Shown: positions 1 through 64,000 of the stretch, piece after piece | How positions within the stretch are numbered: the stretch's first letter is position 1 | How the letters are laid out: each line of letters starts with the position of its first letter | Source of the DNA: Alkalicoccus daliensis | Lineage (GTDB): Bacteria; Bacillota; Bacilli; Bacillales; Salisediminibacteriaceae | Reading direction: 5' to 3' | Length of the DNA: 64,000 nt | NCBI RefSeq assembly: GCF_900103955.1 | Contig: NZ_FNIL01000001.1 | Location: 62,001-126,000 of the forward strand | Notes under the pieces: model-generated | Database searches by the model: none | The model's input: the letters and a program-made list of their open reading frames with translations, nothing else | What the model was told of the DNA's origin: nothing | Position numbers and translations under genes: made by a program

Positions 1-1224
1 GTAATTACAGGATACGGAGCAGTGACTCCGCTTGGAAATACAGCTGAAGATACATGGGAAGGCATTAAAAATGGAAAATCAGGAATAAATACTTTTACTC
101 GCTACGAAGATGCGAATTTCCCGGCGAAAGTGGCAGGGGAAGTAAAAGACTTTGATCCAGGAAATTATATGGATCCAAAAGCAGCGCGCAAAATGGATAG
201 ATTCACACAATTTGCTGTCGCAGGAGCAAAAATGGCAGTGGAACATGCTGGCCTTGAAATTACAGAGGAAAACGCACCCCGCGTAGGAGTCTGGATCGGA
301 TCCGGCATTGGCGGAATGGAAACATATGAAAAACAGTTCCGCTTGTATGAAAAAAGAGGATACCGTCGAGTTTCACCTTTCTTTGTGCCGATGCTTATTC
401 CGGATATGGCAGCCGGTCAAGTATCAATAGAACTTGGAGCGAAAGGGGTAAATTCCTGTTCAGTGACTGCCTGTGCCTCAGGAGCAAATTCTATAGGAGA
501 TGCCTACCGCACAATTGAGCGTGGTGATGCGGACGTAATGATAACAGGTGGGGCGGAAGCGCCGCTGACAGAAATGTCATTCGCAGGGTTTTCTTCCGCG
601 AGAGCTTTATCTACAAATGAAGATCCTTTAAAAGCAAGCCGGCCTTTTGATAAGAACCGTGATGGTTTTGTTATGGCAGAAGGGGCAGGAATATTAATTC
701 TGGAATCTCTGGAAAATGCACAGGCACGAGGTGCAGAAATTTATGGGGAAATTATCGGCTACGGTGCTACAGGAGACGCTTACCACGTAACGGCTCCCGC
801 TCCAAATGGAGAAGGAGCTTCCCGTGCAATGAAGCAGGCACTGGAACAGGCAGATGTGCAGCCGGAAGAAATCGATTATATTAATGCGCACGGTACAAGC
901 ACGGAATACAATGATCATTACGAAACAGAAGCGATCAAAACTGTATTTGGCGATCACGCATACAAATTAGCGGTAAGTTCCACTAAGTCCATGACAGGAC
1001 ACCTTCTCGGTGCTGCCGGAGGAATTGAAGCAATCTTTTCGGTACGGGCGCTGCAGGAAAACATTCTGCCACCGACTATGAACTATGAAACACCTGATGA
1101 AAACTGCGACCTAGATGTGGTTCCGAACGAAGCACGCTCCCAGGAAACAAATCTCGTAATCAGTAATTCTTTAGGCTTTGGAGGGCATAACGTTTCTCTC
1201 CTCTTCAGAAAATATACAGGTTAA
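1..1224 (+). CDS. fabF: 3-oxoacyl-[ACP] synthase II (partial, 5' end outside window)
   Basis: Condensing enzyme that elongates acyl-ACP with malonyl-ACP in cytosolic type II fatty acid synthesis. The reading frame is open from base 1 ([12 protein letters not shown]), so the true start and only a few residues lie upstream. The GTG at 22 is internal. The Cys-His-His triad is visible: the nucleophile Cys in VTACASG (codon 472-474), His in NAHGTST (889-891) and His in [10 protein letters not shown] (1000-1002). With the missing N-terminus the length is close to the usual 410 residues. In B. subtilis fabF also sits just upstream of this chromosomal segment. A strong terminator follows. Confidence 0.97.
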
Positions 1225-1228
1225 ATGC

Positions 1229-1266
1229 AAAAGCTTCTTTTTCCGTAAATGAAAAAGAAGCTTTTG
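1229..1266 (+). terminator. intrinsic terminator after fabF
   Basis: A near-perfect inverted repeat, AAAAGCTTCTTTTTC paired with GAAAAAGAAGCTTTT across a 7-nt loop, lies a few bases after the fabF stop codon. The stem is A/T-rich with no separate long U tract, and it would work in either direction. Confidence 0.75.
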
Positions 1267-1570
1267 AACGTTTAAAAGGAAAAATTACGGATGTTTATCA
1301 TATTCATTGTTAGGCTTTTCATTCACTTTACTTTGGAAAACGTATATTTGAAAATCATTCACTTTTCCAAAAGGTTCGTTTTATTATGAGAGTAAAAGAG
1401 TCTTTTCTTTGTCATGGGGGTAACGTGAAAAGATGCAGATTGAAGTGAAGCAGGATAACTTCAATCAATGAGACGGAAGTCTTATTTTGTTAGCGCCTTG
1501 AGGTCATTCCTTTATTGTTAAAAGTCTATTATAATAAATGTAAATCAGGCGGGAGAGAGGAGGAACACTG
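1267..1570. other. intergenic region fabF-liaF-like
   Basis: No ORF with a ribosome binding site was seen here. A TATAAT hexamer at 1530-1535, 17 nt after TTCCTT (1507-1512), is a plausible but weak promoter for the downstream membrane protein. Its start is preceded by GGGAGAGAGGAGG. Confidence 0.4.
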
Positions 1571-2377
1571 ATGCGCAAATGGGTAACCATTTTTTTAGCA
1601 GCGGCAGGGATATTATTTGTGTTGAATAGTATCGAATTAATTCAGCTTCACTTTTCACAAATTCTCCTGCTCGGAATAACAGTTGTTCTGCTTCTCCTCG
1701 GCTTTGTTTGGTTTCTGCAGGGGATCAGCATTTTTTATCGATCGCTCAAAAGAGATAGAAAACATATTGGAAGACTGACAGCAGGAATTTGGCTGATTAT
1801 TACAGCTTTCGCTGCAGGAAGTCAGTTGTCTGAAAGACTGAATCTGCAGACTGCCGATTTCTGGAGCTGGACTTGGGGGCTGCTTTTATTTTATTTGGCC
1901 TTTAAACTTTTTATGGACAGAGACAGAACAAAAGTAGTGAAATTTGATAAAGAACAAGGCGGCCGCTTAAAAAACCGCAATAAAAAAAATAATACTTTTA
2001 AAAAACAGAGATCTGCTTTTGCGGGGGATATCCATTTAGGAAAAGATGCATGGCATGTACATGGACGGACGGTAAAAATGGGCGTAGGCAGTGTTTATCT
2101 TGATTTTTCCAACGCGCAACTTGCAGAGGGAGTAAATGAAATTTATATTCAATGTGGTATCGGCAGTATTGAAATTGCTCTTCCTGAAGGTACAGCTGCA
2201 GATATTACTGCACATGCCAAACTCGGAGAAATGACACTGTTTAAAAACTCACAGTCGGGTGCAGGACGCACTCTTTCTTTTAAAAGCAGTGATTACCAGG
2301 ACTCGTTAAAAAAGGTCCAGCTGCATATTGAGGTGGGCATAGGTGATGTAAAAGTTAAACATATTGGAGCTAAATAA
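1571..2377 (+). CDS. LiaF-like membrane protein
   Basis: Membrane protein with about four hydrophobic helices in the first 115 residues (roughly 5-25, 30-52, 68-85 and 98-113). A very basic linker follows (about 120-148, with KNRNKKNNTFKK). The C-terminal beta-rich domain (about 150-268) resembles the cell-wall-active-antibiotic-response domain of LiaF/YvqF, with repeats of the type GxGSVYLDFSNA and GIGSIEIALPEG. In the Lia system LiaF holds the kinase LiaS inactive until the envelope is stressed. No LiaS/LiaR pair lies beside it, so that partner must be elsewhere or the protein has another role. The strong Shine-Dalgarno GAGAGGAGG just before ATG fixes the start. Confidence 0.7.
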   Translation: MRKWVTIFLAAAGILFVLNSIELIQLHFSQILLLGITVVLLLLGFVWFLQGISIFYRSLKRDRKHIGRLTAGIWLIITAFAAGSQLSERLNLQTADFWSWTWGLLLFYLAFKLFMDRDRTKVVKFDKEQGGRLKNRNKKNNTFKKQRSAFAGDIHLGKDAWHVHGRTVKMGVGSVYLDFSNAQLAEGVNEIYIQCGIGSIEIALPEGTAADITAHAKLGEMTLFKNSQSGAGRTLSFKSSDYQDSLKKVQLHIEVGIGDVKVKHIGAK

Positions 2378-2416
2378 AAAGAAGGCGGGTCCAATCAGGA
2401 TCCGCCTTCTTTTTAT
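2375..2416. terminator. bidirectional terminator between liaF-like gene and trpS
   Basis: AAAAAGAAGGCGG pairs with CCGCCTTCTTTTT, with T-runs on both sides. It lies between the convergent ends of the LiaF-like gene and trpS and should serve both. Confidence 0.9.
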
Positions 2417-2420
2417 TAAA

Positions 2421-3705
<1,285 letters not shown>

Positions 3706-3885
3706 CATCGCATTTACTATTCTTTACTTATTATAGAGCAGCTTTTTAAAAAAAACAATAACAGTATAATTTAATAATTGCGACTATTTACTCAGCTATT
3801 GAATTCTCAGACTAATAAGGTCAATATGTATTATGTAGAAAAAACATTTGTCCACTACATAGAGACAGTACAGGGGGAGTAAACG

Positions 3886-5034
3886 ATGAAGCTTATCTTG
3901 AAACTAGTTATTGGTATTGTGACAGGTATTATCGTTGGTTTAACAGGAATTGAACCATTAATCCGTGCGTTCGTGACCTTTACAAGTATTTTTGGTCAAT
4001 GGATTAACTTCATTATTCCGCTGATTATTTTATTTTTTATAGGATCCGGAATTGCAAGTATCGGTCAAGGGTCCTCGAGGCTTGTGGGGGCGACTGTAGG
4101 AACGGCCTACCTATCCACTATTACCGCTGGTATTGGAGCATTTTTTATCGCAGTGCTGATCATGCCGCTGGTGACACAGGAGGGAAGCGCTCCGGAGGAA
4201 GGTATTTCTCCAGAACCATTTTTTTCATTTGAATTAACACCGTTTATGGATATTTTAACAGCGCTTGTGCTGGCTTTCATTTTTGGGATAGGGATTGCGG
4301 CTTTAAAAGCGGAAAAGCTGAAGTTTATATTCGATGAAGGAAAAAGTGTTATTGAAAAAGTAATTTACGTTGCTATCATCCCAGTACTGCCTTTTTATAT
4401 TGCCGGGATATTTGTTGATATGGCAGCAGAAGGTACAGTGCTGCAAACGTTACAAGTATTCGGAGTTGTATTGGCAGTAGCAGTTTGCACGCATTGGATC
4501 TGGTTAACTGTTCAATATACTATTGCTGGTCTTTTAACTGGCCAAAATCCATTTAAATTGATAAAAGGAATGCTTCCTGCCTATGTAACTGCATTAGGTA
4601 CAATGAGCTCGGCAGCCACTATTCCTGTAACTCTAAAACAGACAAAATCAAATAAAGTAAGAGATAATGTAGCAAATTTCACGGTGCCGCTTTGTGCTAC
4701 GATTCACTTGTCGGGCAGTGTGATTACAATTATCAGCTGTGCAGTTGCAGTGATGAGTGTGCTTGACGGCTACACAGTACCTGGATTCTTTACCATGCTG
4801 CCCGTCATTCTGGCGCTGGGTGTTATCATGGTAGCTGCGCCTGGGGTACCTGGAGGCGCGATTTTTGCAGCGCTTGGAGTTCTTACATCTATGCTCGGAT
4901 TTTCCGAAGCGGCGATGGGTATGATGATAGCTTTGTATTTTGCACAGGACAGCTTTGGAACTGGAGCAAATGTTACCGGTGATGGAGCTATTGCAGTAAT
5001 TATAGATAAGCTTTCTGCAAAACAAAGTGCATAG
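3886..5034 (+). CDS. dicarboxylate/amino acid:cation symporter (DAACS family)
   Basis: Polytopic membrane transporter that likely couples Na+ or H+ to uptake of glutamate, aspartate or C4-dicarboxylates. The family signatures are present in order: a serine-rich re-entrant loop LGTMSSAATIPVTL (about 238-251), APGVPGGAIFAALG (about 322-335), and the substrate/cation helix DSFGTGANVTGDGA (about 358-371), whose NVTGD matches the conserved NxxGD core. The N-terminal helices are hydrophobic from residue 5 onward. At 382 residues it is slightly shorter than GltP/GltT proteins, mostly at the N-terminus. The start follows GGGGGAG with normal spacing. The gene is monocistronic and ends at a strong terminator. 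The substrate cannot be decided from sequence. Confidence 0.88.
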   Translation: MKLILKLVIGIVTGIIVGLTGIEPLIRAFVTFTSIFGQWINFIIPLIILFFIGSGIASIGQGSSRLVGATVGTAYLSTITAGIGAFFIAVLIMPLVTQEGSAPEEGISPEPFFSFELTPFMDILTALVLAFIFGIGIAALKAEKLKFIFDEGKSVIEKVIYVAIIPVLPFYIAGIFVDMAAEGTVLQTLQVFGVVLAVAVCTHWIWLTVQYTIAGLLTGQNPFKLIKGMLPAYVTALGTMSSAATIPVTLKQTKSNKVRDNVANFTVPLCATIHLSGSVITIISCAVAVMSVLDGYTVPGFFTMLPVILALGVIMVAAPGVPGGAIFAALGVLTSMLGFSEAAMGMMIALYFAQDSFGTGANVTGDGAIAVIIDKLSAKQSA

Positions 5035-5070
5035 TTCAGTATTTGATATATCTGGGTAAAGAGACATATA

Positions 5071-5115
5071 AAACAGAGCAGCCACTGACGAAAATCAGCG
5101 GCTGCTCTGTTTTGG
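5071..5115 (+). terminator. terminator after symporter gene
   Basis: AAACAGAGCAGCC pairs with GGCTGCTCTGTTT, followed by TT. It lies 36 nt after the symporter stop codon. Confidence 0.88.
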
Positions 5116-5171
5116 TGTTTAAGAAATACATTTCATCAAGTTTTCTACGGGCTGAAAGTAAAAAAATAGTT

Positions 5172-6152
5172 TTAACTACACGCATAAATGATATAGCTGC
5201 ATGCAAAATACATTATAATCACCAGCGCAGAAGGCAGTCCGTAAAAACGCACATATTTTTTGCTCCGGGCAATCATTATTGCTCCAATTACAAACAGGTT
5301 CAGTAAAAGAACTGCAGAAGCTGTTACAATAGTTACTGGAGCTACCGCGGAGAGAACCGCACCGGAGCGGAAAGCAAAGTCTATCAATACTAAAATTAAA
5401 ATGTTAAATACATTCGATCCGAGAATATTTCCTATTGCCAGATTATAGTTGGCAAGCTGAATAGCTACAATTACTGTCACAAGCTCCGGCAGAGACGTTG
5501 CACCAGCAATCATGAACGTACCGACAAAGCTGGAACTGATACCAGTGGATGCAGCAATCATATCCCCAGTTATAGATAACACACTGCCTGCTACAAAGAT
5601 AACTAAAGCAGAAACTGCAAATCCCCATTTCGCATGACGCAGAGAAATTGCTTCCAGGTGGAAGTCTTCAGTCGGCTCAGTACTGGTTTGCAGCTGATTT
5701 TTGGATAGGAAGTACATGCCTGCTGCATATAGAGCAACAAGAAGATACATCTCTACTCCAGCACCGAGAAAAGTTATTCCAGTAGGAATCAAAATTGCAA
5801 TGAGCATTAAAGCAGTCAGCATCAGACTCAGCCAGGCCGTTTTGATCTGGGAAGGATCTGCCGCATGCATCATTTGTTTTCTCCGGTAAGCTAAATCCAC
5901 CAGACCGAGGATAAAGATATTAAATAAGTTGCTTCCGAAAACATTGCTGACAGCGATATCTGGATTATCCAGGTATACAGCGGTCAAACTGGTAGTTACT
6001 TCCGGAAGTGATGTTGCTCCAGCTAAAAGAAGTGTCCCTACAAGCAGCCCTCCGAGTGAAGTCCGTTCCCCTATGACATCCGCATAGGTGGAAAGTTTTA
6101 CGGCAGTAATAACAGTAATTACTGCTGCAGCTAAAAAAATAATTATTGTCAT
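5172..6152 (-). CDS. CaCA-family cation exchanger (YrbG-like)
   Basis: Integral membrane antiporter with two homologous halves, each carrying an alpha repeat. The first is GATSLPEVTTSLTAV plus SNVFGSNLFNI; the second is GATSLPELVTVIVAI plus GNILGSNVFNI. The acidic ion-binding Glu of each G-x-S-x-P-E motif is intact. The 326-residue length is normal for the YrbG type of Na+/Ca2+ exchangers. About ten helices can be drawn. A yybP-ykoY manganese riboswitch precedes the gene, so I infer that the physiological substrate includes Mn2+ and that the protein acts in efflux. An alternative is Ca2+ export with the riboswitch sensing a related ion state. Confidence 0.85.
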   Translation of the reverse strand: MTIIIFLAAAVITVITAVKLSTYADVIGERTSLGGLLVGTLLLAGATSLPEVTTSLTAVYLDNPDIAVSNVFGSNLFNIFILGLVDLAYRRKQMMHAADPSQIKTAWLSLMLTALMLIAILIPTGITFLGAGVEMYLLVALYAAGMYFLSKNQLQTSTEPTEDFHLEAISLRHAKWGFAVSALVIFVAGSVLSITGDMIAASTGISSSFVGTFMIAGATSLPELVTVIVAIQLANYNLAIGNILGSNVFNILILVLIDFAFRSGAVLSAVAPVTIVTASAVLLLNLFVIGAIMIARSKKYVRFYGLPSALVIIMYFACSYIIYACS

Positions 6153-6199
6153 TTTTTTCGTCCTCTCAAATTATTGTTGCGGACCACGAAGACACAAAA

Positions 6200-6346
6200 A
6201 AGACCTTTTTATGCAACGGGTCCGCTGCATAAAAAGGTCTTGCGTACTTTGTAAGTATACAAAGCTCCATGAACCGAGCGGCTTTTTCTCAAAGCTGCTG
6301 TCGTGACGACTCATGGACCGGTCAGGTCGCTACTCCCCTTTTTATC
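6200..6346 (-). promoter_or_regulatory. yybP-ykoY (Mn2+-sensing) riboswitch with terminator
   Basis: On the minus strand the leader begins AAAAGGGGAGTAGCG (6329-6343). It then has a GC-rich helix, a loop with AGCTTTGAG and AAGCCG, and ends TACGCAAGACCTTTTT, the classic yybP-ykoY 3' side. P1 is formed by AAAAAGG near the start and CCTTTTT at the end. The same CCTTTTT strand is also part of a strong terminator (6201-6241: AAGACCTTTTTATGC against GCATAAAAAGGTCTT, then a T-run). The two structures are therefore mutually exclusive, and metal binding should prevent termination and switch the exchanger on. Confidence 0.88.
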
Positions 6347-6389
6347 ATTCTTCGTAACTATAGCATTCCTAAGATGAAAAGACAATATC

Positions 6390-6929
6390 TTAAAAAGACA
6401 CCGGTTCTTTCAATTCTCGTTTTTGATATACCTCTATCCGCCGGTCGAGCTGAGAAAGTAATCTTTCTGCACGCTCATCACTCATGTTTCTGTAATGGTG
6501 CTTCCCATCCGGTTCTTCGTCCGCTTCATCTGCGGAGGCAACTACTTCCTGCAGCGCTTCCCGCTGTATATTTTTTTCAGGAAGAAAAGAATCAGTGTGA
6601 AGCAGCACTGCCAGAGAAATTTGTTTTGCATTCACTCGGTCTTCTCCCAGGCGGATAAGCAGCTTATGTGCCCGTTCCGCCCCTTTTATTGCATGAATAT
6701 CATTTTCTTTGTACATATTATAATCCCATTCTCCATTGTTGTACCATGTATAATGTCCTACATCATGAAGGAAAGCTGCTTTACATGCGAGATCCGGATC
6801 AACGTTTTTTTCGACAGCGAAGCGGTACGCATGATAAGCGCATGCAACGGCATGGGCAAGCCCGGCTCGCTTTACATACTTTTGGGCCACAGGATGCTGA
6901 AAAATATCTATTAGTGTTACACGGCTCAT
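6390..6929 (-). CDS. HD-domain hydrolase
   Basis: Soluble 179-residue protein with an HD phosphohydrolase core. It shows His in GLAHAVACAYHAYRFA (about 23-38), the metal-binding His-Asp pair in AAFLHDVGHYTW (about 50-61), a further His in DIHAIKGAERA, and a distal Asp in VASADEADEE. Such proteins hydrolyse phosphate esters or nucleotides, and the specific substrate cannot be named. The gene is divergent from the secreted protein at 7135 and followed on its strand by the Mn2+ riboswitch unit. GGGAGGCG lies before the ATG. Confidence 0.8.
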   Translation of the reverse strand: MSRVTLIDIFQHPVAQKYVKRAGLAHAVACAYHAYRFAVEKNVDPDLACKAAFLHDVGHYTWYNNGEWDYNMYKENDIHAIKGAERAHKLLIRLGEDRVNAKQISLAVLLHTDSFLPEKNIQREALQEVVASADEADEEPDGKHHYRNMSDERAERLLSQLDRRIEVYQKRELKEPVSF

Positions 6930-7059
6930 TACGATCGCCTCCCTGATTTAGTGTATTTCTCTAATAATACGCGAATGAGTAATCAGAGTCAATCAATACA
7001 GGCAATGGTGTAAATAAATAGGTAATTTGACAGGAATTCCACAAATTTTGATATATACA

Positions 7060-7088
7060 TTGGTTAATAAAGGATTTCGTTGTATACT
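7060..7088 (+). promoter_or_regulatory. sigma-A promoter of the DUF4015-type gene
   Basis: TTGGTT (7060-7065), a 17-nt spacer, and TATACT (7083-7088) lie about 47 nt before the start codon at 7135. Confidence 0.6.
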
Positions 7089-7134
7089 TTACTATGAAGG
7101 CAAATTTTTAAGGTAGAAAGCAGGTTTTTATATA

Positions 7135-8487
7135 ATGAGACAATGGAAAATTTACATAGCAGCTACGGCGTTAATGACAGCAGGTTTTGCAGGGACAGTG
7201 GCAGCGGAAGATAATAACAATGAAGGTGAAACACGGACAGCGCAGATGCACACCGGCAAAGAAATTCATCTGGCACTTACGGAATGGCCGAACCGTGTGG
7301 CGAGGTATTCCTTTGACTCCGGCTTTACTTTTAACTATCCGGATGCAGTAAGAGGTATTTTTGTCACAGGCCATTCTGCAGGCGGGCAGCGCATGGAAAG
7401 CCTCTATGACTTAGTGGAAGATACTGCGTTGAATTCAATGGTTATCGATGTAAAAGAAGATGACGGATATATTACCTTTGAACCGGAAGAAGGAAATTCT
7501 TATTTGGATATTTCCCAGCCGATGATCGATGATCCTGAAGCATTGATGCGGGAACTGGAAGAAAGAGAAATTTATCCTATTGCCCGTGTTGTAGTATTCA
7601 AGGATTCTATTCTGGCGAAAGAAAGACCGGAGCTCTCTTTCCTGGAAAACGGGGAAGTATGGACGAACAGGCGTGGAGAAGCTTTCGTTAATCCCTACCT
7701 CGAAGAAGTATGGGAATACAATGTGGAAGTAGGAAGAATGGCTGCGGAAATGGGTTTTCAGGAAATACAGTTTGATTATGTAAGATTCCCTGAAGGATTT
7801 GAAAACAGAGATGAAGAGCTTGAATACGATACAGGAAACTATACAGACCGGCCAGAAGACAATGTGACGACACGAGTAGAAGCAGTAACTGATTTTGTTG
7901 CATACGCGCGTGAAGAACTTGAGCCTTACGATGTAGATGTCTCTGTAGATATCTTTGGGTATTCTGCTACTATTTCTGAGGCGCCGGGCATTGGCCAGAA
8001 CTTCACTAAAATTTCTGAGAATGTTGATGTTATTTCTTCTATGATTTATCCAAGCCACTGGGGTCCGTATTTTGGAATCGACAAGCCGGATCTATATCCA
8101 TATGAACTAGTGGATGAATATGCACAGGTAGAGAATGAGGTGCTGGGTGCACTTGAGGATCCTCCAACTTCCCGTCCATGGCTTCAGGATTTTACTGCTT
8201 CCTATTTAGGATCAGGAAATTATCTTAATTACGGAGCGGAAGAAGTAGAAGCGCAAATCCAGGCACTTTATGATAATGATATTTATGAATTTCTTCTGTG
8301 GAATGCCGGCAATCGTTATTCTGAAGGTGCAGATTACCTCCTCGATCTTGACGTAAGTCAGTTGGAGGAAGGCGAACTAGAAGAAAACGCAGAAGAAGAT
8401 GAAGACAATAGTGAAAGCAACGAAAGCGATGAAGACAGTGAAGAAAACGCAGAAACAGAAAACAATAATGAAGACGAAAATGAATAA
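7135..8487 (+). CDS. secreted putative glycoside hydrolase (DUF4015 type)
   Basis: Exported protein with a signal peptide (basic MRQWK, hydrophobic stretch to about residue 22, likely cleavage at VAA-ED). The region from about 75 to 400 matches the DUF4015 putative glycosyl hydrolase family: it opens with GIFVTGHSAGG, then MVIDVKEDDGYITF, contains the barrel-strand motifs EIQFDYVRFP and VSVDIFGYSA, and ends with FLLWNAGNRYS. The conserved acidic residues in those strands are the likely catalytic groups, by family inference. The last 45 residues are an extremely acidic Glu/Asp/Asn/Ser tail, typical of surface proteins in salt-adapted bacilli. It is transcribed alone, from its own promoter into its own terminator. 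Confidence 0.82.
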   Translation: MRQWKIYIAATALMTAGFAGTVAAEDNNNEGETRTAQMHTGKEIHLALTEWPNRVARYSFDSGFTFNYPDAVRGIFVTGHSAGGQRMESLYDLVEDTALNSMVIDVKEDDGYITFEPEEGNSYLDISQPMIDDPEALMRELEEREIYPIARVVVFKDSILAKERPELSFLENGEVWTNRRGEAFVNPYLEEVWEYNVEVGRMAAEMGFQEIQFDYVRFPEGFENRDEELEYDTGNYTDRPEDNVTTRVEAVTDFVAYAREELEPYDVDVSVDIFGYSATISEAPGIGQNFTKISENVDVISSMIYPSHWGPYFGIDKPDLYPYELVDEYAQVENEVLGALEDPPTSRPWLQDFTASYLGSGNYLNYGAEEVEAQIQALYDNDIYEFLLWNAGNRYSEGADYLLDLDVSQLEEGELEENAEEDEDNSESNESDEDSEENAETENNNEDENE

Positions 8488-8498
8488 CTTTACGTGGA

Positions 8499-8529
8499 GG
8501 CCTCTTTTTTAAAAAGAGGTCTTTTTTTA
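8499..8529 (+). terminator. terminator after DUF4015-type gene
   Basis: GGCCTCTTTTTT pairs with AAAAAGAGGTC, followed by TTTTTTT, 10 nt after the stop codon. Confidence 0.88.
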
Positions 8530-8576
8530 AGGAATCCAGCTTATGTATTGTTTGTCCAGTCATAATGAGTGTTCTT

Positions 8577-8675
8577 AATTAGTCAAGCACAAGTCCGTCA
8601 TTTTAGTAAGTCTCTTTGAGAATGCTTCAGCAGGAATACTTCTCATAACTAAAACTTTTATTTTCAAGTAGCTTT
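8577..8675 (+). repeat. dispersed intergenic repeat, copy A (decayed 3' module)
   Basis: ATTAGTCAAGCACAAGTCCG, then TAAGTCTCTTTGAGAATGCTTCAGCAG and CTTTTATTTTCAAGTAGC in broken form, follow the order of the 3' end of the elements at 38.6 and 62.7 kb. It is heavily diverged and only the last ~100 bp can be traced. The rest of the 400-bp gap (8530-8895) shows no gene. Confidence 0.55.
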
Positions 8676-8895
8676 AAAATTAGAAATTAACCCAGAGTAA
8701 TTGAATCCAGTTCATTTTCTTCATTAAGAATGCACTATGTGAAGGGAGAATGTGAGCGCAATCGTAACATAACCTAGTCTGTTAACCTTTCATGACGCTA
8801 AAAGATAAATAATCTATTTTAAATCCGCTATAAGCCACTTTCCGAAGAACGTAAAAGGATATATAATATAGGAAGAGACACAAAGGAGGGTTACG

Positions 8896-9492
8896 ATGCA
8901 CTGGTATGAGAAACTTAACAAATACTTTCCGGACGAAGAAATGAAATCAAAAGAACACATCGAACTCCTTTTGAAGGAAAAAGAAGAGATCTATAAGAAA
9001 AGTGAAGATAAATATCATGTAATGATGTATGTAGAAGCAGCTGACTTTTCCTTTATTGATTATCTATTTGTTTCAAAAGAAGCAAGAGGTAAAGGAATCG
9101 GAAAAAAACTGCTGGATAAATTAAAAGCGAGAAATAAACCGATTATTTTGGAAGTAGAGCCAGTAGACTATGAGGATACTGATACTGAAAAGCGACAGCG
9201 TTTTTACCGGAGAGAGGGTTTTAAACATGCGCAGTCGATTGGATACACCAGAAGGTCTCTTGCTACAGGAGAAGTGAACGAAATGGAAATTCTCTATTGG
9301 TCGCCGGAAGATGATTCTGAAGAAAGTATCTATAAAAAGATGTGCCATACGTATGAAACCATCCATACGTATAAAGATATTGAGTTATATGGCAAGCCTT
9401 ACGAAGCTGTAGAGCAGGCATTGAAGTACAACAATGTGAAGAAGGAGGGTAAGGGAAAGGAAACGGGGACTGATAAAGAGCCTGTATCCTGA
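8896..9492 (+). CDS. yjbC: GNAT-family acetyltransferase YjbC
   Basis: Soluble acetyltransferase with the acetyl-CoA loop in motif A (FVSKEARGKGIGKKLLDKL, about residues 56-74) preceded by the beta strand FSFIDYLFV. A charged C-terminal extension is unlike minimal GNATs but typical of YjbC. In B. subtilis yjbC is the gene immediately upstream of spx, is co-transcribed with it and is linked to thiol-stress management. The same order is kept here, with an extra 44-codon gene and a terminator in between. AAAGGAGGG before ATG fixes the start. The acceptor substrate is unknown. The 198-residue length is close to the B. subtilis protein (about 192). Confidence 0.85.
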   Translation: MHWYEKLNKYFPDEEMKSKEHIELLLKEKEEIYKKSEDKYHVMMYVEAADFSFIDYLFVSKEARGKGIGKKLLDKLKARNKPIILEVEPVDYEDTDTEKRQRFYRREGFKHAQSIGYTRRSLATGEVNEMEILYWSPEDDSEESIYKKMCHTYETIHTYKDIELYGKPYEAVEQALKYNNVKKEGKGKETGTDKEPVS

Positions 9493-9546
9493 TCCCATCC
9501 TATAGAAGAACAGCGACGTGTCAAAACACAGAAAGGAGTGTTTTGC

Positions 9547-9681
9547 ATGAAAGGGAATAAGGCAAGACGCAAGAACAAAAAAAAGCTGCTTTGGAGAGAT
9601 CTTTTAAAGCGTAAGCTGGAAGAAGTCCAGAAAAACTCTAAAAAGCAGCCGGTCTCTCATTCGAATACTTTAGCTTCCTGA
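9547..9681 (+). CDS. small basic protein, 44 aa
   Basis: Short ORF with a good ribosome binding site (GAAAGGAG, 8 nt before ATG) directly after yjbC and directly before a terminator, which supports it as the last gene of a yjbC transcript. The peptide is strongly basic (KARRKNKKK at the start, KRKLEE in the middle), has no membrane segment and no cysteine. I do not recognise a family. The basic charge suggests nucleic acid or ribosome contact, but this is a guess. Confidence 0.6.
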   Translation: MKGNKARRKNKKKLLWRDLLKRKLEEVQKNSKKQPVSHSNTLAS

Positions 9682-9692
9682 TTGAGAGAAAG

Positions 9693-9725
9693 AAAAAACA
9701 TCCTTTAAAAAGGGTGTTTTTTCTT
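9693..9725 (+). terminator. terminator after yjbC and 44-aa gene
   Basis: AAAAAACATCCTTT pairs with AGGGTGTTTTTT, with one G-T pair, followed by CTTTTC. It separates yjbC transcription from spx, at least in part. Confidence 0.85.
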
Positions 9726-9726
9726 T

Positions 9727-10142
9727 TCTAAGGTAAAAGACCTTTTAACATCCTAATTACATAACAATTAAATAATAATAGAGAATTTCATTAATTGATA
9801 ACAGTTCAGCTTAATTGAAAATGTGATACAATTAACAAAGATAACTTATGTATAAGTGAAAAGGTTTTCAAGGAAGTTCAAATGACAAATGAGATGCTTA
9901 TTTTTTCAGGGAAGATAAGTATAAAAAAAGAGTTTTATTTTTTAAAAAATAACGTTTATTTTTGAAAATAAAGGGAATCTACAACTATATGAACACAGAC
10001 GTTAATTTTTTGTAGAATCTTTGTATAAGTTTTTTATAAGTACTAGTCAAAAGATAATAATTGTTGTATAATAATAATTATAAACAAGACTAGTTATGTA
10101 AAGATTGTATAGATTAACATAATCGAAGGGAGATTCAGCCTT
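9727..10142. other. long AT-rich region upstream of spx
   Basis: No ORF was found. The region is extremely A/T-rich and contains runs such as AAAAAAGAGTTTTATTTTTTAAAAAA. B. subtilis spx has several promoters, so extra promoters here would not surprise. The only convincing one is annotated at 10044-10083. Confidence 0.5.
10044..10083 (+). promoter_or_regulatory. spx promoter with overlapping PerR-like box
   Basis: TAGTCA (10044-10049), a 17-nt spacer and a perfect TATAAT (10067-10072) lie about 70 nt before spx. TAATAATAATTATAA (10069-10083) matches the PerR box consensus TTATAATNATTATAA at all but one position and covers the -10. In B. subtilis one spx promoter is repressed by PerR and YodB. 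The surrounding A/T content raises the chance of a fortuitous match. Confidence 0.55.
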
Positions 10143-10544
10143 ATGGTCACTTTATTTACGTCACCAAGCTGCACATCTTGTCGGAAAGCAAAAGCATGGT
10201 TAGAAGAGCATGACATTCCATTCGCGGAGCGTAATATATTTTCTGAACCGCTTTCAGTAGAAGAAGTAAAACAGGTTGTTCGCATGACAGAAGATGGAAC
10301 TGACGAAATTATATCGACCCGTTCTAAAGTATTCCAGGAGCTTGATGTTGAATTGGATGCTATGCCGCTTCAGGAGCTGTTTCAGCTGATCAGTGATCAT
10401 CCAGGTCTGCTGCGCCGTCCAATCATCCTTGATGAAAAAAGAATTCAGGTTGGATATAATGAAGCTGAAATTCGCCGATTTCTTCCAAGAAAAGTACGCA
10501 CATTCCAGCTGCAGGAAGCTACGAAGAGACTTGTTAACGAATAA
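10143..10544 (+). CDS. spx: transcriptional regulator Spx
   Basis: ArsC-fold regulator that binds the RNA polymerase alpha C-terminal domain and redirects transcription in disulfide stress. The redox switch C10-T-S-C13 is intact. So are the conserved tail [29 protein letters not shown] and the usual 131-133 residue length. Spx is normally kept low by ClpXP degradation through the adaptor YjbH, which is encoded at 17200-18135. GAAGGGAG precedes the ATG. It is transcribed alone and ends at a hairpin at 10593. Confidence 0.97.
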
Positions 10545-10592
10545 TTTCATAACCACTTAACACGATGAATAGATTATGATATATTATGCGGT

Positions 10593-10627
10593 AAGGGTGA
10601 TGGCTGTGAGATACAGCTTCACCCTTT
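10593..10627 (+). terminator. terminator after spx
   Basis: AAGGGTGA pairs with TCACCCTT, with an inner GCTGT/ACAGC stem, followed by TGTTTCTG. The U-tract is poor. Confidence 0.7.
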
Positions 10628-10737
10628 GTTTCTGTTTAGGGTGATAATTGAAATTTCTGAAAAAATAATTGAAAATATAAGCAAATATATTTCTTTTCTC
10701 TTTAATTTCATCTAAAATAGGAATAAGCAAAATATGA

Positions 10738-10766
10738 TTGACAAGATGGCTTTGTGGGAATAGAAT
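10738..10766 (+). promoter_or_regulatory. sigma-A promoter of mecA
   Basis: A perfect TTGACA (10738-10743), a 17-nt spacer, and TAGAAT (10761-10766) lie 61 nt before the mecA start codon. Confidence 0.85.
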
Positions 10767-10827
10767 AGTAAAACAATTCAGCCCTCTGCACATCAGCTGA
10801 GTTTATCTCGCGAAAGGGTGAGACACT

Positions 10828-11478
10828 ATGGAAATAGAAAGAATTAACGATACAACGATTAAATTTTATATCACTTATGGAGATATTGAACGACGAGGAT
10901 TTGACAAAGAAGAAATTTGGTACAGCCGAGAAAGAGGAGAAGAACTTTTCTTTGAAATGATGAATGAAGTAAGTGACCATGAAAAGTTTGAAATGAATGG
11001 TCCACTCTGGGTGCAGGTACACGCGCTGGATAAAGGTCTTGAAGTTATTGTAACCAGAGGTCAAATGAACGATGGCAATGTGAAGCTTGAAATTCCTCTG
11101 GAAGATGATAATGATGAAAATGTAGACAAAAATATTGTAGATATGCTGGATCAGCAGTTTACTTCAGACGATCAAAATGAAGTAACAAAAGATCATAAGC
11201 TGAACGTAGTACTTGGATTTAGGGATTTTGAAGATCTTATCTCCCTTAGTAAGGCTTTCAGCGCAGATATTCACACTAGCTTCCACCATTTCGAAGACAC
11301 GTATTTCCTTTATGTAATGATTGATGAAACGCACTCTGATGAGGAGCAGGATAACATGCTCAGCAGAATGCTGGAATATGGTTATGAATCTGATATTACG
11401 ATTCATCGTATTCAGGAATACGGCAAGACAATTCTGGAAGAAAATGCGCTTGGAACTATTAAAGAACAATTTGCTTAA
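10828..11478 (+). CDS. mecA: adaptor protein MecA
   Basis: Adaptor for the ClpC-ClpP protease. In B. subtilis it delivers the competence regulator ComK (and ComS) and controls ClpC assembly. The N-terminal substrate-binding domain begins MEIERINDTTIKFYITYGDIERRGF. A long acidic linker follows (about 92-112), then the C-terminal ClpC-binding domain (about 120-216) with FRDFEDLISLSKAF and SSFHHFEDTYFLYV-type segments. The length of 216 is typical. GAAAGGGTGAG precedes ATG. A terminator lies right after the stop. It sits between spx and coiA as in B. subtilis, although a yjbE counterpart is missing. Confidence 0.96.
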   Translation: MEIERINDTTIKFYITYGDIERRGFDKEEIWYSRERGEELFFEMMNEVSDHEKFEMNGPLWVQVHALDKGLEVIVTRGQMNDGNVKLEIPLEDDNDENVDKNIVDMLDQQFTSDDQNEVTKDHKLNVVLGFRDFEDLISLSKAFSADIHTSFHHFEDTYFLYVMIDETHSDEEQDNMLSRMLEYGYESDITIHRIQEYGKTILEENALGTIKEQFA

Positions 11479-11480
11479 GA

Positions 11481-11510
11481 AGCTGCCCTATAATGGGCGG
11501 CTTTTTCTTC
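11481..11510 (+). terminator. terminator after mecA
   Basis: AGCTGCCC, loop TATAAT, GGGCGGCT, then TTTTTC. It begins 3 nt after the mecA stop. Confidence 0.9.
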
Positions 11511-11520
11511 AGTGAAAAAA

Positions 11521-11534
11521 CGAACATATGTTTT
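11521..11534 (+). promoter_or_regulatory. LexA-like box upstream of coiA
   Basis: CGAACATATGTTTT matches the Bacillus LexA consensus CGAACRNRYGTTYC at every position but the last. It lies 95 nt before coiA. In B. subtilis coiA is ComK-dependent, and SOS control has not been the textbook view, so this is only a candidate. Confidence 0.4.
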
Positions 11535-11628
11535 GTTATTTCATAGTGAAGTTTAACTATATTTTCAAGTAAGCACTGTTAATGTTTACAAAGCCTAAAT
11601 AAAATAATTTCACGTAAGGAGCTGAGTG

Positions 11629-12822
11629 ATGTTTACAGCCATTTCTCCTTCAGGAAAACTAATTCATGTAACATCTGCAGGAAATGAGTTTATTCCCCCG
11701 AATCCTATTTCGGAAAAAAAGCAGTATACTTGCCCTGTCTGCAGGAAAGAAGTTTTTACTCGAGGCGGTAAAGGAAAAGTAAGAAAACATTTTGCTCACC
11801 GCCATAATTCTTCCTGTCTCAGAATAAACGAAACTGAAGAACATGCCCTGGCTAAAACTGTTTTATGTACATGGCTGGAAACTTACGGCTACAAGCCTTA
11901 CGTTGAAAAAGTAATCCCGGAAGCAGATGGACAGCGAGCGGATATTTTAGTATATATGGGTGGTGAAAAAGTAATACTGGAAATTCAGCATTCTCCTCTT
12001 CCGGAAATGGAATTTGTTAAAAGACAATTTAATTATTTAAAAGCGGGTTATACAGTTATATGGCTCGGAATAAAAAATTATACGAAGAAAGTTAATACAG
12101 GAAAAATAACTAACCTTGAATCTCTGCGATTGTGCACTTCTCCTTTTCAGCATTCTTTTTCTCTGGATTTGGCTGCTGGTAAATTGCTGTTTGAATATGG
12201 GCATACGCAGTTACAGGCATCCAAGTATACATATGAAACAGCTTCACTGCCGTTAAGTGATTCACCTGTGCATTTGTTATTTCCAGAAAAACAACCTAAA
12301 CTTTCCAAAGAATTTTTTCAGGTGCTTGAAAAAGAATGGAAAAGAACAAGTGTGATAAAACGGAAGCACCCTAAACCAGATCTTACAGAGGCAGAAAAAA
12401 GTGTAATAATTTATTATTGGAAAAATCAGCTTAATTTAAATTATTTTCCTGCCCTGTGTTTTCTGCCGGTTCCTTATACGGCCGGTATTAAAGCCGGGGC
12501 AGAAGTTTGGCAGAGCTGGCTGTTATTTAATTTCGTCCAGCGCGGTCATAATATAATAGTCAGTGAAGTATTGAAAGAAATGATAAGAAGTGCAGTATTT
12601 CCAGTATACGTGCAGTCCTCCCACGCTAATAACGTTATGAGGGCTGCTATTAAAGAATATTTAATACTGCTCTCTTCTACAGGTGCAGTCAGGCATACGT
12701 ATCCCGGTGTATTTGAGGTTCTTCAGCCCCTGACAATCAAAAAAACATTAGGCACGCTTTATGCAGACGATGATTGGATAAGAAAAAAGTTTATCAATTA
12801 TTTCGAGTGTAAAAATAATTGA
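11629..12822 (+). CDS. coiA: competence protein CoiA
   Basis: Cytosolic protein needed for recombination of incoming DNA during competence. The N-terminus has a zinc-finger-like segment (CPVCRKEVFTRGG ... KHFAHRHNSSC, about 32-65). It is followed by a PD-(D/E)xK nuclease-like core: RADILVYMGGEKVILEIQHS (about 104-123) has the Asp and the ExQ of the family. The C-terminal half is helical and less conserved. ATG at 11629 is preferred over the GTG one codon earlier because AAGGAG (11616-11621) lies 7 nt before it. The order mecA-coiA-pepF is that of B. subtilis. The 397-residue length is normal. Confidence 0.92.
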   Translation: MFTAISPSGKLIHVTSAGNEFIPPNPISEKKQYTCPVCRKEVFTRGGKGKVRKHFAHRHNSSCLRINETEEHALAKTVLCTWLETYGYKPYVEKVIPEADGQRADILVYMGGEKVILEIQHSPLPEMEFVKRQFNYLKAGYTVIWLGIKNYTKKVNTGKITNLESLRLCTSPFQHSFSLDLAAGKLLFEYGHTQLQASKYTYETASLPLSDSPVHLLFPEKQPKLSKEFFQVLEKEWKRTSVIKRKHPKPDLTEAEKSVIIYYWKNQLNLNYFPALCFLPVPYTAGIKAGAEVWQSWLLFNFVQRGHNIIVSEVLKEMIRSAVFPVYVQSSHANNVMRAAIKEYLILLSSTGAVRHTYPGVFEVLQPLTIKKTLGTLYADDDWIRKKFINYFECKNN

Positions 12823-12885
12823 TAATTAGAAAGATTCATATTACGATAGAAAGAGGTTAAATTGATAATAACGGAGGGTTTATTT

Positions 12886-14700
12886 ATGGCAACGAACACT
12901 GCACTGCCTAGAAGAGAAGAGATTCCGGTGGAAAAAACATGGGACTTAGAAGATATTTTCAGTACAAATGAAGAGTGGGAAGCAGCTTTTAAGGAGCTGA
13001 AAGAACAAATTCCGGCAATTGCATCATACCAGGGAAAATTAGGAGAATCAGGAAAAACTTTATTTGAAGCTCTTCAAAAAGAAGATGAGCTTTCTATAAA
13101 ACTTGGAAAATTATTTGTATATGCGCGGATGCGCTATGACGAAAATACAGCTGATTCTTTTTATCAGGGGCTGAATGAACGAGCGCGTCAGCTGATTACG
13201 CAGCTGAGCCAGAAAGCATCATATATTACACCTGAATTACTTAATATTCCTGAGGAAACGCTAAAGAAGTTTGTAGAAGAAACCCCTGAATTAAAACTTT
13301 ATGAACATGCTTTTGAACGGTTAAATAAACAACGTCCGCATGTTTTATCTGAAAAAGAAGAATCACTGCTTGCCCAGGTAAGTGAAGTTACGAACGCATC
13401 TTCCAACACGTTCAGTATGCTGAACAATGCTGATCTGAAATTTCCTGAAATAAAAAATGAAGATGGGGAAGAGGTAGAAGTAACGCAGGGAAGATTTGTA
13501 GGGTTTTTACAAAGTGATGACCGCAGGGTGCGTCGTGAAGCGTTTGAAGCGATGTATACTACCTATAAGAAATATCATAATACCTTTGCAAGTACATTAA
13601 GTGGAGAAGTGAAAAAGCACATTTTTCAGGCGAATGCGAGAAATTACGAAAATGCACGTCAGGCAGCATTAAGTAAAAATTATATTCCGGAAGTAGTTTA
13701 CGATCAGCTTGTCTCTACAGTAAACGATAACCTCCACCTGCTGCACCGCTATGTGAAAGTGAGAAAGCGGGCTCTGGAGCTGGATGATATTCATATGTAT
13801 GATTTATATACGCCGATGGTGAAAGATGTAGATTTTAACGTTTCCTATGAAGAAGCAAAAGAATTAATGGTAAAAGGGCTTGGAAAAATGGGAAGCGAGT
13901 ATCAGGAAATAGTGAAAGAAGGACTGGAAAACCGCTGGGTGGATGTAGAAGAAAATCAGGGAAAAAGAAGCGGTGCGTATTCCTCCGGAACTTTTGGTAC
14001 GAAACCGTATATTCTGATGAACTGGCAGGATGATATTAATAATTTATTTACCTTGGCTCATGAATTCGGTCACTCTGTACACAGTTATTATACAAGAGAG
14101 AATCAGCCGTTTCCTTACGCAAACTATTCTATTTTTGTAGCAGAGGTTGCTTCTACAACGAATGAAGCATTGCTGAACCGGTATTTACTCGATCAGGAAA
14201 CAGATAAACAGCGGCGGCTGTATCTTCTGAATAATTTTCTGGAAGGTTTTCGTGGCACAGTTTTCCGTCAGACGATGTTTGCTGAATTTGAACACCTTAT
14301 TCACCAGAAAGCAGAAGAAGGTACTCCTTTAACACCTGATATGCTGAACGAAACGTATTATGAACTGAATAAAAAATACTTTGGGGATGAGTTGGTAATC
14401 GATGAAGATATCGCTTACGAATGGTCTCGAATTCCACACTTCTATATGAATTTTTATGTATATCAGTATGCGACCGGCTACAGTGCGGCCACTGCGCTTG
14501 CGCATCAGATTCAGGAGGAAGGTGCACCTGCGGTGGAACGATTTACTGATTTCCTGAAAGCAGGAAACTCAGAGTATCCTATTGAAATTTTAAAGCATGC
14601 CGGAGTTGATATGACTTCTTCTGCTCCAATACAGCAGGCACTGGACGTATTTGAAGCAACATTAAGTGAATTGGAAGAATTATTGTTTGAAGACAAGTAA
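12886..14700 (+). CDS. pepF: oligoendopeptidase F
   Basis: Cytosolic M3-family zinc metallopeptidase that degrades oligopeptides. In B. subtilis the orthologue (yjbG) follows coiA. The zinc site HEFGH is at residues 392-396 (LAHEFGHSVHSYY), with the downstream Glu ligand in FVAEVASTTNE. The substrate-positioning motif RIPHFYMNFYVYQYATG lies near the C-terminus. The length of 604 is standard. The frame is open further upstream, but ATG at 12886 has GGAGGG with 7-nt spacing. CoiA and PepF are probably co-transcribed (63-nt gap), and transcription stops at the hairpin at 14750. Confidence 0.95.
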   Translation: MATNTALPRREEIPVEKTWDLEDIFSTNEEWEAAFKELKEQIPAIASYQGKLGESGKTLFEALQKEDELSIKLGKLFVYARMRYDENTADSFYQGLNERARQLITQLSQKASYITPELLNIPEETLKKFVEETPELKLYEHAFERLNKQRPHVLSEKEESLLAQVSEVTNASSNTFSMLNNADLKFPEIKNEDGEEVEVTQGRFVGFLQSDDRRVRREAFEAMYTTYKKYHNTFASTLSGEVKKHIFQANARNYENARQAALSKNYIPEVVYDQLVSTVNDNLHLLHRYVKVRKRALELDDIHMYDLYTPMVKDVDFNVSYEEAKELMVKGLGKMGSEYQEIVKEGLENRWVDVEENQGKRSGAYSSGTFGTKPYILMNWQDDINNLFTLAHEFGHSVHSYYTRENQPFPYANYSIFVAEVASTTNEALLNRYLLDQETDKQRRLYLLNNFLEGFRGTVFRQTMFAEFEHLIHQKAEEGTPLTPDMLNETYYELNKKYFGDELVIDEDIAYEWSRIPHFYMNFYVYQYATGYSAATALAHQIQEEGAPAVERFTDFLKAGNSEYPIEILKHAGVDMTSSAPIQQALDVFEATLSELEELLFEDK

Positions 14701-14749
14701 TAACTAAATTAGTATTTCAACACCAGCTGATTTATACTTGTAAATTTGG

Positions 14750-14785
14750 ATCTGGCTCACTTATAGTGAGTCAGATTTTTTTATA
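14750..14785 (+). terminator. terminator after pepF
   Basis: ATCTGGCTCACT, loop TAT, AGTGAGTCAGAT, then TTTTTTT. Confidence 0.93.
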
Positions 14786-14959
14786 AATGTTTATTTTAAA
14801 GAAATTAAAATACTACCTCGTAATTAATCCATTTTGACAGCTGTTCCTGCCGTAAATACACTCATACTTCATTGATTTTATGAAAATTCTGTAAATGTAA
14901 TTTTTTTGAATCTTCCTGTAGTATAATCTAAGTATCTTATGGGAGACGAGGGATGAAAG

Positions 14960-17011
14960 ATGGAATCTATCCAAGTTCCAATTATTCGCTGGACATATGT
15001 TCTTGGGATTTCATTGTTAATTGCAGCAGCTGTTTTTTATGCTGAAACGTGGTGGAATGTGATGGAGAGACTGGGGCAAACTGCAGTCATTACGGGATTT
15101 GTGCTTGTATTTTTTGGATTTACTTATTTATTTCAGAAAAATAATCCTTTTTTCAGCAGGCTCAGTTTTCTTGCTGGATTAATCAGTCTTGGGCCTGCAA
15201 TTATGCTTATAGGGAATATATACCATTCTCAGGCAGAAGCATATTGGCTGTTTATTTTTTGGCTGCTCCCGGTAATACTTGTTACCCTTCAATCAAAATC
15301 TCTTTCGTTTCTTTTGTTACGCTTTTTTCTGGTACAGTCACTTCTCTGGACTTTGCTTTTTCCCACTTATCAAACATGGTCAGAGGGAATTCTGCTTACC
15401 GGTTTTATCATTAGTTCTATAGTGAATGCAGGATTTTATTTGTGGAGTGCAAGAGCAGGTTCGCCAAAAATACTGCAGGCTGCATGGTTTGCAGCGGTCC
15501 ATATATTTGGAGCAGCGGGTGCGGTAAGATATGTATTACCTGATTACGAGCTTCTGGCGAATGGGTATTATCTTGTACTGCTCACTGTATGTTTCCTGCT
15601 TTTCCGTAAAAAATCAACGGAACTGCGTATCACTATTGCAGCATCTTCTTTTTATTTGGGGCAGCTCGTTCTTTTGTCGATGATAGACATTGTAAACAGC
15701 ATGATTTTTCTTCTGATATTTTTACTTGCCGGCGCAGCTGTATATGGAAGTATTAAATTAATCAAAACTCTTAATAAAGGCAGCAGTTCTCAAAAGTGGA
15801 AGGATTTCAGTCTGCATGCCGTCACTATTTTAGGAGCTTTGATAGCAGCTGTATCCTTTGGCGGATTTATCGGAGTGTTTGCATATGAACTGTTTTCCGG
15901 CATCCTGTTTGCCGCAGGATGCATCGCTTTCGCAGCTGCCTATTTTATAAAAAAGGCAGATCAGTATTTCGTTCAGGCACTGATATTATTTGGAGTATTT
16001 CTTATATTAGGTATCAGCTTTAATCTATTGATATGGCAATTGCTTCCGATTTTAATTTTATTTGCACTTTTATGGCAGGGGATGGGAAAGCTTCAGAAAA
16101 CAGCTCTCTACCTTACCGGAAATATCATTGTTTTGTTTTGGATGGAAACGTTCTTAAATTCTGCACATATAAGTGCACTTATGCTGCTTGGATTGAATTT
16201 ACTTGTACTATTATTATGCTTTCTTTTTCTTAAGGAACGGGAGTTGTACCTGCTTGCCTACACAGGTGCTCTTATTTCAGGCTATTCTCTTCCTTATACA
16301 GCGGATATTGGAGAATGGTTATACTGGAGTTACACTGGTGTTTTTTTTGCTGCAGCATCCATATTAATATATGTGCAGCTGCGGAGGAAAGATACTTCTG
16401 CTTTAGTGATAACAGCTGTTTTTTGGTTTATATTAATATTTGTTCAATATATAGATCTCTTCTGGAATTACGTTTCAATTTCGATCACTTTAGCAGTCTT
16501 AGGAATATGTTTCGTTACCGCAGCCTATTTTATGGATAGAAATAATACCTCTTTTTCAAACGGAACAGGACTGACCTGGGGTTGGTCTGCCCCGGTGGCG
16601 ATGGCAGTTACGTTTGCTGTAATTTTAGTTCCGGCAGTGCAGAGTGAAGCAGCACTAAGAGACGGAAATATCTACTGGCTGGAAGTAGAGCATTATAATG
16701 CAGAATATATGGAGTTTGATACGACTGCTTATTTTGAAATCCATAACTTACCTGAAGAACAGTATTTTAAAAAAGGAACATTTGTATATGGAGAACTGGA
16801 AGAGCAGGGATCTGGTGTTTATGAGCTGAAGAGAATGAAAAGCTCGAAGGAGAAAGCTGCTGCTCCCTTTATCCGGGGGCGAGTAACGAGCTGGGGCCAG
16901 GTAGACTTCGGTCTTGGGACCTATCCTGATGCAAAAGGAGAAATAAGTGAAGTTCTGTTGAGAGTAGGGACTGATGGAGTGGCGGTTGTAGAAGATGTAC
17001 GGTATAAGTAA
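14960..17011 (+). CDS. large polytopic membrane protein (DUF2157/GDYXXLXY-like)
   Basis: A protein of 683 residues. About 520 are arranged as 16-18 hydrophobic helices beginning at residue 12, and a soluble C-terminal domain of about 150 residues (roughly 535-683) follows the last helix. The architecture resembles proteins with an N-terminal DUF2157-like membrane part and a C-terminal GDYXXLXY domain. The hallmark GDY motif is not clear, because the corresponding place reads EYMEFDTTAYFEIHN. The function of such proteins is unknown. GACGAGGGATGAAAG precedes ATG. It lies between pepF and yjbH, where B. subtilis has no such gene, so it is an insertion in the conserved segment. The last gene on this strand before a bidirectional terminator. 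Confidence 0.55.
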   Translation: MESIQVPIIRWTYVLGISLLIAAAVFYAETWWNVMERLGQTAVITGFVLVFFGFTYLFQKNNPFFSRLSFLAGLISLGPAIMLIGNIYHSQAEAYWLFIFWLLPVILVTLQSKSLSFLLLRFFLVQSLLWTLLFPTYQTWSEGILLTGFIISSIVNAGFYLWSARAGSPKILQAAWFAAVHIFGAAGAVRYVLPDYELLANGYYLVLLTVCFLLFRKKSTELRITIAASSFYLGQLVLLSMIDIVNSMIFLLIFLLAGAAVYGSIKLIKTLNKGSSSQKWKDFSLHAVTILGALIAAVSFGGFIGVFAYELFSGILFAAGCIAFAAAYFIKKADQYFVQALILFGVFLILGISFNLLIWQLLPILILFALLWQGMGKLQKTALYLTGNIIVLFWMETFLNSAHISALMLLGLNLLVLLLCFLFLKERELYLLAYTGALISGYSLPYTADIGEWLYWSYTGVFFAAASILIYVQLRRKDTSALVITAVFWFILIFVQYIDLFWNYVSISITLAVLGICFVTAAYFMDRNNTSFSNGTGLTWGWSAPVAMAVTFAVILVPAVQSEAALRDGNIYWLEVEHYNAEYMEFDTTAYFEIHNLPEEQYFKKGTFVYGELEEQGSGVYELKRMKSSKEKAAAPFIRGRVTSWGQVDFGLGTYPDAKGEISEVLLRVGTDGVAVVEDVRYK

Positions 17012-17163
17012 TGGAGAAAGAAAACGTCAAATAACAGAAGATAATAAATCAGCAACCAATTCAACGCAGTTTCAGAGCAGAAAAATACAGCTGAAATATG
17101 TGTCTGGTCATTGCTTCCGTCCTATCGCCAGCATCCTATGCTCTAAAAAGCTATATAAATAAG

Positions 17164-17200
17164 GAGAGTCCTGATCCGGATGCCGGACCAGGACTCTCTT
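17164..17200. terminator. bidirectional terminator, membrane protein / yjbH
   Basis: GAGAGTCCTGATCCGG pairs with CCGGACCAGGACTCTC. T-rich sequence follows on both strands. It lies between convergent genes. The 150 bp before it (17012-17163) shows no ORF or motif. Confidence 0.85.
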
Positions 17201-18135
17201 TATTTTAATGAACGCCAGATAGAACCATGCTTTGTAGAAATCTCTTCTACTTCCTGCTGGAGCTGAAGTTTTTTCATTTCCCGATGTGCTTCCTCAATCT
17301 TCATATCATACACCACCGCTATTTCTTTAGTGGCTACCAAAGAGTAAAAAGCAACAAATTCCGGTAGTGGAATAGGGGGACATTTTTTTAAATCCTTTTC
17401 CGTCATGTCCTTAATAATTCCTTCATACACCTCGTAGCTGTAAGCACCTTCTACTTTTAAACCAGGTTCATCGACATCTTCATTAAAAAAGACCATCGTA
17501 GGCGCTGATTCTACATTCATATCTTTCGCAGTCCGCCGGTCATCTGCCAGTGCAAAATGCGTATTGTCTGAATTCATATCTTTTACAAACTCATCCACAT
17601 CCATTCCCTGGACTCGGATAGCACAATTAATTAAAACATGCGGGTTCGCTATATTTTCCTTGTGCAGAAATAAAGCTTCACGAACACGGCGGAGATATTT
17701 GGACCCGATTGCTTTTCCCTGCAGTTCTGCTGCTTTGATTGCAGAAATAGCTGCATATGGAGTAGCGGTGGGGTTTTCATACCACACGTCACCATCGCAG
17801 GGCATACCTGTCCGGCAGGCGGTTTCATTATAAGCTTTCGCCATATCTTTGACGAGAGAACGGTACTTGCTGCCACATGGAGAATTTAATGATTCCAATT
17901 CATTAGCAAGTACTAAATTAATCGTAAGGTAGGAGCCGTACTCCATTTTCATTTTTTTAATTACAGGTTCCATCGCCCAGCATTCAGGACATAATGGATC
18001 AATGAAAACATAGACCTCCAGCAGCTTAGTACGCTGCTCCTGTTCATTGTACAGGGAAGTAATATCCTCAGGGCAGCACATGCCTTGTTCTTCATCGCAT
18101 ACATAAGTGCGGTTATTTTCTTCTTTAGTTGTCAC
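17200..18135 (-). CDS. yjbH: ClpXP adaptor YjbH (SpxH)
   Basis: Thioredoxin/DsbA-fold protein that binds Spx and presents it to ClpXP. The N-terminus is Cys-rich (C13, C20, C21), the zinc-sensitive redox region of YjbH. The thioredoxin-like core has FIDPLCPECWAMEP with the C49-P-E-C52 pair. The length of 311 is close to the B. subtilis protein. It overlaps the globin gene upstream by 4 nt (ATG inside TGA), the same yjbI-yjbH pairing as in B. subtilis. Its target gene spx is 7 kb away. Annotation as a plain DsbA oxidoreductase would be wrong in this context. Confidence 0.93.
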   Translation of the reverse strand: MTTKEENNRTYVCDEEQGMCCPEDITSLYNEQEQRTKLLEVYVFIDPLCPECWAMEPVIKKMKMEYGSYLTINLVLANELESLNSPCGSKYRSLVKDMAKAYNETACRTGMPCDGDVWYENPTATPYAAISAIKAAELQGKAIGSKYLRRVREALFLHKENIANPHVLINCAIRVQGMDVDEFVKDMNSDNTHFALADDRRTAKDMNVESAPTMVFFNEDVDEPGLKVEGAYSYEVYEGIIKDMTEKDLKKCPPIPLPEFVAFYSLVATKEIAVVYDMKIEEAHREMKKLQLQQEVEEISTKHGSIWRSLK

Positions 18136-18533
18136 GATTGATCCCCCCTCGGTGCTGAATCCGTAGTATTCACCATGTGTTTCGCTGTATAGCTTAAGCG
18201 TTCAAACATAGCAGAACGGAGCGGCTCTTCTATCTCTTTTTCTGTAAGAGCCTGGGCCATACAGGAAAGCCAGGCTTCGGCGCGCTTTGGAGTGATAACG
18301 AAAGGCATATGTCGTGCACGGAGCATTGGATGCCCGTGCTCTTCTGTATAAAGCGGCGGACCGCCAAAAAATTGCGTTAAAAATTGTTTTTGTTTGCGGC
18401 GTGTCTCAGTTAAATCATCTGGAAAAATTGATTTTAAATCCGGATGTTCAGAAACGTGCCCGTAAAAGCAGTCAACAACTTCAGAGAGTCGTTCTTCGCC
18501 GAGCGCATCATACGCCGTATATTTTTCTTTCAT
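18132..18533 (-). CDS. yjbI: group II truncated haemoglobin YjbI
   Basis: Small heme protein (133 residues) of the TrHb group II type. The B-helix Tyr region is FYGHV. The E/F helices contain QKQFLTQFFGGPP, and the proximal His lies in MLRARHMPF, as in other YjbI proteins. YjbI was reported to protect proteins from oxidative damage, but its reaction is not settled. A TTG seven codons upstream is in frame. ATG at 18533 is preferred because AGAGGG stands 7 nt before it. First gene of a two-gene operon with yjbH. Confidence 0.93.
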   Translation of the reverse strand: MKEKYTAYDALGEERLSEVVDCFYGHVSEHPDLKSIFPDDLTETRRKQKQFLTQFFGGPPLYTEEHGHPMLRARHMPFVITPKRAEAWLSCMAQALTEKEIEEPLRSAMFERLSYTAKHMVNTTDSAPRGDQS

Positions 18534-18700
18534 GCTGTATCCCTCTTTACTCAATGTACCGTTATTGTAGCAAGGCTTTTAACAAGTGGCAACAAATGTG
18601 AATTATTTATGACAGAACCTTGCATATTTTGGGAGGAAATATTTCCTCGATTGCTCATAATACTAGCGTAACTTTCAGGTTGCAAGTAATATGCTGAATT

Positions 18701-18738
18701 AAAAAGGCCCTGCAGCTGTAAATCACTGCAGGACCTTA
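18701..18738 (-). terminator. terminator after yjbJ
   Basis: On the minus strand AAGGTCCTGCAG pairs with CTGCAGGGCCTT, followed by TTTAATTC. It begins 10 nt after the yjbJ stop. Confidence 0.9.
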
Positions 18739-18747
18739 TCTTTCATA

Positions 18748-19467
18748 TTATGCAAAATTAGTGTTGCTGCGGAAAGTGCTCATCACTTTCGGAACATACG
18801 CCTGGGTCTCTTTAAAAGGAGGGATGCCTCCATATTTATCTACGTTACCTGGACCTGCGTTATAAGCGGCCAGCGCCATACTTTCATTCCCGTTGTATTT
18901 TTGCAGCATCGATTTAATATACCGTGTTCCGCCATCAATATTCTGTGCCGGATCAAAACTATTTGTTACACCAAGCCCCCGTGCAGTGCCGGGCATAAGC
19001 TGCATAAGCCCCTGAGCACCGGCATGACTTTTCGCATTCGCATTATAATTTGATTCATGTTTAATAATTGCATGAATCAGCGCAGGATTTACTCCATGCT
19101 TCTTAGAAGTTTCTTCAATTAATGAATCATACTTCCCTTCGCTTCCACCAGTGATTCGGGGAGAAGCTGCCACGCTTTGCGCTTGGGATGGGAGTGAATT
19201 CTCTTTAGGAGAAGCAGATGGTTCCTGCATTTTTGCAGCCATTACCTGGGCTGCCATCTGCTGAAACGACAGGGAAGCAGATGAAAGTGGAGACGAGGCG
19301 GTTTCCGCTGACTGCTGCGGCAGACTCATCTGCTGAAGGAGCAGCTGCTGGAAAGGACCGGTAGACGAAATTTTTGTAGGAAGGGGAGGAGATGAGTTCT
19401 CCTCAGAGAAATTAGAAACCCCCCACTGATAAAAGTTGTTCATTATGTTAGATGAAAAAACATCCAT
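18748..19467 (-). CDS. yjbJ: lytic transglycosylase (YjbJ/CwlQ-like SLT domain)
   Basis: Cell-wall hydrolase with a goose-type/SLT fold. The catalytic Glu is in [11 protein letters not shown] (about residue 140), followed by [16 protein letters not shown] and [13 protein letters not shown], the three classical SLT motifs. The first 110 residues are low-complexity, Gln/Ser/Pro-rich and without a cleavable signal peptide, so export may be non-classical or the protein may act at the flagellum or septum. Located between yjbI and yjbK as in B. subtilis. GAAGGGAAG precedes ATG on the minus strand. Confidence 0.9.
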
Positions 19468-19513
19468 GATTTATCTTCCCTTCACTCTAATGTGTAATTA
19501 ACAAATATAGAAA

Positions 19514-20086
19514 CTAACTTTCATAAGCGGCTCTGTAAAAACGTGCAATTTTATTGTCAGGTTCATTCCAAGTAAGAGACCAGGATTGGAGAAGTTCAAA
19601 GAAAAACTTTTTCCCTTCTTCTGCATCCGTACATTCAAATTCCAGTTCAAAATCTGTTACTCCCGCATAATCTGAGCGGTCCAGCACCAGAGTGCCTTCC
19701 GGAAGATCAGCTTCACTGCGTACTGTTTCAAGGCTTCCCAGATAGCGAAGGTGAGGCATCTGCCCGCATAAAGATATCAACTGCTCGGTGGTTTCTCCTT
19801 GGGGCAGCAAGCCTTTTTCTTTTAAAGCATGAAAAGAATTTACTCCAATGGCCTGATGGGTTTCCAGCAGGCCTGTTTCATGCGGCTGCTTCAATGTCAG
19901 TACAAGCTCCTCTTCTTTTTCACGTACTCTGAGCGCCGCACCATTTTTCTTCAGCAGCATCTGCTCCGTTTCAAAATAGTGATTAATTTGTTTAAAAGAA
20001 GCATTCACTGGATAAAATTGAAGCATTTTATTAAAAGTATCTTCATCTATAAGCTGTTTAAATTCAATTTCTATTTCCTGGCTCAT
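19514..20086 (-). CDS. yjbK: CYTH-domain protein YjbK
   Basis: Member of the CYTH superfamily of triphosphate tunnel enzymes. The N-terminal ExExK motif is clear (EIEIEFKQL, residues 4-12). The basic and acidic strands of the barrel follow: AALRVREKEEELVLTLKQP, then LVLDRSDYAGVTDFELEFEC. The length of 190 is typical. Hydrolysis of inorganic triphosphate or a nucleoside triphosphate is expected from the family, but the YjbK substrate is not established. It is followed 46 nt later by yjbJ on the same strand and is divergent from yjbL. Confidence 0.92.
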   Translation of the reverse strand: MSQEIEIEFKQLIDEDTFNKMLQFYPVNASFKQINHYFETEQMLLKKNGAALRVREKEEELVLTLKQPHETGLLETHQAIGVNSFHALKEKGLLPQGETTEQLISLCGQMPHLRYLGSLETVRSEADLPEGTLVLDRSDYAGVTDFELEFECTDAEEGKKFFFELLQSWSLTWNEPDNKIARFYRAAYES

Positions 20087-20200
20087 ATTAAAACTCCCTA
20101 AAGCTTCAGTTTAATAATTCTTTACTTATTAGCTATATTATTCCACAGCAATTATAAATGCGCAACAGACCTTTGGAGGGGGAACTGTGTTGTTTTTGAG

Positions 20201-20229
20201 TTTACAAAAACGGGAATCACAGATAATAT
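20201..20229 (+). promoter_or_regulatory. promoter of yjbL-yjbM-nadF-yjbO
   Basis: TTTACA (20201-20206), 17-nt spacer, TAATAT (20224-20229), 40 nt before the yjbL start. Confidence 0.6.
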
Positions 20230-20268
20230 GATAAACTGAGTAAAGATGTTAACAGGAGGACGATGTGA

Positions 20269-20646
20269 ATGATTACTATCACTTCAATAGAAGCAGAAGA
20301 TAAAAAGCTGCTTGCAAAAGCAGATGTATCTCTTCCTTTCCACGGGCTGGAACCTGAAGGAAGAATGCTGGTGGATTCAGATGGGAGTGCTTTTGTATAT
20401 CTGCTCGCCCATGGAGAGGATTATGTACAGTTAAGATTTGAAGAAAAGACCTGGAATATTTTAAATACATATCACGAAGCAGAATGGCCGATCTATATAA
20501 AAACTGGTATTAAACCAGTGGAACTGGTGGACTTCTGGACAGAATTTGAATTTTTATTAGATAATATCGAAGGAAACCATAATTATGGAAAAGAGTTTGT
20601 AGAGAAAGTGGAGCAGGTTTTTTTAGCTGAGCGCAGTGAGGGGTGA
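20269..20646 (+). CDS. yjbL: UPF0738 family protein YjbL
   Basis: Soluble acidic protein of 125 residues, near the 122 of B. subtilis YjbL, with which it shares position, size and general character. It has no recognisable catalytic motif. The N-terminal half is beta-rich (VDSDGSAFVYLLAHGEDYVQLRFEE) and the C-terminal helix has ELVDFWTEFEFLLDNIEGN. Function unknown. It starts a four-gene operon; AGGAGGACGATGTGA precedes ATG. Its end runs into the ribosome binding site of yjbM. Confidence 0.85.
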   Translation: MITITSIEAEDKKLLAKADVSLPFHGLEPEGRMLVDSDGSAFVYLLAHGEDYVQLRFEEKTWNILNTYHEAEWPIYIKTGIKPVELVDFWTEFEFLLDNIEGNHNYGKEFVEKVEQVFLAERSEG

Positions 20647-20656
20647 AGGACAGATG

Positions 20657-21292
20657 ATGGATTGGGATGTAATGCTTACTCCATATAAGCAGGCAGTTGA
20701 TGAACTTAAAATAAAGTTAAAAGGTGTGAGAGATCAATATCAGCTTACATCAAAACATACACCAATTGAGTTTGTTACGGGAAGAGTAAAACCCGTATCG
20801 AGTATTCTGGAAAAAGCAAAAAGAAAAAACATCCCCTTAAATCAGCTGGAAGAAGAAATGCAGGATCTGGCAGGGGTTCGAATAATGTGTCAATTCGTAG
20901 GAGATATAGATACTGTTGTAGGCTTAATAAAAGCACGTACAGATTTTTCCATTGAAGAAGAACGGGATTATATTAAACATAAAAAAAGAAGCGGCTACCG
21001 TTCCTATCATATGATCCTCCGCTACCCGGTACAGACGATCGAAGGGGGAGAAAAGCATATACTGGTAGAATTGCAGGTGCGTACACTAGCAATGAATTTC
21101 TGGGCTACAATTGAGCATTCGCTGCAGTATAAATATTCCGGGAAAATACCTGATGAAATTGAACAGCGTCTTGTAAAGGCTGCGGAGGCAGCTTATCTCC
21201 TTGATGAGGAAATGTCCAAAATAAGAGGAGAAGTGCAGGAAGCGCAGCAGATTATGAGTAAACAGCAGGAAGCATTACGCCGAAAACGATAG
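20657..21292 (+). CDS. yjbM: small alarmone synthetase YjbM (RelQ/SasB)
   Basis: Stand-alone (p)ppGpp synthetase without hydrolase domain; it transfers pyrophosphate from ATP to GTP/GDP. Visible are [20 protein letters not shown] (about 34-53), the G-loop region [27 protein letters not shown] (ATP/Mg binding and the substrate Tyr), and [21 protein letters not shown]. The C-terminal helix drives tetramerisation in this family. ATG at 20657 gives 211 residues, the B. subtilis length. The in-frame GTG at 20636 and ATG at 20654 are less well spaced from AAGGA (20646-20650). Nucleotide signalling and NAD kinase share this operon, as in B. subtilis. Confidence 0.95.
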
Positions 21293-21311
21293 GGGTAAAG
21301 GAGGCAGTTCA

Positions 21312-22106
21312 GTGAATTTTAATGTGAGATCGAGAGGAGACCACACTTCCAATGTGCTTACACAACAGGTAAAAACATACCTGGAAGAGTTTGGCCTCAC
21401 TTATGATGAAGAAGAGCCGGAAATCGTAATATCTATCGGGGGGGATGGCACACTGCTGGAAGCCTTCCATCAATATTCCCACCGCTCGGATGAAACAAGC
21501 TTTGTCGGGGTACATACCGGCCACCTTGGTTTTTATGCTGACTGGCAGCCTGAGGAAATTGAAAAGCTTGTAATCCATATTGCGAAAACACCATTTAAAA
21601 TCGTAGAGTATCCCCTGATCGAAGTGGTTATTCGGCATACGAATGAAATGGAGACAGAGCGGTACCTTGCCTTAAATGAATGTACGGTAAAAAGTATGGA
21701 AGGCTCTCTTGTAATGGACATTGAAATTAAGGGAGATCATTTCGAGACATTCCGCGGAGATGGTCTCTGTTTATCCACGCCATCAGGAAGTACTGCCTAT
21801 AACAAAGCGCTAAATGGAGCGATTCTCCATCCTTCTCTCGCATCTATCCAAATGGCGGAAATGGCTTCCATTAACAATAGAGTTTACCGGACAATCGGCT
21901 CTCCCATTGTGCTTCCTGAACATCATACCTGCCTGTTAAAACCTAAAAATGATGTAGACTTCCAAGTGACGGTGGACCACCTTACGCTCGTTCAAAAAAA
22001 AGTAAAGTCCATTCAGGTAAGAGTAGCAAACGAAAAAATACGTTTTGCACGATTCCGTCCATTTCCTTTCTGGAAACGTGTAAAAGAATCTTTTATAGCA
22101 GAGTGA
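21312..22106 (+). CDS. nadF: NAD kinase
   Basis: Phosphorylates NAD to NADP and so supplies the reductive cofactor pool. Diagnostic motifs are GGDGT (residues 43-47, [14 protein letters not shown]), NECTVK, and the glycine-rich [14 protein letters not shown]. The length of 264 is standard. The GTG start at 21312 has GGAGG 7 nt upstream. The stop overlaps the start of yjbO (GTGA), so the two are translationally coupled. Confidence 0.96.
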
Positions 22107-22975
22107 TCCCTAAACTGAACCTCACGTGGCAGGCGGCAGACGAGCATGCCGGCATGAAGCTGCGTGAGTTTTTGCGTAAAGAAAAAAATATGTCCAGAAA
22201 ACTTCTTGCTGAAGTGAAATTTGAAGGGGGAGGTCTTTTCCTGAATGAAAAAAAGGTGGAGGTTACGGAAATTCTTCATTCAGGAGATATTATAACTGTG
22301 GAGCTCCCGGAAGAACAAACCAGCAGCAATATAGTACCCGTTTCTCTTCCTTTGCAGAAACTATATGAAGATGAGCACGTACTTGTAATTGAAAAACCAT
22401 CTTCACTTCCCGTACTGCCTATGTCGGACAGAAATAAGCCATCTGTCTGCGGAGCTGTATTAAACGATTATCAGCAGCGAGGCTGGCCGGGAACCATTCA
22501 CATAGTTACCAGATTGGATAGAGATACTTCCGGTGTGATGCTTATAGCAAAACACCGCTATGCACACAGCCAATTGTTCGCAGCGCAGCAGCAGGGGGAA
22601 ATAAGCAGAACTTATGCAGCGCTCGCCGAAGGGTATTTTCCCTGGAAATATGCTTCTGTACATGCTCCTATCACCAGAAAAGAAGGAAGTATTGTAGAAA
22701 GAGCAGTAGGAGAAGAAGGGCAGTATTCAGTCACACATATAAAGGCAATAAATTATACAAAAACCGCCACCCTGCTGCATATCAGTCTTGAAACAGGCAG
22801 AACACATCAGATCAGAGTACATCTAAGCTGGATGGGCTATCCTCTTTGCGGAGACACTTTATACGGAAAGAGTGAAAGCCTGTATCAAAGACAATTGCTT
22901 CACGCGCAGGAAATCACTTTTCCTCATCCTCACAGCAGTGAAATGATTACATGCAGCTCGCCTGTACCTTTCTAA
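22103..22975 (+). CDS. yjbO: RluD-type 23S rRNA pseudouridine synthase YjbO
   Basis: Pseudouridine synthase of the RluA family. An S4-like N-terminal part ([21 protein letters not shown] ... [11 protein letters not shown]) precedes the catalytic domain. The catalytic Asp is in [13 protein letters not shown] (about residue 138), and the family signature [23 protein letters not shown] follows near the end. Expected to modify uridines in rRNA, with the exact site unknown. The GTG start overlaps the nadF stop by 4 nt. The gene converges with prpE and the two coding regions overlap by 4 nt, so no terminator separates them. Confidence 0.93.
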
Positions 22976-23709
22976 GAGAAATCTCGAAATTTCTCTTCTG
23001 CCAGAGGCATAGCAGACGGTACTGAAACGAATTCTTCTTCCGGGTAGCGATAGGCCGTCAGCTTACCGCCAAAAATACAACCTGTGTCTATATTAATTGT
23101 ATTGCCGATAATTCTAGGTTCTGCTACAGGCGTGTGCCCATAAACAATTTTCTCTTTTCCCTGTGGGTATAAAGATGGCCAGTCCAGACGTTCCGGCAGG
23201 CCTTTTTCGTCTGTTGCCCCAGTCACATCCCCGTAAAGAACAAAAGATTTAATTCTCTTATCAGTACGGCCTATATCCCGGTGACGAATTCCGGCATGCG
23301 CTGCTACAAGGTTTCCACCTGCAAGGACAAGGTACAGCGGCGCTTGCTCATAAAGCTGTTTAAAAGTATGCTGAATTTTCTTTTGTTCACGTCCTGGTGC
23401 CGCTTTCCATTCGGCTATTGTCGTTTCCAGTCCATGCGTTATCTGCACATTTCTTCCGAGAAAGTACCTGTAAAGTTTATCACAGTGATTGCCCGGACAA
23501 TACAAAGCGTCCCCTTGACCCACCCAGGCAGCAACATCTTGAACGACTCCCAGAGAATCTGGCCCACGGTCAGTAAGATCACCAAGAAAGACAGGCTTTC
23601 TATTAGCAGAATGGATAATTTTCCCGTCCTTTTCTTTATAGCCAAGCTTTTGTAGCAGCTCTTTCATTTCTTTTCGGCATCCATGGATATCTCCAATTAC
23701 ATCATACAT
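22972..23709 (-). CDS. prpE: calcineurin-like phosphatase / Ap4A hydrolase PrpE
   Basis: Metallophosphoesterase of the PrpE type. All metal-binding blocks are present: GDIHG (6-10), [10 protein letters not shown] (about 43-52), GNHCDKL (about 73-79), AHAGIRH, and YGHTPV. In B. subtilis PrpE hydrolyses diadenosine tetraphosphate and dephosphorylates proteins, and it affects spore germination. The length of 245 is standard. The minus-strand ATG is preceded by AGAAAGGCGGG. Convergent overlap with yjbO as described there. Confidence 0.93.
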
Positions 23710-23756
23710 AGCTTCCCGCCTTTCTAATTTCTAGCGCTTATTATATCATGTAAACA

Positions 23757-23801
23757 TTGACGCTTGAAAAGGTGTGAGGTAAACTTAGTACCAGATACTA
23801 A
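23757..23801 (+). promoter_or_regulatory. fabI promoter with FapR operator
   Basis: TTGACG (23757-23762), 17-nt spacer, TAAACT (23780-23785). Immediately overlapping is TTAGTACCAGATACTAA (23785-23801), a match to the FapR consensus TTAGTACCTGATACTAA with one difference. FapR represses fatty acid and phospholipid genes until malonyl-CoA accumulates, so fabI should respond to that signal. Confidence 0.95.
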
Positions 23802-23832
23802 TAGCAAGCGAAAAGTATAAGGAGGCATTTAA

Positions 23833-24612
23833 ATGATTAATCTTGACCTTTCCAATCGCACTTATGTAGTAATGGGTGTAGCCAATAAAAGAAGTATTGC
23901 CTGGGGCATCGCAAGGGCGCTTGACAGTGCTGGAGCACGTATTATTTTTACATACGTAGGAGAACGATTCGAAAAGACGGTACGAGATCTGGCGGACACA
24001 TTAGAAGGAGAGCACATCGTTCTTCCATGTGACGTAACAAAGGACGATGAAATTGAAACAGCTTTTACGAGCATCAAAGAGCAGGCAGGAACGATTCACG
24101 GTATTGCGCACTGTGTAGCTTTTGCAAATAGAGAGGAACTGGAAGGCGAATACCTAAATACGACGCGGGAAGGCTTCATGCTGGCCCAGAATATCAGTGC
24201 CTATTCATTAACTGCTGTTGTTAAAGCTGCACGCCCCTTGATGACGGAAGGAGCAAGTATTGTTACGCTGACGTATCTTGGAGGAGAGCGGGTCGTTAAA
24301 AATTACAATGTAATGGGTGTGGCCAAAGCAAGTCTGGATGCAAGTGTAAAATATTTAGCGAATGATCTCGGCAAGGAAAACATTCGGGTAAATGCTATTT
24401 CTGCTGGACCGATCCGCACTCTTTCTGCAAAAGGCATTGGAGGGTTTAACGAAGTGCTGAAAGAAATGGAAGAAAACTCTCCGCTCCGCAGAACTGTAAC
24501 CCAGGAAGAGGTAGGCAATACCGCATTGTTCCTGATGAGCGATCTGGCAAGCGGTATTACTGGAGAGATGCTTCATGTCGACGGAGGGTACAACACTTTA
24601 GGATTGAAGTAA
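23833..24612 (+). CDS. fabI: enoyl-[ACP] reductase (NADH), FabI
   Basis: Short-chain dehydrogenase that completes each elongation cycle by reducing trans-2-enoyl-ACP. It has the atypical nucleotide loop VMGVANKRSIAWGIA (residues 13-27) and the catalytic Y158-x6-K165 (KNYNVMGVAKASL). The flexible substrate loop ISAGPIRTLSAKGI and the C-terminal DGGYNTLG are also present. The 259-residue length is typical. AAGGAGG precedes ATG. Regulated by FapR as shown by the operator. The fabF gene is at the other end of this segment, as in B. subtilis. Confidence 0.97.
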   Translation: MINLDLSNRTYVVMGVANKRSIAWGIARALDSAGARIIFTYVGERFEKTVRDLADTLEGEHIVLPCDVTKDDEIETAFTSIKEQAGTIHGIAHCVAFANREELEGEYLNTTREGFMLAQNISAYSLTAVVKAARPLMTEGASIVTLTYLGGERVVKNYNVMGVAKASLDASVKYLANDLGKENIRVNAISAGPIRTLSAKGIGGFNEVLKEMEENSPLRRTVTQEEVGNTALFLMSDLASGITGEMLHVDGGYNTLGLK

Positions 24613-24632
24613 TTTTACTGTTAAAAATATCA

Positions 24633-24673
24633 AGGGCTGTATCAGATGATTTTAAATCTGGTGCAGCCTTTTT
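24633..24673 (+). terminator. terminator after fabI
   Basis: AAGGGCTGTATCAGAT pairs with ATCTGGTGCAGCCTT, then TTTT. Confidence 0.9.
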
Positions 24674-24778
24674 ATTTGTAAAAAATAATATTCACTACTC
24701 CCTTCTTATTTGTTTTCATTTTAGGGTTAGGCACCTCTGAAACGGGGTAAACCATAATAAGAAAGAGGGTGAGTAATT

Positions 24779-25096
24779 ATGGGTTATATACCTCCGATAA
24801 AAGATGAACAACCGATGATTTACGCAAACAGGCAGGCAATGCAGAAACCGGCGAAGCTTACCCTGGATGGAGTATATCGTCCAGAATTCCAGGACGTACT
24901 GGAAGAAAAAAATCCTTATGGAAATTACTTCATGCGCTATGAGCAGATCGCAAAACATAAATTACAGAATAAAAATAAATCGACTGCAGTCTATGCTTCA
25001 AATTGCACGAAGAAGAAGCAGGTTAATCCTGAAGCAGTAAGGGAAATGGAATCACGTATCACGAGAAAAGGGTCTTTTATTGATCATACGATTTAG
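24779..25096 (+). CDS. conserved-looking small protein, 105 aa, unknown
   Basis: Soluble, basic protein starting MGYIPPIKDEQPMIYANRQAM. I do not recognise it with certainty, though the GYIPP opening followed by an YANR-type motif recalls short uncharacterised proteins of bacilli. It has no signal peptide or membrane segment and one cysteine (SNCTKKK). In B. subtilis spore-coat genes (cotO and others) follow fabI, but this protein does not look like CotO. AAAGAGGGTGAG precedes ATG, and a perfect terminator follows, so it is very probably expressed alone. Confidence 0.65.
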   Translation: MGYIPPIKDEQPMIYANRQAMQKPAKLTLDGVYRPEFQDVLEEKNPYGNYFMRYEQIAKHKLQNKNKSTAVYASNCTKKKQVNPEAVREMESRITRKGSFIDHTI

Positions 25097-25122
25097 TAAA
25101 ATATAAAAATTTTTTTAAAGAA

Positions 25123-25159
25123 GCCCCCAGGAAAATACCGTATTTTCCTAGGGGCTTTT
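25123..25159 (+). terminator. terminator after 105-aa gene
   Basis: GCCCCCAGGAAAATA, loop CCG, TATTTTCCTAGGGGC, then TTTTG. One mismatch. Confidence 0.9.
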
Positions 25160-25162
25160 GTG

Positions 25163-25330
25163 CGAGTTTTAAGGCTGCCTTGAAAATTAAAGTTTTGATT
25201 TAAAGAAGTGTTAACACTGCTGCACTATCGAAAAGGCTTATCCAAGGGCTTGCTCTTGGTTAATTTTGCCGAAAAGAAAGTTCGCCTGAATGGTTTGTCG
25301 AACGCCGCTGAAATGCGTCTTGCCACATGC
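25163..25330 (-). repeat. dispersed intergenic repeat, copy B (diverged 3' module)
   Basis: On the plus strand it reads GGCTGCCTTGAAAATTAAAG, then ACTGCTGCACTATCGAAAAGGCTTATCCAAGGGCTTGCTCTTGG in pieces. This is the reverse complement of the 3' end of the element at 62.7 kb. The far half, from about 25270, is strongly decayed. No ORF was found. Confidence 0.65.
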
Positions 25331-25423
25331 TGAAGAAGAAGCTTTTTGTTACGTTTTTGAATAAGAAACATGAGATTTTATTTAGGTTATATTGGATAAT
25401 CAAAACTCATGGCAGCGAACATC

Positions 25424-26821
25424 TTAAGAGAATTTTTTATTCTGCGGAGAAATACGGTGACGGAATTTTAATGTGAAAAAGACGATCGCTGCAAGGGCAA
25501 TTATACTAATTGCAAGAAATAAGTTTGAATAAAGATAAATGTCTTCTGACAAAGCAAAAGGATTCAGTTGCAAGCTGACTCGTTCTAAATCAAGAAATGC
25601 ACCGAAAATTGCACTGGAAATAGCGCCGGACATAAAGTTCATCAAATTGAACATTCCTATTCCTACGCCGGTTTTTTCCTCGGGAACAAGTTCAGTTAAT
25701 AGGTTTGCAGTAGAACTTTGAATTAAAGGAAAAGCTGTATATTGGACGAGAATGCAAAGAGCCAGCAGGTAAGGGGGAAGGCCGATAAATGTGGAGATTA
25801 ACAGGCTTCCTGCGATTGCCAGTATAAACGCCACCTGAAGAACAGGATAACTGCCTTTTTTCTCGACAAAGTAACCTCCGCGCTGTCCTATTAAAGCGGC
25901 ACCAAGAGCGCCGGGAAATAAAAGCAAGCCGATTTCCATTGTATCAAGGCCATAAACAGCTCTTGCCATAATCGGAACAATAAAAATCATTCCAAACATA
26001 ACACTAGTCCCCAGGAAACTTGTCATTACTGCAGTTGTATAATATTTATTTTTCAGCATAGAAGGATCAATAAATGGAGCCGGGTGGTTTCGTACATGAA
26101 AAACGAATATTATAATTGCAGTAATAAAAACGAACAAACCTATAAGACTAAGTGCAGTAATCGCAAAAAGAAGTCCTGCGATTGCAGCTGCGATCATTGC
26201 AGCACCAGGAATATCCACTGTTCCTTTTCTTACAGATTCATCAGGAATCCAGCGTCTTAAAAACGGAATAGAGAATAATGATAAAATTGAAAGTATAAAA
26301 AGATACCGCCAGTCAAAGGCTCCACCGACAAGCCCTCCTGTAATTGGTCCAAGTCCGGAAGCAAAAGCCACAGTAGCAGAAACAGTTCCATATACCCGGC
26401 CTCTTTCTTTCGGCATAAATCTTGCGGGAATAATAAAAGCTAATGCCGGTATCGTAGCGCCGCCCATCGCCTGGATAAGTCTTGCAGCAAGCAGCATCGG
26501 GTAATTCTGGGAAAATAATCCGATAGCAGCCCCAGTCGCAAACAATATAATTCCGAACGTTAACAAACGTTTGATAGGGTAAATGTCTGCCAGCTTTCCA
26601 TACATTAAAGCACCTATGGCAAACACAAGAATATATCCGGTCATTACCCAGGTCACCTGTGAAGGAAGCAAATTAAAATCCTCTGCAATATCAGGGATTG
26701 CTACGTTGAACATCGTACCATTCATCACTGTAAACGTTAATATAATACAGATCATTAGAACCAGCCGATTTTTCTGGGTTTTTGTAAGTTCAGTTCTGGT
26801 ATTATCTGTTTCTTTTGTCAT
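25424..26821 (-). CDS. MFS drug exporter (DHA2, Tet(L)/EmrB-like)
   Basis: Polytopic transporter of 465 residues with about 14 helices. The MFS motif A between helices 2 and 3 reads GKLADIYPIKRLL, and the antiporter motif C-type stretch is GLGPITGGLVGGAFDWRYLF. Sequence style and length are close to Tet(K)/Tet(L) and related 14-TM multidrug/H+ or Na+/H+ antiporters. The drug or ion cannot be deduced. The frame is open 12 codons further, but ATG at 26821 is preceded by GGAGG with 7-nt spacing. No regulator gene lies next to it; it is isolated between two decayed repeats. Confidence 0.85.
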   Translation of the reverse strand: MTKETDNTRTELTKTQKNRLVLMICIILTFTVMNGTMFNVAIPDIAEDFNLLPSQVTWVMTGYILVFAIGALMYGKLADIYPIKRLLTFGIILFATGAAIGLFSQNYPMLLAARLIQAMGGATIPALAFIIPARFMPKERGRVYGTVSATVAFASGLGPITGGLVGGAFDWRYLFILSILSLFSIPFLRRWIPDESVRKGTVDIPGAAMIAAAIAGLLFAITALSLIGLFVFITAIIIFVFHVRNHPAPFIDPSMLKNKYYTTAVMTSFLGTSVMFGMIFIVPIMARAVYGLDTMEIGLLLFPGALGAALIGQRGGYFVEKKGSYPVLQVAFILAIAGSLLISTFIGLPPYLLALCILVQYTAFPLIQSSTANLLTELVPEEKTGVGIGMFNLMNFMSGAISSAIFGAFLDLERVSLQLNPFALSEDIYLYSNLFLAISIIALAAIVFFTLKFRHRISPQNKKFS

Positions 26822-27061
26822 CTTAGTTCCTCCATTATTAATTGCAAGAAAAAACATAGGAAACCTTTTGATTTCCCATGTATATGCTTATCTGACACTT
26901 TATTTGATTAAATTTGCAAAATGTATGTATTGAGAAATCTTCCTGTAAAAGAGGAGAAGGCACGTAAAATCTCACAGCCTGTCATGTGAATAGTTTGGAA
27001 AATTTGAAAAAAATCAGCTGAAGCATTTATTATTAATTTAATTGATCAAGTTTTACTGTTA
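26822..27061. other. intergenic upstream of MFS exporter
   Basis: AT-rich, no ORF with a ribosome binding site. It should contain the exporter promoter on the minus strand, which I could not place convincingly. Confidence 0.3.
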
Positions 27062-27300
27062 GAGGCTGCCTTAAAATAATAATTTTGCTGAAAAATATTT
27101 CTTTTCCCACAGGCATCTCGAAAAACCACCTTGCCTGCTCTTTTTATAGTTTGGAAGTTCGAAACTGCAGCAATTAACTGCTTCGTTTTTACATAGGAAA
27201 GAATGAAGCGGAACCAGCGGACGCCCAGCCGGGAAAATCCTACAGAAGAGCGGGTAAGCGGAGGAGGTCATCCACGGCAGGCCAGGCAGAAAAGCTTTCT
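27062..27300 (-). repeat. dispersed intergenic repeat, copy C (both ends recognisable)
   Basis: On the plus strand the left border GAGGCTGCCTTAAAATAATA corresponds to the inverted right end of the family. The right border GGAGGTCATCCACGGCAGGCC is the inverted left end seen at 38.0 and 62.2 kb (there GCCGTGGATGAACTCCTCC and similar). The middle is shorter and diverged. Confidence 0.55.
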
Positions 27301-27471
27301 CCTATCAACTATAAACATTATCCTAGCTAATATAAAATAAAGCATAATGATTATAAACGGCTCTGGAAGCCTGCTTGGAAATTTATTTCGGGAATAAAAG
27401 TATCTAACTATTATATTAAGGTTCAGTTGTCAAATCTGTCAATAAGATCGAAATCAGAGGAGGAAATTAAG

Positions 27472-28020
27472 TTGAAAAAAAGAATAATAGGATTTGCAGG
27501 AAGTCTTCGAAAAGAATCTTTGAATAAGGCAGTCATTCAATACATGGCTGAAGAAGAGTATGAGTATTTAACCATTGATTATATTTCATTGGAAAATATC
27601 CCGATGTTTAATGGAGATGTAGAAGAGGCCGGTGAACCGGAGGCCGTGTCTCATTTTAAATCACAACTGAAAAAAGCGGACGGCATATTGATTGCAGCGC
27701 CGGAATATTCACAGAGTATGCCGGGTGTCTTAAAAAATGCGCTGGACTGGGCAGGGAGTATGACGTACGAAAATGTACTGGAAAATAAACCTGTTTTGAT
27801 AGTAGGAGCTTCCCCAACCCAGATGGGCACGGGTTTTTCGCAGGCACATCTGCGGCAGGTGCTGGCTGCCTGCAATGCATTGCCTCTGCAGCAGCCTCAG
27901 GTATATATCAATCAGGCACCCAAGAAAATAATTAACGGGAAAATTACCGATGAAAAAACAAAAGCGGCATTAAACAAAGCATTGTCGGCTTTTTCGGAAT
28001 GGCTGAATAAGCTGGCATAG
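27472..28020 (+). CDS. NADPH-dependent FMN reductase family protein
   Basis: Flavodoxin-like reductase of 182 residues. The phosphate-binding loop is GFAGSLRKESLN (about 5-16), and the flavin-binding signature is PEYSQSMPGVLKNALDWAG (about 77-95). The family includes azoreductases, chromate or quinone reductases and FMN reductases. The frame is open upstream to 27427. TTG at 27472 is chosen because GGAGGAAATTAAG puts the Shine-Dalgarno 8 nt before it and the protein then begins at the first strand (KKRIIGFAGS). It is transcribed alone. Confidence 0.85.
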   Translation: MKKRIIGFAGSLRKESLNKAVIQYMAEEEYEYLTIDYISLENIPMFNGDVEEAGEPEAVSHFKSQLKKADGILIAAPEYSQSMPGVLKNALDWAGSMTYENVLENKPVLIVGASPTQMGTGFSQAHLRQVLAACNALPLQQPQVYINQAPKKIINGKITDEKTKAALNKALSAFSEWLNKLA

Positions 28021-28168
28021 CATTTGATATATTCCCGCTATGTGTATTTGTTTGGGAAACTGAAACTTACTGGAATACCAGAAAGAAAAAAACCGGACTT
28101 TTGGCTCGTTGCAATACGAACGTAAGTACGGTACTCTAGCGTAAAATCTACAAGGTGGAGAAGTCATC

Positions 28169-28414
28169 ATGAATTTACTGGATTGGAGCTACGGAAGAAG
28201 GTATTCTATTAAAGCAGTATTCTCAAAATTCCCTAATTCTACGGTTATTTTTCGATCGTTCCCGACATATTATTTTATTTATACTGTTAGGTGGTCTGAA
28301 GAAGACCCCGTGGTAACAAGAGAAGATCTTAAAGAAATGGAACTGCAGTTAAACGACATGCTGGGGCTGCTTATGAATTATCAAAATCGAAGAGCAGCTC
28401 AGTCGGTAAAATAA
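28169..28414 (+). CDS. hypothetical protein, 81 aa
   Basis: Soluble small protein with an aromatic first half (TVIFRSFPTYYFIYTVRW) and an amphipathic C-terminal helix (TREDLKEMELQLNDMLGLLMN) that could form a coiled coil. No family recognised. AAGGTGGAG lies 7 nt before ATG, which supports translation. Its last 16 bases overlap the end of a convergent small gene. Confidence 0.55.
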   Translation: MNLLDWSYGRRYSIKAVFSKFPNSTVIFRSFPTYYFIYTVRWSEEDPVVTREDLKEMELQLNDMLGLLMNYQNRRAAQSVK

Positions 28415-28527
28415 AATTCGCCGATTAAAAAACCAGCAAAATAACTGAGAATAAACATAGTTATGCCAGCACCTGCGATTATCAGCGTTTTTTGTTTTGT
28501 CGACAGGGCTAAAAATTTATCAAGCAT
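28399..28527 (-). CDS. small single-pass membrane protein, 42 aa
   Basis: A short ORF with a good ribosome binding site (GGAGTG, 7 nt before ATG). It encodes MLDKFLALSTKQKTLI followed by a hydrophobic helix (about 14-36) and an acidic end. It has the usual form of a bacterial small membrane protein with a positively charged cytosolic N-terminus. Family and function unknown. Convergent with and overlapping the 81-aa gene. Confidence 0.55.
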   Translation of the reverse strand: MLDKFLALSTKQKTLIIAGAGITMFILSYFAGFLIGEFYFTD

Positions 28528-28690
28528 ACAATCACTCCGTTTCGTAACAAGTTGTCTATGTAAAGATAGCAAATAACAGTGCTTCCCTCAATGGCTTTTT
28601 ACCATGAAATTGGTGTGCCCTTTAAAAAGCTGCTTAAAAGCATACATGTGAAAAAAATCGATTCCTCCTGTAAGGAGCAGAGCAGTATGA

Positions 28691-28732
28691 ATACAGCAGA
28701 GATAATTCTTCGCAGGAAATGCTCTGCTGTAT
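28691..28732. repeat. 11-bp inverted repeat with 20-nt loop
   Basis: ATACAGCAGAG (28691-28701) is followed by its perfect complement CTCTGCTGTAT (28722-28732). It could be a weak terminator, a small RNA hairpin or a remnant of an element. No U-tract follows directly. Confidence 0.5.
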
Positions 28733-28904
28733 AGAATATTTATCCATAATAAAAGGGAATGACATATTAATACCTATTTTGAAATGCATTTAATTCCTAT
28801 GCTGAGAGCTTATTATAAAATAAGTTCTTTTTTTATTGGTATGATTAAATTACATAGTAAAATTTTAAATTAAATCATGAATAATAGGTAATTCCCCCGA
28901 GGCA

Positions 28905-29000
28905 GACGAATACTGTCCGGACTGGCTGCAGCTGAATAGGCCGTGGGGATCTCTCGCCTATTTAATTCTATAAAGGCGCTTCTCCTCCGAAATTCCCCTC
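28905..29000 (+). repeat. dispersed intergenic repeat, copy D (left-end fragment)
   Basis: GGCTGCAGCTGAATAGGCCG followed by TGGGGATCTCTCGCC is a diverged form of CGCTGCAACTGACCTGCCG followed by TGGAGGAACTCTCCGG at 62.2 kb. Only about 95 bp can be traced. Confidence 0.4.
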
Positions 29001-29337
29001 TATATTTTTCAACAACGAATATTGAGCAATTTATTTAAAATATGTGATTCGATCATTTTCTGTAAAAGTTCAATTATGGAATTCGGTCGTTTAATTACAT
29101 TCTTTCACCAGGCCAAAAAATAGAAACTGCAGCCACTGTACTCCTGCATCCTATAGGCATTTTCTTCAAATAAAAGGATAATGAACAGAAGTGCAGATAT
29201 TTATTAGAAAAAACAAGGTTAATATTTCCTTTTTTCATAATAATGTATATGTCGAAGTAGTTTTTTTTGTAAATAGCAGCTAAATCTATTACTATAAGTA
29301 AGTGAAGCTTTAAAAGACATTCAGGGAGGAAGTCATC

Positions 29338-29640
29338 ATGGAAGAACACAATGATAAAGAAAAGCAGATAATTGAATCATTTAAGCAAGATGAAAACATG
29401 ATGGCACTCGTTTTCGCACAGTGGTGCATTAACCATGACCTAAGTCCGGAAGAACTTTACACTGAAGCTTACGGAGATGCTTCAAATCCTGTACTGCATG
29501 AAGCGATTGCTTTAACAGTCCCTAAAGAGGAAGCAGGAGAAATAGATACGCAGACTTTACTGGGAGTGCTCGCTATGTTTGGAAATGATGCACTTGCAGA
29601 AGTTGTAACAAAACATCAGCCAAAACGAAAGGATCGATGA
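29338..29640 (+). CDS. hypothetical protein, 100 aa, first gene of phosphonate transporter operon
   Basis: Soluble acidic protein with no recognised family. Predicted mainly helical (KQIIESFKQDENMMALVFAQWCINHDL ...), with one Cys. It is clearly translated: GGGAGGAAG precedes ATG, and its stop overlaps the start of the binding-protein gene (ATGA), so the two are coupled. The position suggests a role connected to the transporter, either regulatory or a cytosolic partner, but nothing in the sequence proves that. Confidence 0.6.
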   Translation: MEEHNDKEKQIIESFKQDENMMALVFAQWCINHDLSPEELYTEAYGDASNPVLHEAIALTVPKEEAGEIDTQTLLGVLAMFGNDALAEVVTKHQPKRKDR

Positions 29641-30617
29641 AAATGAAAAAGTCAATACTGCCATTAGCAGGAGCTGCGCTGTTTTTAACCGCATGCGGCG
29701 CAGATAATGAAACGAATAGTAATGAAAATAACAACGCTACAGCCGGTAATAATGCAGGCAGTGAGGAGCTGTATGAAGTTGCAGTTATTCCATCACAATC
29801 TATCGGTGAGATGGAAGAAGGTTTGACACGGTTGGAAGATCACCTCGCAGACTCTATGGACCGTGAAGTAGAAGTAACTCATTACCCAAGTTATAATGCT
29901 GTAGTAGAAGCGATTAATTTTGGGCATGTGGATCTGGCTTACTTCGGTCCGGTTACTTATCTTATCGCTTATGAGCAAAGTGGAGCCGAAGCAATCCTAA
30001 CGCAGAATATTGATGGGGAACCTTATTATTATTCTTATATCATTACCCAGCCGGATGCCCCATGGGAGTCACTTGATGATCTGCTGGAGGACGCAGGAGA
30101 AGTAGAATTTGCGTTTGGAAGCCAGTCATCCACATCAGGCTTTGCTGTACCTGGTTATGAGTTAATGCAGCGAGGTGTGTATGAGAGTGAAAGCACTTAT
30201 GAGTTTGAAAGTGTACAGTTTACTGGTTCTCATGATATTACTGCAGATGCAGTTGCAAGCGGATCTGTAGATGCAGGGGCGATTGATAGTGCAATATTTA
30301 ATGCCCTGATTGATGATGGACTTATTAATGAAGATGATTATAAAATTCTCTGGGAGTCAGATCAGTTATACCAGTATCCTTGGGCAGTACCTGCGGAAAC
30401 AGATGAAGATACAATCGCAGCAGTACAGGAAGCATTTATGGAAATTGAAGATGAAGAAATCCTAAATATTTTTGGCGGTGCAGATTCATTTGTCGAAGCT
30501 TCTCCTGATGAGTACGAGAGTATTCTGGAAGCTGCTCGTGCTCTCGAACTCCTTGAACTGGAAGAGGAAGAAGATGAGGAAGAAGCAAATGAGGAAGATA
30601 CAAACGACGAGGAATAA
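29637..30617 (+). CDS. phnD: phosphonate/phosphite ABC transporter, substrate-binding lipoprotein (PhnD-like)
   Basis: Extracellular lipoprotein. The signal ends in the lipobox LTAC (Cys about residue 20), followed by an Asn/Glu-rich linker. The mature domain has PhnD features: VAVIPSQSIGEMEEGLTRLEDHL, YNAVVEAINFGHVDLAYFGPVTYL and FGSQSSTSGFAVPGYELM, where Tyr, Ser and Thr side chains bind the phosphonyl oxygen in known homologues. An acidic tail of about 25 residues ends the protein. Followed 13 nt later by the permease. Phosphonates, phosphite or hypophosphite are possible ligands, and the sequence alone does not separate them. Confidence 0.87.
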   Translation: MKMKKSILPLAGAALFLTACGADNETNSNENNNATAGNNAGSEELYEVAVIPSQSIGEMEEGLTRLEDHLADSMDREVEVTHYPSYNAVVEAINFGHVDLAYFGPVTYLIAYEQSGAEAILTQNIDGEPYYYSYIITQPDAPWESLDDLLEDAGEVEFAFGSQSSTSGFAVPGYELMQRGVYESESTYEFESVQFTGSHDITADAVASGSVDAGAIDSAIFNALIDDGLINEDDYKILWESDQLYQYPWAVPAETDEDTIAAVQEAFMEIEDEEILNIFGGADSFVEASPDEYESILEAARALELLELEEEEDEEEANEEDTNDEE

Positions 30618-30630
30618 AGGGCGGTAAGCG

Positions 30631-31392
30631 ATGGTATGGTTTCGTAAACGAATATTTATTTATGCAGGTATTATCGCCGTACTGCTCGTATTAAGTGCGA
30701 GAGGTTCGGAGTTTTCGCTTATCGGTTTGTTTCAGCTCGGAAATACATGGGAAATGTTGAGCAACAGATTCTGGCCTCCGCGCTGGGATCTGGTGCCTTA
30801 TTTGCTGCAGCAGTCCTTAATTACTTTATCCATTGCATTCTTTGGCACATTTACAGCGCTGCTGATAGCTCTTCCACTGAGTTTTATGGCTGCAGAAAAC
30901 ACTTCACGTTCTGTAGGAAGTTTCTATATGGTGAGATCTTTGCTTAGTCTTTTTCGCTCGGTGCCTGAAATTGTATTCGGGTTAATTTTTGTCGTATCAC
31001 TGGGACTTGGCCCATTTGCAGCCCTGCTGGCTATTTTTCTTCACAATGCTTCTGTGCTGGGTAAACTCATTGCGGAACTTGTAGAATCATCCGACAAAGG
31101 ACCGCAGGAAGCCATGAGTTCCGTAGGCGCCGGAAGGAGAACAGGTCAGCTTTTTGCGATACTTCCGCAGATATGGCCGAACGTGCTTTCCCAGTATTTT
31201 TACAGGTTTGAAGTAGCGATACGTACTTCGCTTGTTCTGGGAATGATCGGGGGCGGCGGTCTCGGTCAGAGTTTGATGAATTATTATAACAGTCTCGCTT
31301 ATGAATCTATGGCGACAGCAATAATTATTATTATGGTACTTGTCATTATCGTGGATGTCAGCGGTGGTATTGTTCGAAAAAGAGTGATCTGA
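30631..31392 (+). CDS. phnE: phosphonate-type ABC transporter permease (PhnE-like)
   Basis: Integral membrane subunit with about six helices, beginning at residue 8 (FIYAGIIAVLLVLSA). The cytoplasmic EAA-type coupling loop contains EAMSSVGAGRRTGQLFAILPQIWP (about 163-186), followed by RTSLVLGMIGGGGLGQSLMNY, as in PhnE. The 253 residues match the family. GGGCGG precedes ATG. It works with the neighbouring binding protein and ATPase. Unlike many phn loci, one permease gene only. Confidence 0.87.
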   Translation: MVWFRKRIFIYAGIIAVLLVLSARGSEFSLIGLFQLGNTWEMLSNRFWPPRWDLVPYLLQQSLITLSIAFFGTFTALLIALPLSFMAAENTSRSVGSFYMVRSLLSLFRSVPEIVFGLIFVVSLGLGPFAALLAIFLHNASVLGKLIAELVESSDKGPQEAMSSVGAGRRTGQLFAILPQIWPNVLSQYFYRFEVAIRTSLVLGMIGGGGLGQSLMNYYNSLAYESMATAIIIIMVLVIIVDVSGGIVRKRVI

Positions 31393-31416
31393 TGGAGAAA
31401 GAAAGAGGGAATAACT

Positions 31417-32151
31417 ATGCTGCGTTTTAAAGATGTGAGCGTTGTTTATGAAGATGGAGAAGAACCTGCATTGGACAGCTTGTCCTTATCTGTGGAGAAG
31501 GGCGAGTTTGTTTGTGTTCTGGGAAGAAGCGGAGCTGGGAAATCAACCTTTATTCGTACTATCAATGGGTTACAGCCTTTAACTGCAGGAAATGTGAATG
31601 TGCTTGGCTACGACGTAAGACTATTAGCTGAAAAAAAGCTGAGAGCACTTCGTTCAGAAGTGGGAATGATATTTCAGCACTTTCATTTAATTCCTCGCAT
31701 GTCGGTAAGGCAGAACGTATATACAGGAAGGTTCGGTCAAAAACCTCCATGGAAAAATTTCCTTGGTATTTATACAGCAGAGGAGAGAAAGCTGGCTGAT
31801 TATTATATGGAAGAAGTAGGTCTCCTTCCGTATGCAGAAAGACGTGTGGAACGTCTCAGCGGCGGACAGAAGCAGCGGGTGGGAATTGCGCGGGCAATGG
31901 TGCAGGATCCTTCCATTCTCTTAGGGGATGAACCAGTAGCGAGTCTGGATCCGACGACATCTGATCACATATTTCAGCTGCTTCGTCAGCTGCATGAAGA
32001 ACGAAATTTAACCACTGTTATTAACGTTCATGATGTGGGTCTGGCAAAAAAATATGCCTCGCGTATCATCGGTTTAAAAAACGGCAGACTGGTATATGAC
32101 GGGTCTCCGATAGATATGAGCGAAAATGATTTGGCAGAAATATACGAATAA
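31417..32151 (+). CDS. phnC: phosphonate-type ABC transporter ATPase (PhnC-like)
   Basis: Cytosolic ATP-binding subunit. It has Walker A GRSGAGKST (36-44), Q-loop FQHFHLIPRMSV, signature LSGGQKQRVGIARA (about 147-160), Walker B ILLGDEPVASLDP and the H-loop NVHDVGLA. The segment PRMSVRQNVYTGRFG between Q-loop and signature is typical for PhnC. The 244-residue length is normal. It ends the operon at a strong terminator. No C-P lyase, phosphonatase or ptx gene is next to the transporter, so the downstream catabolism must be encoded elsewhere. Confidence 0.9.
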   Translation: MLRFKDVSVVYEDGEEPALDSLSLSVEKGEFVCVLGRSGAGKSTFIRTINGLQPLTAGNVNVLGYDVRLLAEKKLRALRSEVGMIFQHFHLIPRMSVRQNVYTGRFGQKPPWKNFLGIYTAEERKLADYYMEEVGLLPYAERRVERLSGGQKQRVGIARAMVQDPSILLGDEPVASLDPTTSDHIFQLLRQLHEERNLTTVINVHDVGLAKKYASRIIGLKNGRLVYDGSPIDMSENDLAEIYE

Positions 32152-32190
32152 AAGAGGGAAACACTCCTGCAATGAGTGTTTCCCTCTTTT
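32150..32190 (+). terminator. terminator of the phn operon
   Basis: AAAAGAGGGAAACACTC, loop CTGCAAT, GAGTGTTTCCCTCTTTT. Perfect 17-bp stem that begins in the phnC stop codon. Confidence 0.95.
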
Positions 32191-32238
32191 GGCGTTTTCC
32201 AGTATAATGAAGGAAGAGATGCAGGAAGGGGGCAGATT

Positions 32239-33735
32239 ATGTATCAGGCATTTCGACGCCGGATTCTTTTAAATTACATTGTCAGCTCTTTAATTGCTGT
32301 GTTTGGAGTAGGCAGTATTTTTATTTTTCATACTTTAATATTAAATATGCAGGAAATACTTTTATTGCTCGGAATTATGACAGTCTCTGTTGTAATTATG
32401 CTTACTGCAGAACTGCTTGTATTTCGGAAGGACGTTAAACCGATTCATCGTGTGCTGCACTCTTCGGAAGCTTCTGAAAAAGATTACGAAAAAGCATTTA
32501 TTTCAGCTCATCGTTTTCCAATGCTTTCAGCAAGGCGAATACTTGGCCCACACTTATTCGGGCTGGGTATCCCTGCCTCTTTCATGACTATCTTTTTCAT
32601 TGGGCAGGAAACGTTGTCACTCGAATATTATTATGTGGCATATGCGTGGTTTGGAGCAGTGTTAATTGCGGTGATGCATGCATTAATAGAATTTTTTCTT
32701 ACATATAAACCGAGTAATCGCCTGGCAGAAGTATTTATGAAAGAGGCAGAAACAAAATATGGCCGGGAACTTCAGCTGGATAAAAAATATTATATTACAT
32801 ATAAAACGAAGCTGTTTGTAAGTATATTGTTTATTGCGTTGTTTCCGGTATTTCTTTTTATTCTCGCGCTTCAGATACGCGCGGTAGATGCCCTGCCTGC
32901 AGATGCTCATGAATTCTGGAGCTGGGCATCTTTAATCCTTCTTATTATTTCTGGCATTGCTGCCGGAGGAGCTTATCTGCTTTATATTAACATTCAGGAA
33001 CCTATTGAAGAGATTCAGGAAGGTTTCATAGAAGCGGGTAAGGGCAACTTTATGAAAATGGAAAAAACATATGGTGATGAGTTTAATGAATTAATCAATG
33101 GCTTCAACCATATGATCGCAAGTATTGAGAAAAGGGATAAGCAGAATAATGCCCTGTTGGATAGTGTATTTTCTATATTTGCTGCTACTTTGGATGCAAG
33201 GGATGAATATACAGCCGGACATGCGGTAAGAGTAGCAGATTATGCAGTGAAGATTGCGGAAGAATTGAATTTTAACTCTAAAAAGATTGATTTCATCCGG
33301 AAATCTGCTTTGCTTCACGATATTGGAAAAATTGGCATCAGGGATGAAATATTATTAAAGCAAGAACACCTGTCAAAAGCAGAATTTGAAACAATGAAAG
33401 AACACCCTGTCATTGGAGAAAGAATGCTGCTGGAAGCGAATTTGCCTGAGGAACTGCTGCCGCTTTTACCAGGTGTAAGGCACCACCATGAAAGATTTGA
33501 TGGGAAAGGTTATCCTGATGGACTGAAAGGAGCAGAGATTCCTGAGTTAGGCAGGCTTCTTTGTGTAGCTGATTCTTTTGATGCGATGACTTCTGACAGG
33601 CCGTACGTAAAAGGTAAATCTTTCGAAAAAGCTCTAAAGATAATATACGAGGAAAAAGGTACGCAATTTGATCCTGTATTTGCCGAGGCTTTTATTCAAG
33701 TGATGAACAAGAATGAACTCAAGCAGGCAGAGTAA
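32239..33735 (+). CDS. membrane HD-GYP domain protein (HAMP + HD-GYP)
   Basis: A protein of 498 residues with several hydrophobic segments in the first 265 (about 12-32, 38-58, 103-125, 133-155, 193-215 and 228-250). A HAMP-like stretch follows (NIQEPIEEIQEGFIEAGKGNFMKMEK, about 251-280), then a C-terminal HD-GYP domain. Catalytic elements are HDIGKIGI (about 361-368) and HHERFDGKGYPDGL (415-428), complete for a metal-dependent phosphodiesterase acting on cyclic di-GMP or another cyclic dinucleotide. Start: ATG at 32239 with GGAAGGGGG upstream; the frame is open further but lacks a ribosome binding site. Confidence 0.88.
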   Translation: MYQAFRRRILLNYIVSSLIAVFGVGSIFIFHTLILNMQEILLLLGIMTVSVVIMLTAELLVFRKDVKPIHRVLHSSEASEKDYEKAFISAHRFPMLSARRILGPHLFGLGIPASFMTIFFIGQETLSLEYYYVAYAWFGAVLIAVMHALIEFFLTYKPSNRLAEVFMKEAETKYGRELQLDKKYYITYKTKLFVSILFIALFPVFLFILALQIRAVDALPADAHEFWSWASLILLIISGIAAGGAYLLYINIQEPIEEIQEGFIEAGKGNFMKMEKTYGDEFNELINGFNHMIASIEKRDKQNNALLDSVFSIFAATLDARDEYTAGHAVRVADYAVKIAEELNFNSKKIDFIRKSALLHDIGKIGIRDEILLKQEHLSKAEFETMKEHPVIGERMLLEANLPEELLPLLPGVRHHHERFDGKGYPDGLKGAEIPELGRLLCVADSFDAMTSDRPYVKGKSFEKALKIIYEEKGTQFDPVFAEAFIQVMNKNELKQAE

Positions 33736-33967
33736 ATAAAAACTATACTTCAGCAGGAGATTTCAGTATGAAATAGAATTATATATAAACTGAGTTTAAT
33801 TGAAATGAAAAAAGTCCCGGAATTATTTACTGACTGCCGTAAAGCAACAACCTTACTAAATACAATGGGAAATGTTACTTTTTCGGAGCAACAGCAGGAA
33901 TAATATTAAACAAAGAGTCTGAATAGATAGAGATTTCACTGAAATCAACATAAATGTTTATTTTTTG
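33736..33967. other. intergenic after HD-GYP gene
   Basis: No ORF, no clear terminator. AT-rich DNA up to the dispersed repeat that begins near 33968. Confidence 0.4.
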
Positions 33968-34434
33968 ATCTGTTAATGTTCTTTGCTGCTAAGAGGCTAC
34001 TTCACTGCCTGGCCTGTCTTGGACGGGCTCCTCAGCTCGTTCTTCCAGAGGCTGTGTGAAATTTCACCGCCGGAAGCCTGCTTCTTCCAAGAGATAGCTG
34101 AAAGATTTCTCCGTGGCAGGCGTACTTTTATATATTCCCATCAGAGTTTACCAGAGACCTGCATGCAGAAAAAACTGCACCATGAAGGTTGAAAAGAAAT
34201 GCTGCTGTGTAAAGAAGGAGAGGACGCATCAGTTCAGTGTGAGAATCCAGGTGACATAGCGGAATCGATGCCGTTTTTTAAAGACAGCATGGGGCTCTCT
34301 GCCCTGCTGTCTGCGAATCAATGAAAGCCGTAATGTGTTAACGATATTAGTCGAGAACGAGTCCCTGGGTAAGCCTCTCCGAAAGTGCACCGGCACTATT
34401 TCTTTTAAGCAGAACTTTATTTTCAAGATGGCCA
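33968..34434 (+). repeat. dispersed intergenic repeat, copy E (about 470 bp)
   Basis: It starts with CTGTTAATGTTC and continues with AGGCTACTTCACTGCCTGGCC, a middle part with AGAGATAGCTGAAAGATTTCTCCGTGG in pieces and ACCAGAGACCTGCATGCAG. It ends with the 3' module (TGCTGCTGTGTAAAGAAGG, GAGGACGC, ATTAGTCGAGAACGAG, AAGCCTCTCCGAAAGTG and TTATTTTCAAGATGGCC). Same block order as copies F and H, with an internal deletion. No coding capacity. Confidence 0.8.
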
Positions 34435-34479
34435 GAGAAAATAAGTCTACAAAATACGTAAGTGAAAGGTGGCATAAAA

Positions 34480-34959
34480 ATGTATTGCAGACGAGCAGTA
34501 AAAGAGGATATTGAAGAAATCCAGGATATTGCAATTCAATCTTGGCATGATACGTACGAAGGTCTGATCCCGCGAGATGTACAGGATGCATTTTTGAATA
34601 AAGCATACAGTAAAGAAAGACTCGAACAGAGAATTAATAAAGCAAATATGTTTGTATGTGAAAAGGCGGGTCATATGATTGGATTTGCTGGTTTCTTTTA
34701 TGAGACGCCGACCCATGCAGAAGTCAGTGCAATTTACGTGCTTCCTGGTGCTCAGCGGGAAGGTGTAGGTTCCGCGCTGATGCGGCACCTGTGGGCACAT
34801 ATGCAGAATGTAGAAAATCTTTATGTGGATATTGAATCCGGAAATGAGAAAGCAGAGAATTTCTATCAGTCCTTAGGCTTTAAACAGGAGCAGGAGTTTG
34901 AAGAAGTGTTTGAAGGATTTACTCTCCAGACTAAAAGATTCCGCTTGCAGGCTAAATAA
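34480..34959 (+). CDS. GNAT family N-acetyltransferase
   Basis: A 159-residue acetyltransferase. It opens with the usual IRRA-like strand (MYCRRAVKEDIEEIQDIAIQSWHDTYEGLIP). The acetyl-CoA loop follows the strand AEVSAIYVLPGAQREGVGSALM (about 83-104; pattern QxxGxGxA with E at one place), and then NEKAENFYQSLGFKQ. It resembles the YuaI/PaiA-like group with an N-terminal WHDTYEGLIP motif. Substrate unknown. ATG at 34480 is preferred over the GTG at 34462 because AAAGGTGG sits 7 nt before it. Confidence 0.85.
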   Translation: MYCRRAVKEDIEEIQDIAIQSWHDTYEGLIPRDVQDAFLNKAYSKERLEQRINKANMFVCEKAGHMIGFAGFFYETPTHAEVSAIYVLPGAQREGVGSALMRHLWAHMQNVENLYVDIESGNEKAENFYQSLGFKQEQEFEEVFEGFTLQTKRFRLQAK

Positions 34960-35000
34960 AAAAGTACCGTACAGAAGAAAATCTCTGTACGGTACTTTTA
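34959..35000 (+). terminator. terminator after GNAT gene
   Basis: AAAAGTACCGTACAGA pairs with TCTGTACGGTACTTTT over an 8-nt loop. Confidence 0.93.
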
Positions 35001-35159
35001 ATTTCATCTCCAGCACCTGTATGCAGGTAGTAAGATGTCTGGTGAAGTCAACTGGAGAATAAGTACGGCTGAAACTTGCAAAGATTCTATTATGAGTAAG
35101 CTTTATGCCTATTACTTACTGGAACACTCTGGCCTGCTAACCTTCAGTAAAAAGCTTTT

Positions 35160-35504
35160 TTAAAGAACCCTAAAGATAAAGGGAAGACGGTATTCCTCTC
35201 CCAGCAACGCTTTTACGCCCCCGAGAATTGTAAGTAAAAAGAAAGCTATTCCCAGTACCGCAAGAAGAGCTATACCGATAAGAACAATCGTTAATACTCC
35301 CGCAATCAGCGAATATACAAAATAAGAAAGCAAAAAATTAAAATATTCCCGGCCATGATAATCTATAAAAGATGAAGTATTCTTTTTAAGCAGCCAGATT
35401 ACCAGCGGACCAATAAAAGTGGTGAAAAAACTCGTGCCATAAATTAATGCAGCCAGCAGTTTTTCTTCCTGGGAGTTAAGGGGAACGGAAGTATTGTTAG
35501 TCAT
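35160..35504 (-). CDS. DUF4870 domain membrane protein
   Basis: Small membrane protein of 114 residues. It opens SQEEKLLAALIYGTSFF, with helices at about 16-38 and 52-98. The motif SSFIDYHGREYFNFLLSY (about 44-61) is the DUF4870 hallmark (FxxxHxxExxNF). Function unknown; members are often found in gene pairs with envelope or stress genes. AAGGAG precedes ATG on the minus strand. It follows rarD 104 nt downstream on the same strand and may share its transcript. Confidence 0.85.
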   Translation of the reverse strand: MTNNTSVPLNSQEEKLLAALIYGTSFFTTFIGPLVIWLLKKNTSSFIDYHGREYFNFLLSYFVYSLIAGVLTIVLIGIALLAVLGIAFFLLTILGGVKALLGEEYRLPFIFRVL

Positions 35505-35608
35505 TATGAAACTCCTTTCATATTACAAAATCAGCAGAATATATCGTTGAAATCTGAAGCCTCTGAAAAAAAGAATTTAGATCATGAGAGGCTGCTGTAT
35601 ATCATTTT

Positions 35609-36502
35609 TTACGAAGCGTTTTGTTTCTTGGGACGAATAGAATACATTAATAAGGCAGACCAGATAAATAAAAACGAAACTAAATGAACAATAGTAAAAG
35701 GTTCTTTATACAGAAGGACTCCTAAGATTAGCATAGTAGTCGGAGCTATATACTGAAGGAACCCTAAAAGTGATAAAGGAATCTTTTTCGCAGCAGTACC
35801 AAACAGAAGCAGTGGTACCGCTGTTGCAGCGCCTGTAAATATCAGAAGCAAAGGGGTCAGCGAGTCTCCTGCATGCATCAGTCCTTCGAATGAATCATGA
35901 ATAATGAAAAGATAGATCAGTGCAATGGGAAGCAGGAACAATGTTTCAATAATTAATCCGGTCATTGCCCCAATCTGAGTCTGCTTTTTAACAAGTCCAT
36001 ACATTCCGAAGCTGAAAGCGAGTGTAAGAGCTATATAAGGAACAGCTCCAAATGAAATTGTCAGAATCAGCACGCCGATAAAAGCGAGGCCAACTGCCAG
36101 CCGCTGTCTAAGCGACAAGGTCTCTTTAAAAAATAAAACTCCCAGTACTACATTGAGCAAGGGATTTATGTAATAACCAAGGCTCACTTCCACAATCCGC
36201 TCATTTGCTACCGCCCATATAAATAAAACCCAGTTGACGCTGATAAAGAATGCAGTAGTCATAATGCCTACGATTATTTTCGGGTGTGCAGCGATATAGC
36301 GGAGATCCTCTTTTAATATATGTGCTCTTCTCATGAATAGAAAGAGACCGATTAAAAATATAAGTGACCAAATAATTCTGTGGGCCAGTACCTCTGGAGA
36401 AGGAACATGATCTATCCATTTCCAATAAATAGGGAGAAGTCCCCAAAGAGAATAAGCTCCAATTCCTGCAGCAATTCCTTGACTGCGTTCTTCCTGTAAC
36501 AT
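35609..36502 (-). CDS. rarD: RarD-type EamA transporter
   Basis: Ten-helix DMT-superfamily permease (297 residues) of the RarD type. The signature near the start is GIAAGIGAYSLWGLLPIYWK, and VNWVLFIWAVANERIVEVSLGYYINPLLNVVLG is very characteristic of RarD. The physiological substrate is not established, although chloramphenicol-sensitivity phenotypes gave the name. Two EamA halves are visible (about 10-150 and 155-295). ATG with a modest AGAGATGG upstream on the minus strand. Confidence 0.9.
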   Translation of the reverse strand: MLQEERSQGIAAGIGAYSLWGLLPIYWKWIDHVPSPEVLAHRIIWSLIFLIGLFLFMRRAHILKEDLRYIAAHPKIIVGIMTTAFFISVNWVLFIWAVANERIVEVSLGYYINPLLNVVLGVLFFKETLSLRQRLAVGLAFIGVLILTISFGAVPYIALTLAFSFGMYGLVKKQTQIGAMTGLIIETLFLLPIALIYLFIIHDSFEGLMHAGDSLTPLLLIFTGAATAVPLLLFGTAAKKIPLSLLGFLQYIAPTTMLILGVLLYKEPFTIVHLVSFLFIWSALLMYSIRPKKQNAS

Positions 36503-36657
36503 ATATTCACCATCTCTCAGAAACTCTTCATATAATGTATCTTTATTCTTGAATTAAAACAACTGGAAATTAAGTCCTAATCGTATTATTTGCTTTTTTA
36601 CATTTTTTATCCGTATAATTTCCTATATATACTTTTACATATAAGGAGGAAATGAGA

Positions 36658-37635
36658 ATGAAAGCATTATTGTTAGAAAAAGCCGGACAATGGAAAGATA
36701 TGAAGATTCAAGAGGTAGATATTCCTGCTTACGGCAAGGACGAGGTCTTGGTAAGAGTGAAAGCAGCAGGTTTAAATCCCGTTGATTATAAAACTGGGGA
36801 AAATGGAAACCCTGCCTGGGAGTTTCCTCATGTATTGGGACTCGATGTCGCAGGTACGATTGAAGCTGTCGGGGAAGAGGTAGAAGGGTTCAGTGAAGAG
36901 GATCATGTCGTCTTCCTAAACAACATGGCAGAGTGGGGCGGTTTTGCAGAGTTTGCTGTAGCGAAAGCACACACAGTAAGCAAAATTCCCTACAATGTCG
37001 TATTTGAAGATGCAGCCTCACTTCCTGTTGCAGGATACACGGCATATCAGGCAATTTTTGAAAAATTGAGAGTACGTGCAGGGAAGTCTATCTTGATCCA
37101 CGCCGGAGCAGGAGGTGTTGGTGGTTTTGCTATCCAGCTTGCTAAAAATGCAGGTTTGAAGGTGTTTACAACTGCGAGTGCAGAAAATCATGATTATGTG
37201 AAGGAACTTGGCGCAGATGTAGCGATAGACTATACAAAAGAATCTTTCGTTGAGAAAGTATTGGAAGAAACTTCCGGCATAGGGGTAGATTACGTGCTGG
37301 ATACAGCAGGAAGAGATAATGCGACAGCTTCTCTGGATGTATTAACCTACAATGGAGAGATAGCTTTTATCGCAGGACAGCCTAAAATAGATGACTCCAT
37401 AACGTTTGCTCATCCAAAATCTTTCCACCATGTAGCGCTTGGCAGTGTCCTGCAATCTAAAAATATGGATGCGCAGCGAAGAATCGCAGAAATTGGGACG
37501 GAAATGCTGGGGATGCTGAGTAATGGGAAGCTGAAAGCGAGAGTTTCTCAAAAAATACCAATGGTAGATGTTTCAAAAGGTCTAGAGCAGCTTTCTACAC
37601 GAAAAGTAAAAGGGAAAATTGTGGCGGTCTGGTAA
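36658..37635 (+). CDS. zinc-independent MDR-family NADPH:quinone/alkene oxidoreductase
   Basis: Medium-chain dehydrogenase of 325 residues. The GroES-like N-terminal domain has VKAAGLNPVDYKTGENG and PHVLGLDVAGTIEAVGEEV. The Rossmann domain has the NADPH loop HAGAGGVGGFAIQLAK (about 144-159). The catalytic-zinc ligands of alcohol dehydrogenases are missing, so a quinone reductase or enone reductase is more likely. ATG at 36658 is chosen over that at 36652 because AAGGAGG sits only 2 nt from the latter and 8 nt from the former. Monocistronic with its own terminator at 37765. Confidence 0.85.
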   Translation: MKALLLEKAGQWKDMKIQEVDIPAYGKDEVLVRVKAAGLNPVDYKTGENGNPAWEFPHVLGLDVAGTIEAVGEEVEGFSEEDHVVFLNNMAEWGGFAEFAVAKAHTVSKIPYNVVFEDAASLPVAGYTAYQAIFEKLRVRAGKSILIHAGAGGVGGFAIQLAKNAGLKVFTTASAENHDYVKELGADVAIDYTKESFVEKVLEETSGIGVDYVLDTAGRDNATASLDVLTYNGEIAFIAGQPKIDDSITFAHPKSFHHVALGSVLQSKNMDAQRRIAEIGTEMLGMLSNGKLKARVSQKIPMVDVSKGLEQLSTRKVKGKIVAVW

Positions 37636-37764
37636 ATTATCGGTACTTTATGTGCTGAGAGATTTCAACTAAATGAAGAATGATTAGGAAGCAGCCATAG
37701 CAATCATGTGTAAAGGCATGAGGTAAAACTGTCTTTAATGCTGGTAGTGAATGATTGAATAGAA

Positions 37765-37797
37765 GAAGGCCTGCAGAATTCTGCAGGCCTTCTTTAA
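37765..37797 (+). terminator. perfect palindromic terminator after MDR gene
   Basis: GAAGGCCTGCAGAA and TTCTGCAGGCCTTC are perfect complements (37765-37792), followed by TTTAAAAT. Confidence 0.88.
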
Positions 37798-37967
37798 AAT
37801 ACATATGTAAAAGAACAACAGGGGACCGGAATTAGGAAACATGTAAAAATGCAACCGCTCAGCGTTCCCCTGCTGCTTATCGTTCATTATACAAAAGTTA
37901 AACAAAAATAGCTATGGAAAATAATTAGTAAATGATAATTAATTTAGATAAATATTAGTTTTAATTA
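37798..37967. other. intergenic before repeat F
   Basis: No ORF or regulatory motif recognised. Confidence 0.3.
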
Positions 37968-38713
37968 AAGCTTCGTTAATGTTCATTTTTAACAAGAGAA
38001 CATTTCGCTGCAGCTTACTTGCCGTGGATGAACTCCTCCGCTTCCTCGTTCCACTGCGGAATCTTCCAGAGGCGGGGTGCACTTTCACCGCGCACTGGCG
38101 AAGCCGGCCAAATGCTCTTTAATTCAATTTCACGCTTTTTGTGAAGGTAACTGCTGGCCGAGCGGAGCAATGCTCTCACTAAAAAAGGCCTCCGTCGCTT
38201 TACCTTTGCGAAACAGTAGAAAAAGATTGTTTCTATTACAAGCTTTTCTATCAATAAAATGAAGACAAGGTGGGTAGACGGCTGCGGAAAAAGAAAGCGT
38301 GAAGATCAAACGCAGGCGAACTCGTAAAGCAGGTGGGAAGCCAGCCTGGATCTTAATCCAAGCAGGACGGTCTTTGCCTTGCTTGGATTGGCTGTGCGGA
38401 ACTCTGCTATTTCCAAGGGATAGCGGAAGGATTTCTCCGTAGCAAGCGCAGAAAAAGGAGCCACAGGCGTACTTTACTGATATTTACATTAGATCTTAAC
38501 TGAGATCTTCATGCAGAAAATTTGCACCATGAAGTATGAACATTCATACTGCTGTGTAACAAAGGAGAGGACGCACGAGCGCAGTTGGAGAACCCATTTT
38601 TGACGGACGTTCTCTCTGCCAAATTAGTCGAGAACAAGCCCATGGATAAGCCTCTCCGAAAGTGAAGCAGGATGGTTATTTCTTTTTAGCAAACCTTTAT
38701 TTTCAAAGTAGCC
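37968..38713 (+). repeat. dispersed intergenic repeat, copy F (about 745 bp, near full length)
   Basis: The left border is CTTCGTTAATGTTCA, then CGCTGCAGCTTACTTGCCG, GTGGATGAACTCCTCCGC. The middle block has GCGGAAAAAGAAAGCGTGAAG, GCAGGTGGGAAGCCAGCC and a nested hairpin AATCCAAGCA/TTGCTTGGATT (38350-38392). The 3' module (about 38545-38713) has GCTGTGTAACAAAGGAGAGG, ATTAGTCGAGAACAAGCC, AAGCCTCTCCGAAAGTG and ends TTTTCAAAGTAGCC. Same block order as copy H at 62.1-62.8 kb. There is no ORF with a ribosome binding site. Confidence 0.85.
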
Positions 38714-38993
38714 TTAATTAAAAAGCCGGAAATAAATGATTCATTTATTAATCTTTTAAATAAGGGAATTTTTTCAAAAAATAAATATGAATATTGGTTT
38801 GAGAAAATATACCAGGGGGTATTCTTTAAAAGTAGAATTGTAACTTTGATTTAATTTTCAGTCTTCATCAAATCGATGTATAAAGTATAATTTCCGCTGT
38901 ATGCATCTAATACCCAAATAAGAAATCAGTAATTATTAATATATGGACCGCTATTATGTAAAGAGTAAGTATTAATGAAAAGGAAGTGAGAGA
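38714..38993. other. upstream region of cstR-like gene
   Basis: AT-rich region that includes the operator-like site at 38809. TTGGTT (38795-38800) and TATTCT (38820-38825) could be a promoter with a 19-nt spacer overlapping that site. Confidence 0.4.
38809..38822. promoter_or_regulatory. CsoR/CstR-type operator
   Basis: ATACC-AGGG-GGTAT is an inverted repeat around a G-rich centre, the pattern of CsoR-family operators. It lies about 170 nt before the gene for a CstR-like repressor, so autoregulation is inferred. Confidence 0.6.
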
Positions 38994-39254
38994 ATGGAAT
39001 ATACACCCCAAATGAAGAATAGAGTAAAAAGAGTGGAAGGACAGGTCCGGGCAGTAATTCGAATGATGGAAGAGGAAGAAGACTGCCGGGAGCTAGTCGG
39101 GCAGATGGCTGCTGCTCGTAATGCGATGGATCGTGCAATAGGCCTGGTAGTCAGTAAAAATCTGGAACAGTGTGTCCGAGAGCAGATAGAGAGTGGAGAA
39201 GATTCTGAAGAAACTATCCAGGAAGCAGTGAATATGCTTGTAAAAACAAGATAA
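38994..39254 (+). CDS. cstR: CstR-like persulfide-sensing repressor (CsoR/RcnR family)
   Basis: All-helical DNA-binding protein of 86 residues. It opens MKNRVKRVEGQVRAVIRMMEEEEDC, the CsoR/RcnR family start. Cys31 and Cys60 are present. The position of the copper-binding His of CsoR is replaced in SKNLEQC (Asn at 56), and the overall pattern is closest to CstR of Staphylococcus aureus, also 86 residues. CstR senses persulfides/sulfane sulfur and controls sulfide oxidation genes. None of those genes is adjacent; the gene is alone and followed by a terminator. AAGGAAGTGAGAG precedes ATG. Confidence 0.8.
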   Translation: MEYTPQMKNRVKRVEGQVRAVIRMMEEEEDCRELVGQMAAARNAMDRAIGLVVSKNLEQCVREQIESGEDSEETIQEAVNMLVKTR

Positions 39255-39262
39255 CTTTTTTG

Positions 39263-39294
39263 CATCAGTCCCTGAATTCCCTGGGACTGATTTG
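39263..39294 (+). terminator. terminator after cstR
   Basis: ATCAGTCCC pairs with GGGACTGAT over a 10-nt loop, then TTTG. Confidence 0.85.
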
Positions 39295-39650
39295 TTTATC
39301 CCCAAATAACCAACCAATGAGCGGAGTATTAAATAAAAAATTATGTACCTAATGCCTCTTTTAACAGTGCTGAAATAACTACACAGCCTGCTACCACCTG
39401 CAGAAAATAGTGAACTGCCAGGTGCTTCACACCGAGCCCTCTCGGAAAGCTTCCACTTTTACCCATCACAATATATAATTAACACCAATAAATTTTTACG
39501 GGTATCTAAGTATAATTACTTTTATCAACTAAAATACTACGGTAAAATAGTATATAGGAAGTAATGAATGTACTGAAGTTTGTCTATTTTCTATATTATA
39601 AGGACATTTGACGAGGGTAAAAAGATTAATTAGGATAAAGGAGAGGTTGA
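39295..39650. other. 356-bp intergenic region
   Basis: A 41-codon minus-strand frame (39352-39464) has no ribosome binding site and is not annotated. The last 170 bp are AT-rich and should hold the promoter for the next operon. AAAGGAGAGG precedes 39651. Confidence 0.4.
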
Positions 39651-40238
39651 ATGGAAGCTCTTTATTTATTTACTCACGCTGCAGCCGATGTGCCACCTCA
39701 TGCAGTGGATTTTAATACGGGGTTAAGTGAAGCAGGAAAACAGCATTCCCAAGTCAGGGCAGAGAAATTAAAGGATATTTCCTGCATATTCAGCAGCGGT
39801 TACCGCAGCGCCGTAGAAACTACCTACATAAGCGCTGCCATTTTAGGAGTTACGTGGAGTGCATTGAAAGATCATTCACCTGTACTGCCTGGAAAACCAG
39901 TAAATTTCGAAGTGAAAAAATGGGAAGATTATGTAGCTTCTTTTTTAAAGACAGGAAAAAATATTAAAGTATCAGAGATATTGTTGGAAGATATGAAACA
40001 ACAGATGAAAAGGTCAATAGATCAAATATTGATTGGACATGAGGGGAAAAATGCAGTAATAATTGCACCGTCACTGCAGCTGGTTTCCTATGCGAAAGAA
40101 TTCACATCAATGAATACATATGATTTGTGGAAATTGATTGAATCCGGTGATATTATAAAAATTCATTTAAAAACCGGGAAGCTTGAACTTTTGGAAGTTT
40201 CTTTATCTGCTCAGCAGAGTTTTTGCCGGGAATATTAG
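39651..40238 (+). CDS. histidine-phosphatase-like protein lacking catalytic residues
   Basis: 195-residue protein whose layout follows the histidine phosphatase (phosphoglycerate mutase-like) fold. A first strand ALYLFTHAAAD lies where active enzymes have LxRHGE. It is followed by TGLSEAGKQHSQVRAEKLKDISCIFSSGYRSAVETTYI, a clear match to the LTExGxxQAxxxAexLxxxxxxxIySSxlxRaxqTA segment. The catalytic RHG is replaced by THA, and the second catalytic His region (usually VSHGG) reads IIAPSLQLV. It therefore looks like an inactive relative, possibly a binding or regulatory protein. First gene of a three-gene operon with a small membrane protein and a phosphoesterase. Confidence 0.65.
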   Translation: MEALYLFTHAAADVPPHAVDFNTGLSEAGKQHSQVRAEKLKDISCIFSSGYRSAVETTYISAAILGVTWSALKDHSPVLPGKPVNFEVKKWEDYVASFLKTGKNIKVSEILLEDMKQQMKRSIDQILIGHEGKNAVIIAPSLQLVSYAKEFTSMNTYDLWKLIESGDIIKIHLKTGKLELLEVSLSAQQSFCREY

Positions 40239-40290
40239 GAAGCGTCCGTGTTATATTATAGGAAATATAAAAAGCGGGAGGAAAGGAATT

Positions 40291-40497
40291 GTGTCCAAAA
40301 GCCGAATTTTTATTGCTGTAGAAATTTTTTTCCTGCTGCTGGGAATAGCATTTATCATCTTGGCTGTGACTGGTATTTTAGCTACGGACCGCGTATTTTT
40401 GTTTATCGTATTAGGAGTTATTATAAGTTTTGGTGCATCACTTAGAATTATGATCGGTCTGCGTTCACTGCGGATGGAGAAGAGGGGGAGGTCATGA
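40291..40497 (+). CDS. small two-helix membrane protein, 68 aa
   Basis: Hydrophobic small protein starting with GTG (VSKSRIFIAVEIFF...). Two helices, about 5-28 and 33-53, are followed by a basic tail (RSLRMEKRGRS). The frame extends upstream into the preceding gene, but the GGGAGGAAAGGAATT before GTG 40291 sets this start. The stop overlaps the ATG of the phosphoesterase gene (ATGA), so the two are translationally coupled. Family not recognised. Confidence 0.65.
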   Translation: MSKSRIFIAVEIFFLLLGIAFIILAVTGILATDRVFLFIVLGVIISFGASLRIMIGLRSLRMEKRGRS

Positions 40498-40985
40498 GGC
40501 TGTTAATCATAGGTGATACGCATCTGCCTAAAAAAGGACCAGAACTGCCGGTACAGGTGATAGAAGCACTATCTGCTGCAGATGTTGTTGCTCATACTGG
40601 GGACTGGCAGACACAGGGCGTTTATGAGATGCTGAAAAGCATGCACCCTCATGTAAAAGGAGTTTATGGCAATGTTGATGATGCGTATCTTTCTTCTTTC
40701 TTGCCGGACATATTGCAATGGGAGGAAGCTGGGTATCATTTTGGATTAATTCATGGGCATGAAGGCAAGGGAAGTTCCACAGAGAAACGCGTTCAGCATT
40801 CTTTTAATACAAATTTAGATGTTGTCTTTTTTGGCCATTCGCATATTCCTTATCTTCGTTATCATGGTAAAACGCTGTATATCAATCCGGGCTCTGCCAC
40901 TGATAAACGGCGCGTTCCTTACCGCTCGTTTGCCTGGGTGGAAATATCTTCAAAAGGTCTGTCTGTGCGTCATGAATTTTTTTGA
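40494..40985 (+). CDS. YfcE/MJ0936-type metallophosphoesterase
   Basis: Cytosolic calcineurin-fold phosphodiesterase of 163 residues. The metal ligands are all visible: GDTH (7-10), HTGDW (about 34-38), GNVDD (about 59-63), HGHEG (about 85-89) and GHSHIP (about 113-118), followed by NPGSATDKR. The family (YfcE, YsnB) hydrolyses phosphodiester substrates in vitro, and the natural substrate is unknown. It overlaps the preceding small membrane protein gene by 4 nt. Confidence 0.9.
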   Translation: MRLLIIGDTHLPKKGPELPVQVIEALSAADVVAHTGDWQTQGVYEMLKSMHPHVKGVYGNVDDAYLSSFLPDILQWEEAGYHFGLIHGHEGKGSSTEKRVQHSFNTNLDVVFFGHSHIPYLRYHGKTLYINPGSATDKRRVPYRSFAWVEISSKGLSVRHEFF

Positions 40986-41068
40986 AGAAGCTTTTATAGA
41001 CGCTGTTTAAATTAAATGCTATGATGAATGATGGATTTTATAAAATATATTTAATATGCTTATTGCAG

Positions 41069-41141
41069 AAGAGGTTCTAGCTAAACCCTCTATAAAAAAC
41101 TAGGTTTCCTGCTTGAATCCATATCCTGATGATATGGTTTT
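41069..41141 (+). promoter_or_regulatory. preQ1-I riboswitch with terminator
   Basis: The aptamer is AGAGGTTCTAGCTAAACCC then TCTATAAAAAACTAGG (41070-41105), nearly identical to the preQ1-I leader of B. subtilis queC: stem P1, loop L1 and the A-rich tail for the pseudoknot are all present. It is followed by a terminator stem CCATATC, loop CTGAT, GATATGG with a TTTTTT run (41119-41143). The three queuosine-precursor genes downstream confirm the assignment. Confidence 0.92.
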
Positions 41142-41148
41142 TTCTATG

Positions 41149-41205
41149 AGGTGACTTCGTTTTTTAGCTGGGGAAAACTGGCTGAACGAAGCACCTCTTT
41201 TTTGT
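41149..41205 (+). terminator. second leader terminator before queC
   Basis: GAGGTG then ACTTCGTT pairs with AACGAAG then CACCTC, with an inner AGCTGG/CTGGCT helix, followed by TTTTTT. It lies between the preQ1 terminator and queC, so the leader has two transcription stops in series. Confidence 0.7.
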
Positions 41206-41301
41206 ATAGTAAGCCCCTTAATAAGGGATTTTCAAATAAATTTTTGCGGATTATATAATTCTGCATTTGTCTGGATTAATTGAAAAAGGAGTCGTATATA
41301 A

Positions 41302-41958
41302 ATGAAGAAACAGGAAAAAGCAGTAGTTGTTTTCAGTGGAGGTCAGGATAGTACTACCTGCTTGTTATGGGCAATGAAGCAGTTTGATGAAGTAGAAGCG
41401 GTAACGTTCGATTACAATCAGCGCCATAGACTGGAAATCAAAGTAGCTGAGGATATAGCAGAAGAGTTAAACATCCCGCATACGGTACTTGATATGAGCC
41501 TGCTCAACCAGCTGGCTCCAAATGCATTGACGAGAGATGATATTGAGATTGAACAAAAAGAAGGTGAACTCCCTACCACTTTTGTAGATGGAAGAAATCA
41601 TTTGTTCCTGACTTTTGCAGCTATTAAAGGAAAGCAAAATGATGCGCGGCATATTATTACCGGCGTTTGTGAAACTGATTTCAGCGGCTATCCTGACTGC
41701 AGAGATGTTTTTGTGAAATCACTAAATGTAACGCTTAATTTAGCGATGGATTATGATTTTGTACTTCACACCCCCCTGATGTGGCTGGATAAAGCAGAAA
41801 CGTGGGAGCTGGCGGATCAGTTACAGGGTCTTGAATTTGTACGAAATAAAACACTGACCTGCTATAACGGAGTGATTGCCGATGGATGCGGAGAATGCCC
41901 GGCATGCGAACTCCGGAACCAGGGTTTAGATGCGTATTTAAATAGAAAGGAAGCTTGA
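41302..41958 (+). CDS. queC: 7-cyano-7-deazaguanine synthase
   Basis: ATP-dependent enzyme that converts 7-carboxy-7-deazaguanine and ammonia to preQ0 in queuosine biosynthesis. The PP-loop is [10 protein letters not shown] (10-19), and [16 protein letters not shown] follows. A Cys-rich zinc site at the C-terminus has CYNG ... GCGECPAC. The 218-residue length is standard. Expression is expected to fall when preQ1 is present, through the leader riboswitch. Six nt separate it from queD. AAAAGGAG precedes ATG. Confidence 0.96.
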
Positions 41959-41964
41959 TTTTTT

Positions 41965-42444
41965 ATGTTCGGATTTCGGATTGTAGAAAAACTGCAGAAA
42001 ATAGGTCAGGATATACAGAAAGAAGATTTAAAGTATCACCAGAAGCGGGTGATGGTTTCAAAAGAATTTACTTTTGATGCAGCACACCATCTGCACGAAT
42101 ACGAAGGGAAATGTAAAAATCTGCATGGTCATACTTATACTGTCGTATTTGGCATCAGCGGGTTTGTGGATGAGATAGGAATTATGATTGATTTTGGGGA
42201 TATTAAAGAAATTTGGAAAGAATATATTGAGCCATCATTAGATCACAGGTATTTAAATGAAATGCTTCCATTAATGAATACCACAGCAGAAAATATGGTG
42301 GTCTGGATTTATGAACAGATGAATGAAGCACTGCAGCACAGGAATCAATCAGGCAGCCAGCAGTTTCGTGTAGAGTTTGTACGATTGTTTGAAACGCCAA
42401 CTAGCTATGCTGAAGTGAAGCGGGAGTGGATGGAAGATGAGTAA
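41965..42444 (+). CDS. queD: 6-carboxy-5,6,7,8-tetrahydropterin synthase
   Basis: PTPS-fold zinc enzyme acting on dihydroneopterin triphosphate in the second step of the 7-deazaguanine route. The zinc ligands His appear in DAAHHLHEYEGKCKNLHGHTY, with the catalytic Cys in GKCKNLHGH. The downstream catalytic His-Glu part is LDHRYLNE. The 159 residues include an N-terminal extension of about 20 residues compared with short QueD proteins. It overlaps queE by 8 nt. Confidence 0.95.
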   Translation: MFGFRIVEKLQKIGQDIQKEDLKYHQKRVMVSKEFTFDAAHHLHEYEGKCKNLHGHTYTVVFGISGFVDEIGIMIDFGDIKEIWKEYIEPSLDHRYLNEMLPLMNTTAENMVVWIYEQMNEALQHRNQSGSQQFRVEFVRLFETPTSYAEVKREWMEDE

Positions 42445-43177
42445 TACCAAAACACTTCCTGTGTTGGAAATTTTCGGTCCCACTTTTCAAGGAGAAGGAA
42501 TGGTTATCGGTAAAAAAACAATGTTTGTGAGAACTGCAGGATGTGACTATTCCTGCAGCTGGTGTGATTCAGCGTTTACCTGGGATGGCAGTGCAAAAGA
42601 CGATATCAGGAAAATGACAGCTGAAGAAGTACTGGAAAGGCTGAATTTTCTGGCACCACATAACTTTTCCCACGTTACTATTTCAGGTGGAAATCCTGCG
42701 TTATTAAAGCATATGGGGTCCCTGGTGGAACTGCTGCATGCCCAAAATGTGGAAGTAGCTCTGGAAACACAGGGGAGCAGGTGGCAGGATTGGTTTTTGC
42801 ATATTGATGATCTCACTATTTCGCCGAAACCCCCAAGTTCGCTGATGAAGACAAATTTCGAAGTGCTCGATAGTATTATAGAACAATTAATGGAAGCTGG
42901 GCGTACTGCCCACGTCAGTTTAAAAGTAGTTGTTTTTAATGAAGAAGACTTCTTATACGCAAAACTGATTCATGCACGTTATCCGCAGATATCCTTCTTT
43001 CTGCAGGTAGGAAATGAAGACACCGGGGATGAAAAAGAAACCGATGATCTTGTTCCAAAACTGCTGGAAGAGTATGAAAAGCTGGTAGATCGGACAATGC
43101 AGGACAGAGATATGAATCAGGTCCGTGTCCTGCCGCAGCTGCATACACTTGTTTGGGGAAATAAGCGCGGAGTGTAA
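42437..43177 (+). CDS. queE: 7-carboxy-7-deazaguanine synthase (radical SAM)
   Basis: Radical SAM enzyme that contracts carboxytetrahydropterin to 7-carboxy-7-deazaguanine. The [4Fe-4S] ligands are C36-x3-C40-x2-C43 (CDYSCSWC), followed by ISGGNPAL (SAM-binding GGE-type motif) and TISPKPPSS. The 246-residue length is normal. Last gene of queCDE; the queF reductase usually next in B. subtilis is not in this window. Start overlaps queD. Confidence 0.95.
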   Translation: MSNTKTLPVLEIFGPTFQGEGMVIGKKTMFVRTAGCDYSCSWCDSAFTWDGSAKDDIRKMTAEEVLERLNFLAPHNFSHVTISGGNPALLKHMGSLVELLHAQNVEVALETQGSRWQDWFLHIDDLTISPKPPSSLMKTNFEVLDSIIEQLMEAGRTAHVSLKVVVFNEEDFLYAKLIHARYPQISFFLQVGNEDTGDEKETDDLVPKLLEEYEKLVDRTMQDRDMNQVRVLPQLHTLVWGNKRGV

Positions 43178-43299
43178 ATTCATTACTTTGTGCTTTTTCT
43201 CTATGCGATGTACTATTTTTTTTATAAATGATTTGATATAATATCTTGCGTACTTTCCTAAATAAATTGAATTTAATGAATGAAAGGGGTTTAAAACCG

Positions 43300-44274
43300 A
43301 TGGAAAAAGAATCATATCGCGTTTTGCTCTACTATTTGTATACTGATATAAAAGATCCTGAAGAACGTGCCCAGAAGCATTTGGAATACTGTAAAAGCAT
43401 TGGGTTAAAAGGACGCATTTTAATTGCGGATGAAGGAATTAACGGAACAGTTTCCGGGACTTATGCCCAGACCGATCAATATATGAAAGATATGAAAGCT
43501 GATCCGGCGTTTAAAGACATCATCTTTAAAATAGATGAGGCAGATGGCCATGCCTTTAAAAAAATGCATGTACGTTACCGGCCGGAACTTGTAACTCTTC
43601 GGTTAAATGAAGAAGATGTAGATCCAAGAGAAGTGACTGGAAATTATTTAAGTCCAACAGAATGGTATGAAAAGATGCAGGACCCGAACACTATCATATT
43701 AGATGCAAGAAATACGTATGAATATGATCTTGGACATTTTGATGGAGCGATCCGCCCGGACATTGAATATTTCCGGGAGTTGCCTGAATGGGTGGATAAA
43801 AATAGGGAAATGCTCGAAGGGAAAGAAATCTTAACTTACTGCACCGGAGGGATCCGCTGTGAAAAGTTTTCAGGATGGCTCGTTGAAAAAGGATTTGATA
43901 AAGTAAACCATCTCGAAGGCGGAATTGTTTCCTATGGGAAGGATCCTGAAGTTCGCGGTCGGCGCTGGAACGGACAATGCTATGTATTCGATGAAAGAAT
44001 CAGTGTGCCGATAAACCAGGAAGAGCATGTTATCGTCGGACGTGATCACTTTACGGGAGAACCATGTGAACGATATGTGAACTGTTCTAACCCTGCCTGT
44101 AATAAGCAGATTTTACTATCTGAAGAAACTGAAGCGTTCTATTTAGGTGCATGTACGCACGAGTGCCGGGTAAGTCCTCGGAACCGATATGTGATAGCGC
44201 AAGGCATGACAGAGGCAGAAGTAAATGCCCAGCTTGAAAAAATTGAAGAACACCTTCACGCTGCTCAGCGATAA
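43300..44274 (+). CDS. trhO: tRNA uridine(34) hydroxylase TrhO (rhodanese family)
   Basis: Oxygen-dependent enzyme that makes 5-hydroxyuridine at tRNA position 34 (B. subtilis YbfQ, E. coli YceA). The N-terminal UPF0176-type domain has [14 protein letters not shown] and [17 protein letters not shown]. The rhodanese domain has [20 protein letters not shown] and the active-site loop [13 protein letters not shown] (Cys about 181). The C-terminal Cys-rich part (CxNPxC) is intact. ATG at 43300 is preceded by GAAAGGGG. Next to queCDE, which also supplies a wobble-position modification. Confidence 0.93.
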
Positions 44275-44279
44275 TTTAA

Positions 44280-44320
44280 AAATCCTGCTTTGGTCGCATT
44301 GATCGGAGGCAGGATTTTTC
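44280..44320 (+). terminator. terminator after trhO
   Basis: AAATCCTGC pairs with GCAGGATTT across a 20-nt loop, with TTTTC. Confidence 0.8.
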
Positions 44321-44432
44321 TTGTGAATTATTTGTCGCAAATTGTCGAATGTTTTTGCTTTCTTTTTTAAAATTCCCTGCTAAAATGAAGCGAGCAAGAG
44401 ATTTTCTTTATAGAGAAAGGGGATTCCCCATT

Positions 44433-44990
44433 ATGCTAGAACCACTTATCATTTTCTTTGCCCAGCTTCTTTATGTTCCTATCCTCACGCTTCGAACCAT
44501 TATGATGGTAAAGTCGCAAAAAGGAAAAGCAGCTGGTCTTGGTGTGCTCGAAGGAGTTATTTATGTAGTAGCAGTTGGTCTTGTACTCAGTGATCTTTCT
44601 AACTTCTATAACATGGCAGCTTATGCAGTCGGTTTTGGAGTAGGTTTATATATAGGAGCTTATGTAGAGGAAAAACTTGCAATAGGTTACGTATCGATCG
44701 AAGCAAATATTCCTAAGGCGAATGAAGAATTAGTAAAGAGGCTTCGGGAAGTAGGATTCAGTGTATCCACTTCTACAGTGCAGGGAATCAATGCAGATCG
44801 TTATCTGCTGTATTGTACTTCCCGCAGAGACAGAGAAAAAGAATTTTACCGTATCATTGAATCTTATGAAGAAAGCGCATTTGTCGCTTCCTACGAACCA
44901 CGAAGCTTCAAAGGCGGTTATATTACTAAAGGTATGCGTAAGCGAAGAGAAATTTTCAACCGTAAAAAGCAGCAGAGAGAATCAGCGTAA
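44433..44990 (+). CDS. UPF0316/DUF2179 membrane protein (YebE-like)
   Basis: A protein of 185 residues with three helices in the first 80 (about 5-25, 34-54 and 58-78), followed by a cytosolic DUF2179 domain (about 85-175). The latter is a ferredoxin-like module with [18 protein letters not shown] and [30 protein letters not shown]. It matches B. subtilis YebE in size and layout. The DUF2179 domain binds cyclic-di-AMP in one reported family, but a function here is not known. GAAAGGGG precedes ATG 44433. Strong terminator after. Confidence 0.88.
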
Positions 44991-45004
44991 TTTATTTTCA
45001 AATA

Positions 45005-45040
45005 GGGGACCTTTCATTAATCAAATGAAAGGTCCCTTTT
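45005..45040 (+). terminator. terminator after yebE-like gene
   Basis: GGGACCTTTCATT, loop AATC, AAATGAAAGGTCCC, then TTTT. It may also serve the convergent gene at 45075. Confidence 0.93.
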
Positions 45041-45074
45041 ATAATCAGTAAAAGTTTTTTTGTGTGAAGAGCTG

Positions 45075-46130
45075 CTATTCATATTTCGATTTCATTCGGG
45101 ATACAATGTTATCTAAAGAATCCGGCTGTAGAAATTCTACAGGAGAAGCTTCTTTATCAAAGGAAAAATACTCACCTTCCAATAGCACAACATACCTTTC
45201 CCCGATTCTTGCAATTTGCAGCTGCTCTCCAAAATCCTCCAGTAAAGCATCTATTTTCATATGATCCAGCTTTAATCTCAATTTAACTTCGGGGTTTCTT
45301 TCCAGAATGGGCTGGGAAACTTCTTTTACTTTATCTTCTTCCCACCGGCCTTGAAGCGTCCGTTCTTCTGTGTTTGCCCATGCTTCAAGTACTTCCTCTT
45401 CTGCAATTCTTTCTTCGCTGTCTTCTTCGAATTCTGACAGCACAAACTCCTGTGCAGACTGGACTACTTCCAGTGCAGCAACTTCATTTTTTGTTTTAGG
45501 ATACTCGACGTAGGGAAGAAAATCTTCGAAATAGTGTGCATGAGAAGCCTGATGAATTTTTATTTCCCATGGCTCTACCATTCCTTCATGAGGCATATGA
45601 GGAAATTGAATTGCTTTCATGCCTTTCGTAGAAATCGCACGGTTCACTTGGCGAAGCAAAGATTTTTCATCGCCGAGAGTGACAATATGATCTTCGAAGT
45701 CGCATTTGGTAATTAAAACAAAGGGCTGGCTGGAGTACTCAGGCAGTGAAACTTGTACCACAAGCATAATACCTCCACGATTTGCTGAAGTATGTATATA
45801 CGCATCAATTACTTTGTTTGCTTCTTCAGTAAAATCTTCTGTCTGCTTCGCTTGTCTGACTCGTTCCAGCATTGCATAATTGGGATTGGAAGCAAGTTCA
45901 AAGCCCGGCTCTACCATGAACTGGCCGACTTTTGTAGCAGCTTTTGGTGTGGAAGGATGGCGGTCTGCTTTTCGAACAAGCATTTTTTTAAATTCTTCAT
46001 GAAGAAATGTTTCTATGGCGCTGTTCTCGTAGTCCTCATTTCCCATAATCGTCTGTAATACTGCCTGTTTTCCGCTTCCTTCAGCGTCCTGAATAGCATA
46101 AAACGCTATAAAATTCATATTCATTTCCAT
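45075..46130 (-). CDS. uncharacterised protein, 351 aa (possibly DUF3900)
   Basis: Soluble acidic protein without signal peptide or membrane segment. It opens MNFIAFYAIQDAEGSGKQAVLQTIMGNEDYENSAIETFLHEEF. The central part contains LVVQVSLPEYSSQPFVLITKCDFEDHIVTL, reminiscent of nucleoid-associated NdpA/YejK-like folds. The C-terminal third is charged and helical, ending with VRI-type strands (LQIARIGERYVVLLEGEYFSFD). From memory, long proteins of this type in bacilli are labelled DUF3900, but I cannot confirm this. AAGAGGAG precedes ATG. A single gene convergent with yebE. Confidence 0.5.
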   Translation of the reverse strand: MEMNMNFIAFYAIQDAEGSGKQAVLQTIMGNEDYENSAIETFLHEEFKKMLVRKADRHPSTPKAATKVGQFMVEPGFELASNPNYAMLERVRQAKQTEDFTEEANKVIDAYIHTSANRGGIMLVVQVSLPEYSSQPFVLITKCDFEDHIVTLGDEKSLLRQVNRAISTKGMKAIQFPHMPHEGMVEPWEIKIHQASHAHYFEDFLPYVEYPKTKNEVAALEVVQSAQEFVLSEFEEDSEERIAEEEVLEAWANTEERTLQGRWEEDKVKEVSQPILERNPEVKLRLKLDHMKIDALLEDFGEQLQIARIGERYVVLLEGEYFSFDKEASPVEFLQPDSLDNIVSRMKSKYE

Positions 46131-46646
46131 TAGAATAACTCCTCTTTTATCGTAACTTGCTTAGTGTTTAATTCAGGATTATGCGCTGGCCTGGATTTCT
46201 TACGAACGCTTACTGCACACAAATGGATATTCAAACTGTGCTGGTTCTTCAGGCATCTCCAGCCGCGTTCGGAAGTACTTTAATAGTAATTTTTATATTG
46301 TGTTTGTTAAGTTCTTAGAAATCGGTGTTGAGGATGCAGTGAGCTCAAGTGATATTTAAATTTCTTTTCGAAAGAAGAGAACCAGCTTTTACAAATTGTA
46401 TCATAAATTTAGATAACCAAGTGTACGTCGCTTTTCTAATAATTTTTTCCGAGATTAATACTTCTTTACAGAACTTTCATACAAGCAGAATTTAACGAAA
46501 AGTAATTTGCAGTTAAAAATAATCGAGCACAGTTTTAAATATTAATTACACCTTATCATTATGGAAAGCACCTTAAAGATAATAAGATGCAAAAGTCAAT
46601 TAATCAATGGTAATATGGGTAGATAAGGAAAATGGAGGGATAAACG
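46131..46646. other. 516-bp intergenic region before msrA
   Basis: Both neighbours point away from it. No additional ORF with a ribosome binding site was found. A/T-rich DNA near 46540-46640 should contain the msrA promoter. GGAGGG (46634-46639) is the msrA ribosome binding site. Confidence 0.4.
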
Positions 46647-47273
46647 TTGAAGCACATTCAGACTGCAACTTTTGGACTTGGCTGATTCTGGGGACCCGAT
46701 GGTCAGTTTGGCCGTCTTCAGGGAGTACTGCGGACACGAGCAGGATATGCCGGAGGAGATACAATAAACCCAACCTATAGAAAAATGGGTAATCATACAG
46801 AATGTATTGAAATCGATTATGATCCATTGATAATCAGTTATGAAGATTTACTGCATGAATTTTGGACGCTCCACAGCGGAAAAAACCATGGATACGGCGG
46901 AAGACAATATTTGTCTTTACTTTTGTTTCGTTCTAATGAAGAAAAACAGACGGCTTTGAAAGTGCGTACTATATATGAAGAGCGAAAAGGAAGTAAAATA
47001 GATACTGAATTATCCGCATTTCAAAGCTTCTATCCTGCAGAAAATTATCATCAGAAATACTCCTTAAGAAGGTTTAAGAAAGCTTGGGAACCTTTACAGA
47101 ACCATTTTTCTTCAGAGGAAGATATTAGGGACTCTCTACTGGCTGCCAAGCTCAATGCTGCAGCGCAGGGAGAATTAACGATGAATGAAATTTACAGCAA
47201 TCTTTCATTATGGACTGCCGATGAAAACCAACAACAGGAATGGAAAAAGCTGCTGCAGTCCGTCAAATGGTAG
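46647..47273 (+). CDS. msrA: peptide methionine-S-sulfoxide reductase with UGA at the catalytic position (putative selenoprotein)
   Basis: MsrA reduces methionine-S-sulfoxide in proteins. Read from TTG 46647 (GGAGGG, 7 nt upstream), the frame gives LKHIQTATFGLG, then TGA at 46683-46685, then FWGPDGQFGRLQGVLRTRAGYAGG. In MsrA this is exactly the G-C-F-W active site, so TGA replaces the nucleophile Cys codon. Downstream the frame is fully conserved: INPTYRKMGNHTECIEIDYDPLIISYEDLLHEFW and the C-terminal helices, 208 codons in total. A hairpin after the TGA fits bacterial SECIS rules. I read the protein as containing Sec at residue 13. The sole Cys after it is in HTECIE, so the resolving Cys is unusual. 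The alternative is a nonsense mutation or a sequencing error, in which case only a 162-residue fragment lacking the active site would be made from ATG 46785. Confidence 0.85.
46695..46723 (+). promoter_or_regulatory. candidate bacterial SECIS element in msrA
   Basis: Just after the in-frame UGA the mRNA can form CCC-GAUGGUC, loop AGUUU (46705-46709), GGCCGUC, a UUCA bulge and GGG. Seven base pairs (two G-U) are continuous below the loop, with three more under the bulge. The loop begins 19 nt after the UGA and has G within its first two bases, which meets the published general bacterial SECIS model (loop 16-37 nt from UGA, G in the first two loop positions). Confidence 0.65.
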
Positions 47274-47294
47274 TTGTTAGAAGGAGATATAATT

Positions 47295-49559
47295 ATGAAT
47301 TATCAGGATTCATACCGGCAGGCCCCTGCTTCTTTTCGACATAGAAGCAGAATTCACAGCAGAAAATACGGTATTGCCGGATGGTGGATCACACGCTTTA
47401 GACAGACCGGCGCATGGGATCGAGGATTGGAAGGAGTGCTGGCAGCTATATATATTGCCAGCATATTTGCAGCAGTAATTGGTGCTTTGGGAACGCCGAC
47501 TGGATTAGGTACCTGGATTGATATTATTATTTTTGTTTCAGCAAATACAGGGTTGTTTATACTTGCTGTTTTTCTGCTCAGCTTTCTTATGTCTTTGCTT
47601 TACATACCGCTGCCCAGATTAATCTTCAGTGCCTCTGCCTATACAGCATATCTGGCATATTATATTCAGGAAGAAGCGAGTCTGGGTACTTTTTTTATTA
47701 CTGTAACAACCGGTATATTTATCCTCAGTGCATACGTGCTGGGAAGTTTTTTTCAAATTTGGCTGGGCAGGATGAATATTTTAAAAAAGATCCTTCTGAG
47801 TCTTTTGCCTGCTGCCTGGTTTGTTTTCTTAATTCTATTTCATCCAACAATTGAACAGCACGAATCTGAATCAGCATTTGCCGATGCTGAAAACTCCCCT
47901 TCCTTATCCCTTCCGGACCCTGGAGAGGAAGGAGAGCTTGAAGTAATTCATTTGCATTATGGAAATGGAGAGGATCGTCACAGAGAGCAGTTTAATGAAA
48001 ATGTAGATCTTATTTCTACAAATGTAGATGCCTCGCTGTATATTGAAGAAAATGAATGGCCGGGGTGGCGGACAAGGTTTTGGGGGTTTGATCAAACATC
48101 CCTTCCGCTGAACGGGGAAATGTGGCTCCCTGATGGGCAAGGCCCTTTTCCATTAGTTTTGATTGCCCATGGAAATCATCGCATGGAAAATTTTTCTGAT
48201 GGTGGTTACGGGTATTTAGGAGAGCACCTTGCTTCCCATGGCTATGCGGCAGTTTCAATTGATCAGAATTTTGTTAATTTCTCAAACTGGACTGGTATTC
48301 CGGACGAGGATATGAAACTTCGCGCATGGTTATTTATGCAGCATTTACTCGAGCTGCAGCGGTTTTCTGAAACCGAAGGAAATCTGCTGGAAGGCAAATT
48401 AAATATGGACTCTCTTGCCTTAATCGGTCATTCCCGCGGGGGACAGGCAGTTGCAATGGTTGCTGATCATGAAAGATTTTTTGAAAATGATCCTTCTCTG
48501 GCAGGTATAGAAGAGTTGGAAGTAACTTCTATTGTGGGGATTGCTCCTACAGATCAGGAAGTAGATGATACCCGGCCGGCGCCGGGAAATGTTAATTATC
48601 TTACTTTACATGGAGCACGGGATGGAGATGTACACAATTTCCGTGGAGACAGACAATACAGCAGAACAAGTTTTACGAATGAAGGAGACTTTGTTAAGTC
48701 AGCAGTTTATATTGCAGATGCCAACCACAGTCAATTTAATACTGACTGGGGAAGAGCGGATATGCGGCTGCCTGGAAGTCTGTTTTTAAGCAGGGAGCAG
48801 ATGATGGAGCCGGAAGAGCAGCGGGAGCTTACGAAAGTGTTTATCTCCGCATTTTTTGAAGTGACGCTTCGAGAAAATGAAGAATATCTTCCTTTATTTA
48901 AAGATGTTCGTACCGGGAGGGAATGGCTTCCTGAGACACAGTACGTAACTCGTTATCTGGATACAAGCTATGAACCGCTTGTGACATTTAACAGCAGTAA
49001 CCCGCGTGATACCTTCCCGGAAGGAGTTGAAGCATCCGGGGAGAATTTCACAGAATGGGAGAAAGTTTCAACAGAAGACAGAAAAGGTGGAAACAAGGCA
49101 GCGGATGGAGTTATTTTTGAATGGGATCAGGAAGGAAGCTACACTCTCTCGCTTCCAGAAGAGTACAGGGATAATTATTTCGGTGAGGATTTTAATACTT
49201 TTTCTTTTTCCATGGCACAGATGGATAAAGAATTAGAAAATTATCAGGGAGTGACAGATCCAGAACTGCACATCCGTTTTGTATTTGATGATGGGAATGA
49301 AGTGTCCGCAGCTCTTGATGATTATGACCGTCTTCCAGACTCTGTCTGGACACAGTATTCAAGGTATCCATTTTTAGAAGAGCATTTTAGAGACGGAAAA
49401 TATGACGAAGCCATTCAGCCTGCGTTTCATACGCATATGATTCCTGTAGAAGCCTTTACAGAAGAAAATGTTTTAGGAGACTTAGAAGAGATTATCTTTG
49501 AGTTTTCAGAAGGACCAGGTCGATTAATTATTGATGATATTGGCTTTTTTAGTGAATAG
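47295..49559 (+). CDS. membrane-anchored alpha/beta hydrolase
   Basis: A 754-residue protein. Residues about 45-175 hold four hydrophobic helices. The rest is extracytoplasmic, with an acidic composition typical of salt-adapted proteins. The hydrolase core begins near residue 270: PLVLIAHGNHRMEN (oxyanion segment), nucleophile elbow IGHSRGGQAVAMVADHERFF (Ser about 380), and a likely His in DANHSQFNTDWG. The arrangement resembles chlorophyllase/dienelactone-hydrolase-like acyl hydrolases. A beta-rich domain of about 170 residues follows to the end. ATG 47295 has AGAAGGAGA upstream. It starts 21 nt after msrA and is probably co-transcribed with it. Confidence 0.75.
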   Translation: MNYQDSYRQAPASFRHRSRIHSRKYGIAGWWITRFRQTGAWDRGLEGVLAAIYIASIFAAVIGALGTPTGLGTWIDIIIFVSANTGLFILAVFLLSFLMSLLYIPLPRLIFSASAYTAYLAYYIQEEASLGTFFITVTTGIFILSAYVLGSFFQIWLGRMNILKKILLSLLPAAWFVFLILFHPTIEQHESESAFADAENSPSLSLPDPGEEGELEVIHLHYGNGEDRHREQFNENVDLISTNVDASLYIEENEWPGWRTRFWGFDQTSLPLNGEMWLPDGQGPFPLVLIAHGNHRMENFSDGGYGYLGEHLASHGYAAVSIDQNFVNFSNWTGIPDEDMKLRAWLFMQHLLELQRFSETEGNLLEGKLNMDSLALIGHSRGGQAVAMVADHERFFENDPSLAGIEELEVTSIVGIAPTDQEVDDTRPAPGNVNYLTLHGARDGDVHNFRGDRQYSRTSFTNEGDFVKSAVYIADANHSQFNTDWGRADMRLPGSLFLSREQMMEPEEQRELTKVFISAFFEVTLRENEEYLPLFKDVRTGREWLPETQYVTRYLDTSYEPLVTFNSSNPRDTFPEGVEASGENFTEWEKVSTEDRKGGNKAADGVIFEWDQEGSYTLSLPEEYRDNYFGEDFNTFSFSMAQMDKELENYQGVTDPELHIRFVFDDGNEVSAALDDYDRLPDSVWTQYSRYPFLEEHFRDGKYDEAIQPAFHTHMIPVEAFTEENVLGDLEEIIFEFSEGPGRLIIDDIGFFSE

Positions 49560-49619
49560 AGCACTGATAGAAGTGCTTCAGTTTTCCTATCACAAAAAAT
49601 GAAGGGTTCCCATATAAAT

Positions 49620-49657
49620 AAAAACAGCTCTTGCCAATGTGGCGAGAGCTGTTTTTA
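49620..49657. terminator. bidirectional terminator after hydrolase gene
   Basis: AAAAACAGCTCT pairs with AGAGCTGTTTTT. It separates the hydrolase from the convergent three-gene operon. Confidence 0.92.
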
Positions 49658-49707
49658 TGAAAAAGGTTTGTCCAAGATGTTTTAAATTATAATTCTTTTT
49701 CAAAAAG

Positions 49708-50463
49708 CTATGAAGTTCTTTGGTCTGACACGTTTTTTTCCTTTGATACTGGATCTTCAACGACATAAATATTTTTTTGTTCCGCCACCTGAGAAAGCTG
49801 CTTTAGAAAATCTTCATTATAAGAGGTTACATGAAAAGGCCGTCCTTTATGAACTTCTATTTTATGGCCGCATGTTTTTACTGCACACGTTATTTCTTCA
49901 GCATCAGGTGCAATAACATAAGAATTTCGTTTTTTACATTGTGCACAGGTGATTCTCACAAGATGTGCCAGCGCTTTTTTTTCAAAAGCTCCATTCGTTT
50001 TATCCCGGGAAAGCTTGGATTCCTGCTGAAATAGAAATGCATTTGTAGCAGCTCTGCCTGTTCGTTTAATAAGTGTTTCAAGTTTCAGTTTAGGTTTTTT
50101 ATTTTTTACAGGTCGTTTTATTACTTTAATATTATCGTATTCATCAATCTCAAGAAGTCCATAGCGCTCCGGTACTTCTTCTTTTTTTAATAAGCCCGCA
50201 GGCGTTAAAATATAAGCATATGCGGCTACTGCATCGTAGCCAAGCTCTCCCTGCAGCACTTCATCTCGTAAAAAATCCGAACGGGATGCTTTTACTTCCA
50301 CAATTCGTGCTTCTTTTCGTTTCATATTGATTCCCACAGCATCTGCTGTTCTTTTCCTGCGCTGCACCACAAATTTCACTTCCGTAGCGCACAAGTCTGT
50401 CATTTTTGCTTTTAACCAAAGCAGCGCCTGGTGTTTGAGATGCTGATGCGTGTTACTTTCCAT
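49708..50463 (-). CDS. MmcB-like PD-(D/E)xK nuclease-related protein
   Basis: A soluble 251-residue protein. The N-terminal half (about 10-110) has the restriction-endonuclease-like pattern ADAVGINMKRKEARIVEVKASRSDFLRD, in which D and ExK fit the PD-(D/E)xK active site. It resembles MmcB-family DNA-repair proteins. The C-terminal half contains a zinc-ribbon-like CAQCKKR ... CAVKTCGHK motif (about 178-206), which could bind DNA. ATG 50463 is chosen; an in-frame GTG lies six codons earlier. Last gene of a three-gene minus-strand operon with a DUF456 protein and a small unknown protein. Confidence 0.65.
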   Translation of the reverse strand: MESNTHQHLKHQALLWLKAKMTDLCATEVKFVVQRRKRTADAVGINMKRKEARIVEVKASRSDFLRDEVLQGELGYDAVAAYAYILTPAGLLKKEEVPERYGLLEIDEYDNIKVIKRPVKNKKPKLKLETLIKRTGRAATNAFLFQQESKLSRDKTNGAFEKKALAHLVRITCAQCKKRNSYVIAPDAEEITCAVKTCGHKIEVHKGRPFHVTSYNEDFLKQLSQVAEQKNIYVVEDPVSKEKNVSDQRTS

Positions 50464-50484
50464 AATTTTTTCATCCTCCACCTG

Positions 50485-50970
50485 CTAAAAAATAAATACG
50501 TCCACAAGAAATATTCCAATCAGAATGACTTGAATTAATCCTTTGGCAAACGTACTGGTAAGAAAACCAAATAAAGTTCCGACTGCTACTTTTGCGGCTT
50601 CTTTTGCCGGTTTTTTCTGCGCAAGTTCCGTAAGCATGACAAGTATAAACGGTACTATAAAAATTCCAAATGGAGGAATAATAAAACTTCCTGCAAGCAG
50701 GCCGATCGTAGCAGCAGTCATGCCGTGCTTTGTTGACCCGTATTTTTTCACGAAATACATACTGGCAATGTAGTCTGCAACAAACAATACAATGGTTAAT
50801 AATAAGAGAGAAAGCCAGGTCCACCAGCTTACAGCCCCTCCATCTATTAAAAATGCATAAAGTCCTATTGCTGCCCAGATAACAAGAACAGAAGGAATAA
50901 TAGGATATAATAAACCGATAAAACTTAGTATAAATAAGGCAGCAATCACTACCCAAACAAGCACTTCCAT
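50485..50970 (-). CDS. DUF456 membrane protein
   Basis: 161-residue membrane protein with four to five helices and Gly/Pro-rich loops. LLYPIIPSVLVIWAAIGLYAF and GSTKHGMTAATIGLLAGSFIIPPFGIFIVPFILVMLTEL carry the DUF456 pattern (B. subtilis YqgC-like). Function unknown. AAGGAGGAT precedes ATG on the minus strand. It is 11 nt from the next gene upstream and 21 nt from the nuclease-like gene downstream, so all three form one operon. Confidence 0.88.
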   Translation of the reverse strand: MEVLVWVVIAALFILSFIGLLYPIIPSVLVIWAAIGLYAFLIDGGAVSWWTWLSLLLLTIVLFVADYIASMYFVKKYGSTKHGMTAATIGLLAGSFIIPPFGIFIVPFILVMLTELAQKKPAKEAAKVAVGTLFGFLTSTFAKGLIQVILIGIFLVDVFIF

Positions 50971-50981
50971 GTAAATCCTCC

Positions 50982-51278
50982 TTAAGATAACGGATTTGGC
51001 CGCCCTGCAAAAGCCTGCAGTTTTTTCATTAAATGAGGCGCATTCCGCAGTACATAATAACTTTTCCCCGAACCTCGATAGTTCGGATTTTCCACAATAA
51101 TATTTTTAGCATTTAATGCAGCAACATTTGCTGTAGGAAAAGGAATTAAACATATATGGTCTTTGTTTGTATACTGAAGCAGCCGCCAGAGCGTTTTCTT
51201 TTCTTCCAGGGGAAGTTCTTTTAACGCTGTATACACTGCCTGCTCTGATACAGGAAGATCATGCAGAGATAATTTCAT
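50982..51278 (-). CDS. hypothetical protein, 98 aa
   Basis: Soluble basic protein without a recognised family. The first half (LHDLPVSEQAVYTALKELPLEEKKTLWRLLQYTN) looks like a helix-turn-helix or winged-helix start. The second half (GSGKSYYVLRNAPHLMKKLQAFAGRP) is basic. The GSGKS string is not in a P-loop context. AGGAAGGAG precedes ATG on the minus strand. First gene of the DUF456/nuclease-like operon. Confidence 0.6.
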   Translation of the reverse strand: MKLSLHDLPVSEQAVYTALKELPLEEKKTLWRLLQYTNKDHICLIPFPTANVAALNAKNIIVENPNYRGSGKSYYVLRNAPHLMKKLQAFAGRPNPLS

Positions 51279-51399
51279 TCTCCCTTACTCCTTCCTATCT
51301 TTCATTCGTGATAGAATGCGCTCTATATAGTATAATGGAAAATGGAACCAATCAAAACTATTTGGGATTACTGCAGAGTGATGAAGGAGGAATATTGAA

Positions 51400-52407
51400 A
51401 TGAAAGCGTTTGTACATTTAGGAATATCCGGAGTGGAAAACACTCGCATAGAAGAAATTACATCACCTGAGCCTGGTCCTTTAGAGGTAAAAGTAAAAGT
51501 CATTACAGCTGGACTTAATCATCGCGACTTATTTATTCTTGATAGAAACAAAGAAAAAACACCGCTTGTGCTCGGCTCGGATGCGGCTGGGATCGTAGAA
51601 GAAATTGGCAGCGATGTAGAAGGAATCTCTGTGGGCCAGGAAGTGGTTATTAATCCCGGCTTAAATTGGCCGGAAGAAAGTGAAGCACCGCCGGAAGATT
51701 TCCAGCTTGTTGGTTTTCCGGGCAATGGTACTTTCGCAGAGTTCGCAGTGGTCCCTGCTGCCAACCTGGAACCGAAACCTCCCCATTTTACCTGGGAAGA
51801 GGCAGGGACATTTTCGCTCGCTGCGCTTACTGCTTACCGTGCACTTGTCACACGTGCAAATTTACAGCCTTCCCATACGTTATTGCTGCCTGGAGCCGGC
51901 AGTGGAGCGGTTACTTTTATGCTTTTATTTGCAAAAAAAATAGGTGCCCGGGTGATCGTTACTTCCCGCTCTGAAGAAAAGAGAAAAAGAGCTTTGGAAT
52001 TAGGGGCGGATAAAGCAATAGACAGTGAAGGGGACTGGAACGAGCAGTTGGAAGAAGAGAAAGCAGATATAGTGATAGACACTGTAGGGGCAGTTACCTT
52101 TCAAAAATCGCTGGACCAGTTAAAAAAGGGCGGAACCATGGTTATTTTTGGTGCTTCTGCGGGAGACGAAGTCACCCTGAATCTGCGCTCGTTTTTTTAT
52201 GGACAGTATAATCTGCTCGGCAGCACGATGGGGAGCCATGAGGAATATCAGGATATGCTTGCTTTTATAAGCAAACATAATATTCATCCTGTAGTAGACA
52301 AGGTGTACCCGCTTGAAGAAGCAGCAGAAGCAATGAAGTATTTGGAAAAAGCTTCTCAATTTGGAAAAATAGCATTGAGAGTAGCTGATGAAAAGGAGGA
52401 ACTGTAA
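51400..52407 (+). CDS. MDR-family alcohol dehydrogenase/quinone reductase (YogA-like)
   Basis: Medium-chain dehydrogenase/reductase of 335 residues. The N-terminal GroES-like domain has VITAGLNHRDLFILDRN and PLVLGSDAAGIVEEIGSDVEG. The cofactor loop is LLLPGAGSGAVTFMLLFAKKIGARVIVTSRSEEK, in which the GxGxxG pattern is retained as GAGSGA. The GHE-type zinc ligand of alcohol dehydrogenases reads GSDAAG, so zinc is unlikely and an enoyl/quinone reductase role is possible. AAGGAGG precedes ATG. Its stop overlaps the start of the peptidase gene (TAATG). Confidence 0.85.
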   Translation: MKAFVHLGISGVENTRIEEITSPEPGPLEVKVKVITAGLNHRDLFILDRNKEKTPLVLGSDAAGIVEEIGSDVEGISVGQEVVINPGLNWPEESEAPPEDFQLVGFPGNGTFAEFAVVPAANLEPKPPHFTWEEAGTFSLAALTAYRALVTRANLQPSHTLLLPGAGSGAVTFMLLFAKKIGARVIVTSRSEEKRKRALELGADKAIDSEGDWNEQLEEEKADIVIDTVGAVTFQKSLDQLKKGGTMVIFGASAGDEVTLNLRSFFYGQYNLLGSTMGSHEEYQDMLAFISKHNIHPVVDKVYPLEEAAEAMKYLEKASQFGKIALRVADEKEEL

Positions 52408-54197
52408 TGTATTTTCCCGGTCATAAAGTAGAGCAGTTTTTTCGGACGTATGTCATCCAGAATTTCTCGATTTCTTCAGATGAAAGCCGTCTTTTATTTT
52501 CCACAAATTTAAATGGGAAAATGAATATATGGGCAATGGAACTTCCACATGGCTTTCCTTATTTATTTGCCCATACAGAGCAGTCTGCCCAGTTTATGCA
52601 GGAAGATGAAGATAAACAGTTTGTATTAACTGCTTTAGATGAAGATGGGAATGAGAATTATCAGTTACAGGCAGTTCCTTTTGAAGGAGGCCTGCCCCAG
52701 CCGTTATTTGATGCTCATTCAGGGGAGAAACATTTTTTTCAGGAAATGAAAGAAGACGGAAGTATATATTTCGCAACGAGTAAAGATAATCCTAGTTTTT
52801 TAAGCGGGTATCGGTACCAGCCGGATACAAATTCCTTAACCAAGCTGTATGATGGGAAAAAAGGGGCGACGTTTATTAATGCCGTAAGCCCTGACGGCTC
52901 CAGTATTGTAGTAAGTGAACTGCGTGCAAATACGCATATTGCAGCTTATGCAGTAAATAAGGATGGTGAATGGAAGAATCTCAGCCGTAATCCTGATGAG
53001 GTGCATGTAATTAATGACGCTGTTTTTATTAACGAGGAAGAATTGTATTTTGTAAGTGATGAAAATTCAGAGCATGCGTATATTGTGCATATGAATTTAT
53101 CCACTGGGGAACGTACCTTGGTAATGTCACTTGCGGAAGAAAGCGTGTCTTCCATTAAGTGGCATAAAGAGACCAGTACACTTTTCTTCAGTGTGACAAA
53201 AGGGGTAGAGGATCTATTATATGCCTGGACGCCGGATAAGGATAGTGAACCCAGGCCGCTGCATGCACCTGTAACTGTCCTGCAGCAATTGACAATCTCT
53301 AAAGGCGGCAATGTGTATGTGCTCGGGATGAAAGCAGATGAACCGTTTAACATACATAAGTATGATGGGACACGCTGGTCTTCCATTACAGAAAACAGAG
53401 TGCTTGGAGTTCCCAAGCAGGATATGGTCACCCCGCAAATTGTTACTTATGAGACTTTCGATGAGAAAAAAATTGAATCTCTCTGGTTTCCCGCAAAGCC
53501 GGAAAAATCCAATGGTCATGTTATTTTTTGGCCGCATGGTGGACCACAGGCGGCAGAGCGTAAACAATTTCGTGCAATGTTCCAAAGTTTTCTGAATGAA
53601 GGGTATTCCATCTTTGCCCCTAACTTCCGGGGAAGCACCGGATATGGTGCATCTTTTACGAAGCTTGTAGAACAGGACTGGGGACATGGACCGCGTCTGG
53701 ACTGCGTCGCCGGAATAGAATGGCTTTTTTCAACTGGAAAGTGCTCCAGAGATAAACTGTTTTTGGTGGGTGGAAGTTACGGGGGCTACATGGCGCTGCT
53801 GCTGGCAGGACGTCATGGAGAATATTTCAGGGCAGTAGTAGATATTTTTGGCGTCTCAAATTTGTTTACATTTATGAAGTCTGTGCCTGAACACTGGAAG
53901 CCGATTATGAACCGCTGGCTCGGCGACCCGGAAAAAGATAAGGAGCGCCTGGAGCGGGATTCGCCAATTACCTATTTACGCTCGATGACAAAACCGATGC
54001 TGGTGATTCAGGGTGCGAATGACCCACGGGTAGTAAAAGAAGAATCTGATCAAATTGTGGAAGCACTCCGCCGTCAGGGAACCTCTGTAGATTATGTGGT
54101 GCTGGAAGATGAGGGCCATGGGTTTTCAAAAAAGGAAAATGAAATCCGCGTTTACAAAGATATGCTGAATTTTCTTGCACAGCATCAATCTTCATAA
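52407..54197 (+). CDS. S9-family prolyl oligopeptidase-like serine peptidase
   Basis: Cytosolic peptidase of 596 residues. A beta-propeller of about 340 residues (SRLLFSTNLNGKMNIWAM ..., repeated seven-blade style) precedes an alpha/beta-hydrolase domain. The nucleophile is in VGGSYGGYMALLLAG (Ser about 455). The catalytic Asp is in VIQGANDPRVVKEES, and His in LEDEGHGFSKKEN near the C-terminus. It belongs to the acylaminoacyl-peptidase/YuxL-like branch. No signal peptide. It overlaps the preceding oxidoreductase by one base and is followed by a terminator, so the two form an operon of unknown pathway. Confidence 0.88.
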   Translation: MYFPGHKVEQFFRTYVIQNFSISSDESRLLFSTNLNGKMNIWAMELPHGFPYLFAHTEQSAQFMQEDEDKQFVLTALDEDGNENYQLQAVPFEGGLPQPLFDAHSGEKHFFQEMKEDGSIYFATSKDNPSFLSGYRYQPDTNSLTKLYDGKKGATFINAVSPDGSSIVVSELRANTHIAAYAVNKDGEWKNLSRNPDEVHVINDAVFINEEELYFVSDENSEHAYIVHMNLSTGERTLVMSLAEESVSSIKWHKETSTLFFSVTKGVEDLLYAWTPDKDSEPRPLHAPVTVLQQLTISKGGNVYVLGMKADEPFNIHKYDGTRWSSITENRVLGVPKQDMVTPQIVTYETFDEKKIESLWFPAKPEKSNGHVIFWPHGGPQAAERKQFRAMFQSFLNEGYSIFAPNFRGSTGYGASFTKLVEQDWGHGPRLDCVAGIEWLFSTGKCSRDKLFLVGGSYGGYMALLLAGRHGEYFRAVVDIFGVSNLFTFMKSVPEHWKPIMNRWLGDPEKDKERLERDSPITYLRSMTKPMLVIQGANDPRVVKEESDQIVEALRRQGTSVDYVVLEDEGHGFSKKENEIRVYKDMLNFLAQHQSS

Positions 54198-54215
54198 CAG
54201 ATTTTCATTGAATAT

Positions 54216-54254
54216 AAAAAGGAATCCAAGGCTTTTAGCTGGATTCCTTTTTTT
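54216..54254 (+). terminator. terminator after S9 peptidase gene
   Basis: AAAAAGGAATCCA, loop AGGCTTTTAGC, TGGATTCCTTTTT, then TT. Confidence 0.93.
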
Positions 54255-54411
54255 GCCGTGACCGATCAGCTGACCAAGTCAGAAAAATATTTAATTATTT
54301 GTTTCTTCTCTGATAATTGACTGCGCAGGGGAAGTGTGGTTTAATGAGAACATAAGTTCCCTTATCTGCTGTTTAGCGCTTAAAAAATCGGGTAAAGAAT
54401 ATCACTATTGA

Positions 54412-54579
54412 TTATTGATTCATCTTTTTAAGGATATCTTCACGGGGATCCCAGCAATTGAATTTATATTCCGGCCTGGTATCAAATCCGAGACGAATGC
54501 ATGAATAACGCATACCTTTTTCTGTTTTCACTGCAGAGAAATGTTTGCAGGTGGCACAGCAATGGTAACGGGATGGCAT
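54412..54579 (-). CDS. small Cys-rich protein, 55 aa
   Basis: Short ORF with a strong ribosome binding site (AAGGGGG, 8 nt before ATG). The peptide opens MPSRYHCCATCKHFSAV and ends YKFNCWDPREDILKKM. The five cysteines (CC-x2-C, then two later) and the His suggest a zinc-binding mini-protein. Family not recognised; proteins with a CxxC-x-HF start of this kind are common short hypotheticals in bacilli. Divergent from the MinD-like gene. Confidence 0.6.
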   Translation of the reverse strand: MPSRYHCCATCKHFSAVKTEKGMRYSCIRLGFDTRPEYKFNCWDPREDILKKMNQ

Positions 54580-54656
54580 TTGTATAACCCCCTTTTTGTA
54601 TAGTGTATCAAAAGAAGTCTGTAACTGCTTTATGTTTATAAAGGAGGAGATCGTTC

Positions 54657-55379
54657 ATGACAAAAGTTATTGCATTTACCGCGGGTGAATCAGGCGCCGG
54701 AGTGACGACTGCCGCTGCAAATATAGGAGCTTCTCTTGCACTGGCAGGGAAAAGTGTGCTGCTGGTGGAATTTGACAGCCGATTTTCTCTCCATAAGTAC
54801 GCGGGAATGAAAGCCGGAGGCACAACATATGCCGCTTCTTTATTCTATGCGTTTGCTGTGGTGGAAGAAGCAGGCGAAATAATCAAGGAAGCACGTGACT
54901 CAGAAGCGGATTTTGTTTTGGTTGATCTTGGAAGCAATACAGAGCAGTTCGAACTTCTTTCTTTTTGTGATGAAGTGGTTGTGGTGACAGCATTGGAAGA
55001 AGCTGCATTGCAGCGTACGGATTTTGTGCTCGGACAGTTGGAATCAACTTTCGGCCTGAATCCTAAACTGTTGGTAAACCGTTTTGATGTGGAAGCATCT
55101 GTAGGCGTGGACAAATTGATTGAAAATACACTGACAGACAGAATTGTCGGATTTGTGCTTGATTCTGATTCTTTTTCCTTTTATCAGGATCCGGTTGCAG
55201 TATACCCTACGGAAGAAAATGGACTTCGCTTCCGGCATATCAGCCGTAATTTAAAAGAAGACACCTACCGTAAATACAGAACACTTCACTATCCGCGGTC
55301 TTCAAATAAAACATGGAAAAAAATCACTCGTTTTTTACATGCCGATACAGCAGCAGGGGAGCGGCCACAAGCGAAGTGA
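54657..55379 (+). CDS. MinD/ParA-like ATPase relative with altered P-loop
   Basis: 240-residue member of the SIMIBI family. The first strand is KVIAFTAGESGAGVTTAAANIG (3-24). A normal deviant Walker A is KGGxGKT, but here it reads GESGAGVTT (9-17), and both lysines are gone. The second motif VLLVEFDSR corresponds to the LLIDxDxx strand, and DFVLVDLGSNTEQ to the Walker B-like strand. ATP hydrolysis is therefore doubtful. The C-terminal 45 residues are basic. It starts with GGAGGAG upstream and is followed 10 nt later by a one-helix membrane protein. No ParB, chemotaxis or flagellar gene is adjacent. Confidence 0.7.
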   Translation: MTKVIAFTAGESGAGVTTAAANIGASLALAGKSVLLVEFDSRFSLHKYAGMKAGGTTYAASLFYAFAVVEEAGEIIKEARDSEADFVLVDLGSNTEQFELLSFCDEVVVVTALEEAALQRTDFVLGQLESTFGLNPKLLVNRFDVEASVGVDKLIENTLTDRIVGFVLDSDSFSFYQDPVAVYPTEENGLRFRHISRNLKEDTYRKYRTLHYPRSSNKTWKKITRFLHADTAAGERPQAK

Positions 55380-55389
55380 GGGAATGACT

Positions 55390-55554
55390 ATGTGGATAGT
55401 TTTTATTGTTTTAACTGCAGTTATCTTTACAGCTTATTACTATGTAAAAATGAAAAGAAAGAGAACGCTGGAAAAGGCAAAACTTTATGACCGTGCCTAC
55501 TATACAGTGGCCAGGTTTTCCAGCAGGAATCCCAGGAAAAAAAGATCTTTGTAA
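55390..55554 (+). CDS. small single-pass membrane protein, 54 aa
   Basis: Starts MWIVFIVLTAVIFTAYYYVKM (one transmembrane helix, about 2-20), followed by a very basic tail (KRKRTLEKAKLYDRAYYTVARFSSRNPRKKRS). ATG 55390 has GTGAGGG 7 nt upstream; the ATG two codons earlier is too close to it. The basic tail on the cytosolic side could hold the MinD-like protein at the membrane, but this is inferred from the operon only. No family recognised. Confidence 0.6.
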   Translation: MWIVFIVLTAVIFTAYYYVKMKRKRTLEKAKLYDRAYYTVARFSSRNPRKKRSL

Positions 55555-55570
55555 TCACTATACTTAAAAT

Positions 55571-55612
55571 AAACAGCGTTGCCCTCACTTTTTACGGGCA
55601 ACGCTGTTTTTT
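55571..55612. terminator. bidirectional terminator between convergent genes
   Basis: AAACAGCGTTGCCC pairs with GGGCAACGCTGTTT, with a T-run at 55607-55612. It ends the MinD-like operon and, on the other strand, follows the acetamidase stop. Confidence 0.93.
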
Positions 55613-56555
55613 ACTGCTGCTTTATTTTATGCAAAGGCAGAACAGCGTGGACACCTTTCACACCATTTACTACCTGCGTAATCCGTAAATCTACTACAGC
55701 ACTTGCAAGGGCGGCTGCCTCTTCCCGGGATATTTTATACGTTTCCGCTGTACGGCGGATAATATCCCTCAGCGCATTTGCTGCAGCTATATTCAGATCA
55801 GTATCGAATCCGAAAGAAATTAATCCTGCAGGAGTTAAGGCATACGGCTGTGTGATTGTCTGCTCTTTATGCAGATGAATTGTGAGTACAACTTCATCCA
55901 TCGGACATTCAATTGCAGTGCCGCTGACTTCACCGTCACCTTGCGCAGCATGTCCATCTCCGACATACAGTCCTGCTTCCAATACTTCTACAGGTAAAAA
56001 CAGCCTGCTGCCCGCAGTTAATTCTTTACAGTCAATATTTCCTCCGGTGTAATAGGGAGGGGAAGTAGGATGCACTCCCCGTCCCCTCGGCTGTAAACCA
56101 ATCAATCCCAGGAACGGATTCATAGGTACGGTAAAATTTTTCCCGGCTATTACTGTTGTTGCCTCTCCGGTGGAGGAATCAAGGATCCAATCCAGCTGTT
56201 TTTTCTCTGCAACGTTTATCTGCATTGCTTCGTTCTGCCACGAAGTGCCGCCGCCTCCCCAGTTTCGCCCATACCAGCCGGGCACGAGTTTTTCAATATG
56301 TATTTCTACTGTCATTCCCTGGGCTGCACCTTCAATATGCACTGGCCCTATTACAGGGTGCTTCGGGGAAGATTCTTCTTCTGCTGGATGGAAAATTTTC
56401 CGGGGAGTATCTTTGTCTGTGCTGTACCCCCATTCGATATCAGGAGTAGTTAAACATAGGGTATCACCAGATGAAATTGTAACTGCAGGAGAGTACTCCC
56501 GGCTGAAGGATCCGCGCAGGTTTTCGGAAGTGAGCGGTATATTATGTAGTGCCAT
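55611..56555 (-). CDS. acetamidase/formamidase family protein
   Basis: Member of the FmdA/AmdA amidase family (314 residues). The family signatures are HPVIGPVHIEGAAQGMTVEIHIEKLVPG, NPFLGLIGLQPRGRGVHPTSPPYYTGGNIDCKELTAGSRLFLPVEVLEAGLYVGDGHAAQGDGEVSGTAIE (broken by loops), and VNGVKGVHAVLP at the C-terminus. It hydrolyses small aliphatic amides to ammonia and acid by family knowledge; the substrate here is not certain. AAAAAGGGAATG precedes ATG on the minus strand. No transporter or regulator gene is attached. Confidence 0.9.
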   Translation of the reverse strand: MALHNIPLTSENLRGSFSREYSPAVTISSGDTLCLTTPDIEWGYSTDKDTPRKIFHPAEEESSPKHPVIGPVHIEGAAQGMTVEIHIEKLVPGWYGRNWGGGGTSWQNEAMQINVAEKKQLDWILDSSTGEATTVIAGKNFTVPMNPFLGLIGLQPRGRGVHPTSPPYYTGGNIDCKELTAGSRLFLPVEVLEAGLYVGDGHAAQGDGEVSGTAIECPMDEVVLTIHLHKEQTITQPYALTPAGLISFGFDTDLNIAAANALRDIIRRTAETYKISREEAAALASAVVDLRITQVVNGVKGVHAVLPLHKIKQQ

Positions 56556-56666
56556 GCATAATCATTCCCTTTTTCAAATTTATTACGATGATGACATATT
56601 TTTCACTTAAAAGAAAGCGGGAAGCATAATGATAAAAATATGTTCTTGAAATTTAACGTTTTTTCT

Positions 56667-57893
56667 TTATTTATAATGGCCTCCAATCTTAGCAGCACGT
56701 TCTTTTGCCTGCGCTTTTTTAAGAAGAGAGGAAGCACGCATCACCGAAGTGCGTCCGTATTTTTCATTCAATTTATCCATAGTAAAGCCGAGCTGATGAC
56801 GGCCGGTACGTACTTCAGGCGGTTCAAACAAACTTAACTGCAGCCCGTTGTCAGGAGAAAGGGAAGATAAAGATACATGCAGGCGGCTGACAGGGGTGCC
56901 GTCCCAATGCAGTTCCAGCAGCTCAGTTACCGTCTGGAAAACCTCCATTGTAATATTTGTAGCTTCCTCCCGGGTCCGCTGTCTGTGAAAGCCTCCTTCA
57001 GTACCGCTTACACCTAAAGAAACGGTATTCCCCGTGACAAACGACTTCCGTGCCCGTCTGCAGACTTCTTCACAGAGTTCGAGTGCTACAGTGCGGATAT
57101 CTTCCTCTTCTGCATATTCTCCAGGAAGAGTCATTCCATTCCCGATCGCTTTGCGGCCGCCCAGCGTATTCAGTGCCACCGGAGAATAATCAATACCATG
57201 CGCATTCATCCATAATACCTGCCCGTGGATTCCCCATATACTCCGCACCTGTTCTGCTTCCATAGCTGCAAAGTCACCGATAGTCTGTACCCCGCGCAAC
57301 CGTAAATTGCGGCTCATTTTCTTCCCTGCACGAAAAAGCTTTTCAATAGGGAGAGGCCAAAGTTCTTGAGAAAGACTGTTTTTATGCAAGGTGAAAATAC
57401 CTCTGGAATTCTTTTTTGCAAAGGTATCACATGCCATCTTGGCAAGCACTTTATTTTCCCCAATCCCAATCCGGGAATAGAGACCGAGTTTCTCCATAAT
57501 TTTTTCCTGTATTTGCAAGGCTATTGTTTCCGGACTGCCAAATAAGTACTCGGATCCGGAGACATCAAGAAATTGTTCATCAATACTGTAAGGCTCCACG
57601 CGGTCTGTAAAGTCTTCCAGAAGTTCTGTAATTTGCAGAGAATAGTCAATATAGTCCTGCATATGAGGAGGAACTACTGTTAAAGAAGGACATTTTAACA
57701 GGGCTTCCCGGAGTCGTTCCCCATTTTGCACACCAGCCTGCTTAGCGATCGGACAGGCAGCTAAGATTACACCCGAGGGCCGGGAGGGATCTCCTGACAC
57801 TACCAGCGGCTCCCCCGGAGAAAGCTGGTACCTTTGCTGCTCCACAGAAGCGAAAAAAGACTGCATATCAATTAAAAAGACAGCTCGATTCAT
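56667..57893 (-). CDS. uvrX: Y-family DNA polymerase UvrX/YqjW
   Basis: Translesion DNA polymerase of the UvrX/YqjW type, 408 residues. The catalytic carboxylates are in VFLIDMQSFFASVEQ (first Asp) and SIDEQFLDVSG (Asp-Glu). Helix-hairpin-helix motif: LRLRGVQTIGDFAAME. A beta-clamp-binding peptide lies at the C-terminus, LQLSLFEPP. ATG 57893 has AAGGAG at normal spacing; the GTG three codons earlier is directly adjacent to it. A LexA box in the promoter region indicates SOS induction. A YqjX-type partner gene is not next to it. The gene at 58545 is a possible but unproven associate. Confidence 0.92.
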   Translation of the reverse strand: MNRAVFLIDMQSFFASVEQQRYQLSPGEPLVVSGDPSRPSGVILAACPIAKQAGVQNGERLREALLKCPSLTVVPPHMQDYIDYSLQITELLEDFTDRVEPYSIDEQFLDVSGSEYLFGSPETIALQIQEKIMEKLGLYSRIGIGENKVLAKMACDTFAKKNSRGIFTLHKNSLSQELWPLPIEKLFRAGKKMSRNLRLRGVQTIGDFAAMEAEQVRSIWGIHGQVLWMNAHGIDYSPVALNTLGGRKAIGNGMTLPGEYAEEEDIRTVALELCEEVCRRARKSFVTGNTVSLGVSGTEGGFHRQRTREEATNITMEVFQTVTELLELHWDGTPVSRLHVSLSSLSPDNGLQLSLFEPPEVRTGRHQLGFTMDKLNEKYGRTSVMRASSLLKKAQAKERAAKIGGHYK

Positions 57894-57953
57894 TTCTTTC
57901 ACTCCTTTCAGGCATAATTAATTCCATCATATCGACTGCTTTCGGGAGAGTCA

Positions 57954-57967
57954 AGAACGTATGTTCT
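57954..57967 (-). promoter_or_regulatory. LexA (SOS) box of uvrX
   Basis: AGAAC-GTAT-GTTCT is a perfect palindrome apart from its centre. GAAC-RNRY-GTTC fits the Bacillus LexA/DinR consensus in full. It lies 60 nt before the uvrX start codon. Confidence 0.85.
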
Positions 57968-58066
57968 CTTATGGGGTTATTACCCTAAGGGAAGAGGACG
58001 TAACCATCAAATGTTACGCTTTTAATTACAGCGAAGGCAGTATGATTTTTAATACTTTAAAATAAA

Positions 58067-58300
58067 GCTGCCTTGAAAATAAAAGTTCGTTAAAAAGAAG
58101 TAATACTGCTGCTTCACTTTCGGAGAGGCTTGCCCAAGGGCTTGTTCTCGACTAATTTTGGCGGAAAGATCGTCCGCCAAAATGGATTCTCGAACGGCGC
58201 TGGTCCTTTGGATGTCCTCTCCTTCGTTACACAGCAGTATTAATTTTCACCTTTGATGGTGCAGTTTCTTTCTGCATGAGTGTCTCTGTTAATGCTCATG
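58067..58300 (-). repeat. dispersed intergenic repeat, copy G (stand-alone 3' module)
   Basis: On the plus strand: GCTGCCTTGAAAATAAAAG (right end, reversed), TAATACTGCTG (58101-58111), GGAGAGGCTTGCCC, the perfect inner hairpin ATTTTGGCGGA/TCCGCCAAAAT (58154-58182), CCTCTCC, and CAGCAGTATTA (58232-58242). This copy exists without the upstream 450 bp of copies F and H, which defines the 3' module as a separate mobile or dispersed unit. Confidence 0.85.
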
Positions 58301-58487
58301 GCTTTTACGCATAAAAAGTGAATTTATTTTAATGGTTATTAATTTTCAACAGGTCTTATACTCAAAAAGCTGTGAGTAAAGGTTTAAACAGCTAAAACTA
58401 TTTGGTTGAAGTTAGAAAATTTGTTAACTGAACCTTACTTTCACTAAGTTTGTGTAAGAGCCATGTTCATTGTTGATAAGGGAAAAT
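58301..58487. other. intergenic before hypothetical gene
   Basis: No ORF or regulatory motif recognised. Confidence 0.3.
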
Positions 58488-58522
58488 GAAAAAAACCGCC
58501 TCATAAAATAAATGAGACGGTT
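58488..58522 (-). terminator. terminator of the 102-aa gene
   Basis: On the minus strand AACCGTCTCAT, loop TTATTTT, ATGAGGCGGTT, then TTTTT. Confidence 0.92.
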
Positions 58523-58544
58523 CAGTCCGCTTTCGTTAATAATC

Positions 58545-58853
58545 TTACCAGGCGTTTTCTGTAAATAACCGTTTTACTCCCTTTACCTGGAGCTGTTCAA
58601 AAGGAGCCCGGCCACCTATAGAAAGTTCAATACATGCTTTGGTACGGAGCTTGCAGTTTACATATATCACTAAATCATCGACATCGCAGCGGTAATAGTC
58701 TTCGAGTTCCTCTGGCTCTTCGTGACTGATTTCATGATCTACAAGAATTCTCTTATTCTTAATCAGACCAGGGAAAACAAAAGGATCGATTGTTGTAACT
58801 CCGCCCTGCAGCCGGAGCCATTGTTTTGTCCGTTCATTCATACGGATATCCAT
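58545..58853 (-). CDS. hypothetical protein, 102 aa (HesB/IscA-like fold?)
   Basis: Soluble protein starting at ATG 58853 (GGAGG, 7 nt before). It begins MDIRMNERTKQWLRLQGGVTTIDP and ends CIELSIGGRAPFEQLQVKGVK. This loosely recalls short HesB-like proteins of bacilli (helix, then GGxxxID, and a closing LxVxGxK strand). The cysteines are single (RCDVDD, NCKL, ACIE) and do not make a CC or CxC motif. I cannot assign a function. Own terminator, no operon partner. In-frame codons upstream to 58889 lack a ribosome binding site. Confidence 0.55.
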   Translation of the reverse strand: MDIRMNERTKQWLRLQGGVTTIDPFVFPGLIKNKRILVDHEISHEEPEELEDYYRCDVDDLVIYVNCKLRTKACIELSIGGRAPFEQLQVKGVKRLFTENAW

Positions 58854-59134
58854 ATATTCATTCCTCCAAAAATAATATGAAAGAGCCAAAAACTATTCAG
58901 CTCGATGCCAATGAAAAACATGATAATCAAGTTCTTCCTGCCCCAAATTTAAACGGAAAATAAAGCCGCGTAAATAAACCTTTATACCTAAATTTGATTG
59001 CCTGCAGAAAAAAGGAATTTTTTTAAATTTTTGAGAAACATAAAAATGAGTGAAAGCGTTTGCTGTGCCGCGCTTTCAGGGCTGTGCTACAATAAATCGG
59101 AATGAAATAAAAAAATAAAACAGGGGTGAAAAAG

Positions 59135-60052
59135 ATGAAAAAAATTATGCTTGGCACCAGTGAAGTGGAAGCAGGAGAAATAGCTTTAGGATGTATGCGG
59201 ATGGATCAGCTTTCGGTGAATGAAGCAGAAGAAGTGATTAAAACATCGTTAGATGCAGGAATTGACTTATTTGATCATGCAGATATTTATGGAAAAGGTA
59301 AATCCGAAGAAGTATTTGGCAAGGCAGTAGATCTGCGTTCTTCTATAAGAGATCAAATTGTGCTGCAGTCAAAATGCGGGATAAGAGACGGGTTCTTCGA
59401 TTTTTCTAAAGAACATATCATACGCTCAGTGGAAGGAAGTTTAACACGTCTCGGAGCAGAAAGTTTGGATGTGCTTTTACTTCATCGCCCGGATGCGCTC
59501 ATGGAGCCGGAAGAAATTGCTGCAGCATTTTCAGAGCTGAAGCAGGCAGGGAAAGTGAAGCACTTCGGAGTAAGTAATTTACGTCCAGGACAGACAGAGC
59601 TTTTAAGAAGCCATGTGGAGGAGCCGTTGTTAATTAACCAGCTCCAGCTGAGCCTGATGCACACCCCTATGCTGGATGCAGGGTTTAATGTAAATATGCA
59701 TAATGAAGCGGCTGTAAATAGAGAAGGGCAGCTGCTGGAATATACAAGGAGAGAAAGCATGACACTGCAGGCTTGGTCTCCATTGCAGCATGGAATGATC
59801 CAGGGACCGTTTGTAGGAAATAAAGATTTTCCGGAAGTAAATAAAAAACTGAATGAACTTGCGGAAGAAAAAGGAATTACTGCAACTGCAATTGCTATCG
59901 CATGGATTCTGCGAATACCAGGAAGTATGCAGCCGGTAATAGGTTCTATGAATAAAACGAGAATTAAAGAAATAGCTCAGGCCTCTCGAAATACGCTTTC
60001 CCGAAAAGAATGGTATGAGCTTTACCGTGCAGCAGGAAACGATCTTCCATAA
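59135..60052 (+). CDS. aldo/keto reductase
   Basis: TIM-barrel NADPH-dependent oxidoreductase of 305 residues, similar to the YdhF/B. subtilis YtbE-like branch. Catalytic residues: Asp and Tyr in GIDLFDHADIYGKGKSEE (about 44-61), Lys in VLQSKCGI (about 80), His in DVLLLHRPDALM (about 115). The cofactor region lies in IPGSMQPVIGSMNKTRIKEIAQA. Substrate unknown. ATG 59135 has AGGGGTG upstream; the in-frame GTG 59126 is inside that site. Followed by a DMT exporter, with which it is probably co-transcribed. Confidence 0.9.
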   Translation: MKKIMLGTSEVEAGEIALGCMRMDQLSVNEAEEVIKTSLDAGIDLFDHADIYGKGKSEEVFGKAVDLRSSIRDQIVLQSKCGIRDGFFDFSKEHIIRSVEGSLTRLGAESLDVLLLHRPDALMEPEEIAAAFSELKQAGKVKHFGVSNLRPGQTELLRSHVEEPLLINQLQLSLMHTPMLDAGFNVNMHNEAAVNREGQLLEYTRRESMTLQAWSPLQHGMIQGPFVGNKDFPEVNKKLNELAEEKGITATAIAIAWILRIPGSMQPVIGSMNKTRIKEIAQASRNTLSRKEWYELYRAAGNDLP

Positions 60053-60072
60053 AGAAAAAGGAGGCGGGACGA

Positions 60073-60951
60073 ATCGTACGCGGCTCTATATTTATGATAC
60101 TTGTCGTAATATTTTATTCCGGAAATATCCTGACAGGAAAAGCAATCAATGATCTTCCGCCTTTTACAATTGCTTTCTTTCGATTGTTACTTGCTTTTTT
60201 GCTGCTCTTACCAATTGCATACAGCTCCGCCTGGAAAAACAGACAGCTGTTCTGGGAGTGGAGAAAGCCGTTTTTTTGGATGACACTCTCCGGAGTTACT
60301 TTTTTTAATACATTTATATATGGATCACTGCAGTTTACTACAGCAACAAATGTTGCAGTGCTGGAAACGGTAATTCCGGCAGTAACAATTGTATTAGCTG
60401 CAATGGTTATTAAAGAAAGACTCGGAAAATGGCAGTGGGCAGGAGTCGGGTTATCGCTGTTTGGCGCCCTGTGGGTGGTAGCGGACGGAAGACTGCTTGG
60501 ACTGGCACAGATCAGCTGGAATCCCGGGGATGCAATAATGATCGGAGCAATTGTGAGCTGGTCCGTTTATTCTCTGTTGGTAAAAAGCTATATGCATCTT
60601 TTTCCTGCACTCGCAGCGCTGCTTGTAATGAATGCTGTATCCGTACTTGTCCTGCTGCCATTTGCAGCAGGGGAATGGCTGTTTCTAGGGCTTCCTGACC
60701 TTACCTCAGGACCAGCACTGACCGGAATATTATATTTAGGGATCTTTCCATCGGTGGTAGCTTTACTTCTGTTTAATCGCGCCGTTCATCTGCTTGGAGC
60801 CTCCCGTGCTTCTGTTTTTTTAAATCTGCTTCCGGTGTTTACCATTGCTGGAGCTGCCGTATGGCTCGGAGAAGATATCTCAATCAGGCAGATGGCAGGA
60901 GCAGGTTTTGTAATGGCTGGTGTTTATTTGACCACCCATCTCAAACGCTGA
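60073..60951 (+). CDS. EamA/DMT-family transporter (possible ATC start codon)
   Basis: Ten-helix drug/metabolite exporter with two EamA halves (about 8-135 and 150-285). Features are GSIFMILVVIFYSGNILTGKAINDLPPFTIAFFRL (start of EamA) and GASRASVFLNLLPVFTIAGAAVWLGE (second half). The first ATG is at 60094, but there the first helix is cut short and the only ribosome binding site, AAGGAGG (60058-60064), is 29 nt away. An in-frame ATC at 60073 lies 8 nt after that site and restores the usual N-terminus (IVRGSIFMIL...). I list this start with caution; ATG 60094 is the alternative. A terminator overlaps the stop. Confidence 0.75.
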   Translation: MVRGSIFMILVVIFYSGNILTGKAINDLPPFTIAFFRLLLAFLLLLPIAYSSAWKNRQLFWEWRKPFFWMTLSGVTFFNTFIYGSLQFTTATNVAVLETVIPAVTIVLAAMVIKERLGKWQWAGVGLSLFGALWVVADGRLLGLAQISWNPGDAIMIGAIVSWSVYSLLVKSYMHLFPALAALLVMNAVSVLVLLPFAAGEWLFLGLPDLTSGPALTGILYLGIFPSVVALLLFNRAVHLLGASRASVFLNLLPVFTIAGAAVWLGEDISIRQMAGAGFVMAGVYLTTHLKR

Positions 60952-60985
60952 AAAAAAGAAATTGGAAAAAGGGGTTTCTTTTTTT
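60951..60985 (+). terminator. terminator after DMT gene
   Basis: AAAAAAAGAAA pairs with TTTCTTTTTTT around a 12-nt A/G-rich loop. A/T stem only. Confidence 0.75.
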
Positions 60986-60997
60986 GGGCAGGTGTAC

Positions 60998-61144
60998 TAT
61001 AATAAGAATTAGCTTATTGAGGTTCGGCTATGAAAGTAAGAAGAATAACTTAATGAAAGTTTCTCTTGCAAAAGTAAAAGAACGACTCAATCAAGTAATA
61101 AAACAGCGGTCTAACAGAAAACAACCGCGCAGGAGGATTTTAGC
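60998..61144 (+). promoter_or_regulatory. promoter and long leader of first csp gene
   Basis: TATAAT (60998-61003) is 17 nt after a weak TTTCTT. The roughly 135-nt leader begins near 61010. It shares with the second gene's leader, in the same order, AGCTTATTGAG, GTAAGA, CTCTTGCAA, AAAGAACGACTCAA, AAGTAATAAA and CGCGCAGGAGG. Long conserved leaders on cold-shock genes usually act in temperature-dependent folding and mRNA stability. Confidence 0.7.
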
Positions 61145-61345
61145 ATGACACAAGGTACAGTAAAATGGTTTAACGCAGAAAAAGGTTTCGGTTTCATCGA
61201 GGTTGAAGGACAAGACGACGTATTCGTACACTTCTCCGCAATCCAAGAAGAAGGTTTCAAGACGCTTGAAGAAGGTCAGTCTGTTAACTTCGAAATCGAG
61301 CAAGGACAGCGTGGACCACAAGCTGCTAACGTAACTAAGGCGTAA
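61145..61345 (+). CDS. cold shock protein (Csp, copy 1)
   Basis: Nucleic-acid chaperone of the CspA/CspB family, 66 residues. RNP1 KGFGFIEV and RNP2 VFVHFSAI are intact. The ribosome binding site AGGAGG lies 8 nt before ATG. Almost identical to the neighbouring copy: the two proteins differ only at residue 3 (Gln versus Thr), and the coding DNAs differ at only a few positions even in silent sites. This points to a very recent duplication or gene conversion. Expected to melt RNA structure in the cold and in stationary phase. Confidence 0.96.
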
Positions 61346-61357
61346 TTGTCTTACACT

Positions 61358-61384
61358 CAAACTTTCGTTTATTAGAAAGTTTTG
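61358..61384 (+). terminator. weak hairpin between the csp genes
   Basis: AACTTTC, loop GTTTATTA, GAAAGTT, then TTG. It may attenuate readthrough from copy 1 to copy 2. Confidence 0.5.
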
Positions 61385-61409
61385 CAGCATGTACTACGGT
61401 AACTTCTAA

Positions 61410-61540
61410 GTAAAAACATCAGCTTATTGAGTTCGCTTATATATGTAAGATGAAGAACTGTAATGTTCCTCTTGCAAGAATAAAAGAACGACTCAAGTAA
61501 GTAATAAATCAGCGGCACAGCCGCGCAGGAGGAAATTATT
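61410..61540 (+). promoter_or_regulatory. leader of second csp gene
   Basis: It repeats the conserved leader blocks of the first copy (AGCTTATTGAG at 61421, CTCTTGCAA, AAAGAACGACTCAA, AAGTAATAAA, CGCGCAGGAGG). No clear -10 hexamer equals the TATAAT of copy 1, so this copy may depend on readthrough or a weak promoter. Confidence 0.6.
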
Positions 61541-61741
61541 ATGACTACAGGTACAGTAAAATGGTTTAACGCAGAAAAAGGTTTCGGTTTCATCGAGGTT
61601 GAAGGACAAGACGACGTATTCGTACACTTCTCCGCAATCCAAGAAGAAGGTTTCAAGACGCTTGAAGAAGGTCAGTCTGTTAACTTCGAAATCGAGCAAG
61701 GTCAGCGTGGCCCACAAGCTGCTAACGTAACTAAGGCGTAA
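61541..61741 (+). CDS. cold shock protein (Csp, copy 2)
   Basis: 66-residue cold-shock-domain protein, the twin of the gene 195 bp upstream. RNP1 and RNP2 are identical to copy 1, and residue 3 is Thr. AGGAGG precedes ATG by 9 nt. It ends at a strong terminator, and the pair can be transcribed as one message or separately. Bacilli often carry two to four csp genes with overlapping roles, usually at separate loci, so a tandem pair is a local amplification. Confidence 0.96.
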
Positions 61742-61751
61742 CTGCCATAAT

Positions 61752-61788
61752 AAAAAACCCTTCCGGGAAATCGGAAGGGTTTTTTTGT
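61752..61788 (+). terminator. terminator after csp copy 2
   Basis: AAAAAACCCTTCCG, loop GGAAAT, CGGAAGGGTTTTTTT. Confidence 0.95.
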
Positions 61789-61879
61789 GCGTTTATAAAA
61801 CTGAGCCAATTTCACGGGTATTTTAACGAATGTCTCAATAAAAATAATAAAGTCGTTCGTATAAAAAACAGAGGTTGAA

Positions 61880-62006
61880 ACGTAACACGACGACTCCGAT
61901 GGGTGAAAGTAAAGTTTAAAATCCATTTTGAGAGCATATAGCGGTGGAGAATTAGTTGAAGACGGAGCTCAACGGAAAGAGTCCGCCTGAAGTAGAAGTC
62001 GTTCTC
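61880..62006. repeat. candidate second intergenic repeat type
   Basis: It runs from ACACGACGACTCCGATGGG to GTAGAAGTCGTTCTC and is rich in short GGAGxx/CGGxx motifs. The ends are partly inverted (ACGACxACT / AGTCGT). It recalls GACTCC...GGAAAGCGAG...GTCGT intergenic sequences that I remember from other bacilli, but only one copy is in the window. Confidence 0.4.
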
Positions 62007-62125
62007 ATTGTTTAGAAATAATACTACCCCATCGACTTATGAAATTTATATAGAAAGCTTTACTAGCTATCCCAAAAAATTTTACAGATCAATCAAAAAG
62101 ATAATTATTTTAATTGAAGTACTTA

Positions 62126-62800
62126 GCTCTGTTAATGTTCAGTGTTGATAATAATAGAAGACTTCGCTGCAACTGACCTGCCGTGGAGGAACTCTCCGGC
62201 TGGACTCACGTCCTGCGGGAACTTCCGACCTCCTTCTCTAATACAGGTGTCCGCCGGTTTTCGCTTCGTCTTACATTTAATAAACAGAAGGAAGACAGCT
62301 TCTATACATTACTCTTTCTTTTTTAGAGAATACAGAAGGCAAGGCGGTTTAGACGCCTGCGGAAAAAGAAAGCGTGAAGATAGATGGTTCGTCTCGATCT
62401 GCAGACGAACTCGAAAAGCAGGTGGGAAGCCAGCCGGAATCTTAATCCAAGAAAGACGGTCTTTGTCTAACTTGGATTAGCTGCGCGGAACCCTGCTAAT
62501 TTTAGAGGGATAGCTGAAGGATTTCTCCGCGGCAAGCGAAGAAAAAAAGTGCCGCAGGCGTACCTTTCTTATATCAACATCAGACTATAACAGAGACACT
62601 TATGCACCTGAAGTATGAAAATTAATACTGCTGTGTAACGAAGGAGAGGACACCCAAAGGACTAGCGCTGTTGGAGAATCCATTTTGGCGGACGTTCTTT
62701 CCATCAAAATTAGTCGAGAACAAGCCCTTGGGCAAGCCTCTCCGAAAGTGAAGCAGCAGTATTACTTCTTTTTAGCAGAACTTTTATTTTCAAGGTAGCC
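62126..62800 (+). repeat. dispersed intergenic repeat, copy H (about 675 bp, full length)
   Basis: Left border GCTCTGTTAATGTTC; then CGCTGCAACTGACCTGCCG, middle blocks with GCGGAAAAAGAAAGCGTGAAG, GCAGGTGGGAAGCCAGCC and AATCCAAG...CTTGGATT. Near 62570-62596 is an inverted partner of the left border (ATCAACATCAG, ATAACAGAG). The 3' module (62600-62800) follows, with TAATACTGCTG (62633-62643) and CAGCAGTATTA (62754-62764), ending TTTTCAAGGTAGCC. It lies 130 bp before the capsule promoter. No ORF with ribosome binding site. Confidence 0.87.
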
Positions 62801-62927
62801 AAATACTTAAATGTACTTGATTCTGCTAAATAAAAAATCACTATGGAAGGGTGATTAAAAACAATTACAAATGTTCGTTGCAAAGAACATTTTTCATAAT
62901 TTTCAATAATAAATTAATAAATCTCTA

Positions 62928-63010
62928 TTGACTTGTTCGTTATTACGAATTATTATTGGAGAAAGAATTAAATATAGAACGTAATCTTCATATGTATTCG
63001 TTATTATGAA
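62928..63010 (+). promoter_or_regulatory. capsule operon promoter with paired inverted-repeat operators
   Basis: TTGACT (62928-62933), 17-nt spacer, TATTAT (62951-62956). Inside the spacer is TTCGT-TATT-ACGAA (62936-62949). A second copy, TTCGT-TATT-ATGAA (62997-63010), lies 61 bp downstream, close to six DNA turns. A regulator binding both sites could loop the DNA. The regulator is not identified. Confidence 0.65.
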
Positions 63011-63035
63011 CAAAACAATAAAAAGGAGTGAAGCA

Positions 63036-63752
63036 GTGGTGAGTGCAACTAAAGAAATCCAGCTTCGGTCAATATTAACTTCTCTACTGAGGAAATCCTG
63101 GGTTATCGTTTTATTTACCATGATTATCGGAGGAGGCGGAAACTATTATTTCCAAAGTGAAACTGCAGATTCACTTGCTACTGTGACTGCTTCAGTATTA
63201 GTAGGAGAGGGAGAGGGCCCTAAAGTTAATATGAAAACAATGACAGCTCTTATGAATGAACCTGCAGTGTTGGAAAAGGTAGTGGAAGAACTCCCATGGG
63301 AAACAAGTATTTCTGAACTGAATGGAAAAATAACTACTGAAGAAGTAGAAGGATCTCAGATTATTAGGGTGACGGCGACGGAGAAAACTCCGGAAGAAGC
63401 AGTTGTTTTAGCAAATACAATAGTAGAAGTTTTTCCAGAAGTATCACAAGAAATCACTGGTATTAATACTGTAACGATATTATCTGAAGCAGATATTAAA
63501 GAAGCAGGTATTATCGCAGGTGAAGATACAAACATGATGCCATTATTTTCACTGGTTGCAGGATTAGCAGCTGGAGTAGGAGCAGCATTTTTACTGGACA
63601 GCATTGACCAAAGAATCAGAACTGAAAGAGAAATTGAAAACCTGCTGGAAGTACCAGTATTAGGGATGATCTCAAAAATTGATAAATATTCTATGAGGAG
63701 TTCGAAAAAAAAGAACATACCGGAATTAAAAAGAGGTGAAAAAATTGTTTAA
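63036..63752 (+). CDS. capsule chain-length/activator protein (Wzz family, YveK/CapA-like)
   Basis: Membrane protein (238 residues) with two transmembrane helices at about 26-43 and 171-191 and an extracytoplasmic domain between them, the Wzz fold of Gram-positive BY-kinase activators. The membrane-proximal RKSWVIVLFTMIIGGGGNYYF and the second helix MMPLFSLVAGLAAGVGAAFLLDSIDQRIRTEREIENLLEVPVLGMI are typical. The cytosolic end activates the kinase encoded next. GTG 63036 has AAAGGAG 7 nt upstream; an ATG ten codons earlier has no ribosome binding site. Overlaps the kinase gene by 8 nt. Confidence 0.9.
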   Translation: MVSATKEIQLRSILTSLLRKSWVIVLFTMIIGGGGNYYFQSETADSLATVTASVLVGEGEGPKVNMKTMTALMNEPAVLEKVVEELPWETSISELNGKITTEEVEGSQIIRVTATEKTPEEAVVLANTIVEVFPEVSQEITGINTVTILSEADIKEAGIIAGEDTNMMPLFSLVAGLAAGVGAAFLLDSIDQRIRTEREIENLLEVPVLGMISKIDKYSMRSSKKKNIPELKRGEKIV

Positions 63753-64000
63753 GAATAAAGAAGAATTTATGGCATTTTATGAATCGAGCGGTTCGAGAGT
63801 AGACCAGGATTATCAGCGAATTAAAGCAAATATTACTTTTGCTGCAAATAAAAATAATTTAAAAATTTTTACTGTTCTTTCGCCTAACGAAAAAGACGGA
63901 AAAACAAATTTTTTAACTTATATCGGTTTAACCTTCTGTAAAGAAGAAAAAAGAGTACTCCTGATAGATGGAGATTTTAAAAAACCTGGACTGCATAAAT
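63745..64000 (+). CDS. bacterial tyrosine kinase (BY-kinase, CapB/YwqD-like), 3' part outside window
   Basis: Partial gene of which 85 codons are visible. The TTG start has AGAGGTG 6 nt upstream and overlaps the preceding gene. A cytosolic P-loop kinase that phosphorylates tyrosines and regulates exopolysaccharide assembly. EYQRIKANI-type region (DYQRIKANITF), Walker A SPNEKDGKTN (46-55), and A' motif LLIDGDFKKPGLHK are recognisable. The Walker A differs from the usual SxxxGEGKST (KDGKTN), but the essential GKT is kept. Expected partner of the Wzz-type protein upstream. Confidence 0.9.
   Translation, partial: MFKNKEEFMAFYESSGSRVDQDYQRIKANITFAANKNNLKIFTVLSPNEKDGKTNFLTYIGLTFCKEEKRVLLIDGDFKKPGLHK

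Follow-up and report, generated by a model that had tools for sequence, protein, structure and literature searches.

In an msrA gene of Alkalicoccus daliensis, a TGA triplet occupies the codon at which MsrA proteins carry their nucleophile, which raises the question of whether the gene is dead or encodes a selenoprotein. The gene lies in the window, i.e., the whole stretch of 64,000 nucleotides that was analysed. Alkalicoccus species are aerobic. The UGA at 46683-46685 is almost certainly decoded as Sec by tRNA-Sec, SelB, SelA, and SelD under the direction of a downstream hairpin, because the same codon recurs in dozens of relatives, a hairpin accompanies it, and the selenium-insertion machinery is encoded in the genome. 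The identity of the codon, the hairpin, the machinery, the active-site residues, and both protein domains are apparent from sequence analysis. An earlier note on this DNA had proposed a putative selenoprotein MsrA in a Bacillaceae; the recurrence of the TGA, its co-occurrence with SelB, the hairpin, and the sel cluster bear this proposal out.

The msrA reading frame and its product

The selenoprotein form of msrA (46647..47273, forward strand) starts with TTG, ends with TAG at 47271-47273, and would encode 208 amino acids including Sec13. By direct reading, a ribosome binding site, GGAGGG (46634..46639, forward strand), is located 7 nt 5' of the TTG. The single in-frame stop between the TTG and the TAG is the TGA at codon 13 (46683..46685, forward strand), the nucleophile position, in the context GLG-U-FWGPDGQFG, where MsrA proteins have G-C-F-W. 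The earlier note had described the TTG with its good ribosome binding site, the TGA in place of the nucleophile Cys, and a frame open from there as far as 47273, and all three were found as described. It had also predicted that gene callers would start at ATG 46785 and lose the active site; in agreement with this, the longest table 11 ORF of the frame runs from that ATG and comprises 162 amino acids. The gene is therefore prone to being miscalled as an ordinary ORF without an active site. The gene 3' of msrA in the window is a predicted hydrolase-like ORF (47274-49559), named from its sequence.

When the TGA was taken as a residue, the 208-aa product matched the Pfam family PMSR (PF01625) over residues 6-141 (E 8.3e-36, 124 bits vs. 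a gathering score of 23.7), while its five NCBIfam matches were all under cut-off, including PRK05550 (114.3 against 330 bits) and TIGR00401 (101.7 against 108.1 bits). The best match to a solved structure (E 1.9e-45) aligns residues 4-207 with residues 7-209 of the CoMsrA chain; the entries 4LWJ, 4LWK, 4LWL, and 4U66 are presumably CoMsrA itself or variants of it. CoMsrA (PDB 4LWM) is the selenoprotein MsrA of Clostridium oremlandii (PMC4479559). According to two reports (PMC4333827, PMC4479559), it is 209 residues long and contains a single Sec but lacks Cys, a Cys form is 20 times less active than the Sec form, activity requires the helical domain, and the reductant is glutaredoxin and not thioredoxin; the C-terminal helical domain is described in the former. 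By alignment with CoMsrA residues 1-144, the MsrA catalytic domain of the window's protein spans approximately 46647..47072, and the remainder, approximately 47073..47270 (both on the forward strand), would form a CoMsrA-type helical domain at the C-terminus. The presence of the latter is indicated by the match to the CoMsrA chain and by the helices predicted in an AlphaFold2 model built from 36 aligned sequences (mean pLDDT 95.6, pTM 0.90).

Among 38 aligned proteins, the equivalents of CoMsrA Tyr47, Glu55, Gln89, Tyr90, and His137 are invariant and that of Tyr140 is nearly so; the counterparts in the window's protein are Y44, E52, Q87, Y88, H135, and Y138. In the same alignment, no Cys besides the nucleophile site is invariant or nearly invariant. 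Since a conserved resolving Cys is thus lacking, the enzyme would belong to the 1-Cys (here 1-Sec) type, which needs external reduction. The protein therefore resembles CoMsrA in its Sec at the GUFWG nucleophile, its two domains including the helical one, its lack of a conserved resolving Cys, and its active-site residues. It differs in having one Cys, the non-conserved C53, and in its host, which is a Bacillaceae, that of CoMsrA being a strict anaerobe (PMC4479559). The same genome also encodes three ordinary Cys MsrA domains (L001-L003), which likewise score over the PMSR cut-off but have the motif GGCFWC and no internal stop.

Insertion of Sec, enzymatic activity, and the reductant are what we infer for this protein. 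tRNA-Sec, SelB, SelA, and SelD would read the UGA as Sec, directed by the hairpin approximately 20 nt downstream. The selenolate of Sec13 would then attack methionine-S-sulfoxide and become oxidised, and the oxidised Sec would have to be reduced by an external thiol, e.g., a glutaredoxin-like or bacillithiol-dependent protein, or via a dimer as proposed for CoMsrA.

The codon in relatives and the selenium machinery

The genome containing the window (3.78 Mb, 99.98% complete) encodes a single tRNA-Sec that exceeds the gathering score of 47 bits, at 59.2 bits, and 17 weaker matches fall short of it; ARAGORN calls this gene tRNA-SeC with the anticodon tca. SelB scores 387 bits against a curated cut-off of 242.25, SelD matches TIGR00476 with 407.8 bits, and a SelA-like ORF of 474 amino acids was named from its sequence alone. 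Together, these four genes form one cluster of about 6 kb (C15:424980-431014), which lies on the same contig as the window (C15:62001-126000) and outside it, and ARAGORN detects no tRNA gene within the 64 kb. Thus, the window is free of sel genes, as had been claimed, and the genome-wide search for selA, selB, selD, and tRNA-Sec that the earlier note had called for recovered all of them, selA as the SelA-like ORF. SelD (L061:11448-12509, reverse strand) has a UGA of its own at the active site (KKAG-U-GCK), and for this reason its ordinary ORF begins too late.

A first sample comprised 150 related genomes, including that of the window, each with some MsrA match. Its long-form homologues were defined as all 40 rows with an E value no higher than 8e-43, together with that of G043, which is in two pieces in neighbouring frames, giving 41 genomes. 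The aligned nucleophile codon is TGA in 40 of the 41 (the window included) and TGC in one, G047, in which no SelB scores above cut-off. SelB exceeds its cut-off in 87 of the 150 genomes and in 39 of the 40 with TGA, the exception (G034) being 76% complete; therefore, 48 SelB genomes have no TGA form among the 41. In a second sample, named genomes were scanned and the best 80 of 468 relatives were taken; 23 of these loci have TGA and 57 have TGC or TGT, which are not frequencies because the scan used two patterns, one of them built around Cys. SelB accompanies all 23 TGA forms vs. 8 of the 57 Cys forms. The two samples overlap in genomes, and their counts are not additive. The Cys-form genomes with SelB over cut-off are G178, G182, G183, G187, G192 (partial SelB), G199, G227, and G229.

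This association bears on the possibility that the UGA is read through as Trp or Cys by suppression and that selenium is not involved. Low-level UGA read-through occurs in bacilli, which is the point in favour of such a reading; however, the TGA forms go with SelB, a bSECIS-like hairpin lies behind the UGA, and five further TGAs of the genome are found at redox active sites (see below), so that suppression is very improbable.

Downstream of the TGA, the frame is open for at least 183 codons in 37 of the 40 TGA copies, and the aligned proteins are 38-58% identical to that of the window. The claims that the codon is beyond a chance mutation and that the protein is kept on either side of it thus hold, given the TGA in 39 further genomes and conservation of the relatives on both sides. 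These data leave scarcely any room for the idea that a nonsense mutation killed the gene and left behind a pseudogene or a shortened protein that starts at ATG 46785. The 162-aa ORF would be available for such a product, and 3 of the 40 TGA homologues are broken elsewhere; however, the product would be without the nucleophile motif, the same TGA is shared by 40 genomes, most of them with long open frames and well-diverged proteins, and a dead gene is not expected to retain both the codon and the hairpin. A sequencing or assembly error is of negligible probability, since the codon, read here from the assembled sequence, is identical in 39 other genomes.

In the three interrupted TGA forms (L058, L059, and L060), whose genomes have SelB over cut-off, the frame is broken 51, 136, and 71 codons past the TGA, respectively, which may reflect early decay or sequence error. 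These copies suggest that a Sec msrA can be dispensable.

Among 299 genomes of the phylum, 17 (including that of the window) have a match at 1e-30; the matches of the other 16 contain one TGA in 14 cases and none in two, and direct reading confirmed the codon in 13 of these 14 (all except L161). Four loci (L150, L156, L158, and L159) are more distant Sec-MsrA relatives with open frames of 339-362 amino acids and an MsrB-like stretch nearby.

The hairpin behind the UGA

A bSECIS-like hairpin, GAUGGUCA-GUU-UGGCCGUC, is located at 46698..46716 on the forward strand, with its loop (46706-46708) 20 nt past the UGA. According to the rules given in a review (PMC13188914), a bSECIS element has a loop of 3-9 nt with G in its first two positions, a stem of 4-16 bp, a distance of 16-37 nt from the UGA, and an MFE of -7.5 or lower. 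The window's hairpin, with the loop GUU, 8 bp, a distance of 20 nt, and -8.7 kcal/mol, lies within these ranges. Taken singly, the 58-nt strand of the window is no more stable than its own shuffles (z -0.32), and the case for the hairpin therefore rests on comparison. A search of Rfam gave no SECIS match over the gathering score and one far below it, and a simple inverted-repeat search found nothing beyond a 6-nt palindrome.

When 63 aligned nucleotides of 40 TGA genes were folded together, a single hairpin resulted (columns 19-37). Its pairing extends to 91.9% of cells, compared with 87.0 (sd 0.8) in shuffled alignments, and its covariation score is 0.310 vs. 0.231 (sd 0.012); for neither measure did any of 500 shuffles reach as high. 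Slid registers of the hairpin pair in at most 51.6%. Cells changed on both sides also lie above all 500 shuffles of the 40 genes, while two of the five pair measures, namely pairs changed on both sides and pair types, do not exceed them.

The TGA and Cys forms differ in the same respect. A strict bSECIS hairpin at -7.5 kcal/mol or below is present in 32 of 52 distinct TGA forms (and absent in the other 20) vs. 3 of 58 Cys forms; against synonymous shuffles, it reaches p ≤ 0.05 in 32 of 52 and 4 of 58, respectively. With one mismatch permitted, the numbers are 33 vs. 7 at -7.5 and 47 vs. 19 at -5, and p ≤ 0.05 is reached by 18 of the 52 TGA forms vs. 4 of the 58 Cys forms under a control that is harsher, its codon usage being taken from the same stretch. 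In 50 of the 52 TGA forms, the best hairpin has its loop beginning 19 or 20 nt past the UGA. Moreover, where the TGA forms have Arg at the loop (31 rows), its codon is always CGG, compared with 5 of at least 25 in the Cys forms; across these sequences, codon choice tracks the hairpin.

Sec and Cys forms, the selenoproteome, and neighbouring fusions

Sec-MsrA is a known selenoprotein family, as stated in two reviews (PMC9312934, PMC13188914). One table of a GOS survey contains nine Sec-MsrA sequences (PMC2398784), and a 2006 survey reports one, in Syntrophobacter, its table giving three Bacillales selenoproteins in three families (PMC1794560). Selenoproteins of Bacillales as such are therefore not new, and the Sec-MsrA of the window joins an established family and is not a new kind, because Sec-MsrA is already known and its closest solved relatives are CoMsrA. 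The earlier note had regarded Sec as notable here, an assessment that is weakened by the prevalence of TGA among the sampled long-form homologues and by the prior description of the C. oremlandii type. Among the openly accessible articles that came up, judged by title or opening of the abstract, none appeared to describe a Sec-MsrA from a Bacillaceae. A 2026 review states that aerobic bacteria rarely retain selenoproteins, and the terms Bacillus, Bacilli, Bacillota, and Bacillaceae do not occur in its text (PMC13188914). The added interest lies in the host group, the clean contrast between Sec and Cys, the additional Sec candidates, and an adjoining dead domain.

Cys-form homologues occur in Planococcaceae (Caryophanaceae), Paenibacillaceae, Domibacillus, Salinicoccus, and Carnobacteriaceae. 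They resemble the window's protein in length over both domains and are 41-47% identical to it in the best segment; unlike it, they carry TGC or TGT at the site. With TGA in 40 related genomes and Cys twins close by, the reasons for retaining or losing Sec can be put to the test, and many of these organisms are named strains. In a quick tree built from 63 Sec and 59 Cys rows (122 in all), the Cys forms are nested among Sec forms, and at least five state changes are required, two of which are forced by starred branches. However, neither one Bacilli clade of all Cys forms (p 0.858, 57 rows) nor one of all Sec forms (p 0.38, 49 rows) is rejected by the AU test; the Cys forms may therefore derive from Sec forms or the reverse, in one or several switches.

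MsrA is not the only candidate in the genome. Four of its ten AhpC-TSA matches, all outside the window (L192:2994-3455, L193:2982-3488, L194:2931-3446, and L195:2916-3479, with start codons picked by judgement), contain one TGA each, in the contexts TPG-U, SW-U-PAC, ST-U-QVC, and LG-U-PIC, which we take to be thioredoxin-fold active-site motifs. A table in PMC13188914 lists TxxU and UxxC for thioredoxin-fold families. All NCBIfam matches of the four candidates are under cut-off. The four genes rule out MsrA and SelD as the whole selenoproteome. When G was required in the first two loop positions, each of the six TGA sites (MsrA, SelD, and the four AhpC-TSA genes) was followed 19-33 nt on by a hairpin with the loop GUU, GGA, AGUU, or AGUUG; the raw energies range from -4.9 to -9.9 and do not reach -7.5 at three of the sites. 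An organism counts as selenoprotein-rich when it has six or more selenoprotein genes, and most such organisms are Deltaproteobacteria, Clostridia, and Synergistetes according to a figure legend (PMC5029168). The window's genome has four matches to the formate dehydrogenase family, none of which contains a TGA, and among the matches listed for seven other genomes of the genus there is no Fdh-alpha with TGA. Among the matches listed, at least 14 of the 40 TGA-msrA genomes have an Fdh-alpha with one TGA, which rules out a lack of Sec formate dehydrogenase in the whole group.

MsrA-MsrB fusions were sought around msrA within at most 1.5 to 3 kb per side, some surroundings ending at contig ends. 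A same-strand fusion lies directly downstream of seven distinct TGA forms: L034 (whose genome is also that of L112), L044, L049, L087, L091, L111, and L119. In all seven fusions, another residue stands in place of the MsrA Cys, the motif being GGHFWH, GGHFWF, or GGPFIF. Two Cys forms also have a downstream fusion: in that of L101 the MsrA Cys is changed to Arg (GGRFWF), and that of L103 keeps GGCFWC, with its MsrA and MsrB parts in two frames. The MsrB Cys motif is retained in all seven changed fusions that do not end at a contig end. As a control, a fusion search of the 150 relatives matched 87 genomes, and the MsrA Cys is kept in all of the best 30 matches, which include the upstream copy of L051; the changed fusions of G017 and G033 also appear in the control, scoring below the best 30 of 87. 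Directly downstream of msrA in the window's own genome, there is no fusion.

One reading of these observations, to which we give an even chance, is that the genome has a selenium-based oxidative-repair kit without Sec formate dehydrogenase and that in some relatives Sec-MsrA took over the S-sulfoxide work of the fusion. The kit would consist of Sec MsrA together with four Sec thioredoxin-fold proteins, one of them peroxiredoxin-like, and Sec SelD as the feeder. In such relatives, the MsrA domain of the fusion would be dead (Cys to His or Pro), and Sec-MsrA would pair with the MsrB within one gene cluster. The fusion copies located upstream of msrA, in L051 (a TGA form) and L103, keep their Cys.
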